This document shows, piece after piece, positions 1 to 25,228 of a stretch of 25,228 nucleotides of DNA. The notes beneath the pieces were generated by a model. The model was not told the DNA's origin. It saw only the letters and a program-made list of their open reading frames with translations, and did no database searches. The stretch comes from a virus, in the IMG/VR virus record IMGVR_UViG_3300009034_000197, positions 1 to 25,228 of that record. The stretch is one strand, 5' to 3'. A program made the translations under genes and the position numbers. The first letter of the stretch is position 1. Each line of letters opens with the position of its first letter.

Positions 1-429
1 GGGACTAAGGTGGGATTGACGGCCAAGGGCTTCCTGGTCATAGCAGACTTGGTTCGGGATCGTTGGGAGTGGCCGGACGCGCTCAGGGTTATAGGCGATA
101 CGGCGAGGATGGATGGGCCGGAGACGCAGCAGGGCGTGGAGGACGTAGGGGTGCAGAAGGGGATGTACCAGATGCTCCAGCGCGAACCTCGCCTGGTGGG
201 GTTGGCCTTCAAGCCGATAAGGGTGGTAACGGACAAACTAACCCGGGCCATGCCATTTCTAGCCAGGGCGGAACAGCAAAAAGTGATATTAGTGCGGGGA
301 GATTGGAATAAGGATTTCATTGATGAAGTATGTGCTTTCCCGGAAGGCAAGCACGACGATCAGGTGGATGCCGTGAGCGGGGCGATGCAGATGATTAGAA
401 TGGCCGGCCGGGTGATAGATTTCGCATGA
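1..429 (+). CDS. terL: Terminase large subunit, C-terminal part (5' end outside window)
   Basis: The frame is open from base 1, so the gene begins upstream and only its last 142 codons are here. The visible part matches the RNase H-fold nuclease domain of phage large terminases, which cuts concatemeric DNA at the portal during packaging. Seen: a strand beginning GTKVGLTAKGFLVIADLV, then the conserved end motif FPEGKHDDQVDAVSGAMQ, whose paired aspartates are the usual metal-binding residues of the family. The N-terminal ATPase domain is not in the window. The GTG at 10 is in frame but is internal, not a start. The stop TGA (427-429) overlaps the ATG of the next gene by four bases. Position immediately before the portal fits standard phage order. 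Confidence 0.88.
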   Translation, partial: GTKVGLTAKGFLVIADLVRDRWEWPDALRVIGDTARMDGPETQQGVEDVGVQKGMYQMLQREPRLVGLAFKPIRVVTDKLTRAMPFLARAEQQKVILVRGDWNKDFIDEVCAFPEGKHDDQVDAVSGAMQMIRMAGRVIDFA

Positions 430-578
430 AACCGATATTCTTCGATGCGCTTTGGGCGACACTGGGAGTGTTGGCCGCCTTCGGGTTGGTTGGGTCTGTG
501 TTCGTGATTGGCCTCGTGGCCGAGGCGTTGTTGAAAGCGGTCATCGTGGTGATGGTCCGCAGGGCGAGTAGAGAATGA
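426..578 (+). CDS. Small membrane protein (50 aa), function unknown
   Basis: A 50-codon frame joins terminase and portal by ATGA overlaps at both ends (426-429 and 575-578), a strong sign that it is translated by coupling. The protein starts MKPIFFDALWATLGV and contains one continuous hydrophobic segment at about residues 8-42, ending in a short basic tail (RRASRE). This predicts one long or two short membrane helices. I do not recognise a family. Being wedged between packaging genes it could help dock packaging at the membrane, or be a small accessory gene; neither can be shown from sequence. It is below the size usually called automatically. Confidence 0.6.
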   Translation: MKPIFFDALWATLGVLAAFGLVGSVFVIGLVAEALLKAVIVVMVRRASRE

Positions 579-2830
579 TAAAGGACATCCTTCGGGAGAT
601 ACCGAGGCAGATTCTATCGCTTGACGACATCATGGGGAACTTGGGCTATCTCAGGGCTGACAGCAAACTCCCGATGGTCGTGAAGGTCGTCGGCGAGCGG
701 GGCGAACAGCAACCGATATCGATAGCGACCACCGCCGACAACCAGATGAAGGCATACCAGCAGGTGAGCTGGGTCTATGCCTCGGTGTCCAGGATATGCA
801 GGGCGGCGGCCAGCGTTTCCTTCAACGTGCTCGAAAGGAAGGCCGAACAGGAAGAGGAAATCGTCTCCCATCCCTTCGAGGAGTTGCTGTGGCGGCCCAA
901 CCCGTTCATGTCCCGCTATCAGTTGTGGGAGCAGACGGTGGGATTCCAGGAATTGGCGGGCAACGCCTATTGGTATCTCAATAACGTCGGGGGCGAACCC
1001 AAGGAGATATGGCCGTTGCGCCCGGACCGGATGAGGGTGGTGGCGGATAAAAAGCGATATATCAAGGGCTGGGTGTACGAGATGGAGGGGCGGAGCGTGA
1101 CCTTGGAAGCGGAAGAAGTCGTCCATTTCCCCCTGTGGCATCCCCGCCACGATTTCCTGGGGCTTTCGCCCGTAGAAGCGGCGGCGCTTGCGGGGGAAAC
1201 CGATTATGCAGCGGCTGATTACAACAGGAACTTCTTCGCCGGGGGGAGGGCGGTTCCGGCGGGCCTGTTGAACATCAAAGAGATGGTGGGGGACGCGGAG
1301 TTCGAGCGCATCAAAAAGGAATGGGTGGCAACCTATGGGGCCAAGGGGACGGAACAGAAGACCGGCTTCATCCGGGGGGCGGCGGCCGAATGGCAGGACA
1401 TTGGATTGAGCCACGAAGATATGCAATGGCTGGAAGGCCGCAAATTCAACCAGGAAGAGATAATGACCGGAATCTACCAGATCCCCCCGGGCTTGTACCG
1501 CGAGAGCGCGACCCAAGCCAATGCGGAGGTGGCCTGGCGATTCTTCCTGACCTGGGTGATATGGCCCATGCTGGTGAGGATTGGGGAGATCCTCACCTCG
1601 CAGGTGCTGTGGCGCTTCTACGATCGCGGCCTCGTGGGCCGGTTCGAGGACGTGAGGCCCGAAAACAGGGAATTGCTCATCCAGGAGGCGGGGGTTTTCT
1701 TGAATCCTTTGAATCCCATATTGACGGTGGATGAGGCGAGGCTTCGTTACGCGGGCTTGGGGCCCATTGGCGCCGAGAAGCCGGAGGTGGAGGAAAAGCC
1801 GCCTGAAGAAGAGGAACAGGAAAAGGCGAAGGGCAATGGGGACTTACAACGTTGGGAGCGGAAAGCCAGGCGGTGGCTGAAAGAACGGGGGACGGCGGAT
1901 GCCCCGTTTGAGTCGGCGACCTTGGACCCGAGGCTCATAGCCGTCATCCAGGAACAATTGCGGCTGGCCGAGAACGTGAACGACATCAAGGCCGTTTTCG
2001 ATGGTGCCAAGGAGGGGGCTTTCCCACCCAGGCGGGATTTAGACCGTTTCGAGCCTTGGGCGAAGGGCTTGGATAGGGGGGCTAAACTTTGGGAAGGCCA
2101 TTTCAGGGAAAAGGCCAAAGCTCTCTTCCGCCAGGAGAAGAACAAGATATTGAAGATTCTCAAGAAGGCCGGCAAGGGCGAGAAGAAGGCGACCGTCGCA
2201 TACCAGGATTTCCTCCTCCAAGTCGAGGACTATTTGAAGATGGCCGGCGAAGCGTGGCGCAGCGAGTTCCTGCCCATTTTCCAAGCCCTCATAGCCGGTT
2301 CGGCGGAGATAATGACGGCCACTTGGGGTATAGAATTTGATGTGACATCCCCCGAAACCCTGGCCTGGTTGGAACGGTACTCGATGAAGTTCGCCGATGG
2401 CATCGTGGGCAAGACAGGCGAATCGGTCAGGGAGATCATCTTCCAAGGCCAGGAGGAAGGCTGGACGATTTCCCAGATGAGGAAGGCCCTGGCGGAGAAG
2501 TTCGGGGAATTCGATAGGGTGAGAGCGGAACGGATCGCCCGCACAGAAACCATCAGGAGTTCCAACGCCGGGAGTGTGGAGGGATTCAGGCAGGTGGGGA
2601 TCACCAAGAAACAGTGGTATGCCGCGCTTGACCAACGGACTTGCCCCTTCTGTTCCGAGATGCACGGCAAGATAGTGGGAATCGAGGAGATCTACCAAGA
2701 CCAGGGCACGGAGATGATCGTGGGAGAAGGCGAGGAGATTCAACGCCTGAAATTCGATTACGAGGCGGTGAACTATCCTCCGCTCCATGCAAGTTGTAGA
2801 TGCGTGATATTGCCAATCATAGGGGGCTAG
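575..2830 (+). CDS. Portal protein fused to MuF/SPP1 gp7-type minor head protein
   Basis: This is a 751-aa protein. Residues about 1-400 look like an HK97-type portal, the dodecameric ring for DNA entry: a helical stretch with YASVSRICRAAASVSFNVLE, then HPFEELLWRPNPF, and the helix-rich end RESATQANAEVAWRFFLTW. A charged linker (about 405-425, EEKPPEEEEQEKAKG) leads into a second module. Its C-terminus has the MuF (PF04233-like) signature: RAERIARTETIRSSNAG, then C690-x-x-C693 and H738-x-x-C741-x-C743. MuF-like proteins are minor head components, normally a separate gene directly after the portal, so the fusion keeps gene order. No internal ribosome site was seen near the linker. The start ATG at 575 overlaps the previous stop. 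The stop at 2828-2830 lies just before the capsid-gene start at 2833. Confidence 0.88.
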   Translation: MIKDILREIPRQILSLDDIMGNLGYLRADSKLPMVVKVVGERGEQQPISIATTADNQMKAYQQVSWVYASVSRICRAAASVSFNVLERKAEQEEEIVSHPFEELLWRPNPFMSRYQLWEQTVGFQELAGNAYWYLNNVGGEPKEIWPLRPDRMRVVADKKRYIKGWVYEMEGRSVTLEAEEVVHFPLWHPRHDFLGLSPVEAAALAGETDYAAADYNRNFFAGGRAVPAGLLNIKEMVGDAEFERIKKEWVATYGAKGTEQKTGFIRGAAAEWQDIGLSHEDMQWLEGRKFNQEEIMTGIYQIPPGLYRESATQANAEVAWRFFLTWVIWPMLVRIGEILTSQVLWRFYDRGLVGRFEDVRPENRELLIQEAGVFLNPLNPILTVDEARLRYAGLGPIGAEKPEVEEKPPEEEEQEKAKGNGDLQRWERKARRWLKERGTADAPFESATLDPRLIAVIQEQLRLAENVNDIKAVFDGAKEGAFPPRRDLDRFEPWAKGLDRGAKLWEGHFREKAKALFRQEKNKILKILKKAGKGEKKATVAYQDFLLQVEDYLKMAGEAWRSEFLPIFQALIAGSAEIMTATWGIEFDVTSPETLAWLERYSMKFADGIVGKTGESVREIIFQGQEEGWTISQMRKALAEKFGEFDRVRAERIARTETIRSSNAGSVEGFRQVGITKKQWYAALDQRTCPFCSEMHGKIVGIEEIYQDQGTEMIVGEGEEIQRLKFDYEAVNYPPLHASCRCVILPIIGG

Positions 2831-2832
2831 AT

Positions 2833-5073
2833 ATGGAAGCGAAAGTCGAGACGACGGAGAACTACCACCGCATCCCCGTGAGCGAGGGGCACCAAGGCCA
2901 TCGCATCAGGACAATTTCGATAAGCGATGACCGGGGTATCAACGCGCTCTACTGTGGGGAATGCCGGGAAGTCGTGACCTATCTGTTCAATGTGGACAAA
3001 TGGAGCATGGCCGAGGCGAAGCGGTGGGTTTCGGAGCACAAGGCGATGATTACCGAGATCGGTGAGCAGTCGTACAAGGTGGAGGTGGAACCGATGGATG
3101 TCGTAGATGATCCCAACACAGGGAAGGAATTGACCATTGAGGAAAAGGCCGTGAAAGCTGTCGAGGAGGACGGCGAGTGGATTCTGGAGGGCCTGGGTGT
3201 GCCCTATGGAGGCCCCTTCGAGGGCAAGGATGAAACAGGCGAATTCTTCGATGAGAAGACGGATCTGGGTCTCGACCTCTATCCCAAGCGCCCCGTCGTT
3301 TTCCATCATGGCCTGACCGAGAAGGAGCCGGAAGTCATCGGGCAAGAGATCACCCACGAGAAGCGGGATGGAGGCACTTGGATCAGGGTGGTCTTGGATA
3401 AGACGAAAGAGTTGGCGAAAAGGGCGTGGGAATTGGCCAAGCAGGGCAAACTTTTCTTCTCTAGCGGGGCCATATCCCACCTAGTACGGAAAGGCAAGGA
3501 GGGCCGCATCTTGAAGTGGCCCGTGGCGGAGTGGTCGGTCACTCCGAAGCCTGCGAATCGTTATGCCGTCGCTCAAGCGGCGGCCAAAGCGCATTTCAAA
3601 GCCATAGGCATCGAGTTCGACGATGGAGCCTCCTCGGATAAGGCCGGTGAAGCCTTGGAGGAGGCGGGACGACGAGATGCCGATGGCGATGAGACAGTAC
3701 AAGACAAGAGAGGTGACAAAGTGAGCGATGAAGTGAAAGCGGCTGTGGAAGCAGCCCTGAAGGAACGTGAGGAGGCCGAACAGCGGGCCAAGGACGCGGC
3801 AGAGCTGGAGACTTTACGCACCGAGATCCCCGATCTCAAGAAGCAGATCGACGAATTGAAGGCGGAGGTGGAACGCAAGCCCATCTTCGGGGACGGCGAT
3901 GTGGAAGTCAAAGGCAACTTCTGGGACCAGCAGGACGCGGCCGATCGTGAGATGGTCTACATGATGCTCTTGGGAGCCGGGCAACCGGCCTCAGAGGAGT
4001 TGCGGCAGGCCGTGAAGGGCGGTCTTGAGGAAGCCGTCAAGGCTGATCCTTTCTGGCTCAGGGGCGATGAGGATAAACCGCAAACCCTTGATATGCAGAT
4101 CAAGGCTATCGCCCTGATGGACCGGACGGATACCGCCAACTGGCGGCCCCAAAACTACGAAAAGCGGGTGTGGGATCGGCTACGCTTGGAGAACAGGGCT
4201 GCGGCCCAGTTCACCAACATGGACCTGCCGAGCGACAACTACTACCTGCCGACATCGACCGCTGGGCCGACCGTGTATGTAGTCCCCGAGCAGACCGCCG
4301 GAACTCCCACCTTGGCGACTGGCATCACCACCAGCCAGATCACCGATGCCAAGGTGACGTTTGCAACGACCAAGCTCGGTTGCGCCGTCTGGTTCAGCGG
4401 CGAGTTGGACGAAGATGGGATTGTACCCCAGCTCCCCATTGTGCGTGACCAGATGGCCAAGGCACAGGATGAGGCGATAGAGAACGCCATCTTGAGTGGT
4501 GACAAGACCACCGGAACCGGCAACATCTCCGAGGCCACCGCCGCCACGACCAGCAAGAACATCGTCTGCGACGGCCTGCGGCACTTCGGCCTGGTGGACG
4601 CCACGACCTACAAGCGCGATTGCGGCGCGCTCGATCTGGCTGATGTCCATGCGTTGCGCCAACTGATGGCCAAGCACGGGATAAGGCCGTCGGATCTCGT
4701 TTGGTTCTGCGACTACAACACCATCTATAAGATGCTCGACTTCGACGAGTTCACCACCATAGACAAGATGGGGCCGAAGGCAACGATTGTCACGGGGCAG
4801 GTGGCCGACCTATCGGGTTCCCCGCTTATCGTCTCCGGCGAGATGAACAAGTTCGGGACCGACGGGAAATACCACGCCACGCCGACCACAGGCATCCTGA
4901 TCTGCGCGCACAAGCCTTCCTGGCTCGTGGGTTGGCGCAGGCGCATCAAGTTCGGCGTCAACTACTACGACCATCTTGATGCAACCCGGGTGACCTCGCT
5001 TCTGAGAATGGACCTTCAGAAGTTCGGAACGACCGATGGGCACGCGGTCGTGGGTTACAACATCACGCTTTAG
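2833..5073 (+). CDS. Prohead protease fused in frame to HK97-fold major capsid protein
   Basis: One 746-aa frame holds three modules. Residues about 1-260 resemble a phage prohead serine protease (S78-like): FHHG (H158/H159), SSGA (S210/S211) and the typical EWSVTPKPANRYA motif; H and S are the likely catalytic residues. An N-terminal subdomain carries a CGEC pair. Residues about 297-355 form a charged coiled coil (KEREEAEQRAKDAAE), like the HK97 delta/scaffold region. The remaining about 390 residues look like an HK97-fold capsid protein (QDEAIENAILSGD, later WRRRIKFGVNYYDHLDATRV). I chose ATG 2833 over the upstream in-frame ATG 2800 because AGGGGG sits 6 bases before it and 2800 lies inside the portal gene. 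In HK97 protease and capsid are separate genes; here they are continuous, with an internal start at 3721. Confidence 0.82.
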   Translation: MEAKVETTENYHRIPVSEGHQGHRIRTISISDDRGINALYCGECREVVTYLFNVDKWSMAEAKRWVSEHKAMITEIGEQSYKVEVEPMDVVDDPNTGKELTIEEKAVKAVEEDGEWILEGLGVPYGGPFEGKDETGEFFDEKTDLGLDLYPKRPVVFHHGLTEKEPEVIGQEITHEKRDGGTWIRVVLDKTKELAKRAWELAKQGKLFFSSGAISHLVRKGKEGRILKWPVAEWSVTPKPANRYAVAQAAAKAHFKAIGIEFDDGASSDKAGEALEEAGRRDADGDETVQDKRGDKVSDEVKAAVEAALKEREEAEQRAKDAAELETLRTEIPDLKKQIDELKAEVERKPIFGDGDVEVKGNFWDQQDAADREMVYMMLLGAGQPASEELRQAVKGGLEEAVKADPFWLRGDEDKPQTLDMQIKAIALMDRTDTANWRPQNYEKRVWDRLRLENRAAAQFTNMDLPSDNYYLPTSTAGPTVYVVPEQTAGTPTLATGITTSQITDAKVTFATTKLGCAVWFSGELDEDGIVPQLPIVRDQMAKAQDEAIENAILSGDKTTGTGNISEATAATTSKNIVCDGLRHFGLVDATTYKRDCGALDLADVHALRQLMAKHGIRPSDLVWFCDYNTIYKMLDFDEFTTIDKMGPKATIVTGQVADLSGSPLIVSGEMNKFGTDGKYHATPTTGILICAHKPSWLVGWRRRIKFGVNYYDHLDATRVTSLLRMDLQKFGTTDGHAVVGYNITL
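3707..3723 (+). promoter_or_regulatory. Internal ribosome binding site and GTG start for the capsid
   Basis: The bases AGAGAGGTGACAAAGTG place an extended Shine-Dalgarno match (GAGGTGA) four bases before an in-frame GTG. It lies in a stretch of charged, low-conservation linker (DETVQDKRGDK) where chance selection for such a site is unlikely. Confidence 0.6.
3721..5073 (+). CDS. Nested capsid precursor from an internal GTG start (delta domain + capsid)
   Basis: Within the protease-capsid frame, GTG at 3721 is in frame and preceded by GAGGTGA (3710-3716), a seven-base match to the 16S rRNA tail with a four-base gap. This is nearly the same arrangement as the downstream gene at 5155 (GGAGGTGA, CCA, GTG). 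The product would be 450 aa, starting VSDEVKAAVEAALKEREE: a coiled-coil scaffold segment followed by the HK97-fold capsid, i.e. the architecture of the HK97 capsid precursor. The GTG falls exactly at the protease/scaffold boundary. Inferred: most capsid protein is made from this start, with the long protease-capsid product made in small amounts, comparable in principle to the nested scaffold in lambda C/Nu3. Initiation at this site is not proven by sequence. Confidence 0.6.
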   Translation: MSDEVKAAVEAALKEREEAEQRAKDAAELETLRTEIPDLKKQIDELKAEVERKPIFGDGDVEVKGNFWDQQDAADREMVYMMLLGAGQPASEELRQAVKGGLEEAVKADPFWLRGDEDKPQTLDMQIKAIALMDRTDTANWRPQNYEKRVWDRLRLENRAAAQFTNMDLPSDNYYLPTSTAGPTVYVVPEQTAGTPTLATGITTSQITDAKVTFATTKLGCAVWFSGELDEDGIVPQLPIVRDQMAKAQDEAIENAILSGDKTTGTGNISEATAATTSKNIVCDGLRHFGLVDATTYKRDCGALDLADVHALRQLMAKHGIRPSDLVWFCDYNTIYKMLDFDEFTTIDKMGPKATIVTGQVADLSGSPLIVSGEMNKFGTDGKYHATPTTGILICAHKPSWLVGWRRRIKFGVNYYDHLDATRVTSLLRMDLQKFGTTDGHAVVGYNITL

Positions 5074-5096
5074 TGATGCAAATAGTAGGACTGGTG

Positions 5097-5126
5097 AGGG
5101 GTGGGGAAAGGACTCGCCCCACCCCT
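5097..5126 (+). other. Perfect 10-bp RNA hairpin after the capsid gene
   Basis: AGGGGTGGGG (5097-5106) pairs perfectly with CCCCACCCCT (5117-5126) around a 10-base loop. No T-run follows; instead TCAAAAAAAG is found, so it is not a normal rho-independent terminator in the + direction. It may protect the capsid mRNA 3' end, act as a processing site, or weaken read-through into the next gene. Confidence 0.5.
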
Positions 5127-5154
5127 GGCCTCAAAAAAAGACAGGAGGTGACCA

Positions 5155-5709
5155 GTGAGTCAGAGGGAAAGAATATCAATCAAGGCCAAGAAAAAGTGTA
5201 CGATTGACATGGCTGCCGACGCCATTAGTGGCGAGGAGCACGCGTTCGCCGTCGCTTACGCTGGCATCCTCAGCTCCGGCGATTCGATGGTCGGTGGCAA
5301 TTTCGCCGTCACCCCAACCGGGTCTGCTGGGTCCTGGGTTTCTGGCATTTATGCCAAGGTGACTCAGGGGGCTACGAAAGCCGTTAACGGCTATATCAGC
5401 GGCGCGGAGTTCGAGGTCATCAATAGTGCCGACAATGTATCGGACAACTTCGTGCTAGTGCTGAACTCCAACAATAGTGGTGGTCAGCGTGGTTCGCACG
5501 AGTCCTACATCGCCCTACGCAGCTATGGTTCATTGGCAGCCAATAGTTTCTTATGGGTGTCAACCGACCATACCATCGGCACGAAGAGCGATACCGTTCT
5601 GATGAGCACGTTCGCCGACGGCGCGCACATCAGCCACGCCCTGCGGTTCATAGCAGGGTCAACGCCGTATTGGCTTTTGGCTTCCAGCACGGCACCGTCA
5701 GGCACGTAA
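5155..5709 (+). CDS. Beta-rich structural protein, candidate head decoration or fibre protein
   Basis: The protein has 184 aa, starting at GTG 5155 behind AGGAGGTGA, among the strongest ribosome sites in the window and expected for an abundant protein. It is rich in Gly, Ser, Ala and Thr, lacks membrane segments, and alternates short hydrophobic strands (FAVAYAGILSSGDSMVGG, NFVLVLNSNNSGG). The C-terminus ALRFIAGSTPYWLLASSTAP resembles ends of beta-rich virion proteins. The position directly after the major capsid gene is where decoration or head-stabilising proteins are usually encoded. I do not recognise a named family. The gene is isolated between two hairpins (5097-5126 and 5720-5743), suggesting a separately controlled or stabilised mRNA segment. 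Alternatives are a head fibre or a surface-exposed accessory protein. Confidence 0.6.
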   Translation: MSQRERISIKAKKKCTIDMAADAISGEEHAFAVAYAGILSSGDSMVGGNFAVTPTGSAGSWVSGIYAKVTQGATKAVNGYISGAEFEVINSADNVSDNFVLVLNSNNSGGQRGSHESYIALRSYGSLAANSFLWVSTDHTIGTKSDTVLMSTFADGAHISHALRFIAGSTPYWLLASSTAPSGT

Positions 5710-5719
5710 ACAAGGCTTT

Positions 5720-5743
5720 GGGGGCGAGCCTATAATCGCCCCC
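5720..5743 (+). other. Perfect 8-bp hairpin downstream of the decoration-like gene
   Basis: GGGGGCGA (5720-5727) pairs perfectly with TCGCCCCC (5736-5743); the loop is GCCTATAA. No T-run follows, so it resembles an mRNA-stabilising or processing hairpin more than a strong terminator. A TATAAT (5731-5736) overlaps the loop and stem but lacks a credible -35 or TG extension. Confidence 0.5.
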
Positions 5744-5763
5744 ATAACAAAATAGGGAAACCG

Positions 5764-6117
5764 ATGCTCCTGAGTGTCAGACAGCGAATAGTGCTCTTGC
5801 AGCTCATCCCTCCGCAGAGCGGGAACTTGACGACCTTGAGGATCGTGAGGAAGTTGCGGGAGGATTTGAGCTTCACCGAGGAAGAGCACAAGAAGTTCGA
5901 CATGCGGCCGGAGGACGATGGCGTTGCGTGGGATGCGGAACTTGCGGAACCCAAGGAAGTCGAGATAGGCGAGGTGGCCCATGGGATCATAGTCGACAAC
6001 CTGAAGATGATGAACCAACGGGAGGTGTTGCCGGAAGATTGCCTTGACATCATCCACCTGTTCCCTGAAGTAGAGGAGGAGGCCAAAGATGGAAATAGAA
6101 AAGTGGAAGGCGGTTGA
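5764..6117 (+). CDS. Conserved-looking small phage protein, function unknown (117 aa)
   Basis: The start ATG at 5764 follows AGGGAAACCG, a moderate ribosome site. The protein begins MLLSVRQRIVLLQLIPPQSG, a helical hydrophobic start, then TLRIVRKLREDLSFTEEEHK and an acidic C-terminal half (VEIGEVAHGIIVDNLKMMN, PEVEEEAKDG). There are no membrane spans and no catalytic motifs. The composition and length suggest a soluble alpha-helical assembly or accessory factor. Its last 29 bases overlap the start of the 57-aa membrane gene at 6089, whose ribosome site lies inside this coding region. It lies in the structural operon between the capsid and the connector genes. The family is not identified. Confidence 0.6.
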   Translation: MLLSVRQRIVLLQLIPPQSGNLTTLRIVRKLREDLSFTEEEHKKFDMRPEDDGVAWDAELAEPKEVEIGEVAHGIIVDNLKMMNQREVLPEDCLDIIHLFPEVEEEAKDGNRKVEGG

Positions 6118-6262
6118 CATACGCTGGAAAAACCTAACCAAGGAAGTACGGCTCCGCGATGTGCTTTGGGGGGCGGATATTTTCATCCAAGGCGTGCCAA
6201 TGATCAAGCTAATGGTGGCCGCCAATCTCGTCGTGTGGATCTTGCTCTGGGCCTTCAAATAG
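6089..6262 (+). CDS. Small single-pass membrane protein (57 aa)
   Basis: The start ATG at 6089 is preceded by GGAGGAGG (6075-6082), a very strong ribosome site with a six-base gap, although it lies within the previous gene's 3' end. The protein starts MEIEKWKAVDIRWKNLT and ends in one hydrophobic helix at about residues 37-56 (MIKLMVAANLVVWILLWAFK), predicting a C-terminal membrane anchor with the basic, amphipathic part in the cytoplasm. I do not recognise a family. Such tail-anchored proteins in phage structural operons may be superinfection-exclusion or lysis-timing factors, but this is only speculation. Confidence 0.6.
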   Translation: MEIEKWKAVDIRWKNLTKEVRLRDVLWGADIFIQGVPMIKLMVAANLVVWILLWAFK

Positions 6263-6283
6263 CATCCGGAAGGGAGGAAGCCG

Positions 6284-6496
6284 ATGGCTAATTACACGAT
6301 ATACGTAATTCCTTATACGGCGGAATTGAAGCCTGGCACGATTCTGGAAGTGCGGAACAGTGAAAGGGACGAGTGGGCCGATTGCCTCGAAGACTGCCTA
6401 GCCATAGAGAAGCCCAACATCACCTCGGCCCGGGCCTTGAGGGACGACATCCAGAGCGGGGCGTTCGATCTGCCGTATCTGCCGTCGGACAGATAG
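6284..6496 (+). CDS. Small hypothetical protein (70 aa), paralogue of the next gene
   Basis: The start ATG at 6284 follows GGGAGG with a suitable gap. The protein MANYTIYVIPYTAELKPGTI... has a short beta-strand start, then PGTILEVRNSERDEWADCLE and a C-terminal helix plus DIQSGAFDLP. The pattern PG-[ST]-I-[LI], then W, E, then a helix ending in [SD]G-[AS]-F-[DE]-L is repeated in the next gene (6505-6783), so the two look like an old tandem duplication. No known domain is recognised. Location in the structural operon suggests a virion or assembly role, unproven. Confidence 0.55.
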   Translation: MANYTIYVIPYTAELKPGTILEVRNSERDEWADCLEDCLAIEKPNITSARALRDDIQSGAFDLPYLPSDR

Positions 6497-6504
6497 GAGG
6501 AGAC

Positions 6505-6783
6505 ATGGCGAAGAAGAAGGCGGCCAAGAAAGTCAGGCGGAAATTCACCAGCCTCGTGGTCGTCTACGAGATACGGGACTTCGGCGTGGTCTTCATGCCG
6601 GGGAGCATCATAAGGCTTCCAGTTGAGCAATTGGAAGCGTGGCGGCCATACATCGAGAGCCGTGCGGTCATCAAGGTGTCCTCCAAGAAAAAGGCGGAAG
6701 CGGTGGCTAAGAGCGTGATAGATGGCTCCTTCGAGTTGGCCCCCAGCGTAAAGCATTCCACGAAGCACGGGGGGTTCGGCTGA
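6505..6783 (+). CDS. Small basic hypothetical protein (92 aa), paralogue of the previous gene
   Basis: Start ATG 6505 follows AGGAGG, with eight bases after the previous stop. A longer in-frame extension upstream to 6373 overlaps the previous gene and lacks a ribosome site, so the short form is preferred. The N-terminus is Lys-rich (MAKKKAAKKVRRKF), possibly nucleic-acid binding, followed by beta strands (SLVVVYEIRDFGVVFMPGSI) and a helix ending VIDGSFELAP. This core matches the 6284 gene in spacing. The stop TGA (6781-6783) overlaps the proposed CTG start of the sulfatase-like gene, implying coupled translation. Function unknown. Confidence 0.55.
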   Translation: MAKKKAAKKVRRKFTSLVVVYEIRDFGVVFMPGSIIRLPVEQLEAWRPYIESRAVIKVSSKKKAEAVAKSVIDGSFELAPSVKHSTKHGGFG

Positions 6784-7979
6784 ACGTCCTATTGTTGACC
6801 ATAGACGCCCTGCGGCGGGATTATTGCCTTGAACAGATGTACCGCTTCCAGAAATGGGCGGAGCAGAAGGCGGTGTTCTTTAACAACCACTACACGGTGG
6901 CACATTGCAGCGACCCGAACTACCTGAGCATCCTGTCTGGGTTGCATCCGTTCAATCACGGGATTCAGGGCCAGATAGTCCAGAAGCACGAAGCCGAGAG
7001 TTGGCCCGCGTATCCGGCCTTCGCCAGCATAGCGGTCTGGCTCAAAAAGTTCTGGGGCCACAAGTGCGGGGGCTATACCGCGACCTATCCGAAATTCTAC
7101 TACTACGGGTTCGATGAGGTGACCCCCATGGGGCGCAACGTCAAGACGCAGCCCGGTTGGATACAGGCCAGGGCTTTCATCGATGGGGCGAAGCAGGAGG
7201 GGAACCCCTGGTACTTCTTCGTGCGAACGATGGATTGCCACGAGCCCTACAAGAACAGGACGTACAAGAAGGCGGTGAAGTTCACCGATAACATAGTGGC
7301 CGATTTGATCGGCTACGTCGAGAGGAACCATCCCGATACCCTGATAGTCTTCACTTCCGACCACGGGGAGATGCTTGGGGAGCATGGCGTGAAGCAGCAC
7401 TTCTACACGCTGTATCAACCGCTCCTCCGGGTGCCGATGTACCTTTCCTGGCCTGGATGTCCCGGGGGCACGGTGGTGGAAGAGTTCACCCAGCACATCG
7501 ACATCTTCCCGACGGTCATCGATTTATTCGTTGGGGATATTACCAAAAGTGAGCCCTTGAAGAAGGTGCTGGCCGGGATGGATGGATACCCGATGACCTG
7601 GGCGATCACGGGATACCCCCTACACGATCAAATGACCTTTTTGGCCAAAGGAGTGGGGGAGGAGGCTTACAACTTCCACTGGGCGCTCATCGATTGGCCT
7701 TGGAAATACATCGGGTCGGCACACGCCAGGAAGGGGCCGAAGTTTGAACTTTTCAACCTTGAGGATGATCCCGGCGAGGAGAGCAATTTGGCTAAGGAGA
7801 TGCCGGGGCGTCTACAGAAGATGGCCGAAGGGTTCGCCACGAGCCACTACAAAGCGGCTGGGTTCGTCAGGCCGGACACGGCGGGCGATTGGCACGTCCG
7901 CTACGAAGAGATATTCGGGATGACCAAGGCGGAAACCGAAAAGATGATAGAGCATCTTCGGGGATTGGGATACGCATAA
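6780..7979 (+). CDS. Alkaline phosphatase/sulfatase superfamily enzyme, Ser-type nucleophile
   Basis: This is an almost full-length member of the sulfatase/alkaline phosphatase superfamily (399 aa from CTG 6780). The N-terminal core is (M)NVLLLTIDALRRDY with metal ligand D9. The nucleophile region is HCSDPNYLSILSGLHP; aligned on the invariant G, S44 takes the place of the formylglycine Cys, and the usual Arg four residues later is Y48. FTSDHGEMLGEHG carries metal residues D194/H195, and FELFNLEDDPGEESNLA is the typical C-terminal signature. The missing C/S-x-P-x-R Arg argues against a classical sulfatase and leaves phosphohydrolase, phosphoglycerol or phosphoethanolamine transfer as options; substrate unknown. 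Start: the TTG at 6792 would remove part of the first strand; CTG 6780 overlaps the upstream TGA and has GGGGGG five bases before it. No signal peptide is seen. Finding such an enzyme between capsid and connector genes is unusual. Confidence 0.8.
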   Translation: MNVLLLTIDALRRDYCLEQMYRFQKWAEQKAVFFNNHYTVAHCSDPNYLSILSGLHPFNHGIQGQIVQKHEAESWPAYPAFASIAVWLKKFWGHKCGGYTATYPKFYYYGFDEVTPMGRNVKTQPGWIQARAFIDGAKQEGNPWYFFVRTMDCHEPYKNRTYKKAVKFTDNIVADLIGYVERNHPDTLIVFTSDHGEMLGEHGVKQHFYTLYQPLLRVPMYLSWPGCPGGTVVEEFTQHIDIFPTVIDLFVGDITKSEPLKKVLAGMDGYPMTWAITGYPLHDQMTFLAKGVGEEAYNFHWALIDWPWKYIGSAHARKGPKFELFNLEDDPGEESNLAKEMPGRLQKMAEGFATSHYKAAGFVRPDTAGDWHVRYEEIFGMTKAETEKMIEHLRGLGYA

Positions 7980-7988
7980 GGAGGCAAC

Positions 7989-8270
7989 ATGACCGAAAGA
8001 AAGAGCGGCACGGCATCGGCTGAATACGCGGATGGGGCTGGGAAGCTCATCACCGTCAACCTGTGCGCCGGGGCGGACGCGGCCACCGTCATAGTCTACG
8101 ACAACACATCCGCGTCGGGAACCATCCTGTGCAAATTGGGGGCGGGGATAGGGCTGTCGGATAACTTCGAACCCTGCAAGCCGGTGGACTTCAGGACCGG
8201 GTTGTACCTAGCCATCACCGGGACAACCCCCCACATCTGCGCGCATTGGGAAGGGGCGCCAGCATCATAG
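7989..8270 (+). CDS. Small beta-rich structural protein (93 aa), function unknown
   Basis: Start ATG 7989 follows AAGGAGG, ten bases after the sulfatase-like stop. The protein reads as a compact beta sandwich: SAEYADGAGKLITVNLCAGA, then ATVIVYDNTSASGTILCKLG, then FRTGLYLAITGTTPHICAHW. The pattern of a 'variance plus offset' beta domain is similar to small head- or tail-decoration proteins found in many environmental phages, but I cannot name the family. It carries three cysteines. It is co-oriented with, and immediately upstream of, the gp6-like connector (8283). Confidence 0.5.
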   Translation: MTERKSGTASAEYADGAGKLITVNLCAGADAATVIVYDNTSASGTILCKLGAGIGLSDNFEPCKPVDFRTGLYLAITGTTPHICAHWEGAPAS

Positions 8271-8282
8271 ATGGAGTAGAGC

Positions 8283-8876
8283 ATGGCCAATTATTGTTCG
8301 CCGGAAGACGTGAAGGCCCGGCTGGGCATCACGAGTGCCGATTGGGATGTGGTACTCGAAGGGATGTGCGCGGCGGTGAGCCGCCGGATAGACCGCTTCT
8401 GCGGGCGGAGTTTCCAGGCGGCGGCATCGGGGACTCGTTATTACGACGCGCACGGCACAACGGTTCTCTTCGTGGATGATTTCACGGCCGTCACGACGCT
8501 GACCGTGGACGACGAATCGTGGGCCGCCACGGATTACATCAAATACCCATTGAACGCCCCGAACATGGTTCCTCCCTCGCCATATATGTGGCTTGAGGTT
8601 GACCCCGACGGGGCGCACGAATCATTCGCGGGGGGGCGCAAGGCGGTGGAGATGGTGGCCGACTGGGGGTTCAACGCGGCGATACCTTCTTCTAGCAACC
8701 TGGAGGACATCTGGGATGCGGCGGTGGAATACGCTTGCTGGATGCTCAAACGGGCCCAGGCGGCCTACCAGGACGTGGCAGGGATACCGGAGTTGGGCAC
8801 CTTGGTCTATTCCAAGAGGATGCCGACGGCGGTGCAGTTGGCCTTGGAGCCTTTCAAGCGGATCAAGATAGGCTGA
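8283..8876 (+). CDS. Head-tail connector protein, HK97 gp6-like
   Basis: The protein is 197 aa with ATG at 8283. It starts MANYCSPEDVKARLGITSAD, and the N-terminal helices (CSPEDVKARLG, MCAAVSRRIDRFCGR) match the gp6-like/YqbG adaptor family that binds beneath the portal and forms the connector ring. A middle beta insertion (TVLFVDDFTAVTTLTVDDE) and a C-terminal helix (LEDIWDAAVEYACWMLKRAQ) are typical. Its location is right for an adaptor, although accessory genes lie on both sides. Upstream there is only a weak ribosome site (GGAGTAGAGC). Confidence 0.78.
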   Translation: MANYCSPEDVKARLGITSADWDVVLEGMCAAVSRRIDRFCGRSFQAAASGTRYYDAHGTTVLFVDDFTAVTTLTVDDESWAATDYIKYPLNAPNMVPPSPYMWLEVDPDGAHESFAGGRKAVEMVADWGFNAAIPSSSNLEDIWDAAVEYACWMLKRAQAAYQDVAGIPELGTLVYSKRMPTAVQLALEPFKRIKIG

Positions 8877-8892
8877 GGACTTGGGGGTATTG

Positions 8893-9606
8893 GTGAAAGA
8901 GGAATGGCGGGTAGTCCACAGGACTAGAGGCTCGACCCTAAAGCAACTCTGGGCTAGGTTGCGGTCTGGCCTTTGGGTTCCGACTGAGAGATGTATGTAT
9001 GATGGCCAGATGATGCCCCCTATCATGGGCGGTTCTCCTGGTACAGTAGATAAGCAGGTGGGGGCGAGTGGGGATGATGGACACCGCTCAAATGACGACT
9101 TTTATACTGCCTTTGTAAGCATGACCGTCGGATATTGGACGGTAGGATATACCTATGAACTCTTCGCTCGTTGGACAGGAGTGACCATTGAAGGAACGAT
9201 AGATATATCCTACATAGAAGTATATGCGGGTGCTCCAACGGGAACTCCAGAGAGGCTGATTTATGGGGTTGATGAGGACAATCCTGCTGCCCCTACCAGC
9301 AAGGCGGAATTCGATGCTGATGCCCTGACTACTGCTTCTGTGCCCTGGGACGGGGGCTGGACTAATGGCGCTTGGAACCAATCAGATTCGCTGAACACCA
9401 TCTTTCAAGAATTGGTCAATTCATACACCATTAGCAACGATGCCGTGATGGTGCAAATCAAGAATGACCAAACGAGCATAGATGGATACCAGAATTGCCG
9501 AACCTACGACTACTCGGGCAACGCTCATGGCGCCAAACTCCACATCGAATACACGGTGGGGAATGGGGGCATCCCGATATTCCGCCGCCGGATAGAAGGT
9601 TACTAG
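8893..9606 (+). CDS. Fibre- or surface-type beta protein in the structural operon
   Basis: GTG 8893 (237 aa) has GGGGGT just upstream; TTG 8881 (241 aa) is an alternative. The protein is rich in Tyr, Trp, Thr and Gly and contains WTVGYTYELFARWTGVTIEG, DISYIEVYAGAPTGTP and a C-terminal HGAKLHIEYTVGN. This looks like one beta-sandwich domain of the kind found in carbohydrate-binding and appendage proteins; no active-site motif is visible. The DNA is visibly more A/T-rich and less biased in codon use than the connector gene before it, suggesting recent acquisition. It lies next to the fibre-like gene 9619, so a role in an adsorption appendage is plausible but unproven. Confidence 0.55.
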   Translation: MKEEWRVVHRTRGSTLKQLWARLRSGLWVPTERCMYDGQMMPPIMGGSPGTVDKQVGASGDDGHRSNDDFYTAFVSMTVGYWTVGYTYELFARWTGVTIEGTIDISYIEVYAGAPTGTPERLIYGVDEDNPAAPTSKAEFDADALTTASVPWDGGWTNGAWNQSDSLNTIFQELVNSYTISNDAVMVQIKNDQTSIDGYQNCRTYDYSGNAHGAKLHIEYTVGNGGIPIFRRRIEGY

Positions 9607-9618
9607 GAAGGAGGAATC

Positions 9619-10881
9619 ATGCAAGGAACATATCTAAGAAAATATGGGGTAGAAGCCAAGGTTGATTTCGTCTTATTCGAGGTGGACGGCGTAGATTTCA
9701 GGGTAGATGCCGCACACGCCGCTGGCGATACAAAGATAATGAAGGATGAGGGAGCCGAGGCGAACACGGCTAACGGATTCGTGGATGAAGGACAGGGCTA
9801 TTCTATCACCATATCAGCGACAGAGATGGAAGCGGCACGAATCGTAATCTATATCGTTGATTCGGCCACGAAGGTGTGGTTGGATACCGCGCTTGTCATC
9901 GAGACCTATGGGAATGCTTCAGCGATGCACGCCTTCGACCTGGACACCGCGACCGTGAACCTGAGTTCAACGACAGAAACGCAGATTGATGCTATTGAGA
10001 CGGATACAAACGAGCTCCAAGGGTTGATTTCTGCCAGCAAGATAGCCGCACAGGTCAAGGGCACTGACGATATAGACCTCAGCGCCACACAGAAGGCAAG
10101 CGTCAATGCCGAAGCGGATACCGCGCTAAGTGACTATGATTCCCCAACCAAAGCGGAGATGGACACGGCTCATGCGCTCTTGGCTACCGTTGCCGCGCTC
10201 ACCACTGTCGATACGGTGGTCGATGCGATTAAGGCCAAGACCGATAACTTGCCTACCGACCCTGCCGATGATAGTGATATAGACGCTCAGTTGGCAACCA
10301 TCGATGGCAATGTTGATACGCTCATCGCAAGGCTAACAGCACTTAGAGCCGGATACTTGGACAACCTTAGTGCAGGTGCGGTTGCTCTTGCCTCTGTCTG
10401 CACCGAGGCGAGGCTTGCAGAGTTAGCAGCGGCGAATCTGCCCACCGATATAACGACCATTGACACGGTTGTAGACGCTATCAAGGCCAAGACGGACAAT
10501 CTACCTGCGGACCCCGCCGATGACAGCGACATAGACGCACAGTTGGCGACCATCGCTGGCTACCTCGACACCGAGATAGCGGCTATTTTGGCAGCGGTGG
10601 ATACCGAGGTGGCTGCGATTCTAGCAGACACGGGCACGGATGGGGTCGTTCTCAGCACTGCCACCAAGCAGGCCATCGCCGATGAGATTTTGAAGCGGAG
10701 TGTCTCTAATGTGGAAGATGTCGCTGGAGATCATACCCTGGCGGCTCTAATTTTGGCCATTCTCGAATGGGCGCTCAGTGGAAGCACTTTGACTATTAAG
10801 AAGACTGATGGCTCCACCGCGTTTCTCACAAAGACGGTGACTAGTGATGCTGCCGCTGATCCCATTACGGGGGTGGCTTGA
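9619..10881 (+). CDS. Fibre-like protein with N-terminal beta domain and duplicated coiled-coil repeat
   Basis: The protein has 420 aa; ATG follows AAGGAGGAATC. Residues about 1-105 form a beta domain (VDFVLFEVDGVDFRVDA, ISATEMEAARIVIYIVD) like the BppU/tail-fibre N-terminal attachment domains. The rest is Ala/Asp/Thr-rich with long helices: ETQIDAIETDTNELQGL, and two near-identical 32-residue units (VDTVVDAIKAKTDNLPTDPA type) at residues 197-228 and 281-312. Such units are typical of trimeric or dimeric coiled-coil shafts. A last beta segment (STLTIKKTDGSTAFLTKTVT) closes the protein. Placement next to the head-tail connector suggests a head or neck fibre; a tail fibre is possible. The stop TGA overlaps the next ATG. 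Confidence 0.65.
   Translation: MQGTYLRKYGVEAKVDFVLFEVDGVDFRVDAAHAAGDTKIMKDEGAEANTANGFVDEGQGYSITISATEMEAARIVIYIVDSATKVWLDTALVIETYGNASAMHAFDLDTATVNLSSTTETQIDAIETDTNELQGLISASKIAAQVKGTDDIDLSATQKASVNAEADTALSDYDSPTKAEMDTAHALLATVAALTTVDTVVDAIKAKTDNLPTDPADDSDIDAQLATIDGNVDTLIARLTALRAGYLDNLSAGAVALASVCTEARLAELAAANLPTDITTIDTVVDAIKAKTDNLPADPADDSDIDAQLATIAGYLDTEIAAILAAVDTEVAAILADTGTDGVVLSTATKQAIADEILKRSVSNVEDVAGDHTLAALILAILEWALSGSTLTIKKTDGSTAFLTKTVTSDAAADPITGVA
10207..10554 (+). repeat. Two 96-bp coding repeats inside the fibre gene
   Basis: Copies at 10207-10302 and 10459-10554 encode 32-residue units identical at 30 positions (V/I and T/A differ). The DNA differs at about 21 of 96 positions, nearly all silent. 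Confidence 0.85.
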
Positions 10882-11057
10882 TGGCTGCGGGCTTCTTCGA
10901 TCTCTTTAGGCGAAAAAGTACCGTGCCGACGGGGATAGTGGCGCTTAGGGATTTGAACGCGCCGAAGAGGCCATTTGCTTTGACTGCTCCAACAAGGAGT
11001 TTTGCCAAGACAGGACCAAAGAGAAGCTTTGCTTTGACGGCGGAGGACAGAACCTAA
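10881..11057 (+). CDS. Small basic repeat protein (58 aa)
   Basis: The ATG at 10881 overlaps the fibre stop by four bases, and its TAA overlaps the next ATG by one base, so it is embedded in a translationally coupled chain. The protein starts MAAGFFDLFRRKST and ends with three related units, PFALTAPTR, SFAKTGPKR, SFALTAEDR. It is strongly basic with no membrane helix. The repeats suggest an extended peptide that binds another virion protein or nucleic acid. I do not recognise a family, and it could be a remnant. Confidence 0.5.
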   Translation: MAAGFFDLFRRKSTVPTGIVALRDLNAPKRPFALTAPTRSFAKTGPKRSFALTAEDRT

Positions 11058-11377
11058 TGGGCATTCGGGAAGTCAAAGAAGGCGTACAAGAGGTCGATGC
11101 CAACGAAGAGATAGTGTTCACGATAGACGTGAGCAACGTGGGATCGGCGGCGGGAGCCCTCAGCAGCCTTTCTACAGTGGCGACCAAGCTATCGGATGGG
11201 ACTGTCGTGACTTCCACAGTTCTAAGCGGCAGCACGACGGCCTCGGCGCAGGTGATCACCCTGCCTACACTGAAGAGCCTGACCGAAGGAGAGCAGTATC
11301 GGCTTGACGTGCGGTTTACCAAAGATGGCAATAAGTTGGAATGCGAATTATTTGTTAGTTGCCCGGATCAGGTATAG
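11057..11377 (+). CDS. Beta-rich hypothetical structural protein (106 aa)
   Basis: Start ATG 11057 is joined to the previous stop (TAATG). The protein has an Ig-like alternating pattern: VDANEEIVFTIDVSNVGSAA, then SDGTVVTSTVLSGSTTASAQ, then GEQYRLDVRFTKDGNKLECE. Small Ig-like proteins in phage structural operons are frequently decoration or fibre-attachment domains. No motif names it. It completes the four-gene appendage block (8893-11377) before the gp10-like gene. Confidence 0.55.
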   Translation: MGIREVKEGVQEVDANEEIVFTIDVSNVGSAAGALSSLSTVATKLSDGTVVTSTVLSGSTTASAQVITLPTLKSLTEGEQYRLDVRFTKDGNKLECELFVSCPDQV

Positions 11378-11379
11378 GC

Positions 11380-11820
11380 ATGGAGGTCGAAGTCAGGGGC
11401 GCGGAGGAGATACAGAAGAAGATGGCTCAAGTTGTACAGCAATTACCTCGGGGCATCAAGACGGCGATGGGGCAAGCGACCCTGATAGTGATGAGGGAAG
11501 CCATCACCAGCATGAGGCCGGGGACAGGACGCGTCTACAAGCGCGGGAGTATCATCCACAGGGCCAGCGCACCGGGGTTCCCCCCAGCGGTGGACACGGG
11601 GAGGTTGCGCGCCAGCATCCGCCCGGAAGTCAAAAGGATGGGCGGGGAGATCGTGGGGATCGTGGGCAGCAACGTGGCGTATGCACCGCATCTGGAATTC
11701 GGGACGAGCCGTATGGCTGCGCGGCCCTTCCTGAAGCGGGCTTTCGAGAAGAAGAAGAGGGAGATCAGGAATCTCTTGGACAGATTCATCACCAAGCTGG
11801 TGAGGGAGGCCAACCGGTGA
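11380..11820 (+). CDS. HK97 gp10-like neck/tail protein
   Basis: The protein is 146 aa from ATG 11380, three bases after the previous stop; a TTG at 11359 is possible but overlaps the upstream gene. It starts MEVEVRGAEEIQKKM, then has an Arg-rich loop (YKRGSIIHRASAPGFPPAVD), TGRLRASIRPEV, and AYAPHLEFGTSRMAARPFLK. The 'APG.PPA.DTGRLR.SI' and 'Y....EFGTS...RPFL' motifs are characteristic of the HK97 gp10/minor tail family, which acts at the head-tail junction. The stop overlaps the next GTG by three bases. Confidence 0.85.
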   Translation: MEVEVRGAEEIQKKMAQVVQQLPRGIKTAMGQATLIVMREAITSMRPGTGRVYKRGSIIHRASAPGFPPAVDTGRLRASIRPEVKRMGGEIVGIVGSNVAYAPHLEFGTSRMAARPFLKRAFEKKKREIRNLLDRFITKLVREANR

Positions 11821-12263
11821 GTATGGAGGACATCCTCAAGGCCAGCGCGGACCTGGAAGAGGAAAACAAGAACACGCTGGGGCTGAAGAAGGTTTGCAGG
11901 TGGGAGGACATACCAGAATCCATATCGGACTTCCCGTGCTCGATCAGATATGCGGAAGAGGGCATCACAAAGGTCGGGGCGGGGTTCGGCAAGACTGCTC
12001 ATCGTAGATTTTACGTCGAAGTGCTGATGCGGCGAGGCCATGTGCCGGACACGATGGCTACCTTGATACCGATGATCGAGGGGTTCGAAGATTTGTATGC
12101 TTCCGATTTATCCCTCGGCGGCACTTGCGACCAACTTGAATTCCTCGAACCGTTCTGGCGCTTCGGGGAACGCGAATACCCCGAAGCGAGTGGACAGAAG
12201 CATCTGATCCTGCTTTTCCATTTCGAGGCTAAGGAAACGGCGAGCATCACGGTGTCGGCTTAA
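11817..12263 (+). CDS. Tail completion/terminator candidate (148 aa)
   Basis: GTG 11817 overlaps the gp10-like stop and has GGGAGG seven bases before it, so it is preferred to ATG 11823. A long open upstream continuation of this frame (to 11304) is a shadow of the gp10-like gene. The protein has MEDILKASADLEEENKNTLG, then a beta section (PCSIRYAEEGITKVGAGFG, RRFYVEVLMRRG) and a C-terminal strand LILLFHFEAKE. Order (gp10-like, this gene, tail tube) and beta-alpha composition fit the tail terminator that caps the tail tube; no diagnostic residue was found. Confidence 0.55.
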   Translation: MSMEDILKASADLEEENKNTLGLKKVCRWEDIPESISDFPCSIRYAEEGITKVGAGFGKTAHRRFYVEVLMRRGHVPDTMATLIPMIEGFEDLYASDLSLGGTCDQLEFLEPFWRFGEREYPEASGQKHLILLFHFEAKETASITVSA

Positions 12264-12267
12264 CAAT

Positions 12268-12957
12268 ATGAAAATACTGGTCTTTTGCCCCACTAATCCC
12301 AAATGGCCGCATCTCTACGGGCGGACGATGCACTCGCTTTTACGCTTGCGGTGGGAGGGGGTATTGGAATACCTGATCATGCGGGGAGATTCGCCTTTGG
12401 AAGATCGGCACGACCGCATCACCTGGAAGTACCAGCGGGGCCGAGAGGCTTTCCTACGAGGTGATTACGATGCGATGCTCACCGCGGAGGCGGACATGAT
12501 TCTTCCGGGGGAAGCCTTGGAACGGCTAATTGATGTGGGGGCGGATGTGGCCTATGGCCTCTATTGTTTCCGAAACCATCCCCACAGGTGGAGTGCCTAT
12601 GAGGAAGTGCGGGAAGAGAGTGCCAAGGCGATCAGCGATGATGCGGAATCGGCATGGGAAGCGTGGGGCCAAGTCATCCCGGTGGCCGGAGTGGGCCTGG
12701 GTTGCACGCTGATTCGGCGGCACGTCTTAGAGGAACTTGACTTCCATCGGGAGGAGACCCCTTCCTGTGATTGGGATTTCGCCATCGATTGCCAAAGCAA
12801 AGGGTTCGTGCAGAAGTGCGACTTGGGGGTGATCTGTGGACACATAACGAGCGAGCCTCGATTCAGGATCATTTGGCCGGACGTGGAAGCCGAAGGTCTT
12901 TACAGGGAAGAGGCCCTGCAACCTTGGGGCAAACCCTGGGGAGGTGATTATGCTTGA
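12268..12957 (+). CDS. GT-A fold glycosyltransferase (family 2-like)
   Basis: The protein has 229 aa and begins MKILVFCPTNPKW. A central MLTAEADMILPGEALERLI resembles the GT-A nucleotide-sugar/metal motif (DxD region; here E74-A-D76). GVGLGCTLIRRHVLEEL is the typical acceptor-loop segment, and CDWDFAIDCQSKGF, followed by CDLGVICGHI, matches the catalytic D and final His of cytosolic GT2-like enzymes. No membrane helix is present. It lies between tail completion and tail tube genes, in the middle of the virion operon. Together with the sulfatase-family gene it could modify virion or host surface sugars; the sugar and acceptor are unknown. There is only a poor ribosome site before ATG 12268, so translation is probably coupled to the gene ending at 12263. 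Confidence 0.78.
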   Translation: MKILVFCPTNPKWPHLYGRTMHSLLRLRWEGVLEYLIMRGDSPLEDRHDRITWKYQRGREAFLRGDYDAMLTAEADMILPGEALERLIDVGADVAYGLYCFRNHPHRWSAYEEVREESAKAISDDAESAWEAWGQVIPVAGVGLGCTLIRRHVLEELDFHREETPSCDWDFAIDCQSKGFVQKCDLGVICGHITSEPRFRIIWPDVEAEGLYREEALQPWGKPWGGDYA

Positions 12958-13180
12958 ATTTGTGGGAGAAGAAAAGGGGCTTGTCGGCATCCCAGGTATC
13001 CCTTCGCGGGATATAGACCACGAAGAGCTGAGGAAGAACCGCAAGGAGTGGGCAACGCTGCTCGGATGCAAGCCACAGCAGGTGAAGAAGCTCCTCGTGC
13101 GGAGTGGGGCGTATCGGGATGTCAAAGACGAGCCAAAAGAGGAGCCGAAAGGCCCTGATTTGGACGAAGTTATCACATAG
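12950..13180 (+). CDS. Small soluble hypothetical protein (76 aa)
   Basis: ATG 12950 has GGAGGTG four bases upstream and overlaps the glycosyltransferase end by eight bases. The protein reads MLEFVGEEKGLVGIPGIPSR, DIDHEELRKNRKEWATLLGC and a charged end DEPKEEPKGPDLDEVIT. The middle (LLGCKPQQVKKLLVRSGAY) looks like a small helical, possibly HTH-like, unit. The family is not recognised. The position just before the tail tube suggests a tail assembly or connector role. Confidence 0.55.
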   Translation: MLEFVGEEKGLVGIPGIPSRDIDHEELRKNRKEWATLLGCKPQQVKKLLVRSGAYRDVKDEPKEEPKGPDLDEVIT

Positions 13181-13196
13181 AGAGAGGAGGTGAATC

Positions 13197-14168
13197 ATGG
13201 GAAACGTAGCATTCAGGAAGATACAGATTGGCGAGGAAAGCACGGAGGGCACGGCCGTCGCCGCGACGGCTATGCTTGATGCCGGCGCCCCACCGGGCGG
13301 GATAGTTGTCGAGAATAGGGCTTCCCTGGTCAGGCGGGCGACCCCGGCCGTCCTGGCCTTGCACGGGCGCCAGCACTTGGCCCAACAGGTCGTGGGGTTG
13401 CGCTTCGACGGGGATCTGACGCCCGAACAAGTGCTCTATCTCCTGCACATGGGCGTCAAGGGGAATGTGACGCCTTCGGGCACAGCATCTCCTTACACCT
13501 GGACATTCACCAAGGCGACGACCGCCGAGCCGACCCTGGATTCCTTCACCATCGAATACGGTGACGACACCCAGGCTTACGAAGTGAACGGGTGCATCGC
13601 CGAAAGCATAGAGTTCTCCGGGGGGTTGGGTGGCGGGGAACTGTGTCAAATGTCCGCCGACATCTACGGCTGGACTAGGACGACAACGACCTTTACGTCT
13701 TTGAGCGTGCCGAGCGTCACTCCGTTGGCTGCCAATTACAGCAGGCTCTACGTCGATACCACATGGGCCGGTTTGGGCGGTTCGGAATTGACGGCCGAAC
13801 TCCTGGGCTGGAGGTTGAGCCTGCCTTGCTCCTACCCGATATGGCGGGGGACAAACCTTTACCCCGCTGGTCATGGGATAGAGCCGACGGCGGCGACATT
13901 TGAACTCAGGATGGAGTTCACCGCCAACGCGGCCACCGAACTGGCGGCCGTGGAAGCCGGCACTTCGCGGTTCATCCGCATCTTGGTGGCGAAGGACGCT
14001 AACCACAGCTTCCAGATCGATGGTTGCTTCGTCTGGGACCCGGCCAGTATCTTCGATGCGGATCGCGGGGACAATATAGTGGCCCTGAGCGGCCAATCCA
14101 TGTACGACTCGACGGGTACGAAAGAGTTGGAGATAGTCGTCGTAAACACAGTAGCCACCTTGCCGTAG
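13197..14168 (+). CDS. Major tail tube protein
   Basis: The protein has 323 aa; ATG 13197 is preceded by GAGGAGGTGAATC, one of the best ribosome sites in the window and fitting for an abundant virion protein. It opens MGNVAFRKIQIGEESTEGTA, a usual tail-tube start, followed by repeated beta-strand/loop units (FDGDLTPEQVLYLLHMGVKG, SFTIEYGDDTQAYEVNGCIA, ESIEFSGGLGGGELCQMSAD), matching the tail-tube fold. The location directly before the chaperone G/GT pair and the tape measure is decisive. The 323-aa length is larger than lambda gpV (246 aa), consistent with an extra domain in the second half. Confidence 0.82.
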   Translation: MGNVAFRKIQIGEESTEGTAVAATAMLDAGAPPGGIVVENRASLVRRATPAVLALHGRQHLAQQVVGLRFDGDLTPEQVLYLLHMGVKGNVTPSGTASPYTWTFTKATTAEPTLDSFTIEYGDDTQAYEVNGCIAESIEFSGGLGGGELCQMSADIYGWTRTTTTFTSLSVPSVTPLAANYSRLYVDTTWAGLGGSELTAELLGWRLSLPCSYPIWRGTNLYPAGHGIEPTAATFELRMEFTANAATELAAVEAGTSRFIRILVAKDANHSFQIDGCFVWDPASIFDADRGDNIVALSGQSMYDSTGTKELEIVVVNTVATLP

Positions 14169-14176
14169 GGGGGAGG

Positions 14177-14500
14177 ATGGAGTTCAAGAAGGTCACCAAG
14201 ACCTTGCGCCTGGGTGACTATCATCCCGACCTAGAAGGTGTCGAGATCGAGCTGTGGGTGAATCCCCCCCGGAGGATTCTCAGGGAACTCTTTAGTCTGG
14301 AGCGTGAGAAGACCAATGGGGCGTTCTGTGAACTATTGGGCATCTCGGAGGAGGAATTGGACGATATGCCCAATGCGGTAGCTGCGGCTTTGATTTCGCC
14401 GCAAGACCGCCGGGGTATCATCTGGCAAGAACTGGACGCCTATCGGGATGAACTGGTAAAAAATTTAGGCGGGGGCTCAGACTCTTCAAAGACGGAATGA
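14177..14500 (+). CDS. Tail assembly chaperone, gpG-like
   Basis: A 107-aa protein begins at ATG 14177 after GGGGGGAGG. It reads MEFKKVTKTLRLGDYHPDLE, VEIELWVNPPRRILRELFSL and ends KNLGGGSDSSKTE. Size, helix-rich acidic composition and position between tail tube and tape measure fit the gpG class that binds the tape measure during tail assembly. A slippery AAATTTA lies at 14461-14467, so a longer G-T fusion of 158 aa is expected. Confidence 0.75.
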   Translation: MEFKKVTKTLRLGDYHPDLEGVEIELWVNPPRRILRELFSLEREKTNGAFCELLGISEEELDDMPNAVAAALISPQDRRGIIWQELDAYRDELVKNLGGGSDSSKTE

Positions 14501-14652
14501 GGCGGGAGCCCCCCGACTTTAGGAACGGCGTGATCATCACCAGGAGGGTCAATCAAGTCCTGGGGACTAATCTCACCATGGAGGAAGTTGAGGATATGCC
14601 CCAGGTCGATATCGACCGCATTCTGGCGGTAGGGGAGATAGAGCTTGGCTAA
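14177..14652 (+). CDS. Tail assembly chaperone G-T fusion made by -1 frameshift (158 aa)
   Basis: Reading zero frame to TTA (14465-14467), slipping back one base and continuing gives RRGLRLFKDGMRREPPDFRN and so on to TAA 14650-14652. The -1 frame is blocked by TGA at 14449-14451 and opens only there, so the overlap with gpG (stop 14498-14500) is under 50 bases and contains the slippery site. The 61-residue extension contains VIITRRVNQVLGTNLTMEEV and ends AVGEIELG, like the C-terminal T segments of other phages. An alternative is an independent 51-aa protein from ATG 14497, which overlaps the gpG stop (ATGA) but has no clear ribosome site. The extension ends inside the tape-measure start (TTG 14645). 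Confidence 0.65.
14461..14467 (+). promoter_or_regulatory. Programmed -1 frameshift slippery site AAATTTA
   Basis: In the zero frame (..aaA AAT TTA..) this is a canonical X XXY YYZ heptamer; both tRNAs can re-pair one base back. An overlapping A AAA AAT (14458-14464) could also slip. A GC stem follows three bases later. Confidence 0.7.
14471..14513 (+). other. Stem-loop downstream of the slippery site
   Basis: GGGGGCTC (14471-14478) pairs perfectly with GAGCCCCC (14506-14513) across a 27-base loop. The spacer after the heptamer is three bases, shorter than the usual 5-9, but opening one or two pairs gives the normal distance. It is placed to pause ribosomes at the slippery site. Confidence 0.55.
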
Positions 14653-16663
14653 CATATTGCAGTTCATCATAAGGGCTAAAGACGAAGCCTCCAAGCAACT
14701 CAAGGGCGTGGACATCTCCTTGGGCGGCATTATGGAGACCGCCTTGGGTTTCTCCTTGGCCAACATCGGCGGCATGGTGGCCGGTGAGTTCAGGGATATG
14801 GTCTCGGCGGGAATCGAATTGGAACAGACGCGCCTGGTCTTCGACAGGCTTGCGGAAAGCGTCGATGAGGATTCCGAGGATATGCTGGCCAGTATGAAGG
14901 AAGCCTCGATGGGGATGGTGGACGAGGCAGGTCTCATGGCCTCGGCCAGCAAATTGGTTTCGATGGGGCTGGCCGACAATTCGGAAGAGGCCGCCAAACT
15001 CACCAAGATGGCCGTGACCCTCGGCGCCGCGATGGGCAAGGGGCCGACCCAGGCGATGGAAGAGTTCGCCTTGATGTTGGCAAACCAGTCGATTCCCCGG
15101 CTCGACACTTTCGGGATCAGTGCGGGCAAGGTCCGCACCCGCATCAATGAGTTGAGGGAAGCGAATAAGAGCCTGACCCGCGAGCAAGCCTTTATGACAG
15201 CGGTGATGGAGGAGGGTACGACCTCCTTAGAGCGGGTGGGGGACATATCGGATACGACGGCTGCCAAGACGGCTAAAATTGGAGTGGCGGTCAAGGAAGC
15301 CAAGGATGCCGTGGGGAAATTGCTCGTGGAGGCCATGGACCCCTTAGCTGAAAAACTACTTGAATACATAGAGATTACAGAGAGGACAGCAGAGGAGCAT
15401 AGAACGCTGGCAGAGACAGCTTATGAGGTATCGGATTCGGCAGAGGAGTTCATTAAGAGCTACGTGGCCTTGGAAGATGCTACGTGGCAAGCCGCTTATG
15501 CTCAGGCAGGATTTGGACAGGCGGTCATTGATAATCGGCTCAAACAGATGTACCTAAAAATGGCCATGGACGATACAAGAGAAATGGCGAAGGAACTCAC
15601 AGAGGGGTTCACTTATCTGGACCACGGGATGAAGATGACGGCAGAAACGGCAGAGGATACAGGGGCATCAATCGAAGGGCTCAAGGAAGATTATGAAGAA
15701 TGGATTGGGCTGTTAGGGCGACTAAAGGAAGCGATAAGAGAAGAGATGTTTCCCGATGAAAGTGAATTGCGGGAAATGGGGGACATCCTATACCAGATTT
15801 ACGTTGAAGAGAATCCCCGCGTCATAGCGGCCAGACAGGCGCACGAAGCCGAGAGGATAAGTAGCGACGAATCCTTGGGAATAGCCCAGGGTCACGCTGA
15901 CGAACTGAAGGCACTGTGGGAAGATGCCCAGCGAAGGCTAGAGGAAACCAGGGCTGGGATGCACGGGATTCCTGGGGCCTATGACGTGCAGGCTATCACA
16001 AGCGAGGCTACTGCCATGTACAAATCGGAGTGGCAAAAGGCCCAAGAGGAAGTCGAGGCCATGGAGGAAGCACACATGGCTACGATGGCTCAACTTGAAG
16101 GAGGTATTGTCGGCGCTGTAAATGCAGCCACAAGTCCTGCTCTGGAAGTGTATAGGACATACCTTGCCAATGTAGAAGAAGCGGAGCGCCTTGCTGCCAT
16201 AGGTAGGTCGGAGGCTTGGATAGAATCAATTGGTGGGGTAGCACCTGATACCGCGGATATTCTGGCCGAGATGGTCCGGGATGGTGAAATCATTCTCGAT
16301 CAAATACCAGAAGGAATAAGGGAGGACGTGGGAGAATCGCTTCTTGAATTTGAAGCGATGGCTCTTGGGTTTGATGACCAAATAGGAGTGATGGTGCTCG
16401 GTTCGGAAGAGTTTCAAGAAGTGCTCACTGGGGCCGTAACCCAAGGAGCCAGCGCGGCGGACGTGCAGGGCATGAAGATGAAAAAGTCGCTGGTTGATAA
16501 CGCTCTTGAACCGGCCATTGATACCTCGGAGGATCTTCGCAAGGAACTGGATAGACTCGATGGAACAAAGGTTGACATCTATATTGATTACTGGCATCGG
16601 CATCATGGCGAGCCGGGGCCTGGCGCGGAGGATTTGGGAGATCAGGAAGATCTCCCGCCGTGA
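14645..16663 (+). CDS. Tape measure protein
   Basis: The protein has 672 aa. TTG 14645 has AGGGGAG seven bases upstream and lies inside the last codons of the T extension. It begins MANILQFIIRAKDEASKQLK, the typical tape-measure opening with a 'KAKDEASKxLK' helix, then alternating small-residue helices (METALGFSLANIGGMVAGEF, MASASKLVSMGLADNSEEAA, FALMLANQSIPRLDTFGISA). It is long, helical and Ala/Glu-rich, setting tail length. At about 150 nm per 1000 residues as a rough rule, the tail would be short, around 100 nm. The region from about 15350 to 16430 is visibly more A/T-rich than both ends, suggesting a swapped middle. The C-terminus (HRHHGEPGPG) is unusual. No lytic or peptidase domain was seen. 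Confidence 0.82.
   Translation: MANILQFIIRAKDEASKQLKGVDISLGGIMETALGFSLANIGGMVAGEFRDMVSAGIELEQTRLVFDRLAESVDEDSEDMLASMKEASMGMVDEAGLMASASKLVSMGLADNSEEAAKLTKMAVTLGAAMGKGPTQAMEEFALMLANQSIPRLDTFGISAGKVRTRINELREANKSLTREQAFMTAVMEEGTTSLERVGDISDTTAAKTAKIGVAVKEAKDAVGKLLVEAMDPLAEKLLEYIEITERTAEEHRTLAETAYEVSDSAEEFIKSYVALEDATWQAAYAQAGFGQAVIDNRLKQMYLKMAMDDTREMAKELTEGFTYLDHGMKMTAETAEDTGASIEGLKEDYEEWIGLLGRLKEAIREEMFPDESELREMGDILYQIYVEENPRVIAARQAHEAERISSDESLGIAQGHADELKALWEDAQRRLEETRAGMHGIPGAYDVQAITSEATAMYKSEWQKAQEEVEAMEEAHMATMAQLEGGIVGAVNAATSPALEVYRTYLANVEEAERLAAIGRSEAWIESIGGVAPDTADILAEMVRDGEIILDQIPEGIREDVGESLLEFEAMALGFDDQIGVMVLGSEEFQEVLTGAVTQGASAADVQGMKMKKSLVDNALEPAIDTSEDLRKELDRLDGTKVDIYIDYWHRHHGEPGPGAEDLGDQEDLPP
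16636..16656. other. Hairpin at the convergent tape-measure/lipoprotein gene ends
   Basis: GGGAGATC (16636-16643) pairs perfectly with GATCTCCC (16649-16656) around AGGAA, in the final codons of the tape measure. The reverse-strand lipoprotein ends at 16671, so this could end or protect both transcripts. There is no T-run on either side. Confidence 0.35.
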
Positions 16664-16670
16664 AAGTTTG

Positions 16671-17069
16671 CTAATCGATGAAGACCTTACACTCGTATGT
16701 TGAAATGTGCTTAGTCTCGTCTAGATAGCATGTGAAAGTAGCATCATCGTCAACGTTGAGATCAGAGGGCCTTGTATATGTCCAATCGGTATCGACAAGG
16801 CTTCCATCGGAGGCATAAGCCCGACAAGAGATTTTAAGAAATCGCACTGGAACCTTACCAACATTTTTGACGAGCCCAGTAACGATAAAATTGCCAACGC
16901 TATCTCTCTTATAGGTGAAATCGAGCAATTTTACCTGGGGCTTACTCAGCGGCAAAGTTGTGGGTGATTTTGTTGGATAAGGAGTAGGCGTGGGATATGG
17001 AGTGGGCTCTGCATCAGCACAGGAGATTAAGAGCATGGCCAACAGCGTGACTATGATTACTTTCTTCAT
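16671..17069 (-). CDS. Reverse-strand lipoprotein, moron candidate
   Basis: The protein has 132 aa and starts MKKVIIVTLLAMLLISCADA. It has a basic N-terminus, hydrophobic core and a lipobox LISC ending at C17, so it is a predicted lipoprotein. A Pro/Thr-rich linker follows (TPYPTPTPYPTKSPTTLP), then a beta domain (VKLLDFTYKRDSVGNFIVTG, VGKVPVRFLKISCRAYASDG) that resembles the FxLYD-type domain of secreted proteins. The C-terminus contains three further Cys. A ribosome site (AAGGAGGGAG) precedes the ATG. It lies on the opposite strand between tape measure and tail tip, is less GC-rich, and has its own promoter (17090-17098). This is the usual signature of a lysogenic-conversion gene; superinfection exclusion is a reasonable hypothesis. 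Confidence 0.75.
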   Translation of the reverse strand: MKKVIIVTLLAMLLISCADAEPTPYPTPTPYPTKSPTTLPLSKPQVKLLDFTYKRDSVGNFIVTGLVKNVGKVPVRFLKISCRAYASDGSLVDTDWTYTRPSDLNVDDDATFTCYLDETKHISTYECKVFID

Positions 17070-17089
17070 CTCTCCCTCCTTCCATGCCC

Positions 17090-17098
17090 ATTATACCA
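17090..17098 (-). promoter_or_regulatory. Extended -10 promoter for the lipoprotein gene
   Basis: On the reverse strand the bases read TGGTATAAT, a perfect -10 with the TG extension, followed by GGGCATGGAAGGAGGGAG and the ATG. Transcription would start near 17083, giving a leader of about 14 bases. No good -35 is visible, as is common for extended -10 promoters. Confidence 0.65.
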
Positions 17099-17145
17099 TA
17101 GTTTCGCCAGAGCGGGGGGTTTTTGGACGAAATAAGGAGTGAATC

Positions 17146-18591
17146 ATGGCCGAGATAATGAGGATAACTGGTGCAAACACCATCGATTTCCTGGGGAGTA
17201 CCTATCCCTTGGCCCAAGGAGAGATACGGTCTTTCGCTGGGATGAACACCCCCCTGACGCAAAGGGAGATCGTGGCTTTGCTCAACCGGGTGCCCCAAGA
17301 GGTGTGCGAGCCGATCCTGAAAAGGGGGGTGAGCCGCTGGACCATCCCCATAGACATCGTTGCCGCCTCCGATACCCTGGTGGAGACTGCCCTGCACGAT
17401 CTAGTAGAGACGATAGAGGAGACCAAGCTCTATTGGGGTTCTAGGAGTGGTAGGGGGACGGTGGCCCAGATGGAGTACAAACTGGACGGGGCCGTCGCCA
17501 CAAGTTACAAGAGGCTTTACTGGGCAGAGGTTGACGATTCGGAATCGAGGGCCACGATAGGGGGAGTGAAGAAACATGAACTGCAAAATGTCCAGGTGAC
17601 GCTCTACTGCGAGCCTTATTGGCATCCCACTTCGACCACGAATCTTGTCAACGCCGTTACAAAGTACAACCACGATGACGGCGCGCATGACAACTTTGTG
17701 GACATCCTCGCGGCCAACATCTTGGGGGATGTGGAGCCGCGGTTGAAGGTCGTCGTCAAGGAAACGGCATCGAAGACCCTGAAATGGCTCTATTTGGCCA
17801 CCCGGGCCGCGGGAACCCCGGGCAATTTCGATCATTGGCTGGATGCGGAGGATTACACCGCCAAGGGCGGCAGCCTGAGTGTCCACGCAGATGCCGACAG
17901 ATGCGATGGCGAGGTGTTGCAAGCCACTTCGGGAACAACGAGTTGGCTGTATTGGCAAATCACCACCAACAAAGGGGACCAGCGGGGGCGTTTCCGGGCC
18001 TATCTTTCGGTTTGGACCAACGACAAGGACAACACGAAGTTCCGATTGAGGCGTCGCTGGGGTTATGCTGATCTCACGGAGGCCACGTTTGATTGGCAGT
18101 ATGTGGGGAAGGCAAGTACTTGGCAACTGATCTACCTTGGCACGGTCCAGAATCCCGTCGTTGGAGCCCTGCCTTATACGCTTGCCTACTACATAGACTA
18201 CGAGAAGGATGATGCCGACACGATCGAGATTGACTACTTGTTACTCTTGCCGGATGACGAATCTGCTTCAAGGCTTGAAAGCGGTTTCCCGATCACTTCC
18301 CTGACGGCCAACAACGACCAGATGATCTTCGATGACACGGGGGATTTCCTGCAAGTGGAGTGCCGCCGGTCCGCCGATTCCACCCAGACGAACGAGGCGG
18401 CGTTGTCGGGGCCGCCCCTGACCCTTGCACCCGGGAAGGACAACCGGGTCTATGTGAAATTCCTGGCGATTAGCGCGGCAGATGACGACCCGTACAAAGA
18501 GCATCTGGATCAAATCGATAACGGTGGAACCCCGAATAGCATCCAATTGACCATCGACTATCTCCCCCAATATCTCACGCCGATCAAGTAG
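17146..18591 (+). CDS. Distal tail (Dit-like) protein with an inserted beta domain
   Basis: The protein has 481 aa; ATG 17146 follows AAGGAGTGAATC. Residues about 1-185 contain TNTPLTQREIVALLNRV-like helices and WTIPIDIVAASDTLVETALH, then VQVTLYCEPYWHP, fitting a distal tail protein that forms the tail tip hub ring. A middle region of about 200-390 (LKWLYLATRAAGTPGNFDHW, GRFRAYLSVWTNDKDNTKFR, YYIDYEKDDADTIEIDYLLL) has the alternation and W/Y content of a carbohydrate-binding-type beta sandwich, followed by a final domain (TLAPGKDNRVYVKFLAISAA). Position after the tape measure supports the assignment. The middle domain may bind host surface sugars. Exact family not certain. Confidence 0.65.
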   Translation: MAEIMRITGANTIDFLGSTYPLAQGEIRSFAGMNTPLTQREIVALLNRVPQEVCEPILKRGVSRWTIPIDIVAASDTLVETALHDLVETIEETKLYWGSRSGRGTVAQMEYKLDGAVATSYKRLYWAEVDDSESRATIGGVKKHELQNVQVTLYCEPYWHPTSTTNLVNAVTKYNHDDGAHDNFVDILAANILGDVEPRLKVVVKETASKTLKWLYLATRAAGTPGNFDHWLDAEDYTAKGGSLSVHADADRCDGEVLQATSGTTSWLYWQITTNKGDQRGRFRAYLSVWTNDKDNTKFRLRRRWGYADLTEATFDWQYVGKASTWQLIYLGTVQNPVVGALPYTLAYYIDYEKDDADTIEIDYLLLLPDDESASRLESGFPITSLTANNDQMIFDDTGDFLQVECRRSADSTQTNEAALSGPPLTLAPGKDNRVYVKFLAISAADDDPYKEHLDQIDNGGTPNSIQLTIDYLPQYLTPIK

Positions 18592-18599
18592 GAGGGATC

Positions 18600-20225
18600 A
18601 TGATCCCGTTGACCGTTGAGATCAGGGACGACGACGACATCCAATATCTTCCCCCCTTCTGGGGCCTTCAAGTCGCCAAGAGGTTCAAAGGCGGAGAGGA
18701 TCATTGGCTCCGATTCAACCTGCCGTATCCCGCTGACCTAGATTACCCGGAGATCGCCTACAACAACGAGGTGAAGGTTTACTTGGGGATTCAACCGGTA
18801 TGGATAGGTCGGATGAGGAAGGTGGAACAGCACAAGGCTCTCAGGGAACATATGATCGTCCGCTGTTTCGGCAACTGGGCTCTACTGGACGATTTCTCCT
18901 ATGGCGGGAAGGGGAAGCTGTGGTCCGAAACCGATTATAGAGAATGGGAGCCGACCACCAGGGACCTAAAAACCAACCGGAGGCCGCACCGCTATGAGAT
19001 GGATACCCAGAACCGGCTTTGGATCTGCCCCAGAGAGGGGGAGTATTCTAGTAGTAGTGCCGGTGGTGCTCTCTATTATCATTGTCCTTATGATGATGTC
19101 AAGAAGGTAAAATTCACCGTTGAGGTCGGGTCTTTCAGTGGCTGGGATGCCATGTTGCGCTCATTCAACAAAAACTGGGGATCGGGAAATACTGAATGGC
19201 AACATTCTGTTGATGGTGTGGGCGCCCAAACCATCACGCTTAGTACCGAGCGACCTGTCTTGGAATTCAATATCTGGAAAACTAGCGCAGGTACTTATGC
19301 AGATGATACTGGTGACACCTATCTCAAAATCACCGACTTGGAAATCTATGGCAGCACGGACATCTCGATCACGATGGATGATGTAGCGAAGGATATAGTC
19401 GCCCAGGTGGAATCTGAAACATCCATCGAGAACGACGAGAACCTGATAGAGGCCATAAGCAACCCCATTCCTTGTTTGCAGTTCAAGAAAGCGGAAACTT
19501 GCTTGGATGCCTTGGAGGAGATGGGTGTCAAATATGGCGACACGAACCAAAGGCTGGTGGGCTATGGCGTGGAGGCGGGAGGGTATCGGGTGTACGTGCG
19601 AAAGCCTGATCGCAGGAAGATTCGCTATGAAGTCCAACCCGGACATGCGACCAGGATCTCTCGGCAAGGGGCCCTTCCCTCCGGGAGAAAAGGGTATCTC
19701 AGTGAGGCGTGGGGGGAGTACGTGGATAATGAGGGCCTTACCCAATACACCGACAAGTATTATGTCCATGTGACCAGCACTGGCTTGACAGTGAACACCA
19801 CCAGCACCGGGGACGATCTGGCCAGTGCGAAGTGGGGGAAGAGGAGCGGGGTGGTCCCCCTCGGAAGAATGGCGTCCGCCCAGGCGATCAAGATGCTCAA
19901 ACGGATTCTCAAGGAAGTCGGCCACCCCAAGGTCACCTCGGCCTTTCAGGTGGTCGGACAGATCAAAGACCTACAGAGAGGGGGATACATCCACCCCTTG
20001 GAGATGGAGATGGGAAACCTGGTGCGGATTCCCTACTTCCGGGCGGTGGAAGCGGAGGGGGCTTCCGGCGATGACCTGAGGGACTGGGATACGACCTTCC
20101 TGCTCGAAGGGTTGGAGTATCGGGCCGACACTGGAGTGGCCAGGCTATTCCCGGAGCAGGCGGAGGACGATAGCCCGAGGTTGTTAGCTTATATCAGGAA
20201 GGTCAGGCAGGAGAGGGGGAGATGA
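18600..20225 (+). CDS. Tail tip/baseplate hub protein (Tal N-terminal-like)
   Basis: The protein has 541 aa; ATG 18600 follows GGAGGGATC. It starts MIPLTVEIRDDDDIQYLPPF, then VKVYLGIQPVWIGRMRKVEQ and MIVRCFGNWALLDDFSYGGK, a hub-type pattern like gp27/Tal N-termini. Residues about 145-260 (YYHCPYDDVKKVKFTVEVGS, LKITDLEIYG) are a beta insertion coded by more A/T-rich DNA. Hub features resume: DVAKDIVAQVESETSIENDE, CLDALEEMGVKYGDTNQRLV, VRKPDRRKIRYEV. It likely forms the tail-tip hub below the Dit ring. No peptidase or lysozyme domain was seen. The stop TGA overlaps a tiny frame beginning at 20222. Confidence 0.65.
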   Translation: MIPLTVEIRDDDDIQYLPPFWGLQVAKRFKGGEDHWLRFNLPYPADLDYPEIAYNNEVKVYLGIQPVWIGRMRKVEQHKALREHMIVRCFGNWALLDDFSYGGKGKLWSETDYREWEPTTRDLKTNRRPHRYEMDTQNRLWICPREGEYSSSSAGGALYYHCPYDDVKKVKFTVEVGSFSGWDAMLRSFNKNWGSGNTEWQHSVDGVGAQTITLSTERPVLEFNIWKTSAGTYADDTGDTYLKITDLEIYGSTDISITMDDVAKDIVAQVESETSIENDENLIEAISNPIPCLQFKKAETCLDALEEMGVKYGDTNQRLVGYGVEAGGYRVYVRKPDRRKIRYEVQPGHATRISRQGALPSGRKGYLSEAWGEYVDNEGLTQYTDKYYVHVTSTGLTVNTTSTGDDLASAKWGKRSGVVPLGRMASAQAIKMLKRILKEVGHPKVTSAFQVVGQIKDLQRGGYIHPLEMEMGNLVRIPYFRAVEAEGASGDDLRDWDTTFLLEGLEYRADTGVARLFPEQAEDDSPRLLAYIRKVRQERGR

Positions 20226-20296
20226 GTGATAGCAAATCAAACGCTAAGCAGATAAAGGCACTCATCAAGGAACTACATGGCCGTGTTCAAGTGTAG
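20222..20296 (+). CDS. Tiny coupled ORF (24 aa), possible leader or remnant
   Basis: ATG 20222 forms an ATGA overlap with the tail hub stop and has GGGGGAG just upstream. It encodes MSDSKSNAKQIKALIKELHG and four more residues. It is too short to assign; it may be a leader peptide, a translated end of the operon, or a truncated gene. Its TAG lies within the first arm of the downstream structured region. Confidence 0.35.
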   Translation: MSDSKSNAKQIKALIKELHGRVQV

Positions 20297-20332
20297 CCCA
20301 GCCGGTACTGTTTGGCACGCAGTAAGGCTACA
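20292..20332. other. Hairpin A in the gap after the tail operon
   Basis: TGTAGCC (20292-20298) pairs with GGCTACA (20326-20332) and TACTG (20306-20310) with CAGTA (20320-20324), with a nine-base loop and an internal bulge. The structure exists on either strand. No T-run follows. Confidence 0.45.
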
Positions 20333-20353
20333 AAGCAACGCATAGGAATAGAG

Positions 20354-20421
20354 GGGGCGCAATGAAACTCGCCGGACACTCGTTGCCTCTCTCAAGACAA
20401 ACGAAACGAGAATTGCGCCCC
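20354..20421 (-). ncRNA. Candidate reverse-strand structured small RNA (hairpin B)
   Basis: GGGGCGCAAT (20354-20363) pairs perfectly with ATTGCGCCCC (20412-20421), and an inner CTCGTT (20379-20384) pairs with AACGAG (20405-20410). On the reverse strand an extended -10 (20427-20435) would start transcription at about 20420, i.e. at the first paired base. The RNA would thus be closed end to end by a 10-bp stem. It is a candidate only; a plain intergenic transcription barrier is also possible. No coding frame with a ribosome site was found in 20297-20481. Confidence 0.35.
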
Positions 20422-20426
20422 TAACC

Positions 20427-20435
20427 ATTATATCA
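20427..20435 (-). promoter_or_regulatory. Extended -10 promoter on the reverse strand
   Basis: The reverse strand reads TGATATAATGG, a consensus -10 with TG extension, closely matching the lipoprotein promoter (TGGTATAATGG). A TTGACA is present only eight bases further upstream, so it cannot be the matching -35. It would transcribe hairpin B and antisense to the end of the tail hub gene. Confidence 0.45.
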
Positions 20436-20481
20436 CACTTTGTCAACCAGGAGTAGGTCCCCTTAGGGAGAGGAGGTGCTT

Positions 20482-20745
20482 ATGACATCTAAGTACGCAG
20501 AGGACATAGCCACGATAAAGACAGATACCAAGCATATCCTGGAACACCTCAAGAAATTGAACGCTTCTCAGGGGAAGCAGTGGGACGAGATCAACGCAAA
20601 CAAGGGCATGATAGGCAGGCTTGAGGAGCGGCAAAAGAACACCGAGAAGGAACAGGGTGCTTGGAACAAAGGACTCATTGTCTTTTCGGCGGCTATTTCC
20701 GCCATCACTGGGACGATAGCCGCCATGCTGGGAATAAAAAACTAG
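20482..20745 (+). CDS. XhlA-like coiled-coil membrane protein, lysis-associated
   Basis: The protein has 87 aa; ATG 20482 follows GGAGG by five bases. The first about 60 residues are a charged helix (MTSKYAEDIATIKTDTKHIL, GMIGRLEERQKNTEKEQGAW), followed by one membrane segment at about 66-84 (LIVFSAAISAITGTIAAMLG) and a short basic end. The coiled coil plus C-terminal anchor arrangement is that of haemolysin XhlA-type phage proteins, which work with holin and lysin. Here the holin-like gene (23892) is separated by four genes. A structural anchor is an alternative. Confidence 0.65.
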   Translation: MTSKYAEDIATIKTDTKHILEHLKKLNASQGKQWDEINANKGMIGRLEERQKNTEKEQGAWNKGLIVFSAAISAITGTIAAMLGIKN

Positions 20746-20755
20746 AGGAGGATAC

Positions 20756-21619
20756 ATGAAGCCTATCCTTTGCTACGGGGACATGCACTGTGGCTCGATC
20801 TCGGGGCTTTGGCCCCCCAAGACACCAAAGGGCGAAGGAGGAGGAGCAAGACTGAACTACAACCAGCGGGCGATGTGGAAGGTGTGGAGGCATCTCTTGG
20901 AAGAACGACTGCCCGCATACCTAAAGGCGAGAGGACTAGACGGGTTCCCCATTGCCATCAATGGGGGGGACAGTATAGATGGGAGGCAAACAAGGCAGAA
21001 AGCGGTGTGTGTGGAAACCTCGGACTTGACGGCCCAGACCCACGCGGCGGTCAAGGCGCAGGAACCCCTGATGGAGATGGTGGGTGATCTCTATGTATTG
21101 GAGGGGACTCCTTATCACGAAGGGAATGATTACCTCTCTGGGGAATTGATGGCCAAGTCCCTAGAGGATAGGTGCAATGTCATTCCCAATGAGAGGACGG
21201 GCAAACTCACCCACCGCCATCTCTTTCTCACCCTTGATGGTATCCGATTCATGTTCAAGCACGAGTTGAGTTACTTCCAGGTCTATAAGACCACGCCGCT
21301 CGAAAGGGAATTGCAACGGGCATTAAGAAAGGCGGCGATGCAGTATGCCAAAGAACGGGACGTACTAGGCTTCTTCCATATTCACACTTGCGGCGTGGTG
21401 GGCTTGCCTGTGGGGGGGCAATGGAAAGGGGCATTCACCACGCCCTGCTTCCAAGTGGAAAGTAGGTTCGCTACCAGGAAGAGCCTATTTAATACCTTTG
21501 CTCATTTTGGGATGGTGGTGGTGGAAGTGTACGGGAAAGACCACGACCCGCCCTTTGTGATAGTGCCGTTGACCTATCCAGTCAGCGTAAGAAAGCCCAA
21601 GGAGTACGTCTATGAGTAA
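20756..21619 (+). CDS. Calcineurin-like metallophosphoesterase
   Basis: The protein has 287 aa; ATG 20756 follows GAGGAGGATAC. It carries MPE motifs in order: GDMHCG (D9, H11), NGGDSIDG (D72), a non-canonical GTPYHE (117-122, H121) in place of GN-H-D/E, H169, and FHIHTCG (H208, H210) in place of GHTH. Thus most metal ligands remain and the Asn of motif III is replaced. It may be a nucleotide or nucleic-acid phosphoesterase, possibly in host takeover or anti-defence; I cannot name the substrate. It is soluble with no signal. It lies between an XhlA-like gene and a winged-helix gene, overlapping the latter by eight bases. Confidence 0.75.
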   Translation: MKPILCYGDMHCGSISGLWPPKTPKGEGGGARLNYNQRAMWKVWRHLLEERLPAYLKARGLDGFPIAINGGDSIDGRQTRQKAVCVETSDLTAQTHAAVKAQEPLMEMVGDLYVLEGTPYHEGNDYLSGELMAKSLEDRCNVIPNERTGKLTHRHLFLTLDGIRFMFKHELSYFQVYKTTPLERELQRALRKAAMQYAKERDVLGFFHIHTCGVVGLPVGGQWKGAFTTPCFQVESRFATRKSLFNTFAHFGMVVVEVYGKDHDPPFVIVPLTYPVSVRKPKEYVYE

Positions 21620-21869
21620 CTTGCCGACCATAGAGATTGACCCCGAAGAAATGGCGCGGGTAGTGGCGGAGATGTACGATGGCCTTGGGCCACCTAGCCC
21701 ATCTGACCCAGGATTGACGAGCAGGGAATATGCGGAACAATGGGGCCTTAGTCCTTGCAGGGCAAGAGCGCGCATACATACGCTTTATGAGAAAGGCTTG
21801 ATTATCAAGGGCCAATATCCCGTGTATAGGCCATCCCAAGGGGATCCCGAGGGAAAGGAGGAGCCATGA
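21612..21869 (+). CDS. Small winged-helix DNA-binding protein
   Basis: The protein has 85 aa; ATG 21612 overlaps the phosphoesterase end. The segment LTSREYAEQWGLSPCRARAR followed by IHTLYEKGLIIKG is a classic helix-turn-helix with recognition helix and wing, preceded by an acidic start MSNLPTIEIDPEEMARVV. It could regulate the lysis region or the repeat/palindrome region at 22448-22580, but that is inference. The last four bases overlap the next ATG. Confidence 0.6.
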   Translation: MSNLPTIEIDPEEMARVVAEMYDGLGPPSPSDPGLTSREYAEQWGLSPCRARARIHTLYEKGLIIKGQYPVYRPSQGDPEGKEEP

Positions 21870-22399
21870 AAATCTATGATGCCGAAGGAAACGAAAGAGA
21901 CTGGGAGTGGGTGAAGGAGAAGTACAACCTTCCCGACATCAGCGAGGCTTCCAGAGATAAAGACCATTGGGAGGTAGTTGCGCTCCATGAGAACTGTCGG
22001 GATTCCTCTATGACGGTGAGGCTCATTCCTGGCTATATTGACCCCGAAGTTGATGGGGTGCCCATTGCCTTCAATTGGCGCGATGAGAAGGGCCGTGTTC
22101 AGCGGGTTATCCAGAAGACCGACAAGAATGGGCAAACTGGGTTTGGCATGGGTGGCGGAGCATACTATCAACCCCCCAATTCAGGCCCGCATTGGGTATA
22201 TGTAAGCACCGCCCATCCGACTGATATTGTTCGTGGCCTGGGTATGCTGGGCAAAAGAAACCACTGGCACCTTGAGCCAACCTTCCAGTTCGTGAAGGCA
22301 TCCTCTGGAGAGCCAGAGCCAGCAGAATGCGAGGACTGTCCCCGCTATCGCAAGGCACTCTCGGAGATTCACGCTATTGTAGCAGAGGCGTTGGGATAG
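21866..22399 (+). CDS. Beta-domain protein, possible surface or cell-wall binding; function unknown
   Basis: The protein has 177 aa; ATG 21866 overlaps the previous stop. It starts MKIYDAEGNERDWEWVKEKY, then VVALHENCRDSSMTVRLIPG, VDGVPIAFNW, QTGFGMGGGAYYQPPNSGPH and GLGMLGKRNHWHLEPTFQFV. The pattern of IYD-G-N-RDW plus GMGGGAYY-P-GPH-WV-V plus NHWHLEPTFQ resembles a domain I associate with Chloroflexota secreted or wall-associated proteins, but this is from memory and untested. The tail ECEDCPRYRKALSEIHAIVA has a Cys pair. It lies directly before the regulatory region and lysin, suggesting a role in lysis or adsorption. No active site is visible. Confidence 0.5.
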   Translation: MKIYDAEGNERDWEWVKEKYNLPDISEASRDKDHWEVVALHENCRDSSMTVRLIPGYIDPEVDGVPIAFNWRDEKGRVQRVIQKTDKNGQTGFGMGGGAYYQPPNSGPHWVYVSTAHPTDIVRGLGMLGKRNHWHLEPTFQFVKASSGEPEPAECEDCPRYRKALSEIHAIVAEALG

Positions 22400-22420
22400 T
22401 ACATTCCGTAGCGATATACT
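22391..22420 (+). promoter_or_regulatory. Possible sigma-70-type promoter
   Basis: TTGGGA (22391-22396) and TATACT (22415-22420) are separated by 18 bases and fit consensus at four and five of six positions. It would drive the lysin module through the repeat region. No other plus-strand candidate is as good here. Confidence 0.35.
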
Positions 22421-22447
22421 CAGGTCTAGGCTGAGGTTGGTCATACA

Positions 22448-22580
22448 TAATGCAAGACTTTAGAGATTCACTAAGATGGCGCAAATTGTTTGCTAAAACG
22501 GGGATGTTTACCCTGGGGTAAACAATAGCGAATTACCGAACAGTTGAAACTAATGCAAGATTTTAGAGAATCACTAAGAT
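22448..22580. repeat. Two 30-bp direct repeats flanking a palindrome, upstream of the lysin
   Basis: Copies 22448-22477 and 22551-22580 both run TAATGCAAGA ... TCACTAAGAT and match at 28 of 30 positions. Their starts are 103 bases apart. The 22400-22640 gap holds no coding frame with a ribosome site. Confidence 0.85.
22505..22524. promoter_or_regulatory. Palindromic operator-like site
   Basis: TGTTTACCC and GGGTAAACA are perfect inverted arms separated by TG. The size and symmetry are those of an operator for a dimeric repressor. Being between the two direct repeats, it probably belongs to the same control region. Confidence 0.5.
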
Positions 22581-22596
22581 TCTGCGAGGTTTTTAA

Positions 22597-22613
22597 GTGG
22601 GTCGAGCACCCAC
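22597..22613 (+). other. Small hairpin before the lysin gene
   Basis: GTGGGT (22597-22602) pairs with ACCCAC (22608-22613) around CGAGC, following a TTTTT run. It lies in the lysin leader and could tune its translation or end a reverse-strand transcript. Confidence 0.35.
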
Positions 22614-22640
22614 GCAATCTGATTATGTGGGGGGAAGAAG

Positions 22641-23870
22641 ATGAATAACAAGATAACCCTTCACATTATCCGCTTCAACGAGCACTGCTTAGAGTTTCTG
22701 CGTGTTGCACAGCCAGCCTTTGCGAAGGTAGTCGCCCCCTGGGCCCACGACACGATGAAACTAGCGGAGGCAAAAAGGCTATCTCCTCATACTCAATGGA
22801 TATGCAGGCTCTATCGGGATGAGCAACCGCTTTACAATCCAGCCTACAATGCGGGTTATCACGCGGGACTATTGGCCCCCTATTGGGACTTCTACCACAT
22901 CTTCGAGAGTTACAACGAGCCGCCGCCTTACGGCATCGAGGACTGGAAACGAATCAACGAGTTTGAGTACAACTTCGCCCGCCTTGTCCATGAGAAGGGG
23001 AAGAAGAATGTTACCCTCAACTGGAGCAACGACCAGCCGCCCTACGAAGCCTGGTGGCATTGCCAGGATGCTGTCCGAGAGGCCGACTACATCGGCGTCC
23101 ACTCCTACGGCTGGCCATATCTTAGCACAAGCGAGGGGTTTGCTCTGCGCCACAGGGCGGTTCCCAGGATGAATAAGCCCATCTTGCTCACCGAGTTCGG
23201 CTTCACCAACGCCGTCATCGGTGGCCGCGATGTGGGCTACTACACCTGGGACATCCACCCCTGGGCGGCGAGGGAGTACAAGTGCATACAGGAACTGGCC
23301 TGGTTCGCCGATAGGCTGCAAGAAGACCCCTATGTTTTGGCGGCTTGCTATTTCACAACGGGCAGGCTGCCAGGAGATAATTGGGGGACGCACGACTGGA
23401 CGCCCAAGATTTACAGGGCGATGGCGGGATACAATCCGCAAACAAAACCAAAGGAGGGGAAACCGATGGGAGTTTGGAAGGACGTACCAGAGAACATAGC
23501 CCGATGGAGACCCGTTATCGAAAAGGTGACGAGTAGTTTCCATGTGCCGATACCTGACTATAACGGAGTCCACGTCTCCCCCGCAAAGGTGGTAACTTGC
23601 ATCATAAGGATAGAGAGCAACGGAGACCCGAAAGCAGTAGGGGGTGCTGGCCACGCTCATGGGTTGATGCAGGTATGGAAAGACCACCATCCAGGAAGAG
23701 ACCTCTTTGATCCAGAAGTGAATATAAGGACGGGGCTAGAGATTCTGAAGGCTAAACTGGATAAGGCCAGGGGCAATGTGATGAACACCGTTCTTCAAGA
23801 TGCACTCTATTACTACTCTGGTGGGCCATATTGGGCTACATTCGAGCATTACATCGCGACCATCTATTAA
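22641..23870 (+). CDS. Endolysin: GH-A-type glycosidase fused to SLT lytic transglycosylase
   Basis: The protein has 409 aa; ATG 22641 follows GGGGGGAAG. Residues about 1-270 form a TIM-barrel glycosidase-like domain: FESYNEPPPYGIEDW has candidate acid/base E93 and LLTEFGF has candidate nucleophile E185, the usual pair of clan GH-A. The remaining strands include ADYIGVHSYGWPYL and PYVLAACYFTTG. A Pro/Lys linker (TKPKEGKPMG) leads to residues about 310-409, an SLT transglycosylase-like domain: RIESNGDPKAVGG with E325, AHGLMQVW and ALYYYSGGPYW. The two activities would cut the cell wall in different ways. No signal peptide is visible, so holin-dependent release is expected. Neither substrate is proven; the GH-A domain may instead act on a host-specific wall polymer. 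Confidence 0.75.
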   Translation: MNNKITLHIIRFNEHCLEFLRVAQPAFAKVVAPWAHDTMKLAEAKRLSPHTQWICRLYRDEQPLYNPAYNAGYHAGLLAPYWDFYHIFESYNEPPPYGIEDWKRINEFEYNFARLVHEKGKKNVTLNWSNDQPPYEAWWHCQDAVREADYIGVHSYGWPYLSTSEGFALRHRAVPRMNKPILLTEFGFTNAVIGGRDVGYYTWDIHPWAAREYKCIQELAWFADRLQEDPYVLAACYFTTGRLPGDNWGTHDWTPKIYRAMAGYNPQTKPKEGKPMGVWKDVPENIARWRPVIEKVTSSFHVPIPDYNGVHVSPAKVVTCIIRIESNGDPKAVGGAGHAHGLMQVWKDHHPGRDLFDPEVNIRTGLEILKAKLDKARGNVMNTVLQDALYYYSGGPYWATFEHYIATIY

Positions 23871-23891
23871 AAGCAGAAAGGAGGTGAAAAG

Positions 23892-24257
23892 ATGTTTGAT
23901 CTTGGAGAAGTCTTGGCGAAAGTGATGGCTTTGCTCTTCGCGGGGTTGGGCCTGGGGATATTTGCCGAATCGATCATCGAATACTTCGTCAAGCCCATTA
24001 TCCAATTGGTCATACCGAAGGAATCAGCGGCTCGGGGCCTCATCATCAAGTATCTGGCCCTGGTGGCCGGTGGCCTCTTGGCATGGTTTGCTGGCTATGA
24101 TGTGCTCACACCGCTCCTTGCAGAATTCGGCTTGACTCCTCACCCGCTGCTCGGCCCTATCGCCTCTGCTGTACTAATAGGTGGCGGTAGCACCCTCATT
24201 CACATGTGGATCGAGAAGTGGGGCGGGGAAAACCTCAGGACTAAGGGGTTGGGTTAA
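23892..24257 (+). CDS. Holin-like membrane protein
   Basis: The protein has 121 aa; ATG 23892 follows AAAGGAGGTGAAAAG, an extended ribosome site match. Three hydrophobic helices are seen at about 8-27 (AKVMALLFAGLGLGIFAESI), 49-68 (GLIIKYLALVAGGLLAWFAG) and 84-105 (LLGPIASAVLIGGGSTLIHM), with a charged C-terminal tail (KWGGENLRTKG). This matches a class I/III holin and lies directly after the lysin. No family-specific motif is visible; it could also be a spanin-like or transport protein, but context favours holin. Confidence 0.65.
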   Translation: MFDLGEVLAKVMALLFAGLGLGIFAESIIEYFVKPIIQLVIPKESAARGLIIKYLALVAGGLLAWFAGYDVLTPLLAEFGLTPHPLLGPIASAVLIGGGSTLIHMWIEKWGGENLRTKGLG

Positions 24258-24264
24258 TAATACG

Positions 24265-24280
24265 TGCGCCACCCGGCGCA
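24265..24280 (+). terminator. Hairpin terminator immediately after the holin-like gene
   Basis: TGCGCC (24265-24270) pairs with GGCGCA (24275-24280) around ACCC, eight bases after the stop; a pyrimidine-rich TCATCTTCTCCTTTCC follows. It is a plausible end of the late operon. Confidence 0.55.
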
Positions 24281-24299
24281 TCATCTTCTCCTTTCCTTT

Positions 24300-24333
24300 G
24301 GGGCGGCGAGGGTCTGGGCAACCTTCCCGCCCC
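24300..24333 (+). terminator. Second hairpin terminator
   Basis: GGGGCGG (24300-24306) pairs with CCGCCCC (24327-24333), with inner pairs AGGGT/ACCTT, and is followed by the T-rich TACCTTTCTTATTGTC. It backs up the first hairpin. It lies at the convergence of the late operon and the reverse-strand genes, so it may work in both directions. Confidence 0.55.
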
Positions 24334-24341
24334 TACCTTTC

Positions 24342-24446
24342 TTATTGTCTTTTTCGTGCAAGCGCAACCAGAATTAGCCAAACCACATAGATAAGCACAA
24401 AACCAAAAACACAGAAGGCCACCAGTGATCCCGATTCTGGGGTCAT
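24342..24446 (-). CDS. Small membrane protein (34 aa) downstream of integrase
   Basis: On the reverse strand ATG at 24446-24444 follows AAGGAG (24458-24453), and this ribosome site overlaps the integrase stop codon (24459-24457), so it is a coupled second gene of the integrase operon. The protein is MTPESGSLVAFCVFGFVLIY plus VVWLILVALARKRQ, i.e. a short acidic start, one membrane helix of about 22 residues and a basic end, so the N-terminus should be outside. No family is recognised. A small lysogeny-expressed membrane protein might act in superinfection exclusion, unproven. Confidence 0.6.
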   Translation of the reverse strand: MTPESGSLVAFCVFGFVLIYVVWLILVALARKRQ

Positions 24447-24456
24447 TCCCTTCTCC

Positions 24457-25228
24457 TTATAACGCCATCCTATCCACTGGCGAAGCCTTCCGATGGGCTT
24501 CCGCTAGGTCGTCATCCACAAGATAGACGTACCGCCGCGTCATGTCAAGTTTGGAGTGGCCGAGAAGCCTTTGGAGCGCGAAGACGTTGCCGCCCGCCGT
24601 CACGAAATTGGCAGCGAAGGTGTGCCTCAACCGGTGACCAGACGAGTTCATCCGAGGGATTCCCGCTTCATCCATCTTTTTACGGATCATCTCGGAGACA
24701 TAATGAGACCGCATGGTGGGATAGGTTGAGCGGGTGCTAGGCGGGAAGAGTGTGCCGTGCCCATTGCAGATCTCCGGGCGACAGCGTTCGATGTACTCCA
24801 TGAGGACCATGGTCATCTTCCGGCCCATGAACACCGTCCTGGACTTCCGCCCTTTGCCCTGGACCCTGATGCGGCATTCATTCAAATCCTCAATCCGCAA
24901 GCGGGCGACCTCGCTCACGCGCAACCCAGTGTCCAGGATGAGGAGGCACATCACATAATTCCGCCATTCCACAGACACGTCTTGGTCGAAGGAATCGAGA
25001 AGGCGATGGGTTTCCACCATGGTGAGGGGCACGATTTCGGGGAGGGGCCCCTTGGGGTCGACCACCAGCCGCATGGGGTTTTGATCGGCGGCGATCACTT
25101 CGTCGAATATCAGGAACGAAAAGAAGGCCCGCAGCGCCGTCAGTTCCGCCCGCACGGTCAGCCGTTTCTTCCCTTCTGCCAACCTATGGGCCGCGAACTC
25201 TCGGATGCGGCGGGAGGTAATCTCGGCC
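24457..25228 (-). CDS. int: Tyrosine-type site-specific integrase (5' end outside window)
   Basis: The frame runs off the right edge; at the window edge it reads EITSRRIREFAAHRLAEG, part of the SAM-like core-binding domain, so the TTG at 25182 is internal. All catalytic positions are visible (numbering from that TTG): R88 in TGLRVSEVARL, K110 in GKGRKSR, H183 and R186 in HRLRHTFA, H210 in LLGHSKL, Y219 in TRRYVYL. It should integrate and, with a partner, excise the element. Opposite orientation to the late genes is common at the end of a temperate genome. The attP site was not identified; it is most likely between 24280 and 24456 or beyond the edge. Confidence 0.92.
   Translation of the reverse strand, partial: AEITSRRIREFAAHRLAEGKKRLTVRAELTALRAFFSFLIFDEVIAADQNPMRLVVDPKGPLPEIVPLTMVETHRLLDSFDQDVSVEWRNYVMCLLILDTGLRVSEVARLRIEDLNECRIRVQGKGRKSRTVFMGRKMTMVLMEYIERCRPEICNGHGTLFPPSTRSTYPTMRSHYVSEMIRKKMDEAGIPRMNSSGHRLRHTFAANFVTAGGNVFALQRLLGHSKLDMTRRYVYLVDDDLAEAHRKASPVDRMAL

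Follow-up and report, generated by a model that had tools for sequence, protein, structure and literature searches.

A probable nested capsid start within a phage protease-scaffold-capsid fusion gene and its recurrence in other fusion lineages

In phage lambda, the protease gene C contains an in-frame nested start, that of Nu3, which yields a shorter C-terminal product. The herpesvirus UL26/UL26.5 pair likewise consists of a protease-scaffold long form and a nested short form, which have a common C-terminus and co-assemble. Fusions of protease and capsid are also known, having been described in Arthrobacter clusters AM and AU (PMC5513430), Microbacterium EE and EL and small-genome Arthrobacter, Gordonia and Rhodococcus phages (PMC7302621), Rhodococcus CF (PMC13313380), and RcGTA-like prophages (PMC11409702). 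The original prediction for the locus studied here, which called the two parts normally separate genes, was thus right for HK97 or T5 but too general, given the fusions already described in many actinobacteriophages (PMC5513430, PMC7302621, PMC13313380). Since the fusion is already known, the novelty here is the nested start. We found no description of an internal capsid start in protease-capsid fusions in the open literature, and a major capsid protein that is itself the nested product, family-wide and recurring, seems to be unreported in the open literature searched.

The window is the whole stretch of DNA that was analysed, 25,228 nucleotides of IMG/VR virus record IMGVR_UViG_3300009034_000197. 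Its fusion gene has the following features, where L002 is the one close relative found.

2833..5073, + strand: protease-scaffold-capsid fusion gene encoding 746 aa, its ATG start preceded by AGGGGG
3142..3597, + strand: S78-type prohead protease domain, about residues 104-255, conserved in L002 and with homologues in L003 and L005
3598..3708, + strand: linker, of different sequence and length in the window and L002
3709..3716, + strand: Shine-Dalgarno sequence AGAGGTGA of the nested start; GGAGGT at equal 6-nt spacing in L002
3721..3723, + strand: nested in-frame start GTG, residue 297; ATG in L002
3721..5073, + strand: predicted nested product, scaffold and capsid, 450 aa, residues 297-746
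3727..3876, + strand: putative coiled coil, delta or scaffold-like, at the N-terminus of the nested product, from a model helix and a weak match to phrog_4866
4231..4872, + strand: HK97-fold capsid core, T5-like, from profile matches

The 746-codon frame (2833-5073, + strand) contained no internal stop and, together with the domain matches, bore out the predicted union of protease and HK97-fold capsid in one frame. The fusion gene is preceded by a portal-MuF fusion gene (575-2830) and followed by a gene beginning at 5155, and its first start, ATG 2833, has AGGGGG six bases to its 5' side. An in-frame ATG at 2800 (757 aa) was rejected as the start, being without Shine-Dalgarno pairing. An initial scan of genome contigs with query A1 gave no relative; the one close relative found, L002, is 63-70% identical and has the same fusion, so that all fusion parts stand in one stop-free frame in more than one independent sequence. 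Sequencing error was rejected as the source of the fusion because L002, a second contig, comes from another metagenome. Portal and MuF are likewise encoded by one 751-aa gene (575-2830) and served as a comparison case, in which the strongest internal sites fell inside the portal part and none was present at the beginning of MuF. The gene after the capsid has a GTG start with a very strong Shine-Dalgarno sequence, AGGAGGTGACCAGTG (window 5137-5157), close in form to that of the nested start.

A direct Pfam search with the window protease gave no match, as the domain is too divergent. Its assignment to the S78 type follows from the Goe26 protease, to which it is 34% identical (E 6e-13) and which itself clearly matches Peptidase_S78 at 6.4e-9. 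The domain contains candidate catalytic residues (H158/H159 and S210/S211) and has the C-terminal motif TPKPAN (237-242), and the HH and SSGA are kept in L002. By homology and its conserved His and Ser, the region of residues 104-255 is identified as a divergent S78-type prohead protease. Among proteases, the best match to its structural model (pLDDT 54) was T4 gp21, which was weak (VIA Z 5.6); many herpesvirus proteases also matched this low-confidence model, interspersed with MCE proteins that had comparable Z values. The capsid part matched the profile TIGR01554 at 1.9e-11 (43.7 bits, cut-off 27.5) and the T5 capsid chains of known structures at 5.8e-12 by profile, while its Pfam Phage_capsid score (22.3) was just under the cut-off of 24.2; from the curated-family profile, it is classified as an HK97-fold major capsid protein of T5-like type. 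The evidence for a scaffold comprised a helix at residues 3-52 of the nested product, taken from a capsid model that was otherwise unusable (pLDDT 33), and the weak scaffold match to phrog_4866.

The coordinates agreed with the original prediction of GAGGTGA (3710-3716), four bases (CAAA, 3717-3720) and an in-frame GTG (3721-3723) opening a 450-aa product, all at the protease/scaffold border. Pairing of the nested Shine-Dalgarno sequence with 16S rRNA was -13.0, as against -9.3 at the gene's own first start, and most of the window's 18 predicted gene starts paired less well than the nested site. An equally good site occurred in 10.7% of the other 60-codon windows of the gene, strong in-frame sites having a density of 0.69 per kb, and residue 88, an internal ATG, had a Shine-Dalgarno sequence (-13.8) as strong as that of the nested site or slightly stronger; this residue-88 site was not conserved in L002. 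Synonymous shuffling scored by duplex energy gave P values of 0.02 and 0.19 for the window and L002, respectively, and mostly non-significant values elsewhere, the test being insensitive; codon-choice and phase tests told more. In the window alone the nested site is mildly unusual, at about 1 in 10, and because this single-sequence signal is weak, the case for the nested start rests on conservation. These frequencies (10.7% and 0.69 per kb) are what would speak for a chance Shine-Dalgarno-like site with a Met or Val in a purine-rich, charged linker, but we consider such an origin quite improbable, as L002 conserves both place and spacing and a border site recurs in most other lineages examined.

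In L002, GGAGGT, six nucleotides and ATG occupy the same border, so the nested start is kept. The peptide beneath the Shine-Dalgarno sequence reads RGDK in the window and GGIK in L002, and the linker has diverged in sequence and length between them while the Shine-Dalgarno sequence and start have stayed. Selection for the nested start is likely in the window gene. Across the wider material, an in-frame internal start with its own Shine-Dalgarno sequence, conserved in relatives, was found in L002, in the Circum-like family and in several other lineages.

We put at about 0.78 the probability that the window gene makes two in-frame products, the full-length protease-scaffold-capsid protein and the scaffold-capsid protein alone. 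Ribosomes starting at 2833 would make the former, and those starting at GTG 3721, with its own Shine-Dalgarno sequence, would make the latter, presumably in excess of the long form; the ratio of the two is not fixed by the relative strength of their starts. As the capsid domain is the C-terminal part of both products, the long form could enter the prohead, where as a minority subunit it would carry the protease inside. Once assembly is complete, and as expected from HK97 and T5, the protease would cut itself and the scaffold away. If correct, this arrangement would explain how phages with a shared frame avoid having one protease per capsid subunit and yet are assured of some protease inside the head.

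Using Circum gp12 as a query, we retrieved 160 further loci from viral contigs and bacterial genomes, and the protease and capsid were fused in one frame at all 158 loci where both parts were found. The contig of one Circum-like fusion (L141) is assigned to a Thermoplasmata archaeon, probably through a binning error. In an alignment made non-redundant at 85% identity (154 sequences), the column at the capsid border (Circum M242) was ATG, GTG or TTG in 147 sequences, and 141 of the 154 had both a start and a Shine-Dalgarno sequence there, compared with 67 at the next best internal column and 110 at the annotated gene start. All three codon phases were used by the Shine-Dalgarno sequence (67/48/41), and 64 different tripeptides, such as KGG, EED, QEG, KEE and YGG, lay under 156 sites. 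In members with GC3 >0.8, where GAA and GGA are otherwise rare codons, GAA was found at the site in 24 of 25 against 3.4 expected (z 12), and GGA in 14 against 1.8 expected (z 9); these z values overstate independence because the sequences are kin. Synonymous sites should be saturated at the 40-50% protein identity seen in this family. The recurrence of QEG or KEG before the Met in part of the family would fit a motif retained for the sake of the protein, where the protease would cleave beside the capsid N-terminus; this explanation is very hard to credit, given that the encoded peptide is variable (64 tripeptides across 156 sites), the motif shifts phase, and GC-rich members use the rare GAA and GGA codons at the site. 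On account of the three phases, the variety of tripeptides and the rare codons, the Circum-like border motif is best read as a ribosome-binding site whose nucleotides, rather than the encoded peptide, are under selection, and selection for a nested start is strongly supported in this family. A further in-frame start with a Shine-Dalgarno sequence occurs in some Circum-like fusions at the protease/scaffold border (Circum M165; L011:8528-8530), and Salk, Gordon, Qui and Lactococcus 1706 have its equivalent; a third product would result from it.

Among the other fusion lineages, the best internal site lay just past the protease in Yasuo gp5 (M166), Courtney3 gp7 (M160) and a marine sequence (L214, residue 189 of a 645-codon frame). 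The Yasuo site is retained in phiExGM16 with a changed peptide. In RRH1 Orf7, the border site (M274) was the best once a codon three residues from the gene's start was set aside. The border site ranked second in two marine sequences, L219 and L216. A border site was sought in EricDab and not found, and that of marine L206 was weak. The eight lineages combined, with EricDab and L206 included, gave a P of about 1.6e-4, based on one sequence per lineage, each value floored at 0.02, and on protease-motif anchors chosen by eye, one per sequence. The nested border start, as identified from these sequences, recurs in most but not all of the other fusion lineages examined, and the conservation of Shine-Dalgarno sequence and start named as a check in the original prediction was accordingly present in L002 and in most of these lineages. 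Ilzat was rejected as an example of a fusion, as its scaffold and capsid genes are separate. A different fusion is seen in Salinibacter phages (L007:2300-4840), where an 846-aa protein has the protease domain close to its C-terminal end.

In two split relatives (L203 and L204), a single TAG parts the protease from the capsid in the same frame, and the capsid Shine-Dalgarno sequence (AAGGAG) lies directly before the TAG with ATG six bases after it (L203:940-970 and L204:880-910). Loss of one stop from an operon of this type would produce the nested-fusion arrangement. The two split relatives also show what an ancestral site would look like if the full-length fusion, whose frame is continuous, were the sole product, with the protease of each subunit cleaving itself off in the prohead and the Shine-Dalgarno sequence a relic of a separate capsid gene. 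We regard this alternative as unlikely, since a relic would decay, whereas in the Circum-like family the Shine-Dalgarno sequence and start form the most conserved start site of the gene, the Shine-Dalgarno sequence is kept in three codon phases against codon bias, and the L002 site survives amid a changed linker. Readthrough of the TAG in L203 and L204 would yield a protease-capsid fusion. A TAG also interrupts the scaffold part of a marine protease-capsid fusion that is intact elsewhere (L207:3551-3553), where the near-identical L210 has a lysine codon; it may be a natural variant, an error or a suppressed stop. In the protease and capsid genes of L201 (L201:3000-4830), TGA occurs in frame several times and aligns at least twice with glycine in relatives (LIN*DTTTA in L201, LSGDKTTGT in relatives); TGA is also present inside the capsid frame of L202. 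The alignment suggests that TGA is read as glycine in L201, and perhaps in L202, as in Gracilibacteria/SR1 hosts.

Taken across lineages, a nested capsid start is probably the usual design of tailed-phage protease-capsid fusions, one that would have arisen several times and would deliver the protease into the prohead covalently linked to a minority capsid subunit. Hundreds of deposited genes named 'major capsid and protease fusion' are then probably annotated with just one of two products. Many such phages grow in laboratory strains, making the question of the nested start directly testable.

Compared with known systems, the window gene resembles the published actinobacteriophage fusions in that protease, scaffold and HK97-fold capsid share one frame, while its protease and T5-like capsid represent a different lineage. 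The Circum family, Yasuo, Courtney3 and RRH1 also have a start and Shine-Dalgarno sequence at the capsid or scaffold border; the main nested start is at the scaffold/capsid border in the Circum family and at the protease/scaffold border in the window. HK97 gp4/gp5 and T5 have the same kinds of protein, including a capsid with the scaffold as its N-terminal domain, but encode them in two genes and package the protease non-covalently. The proposed pair of products is similar to herpesvirus UL26/UL26.5 in its long and short forms with a common C-terminus, whereas the herpesvirus nesting relies on a separate transcript, with the capsid protein apart from both forms. As in lambda C/Nu3, a nested in-frame start within the protease gene would give a shorter product; in lambda this product is the scaffold alone, with the capsid protein E separate, whereas in the window it would be the capsid protein itself.
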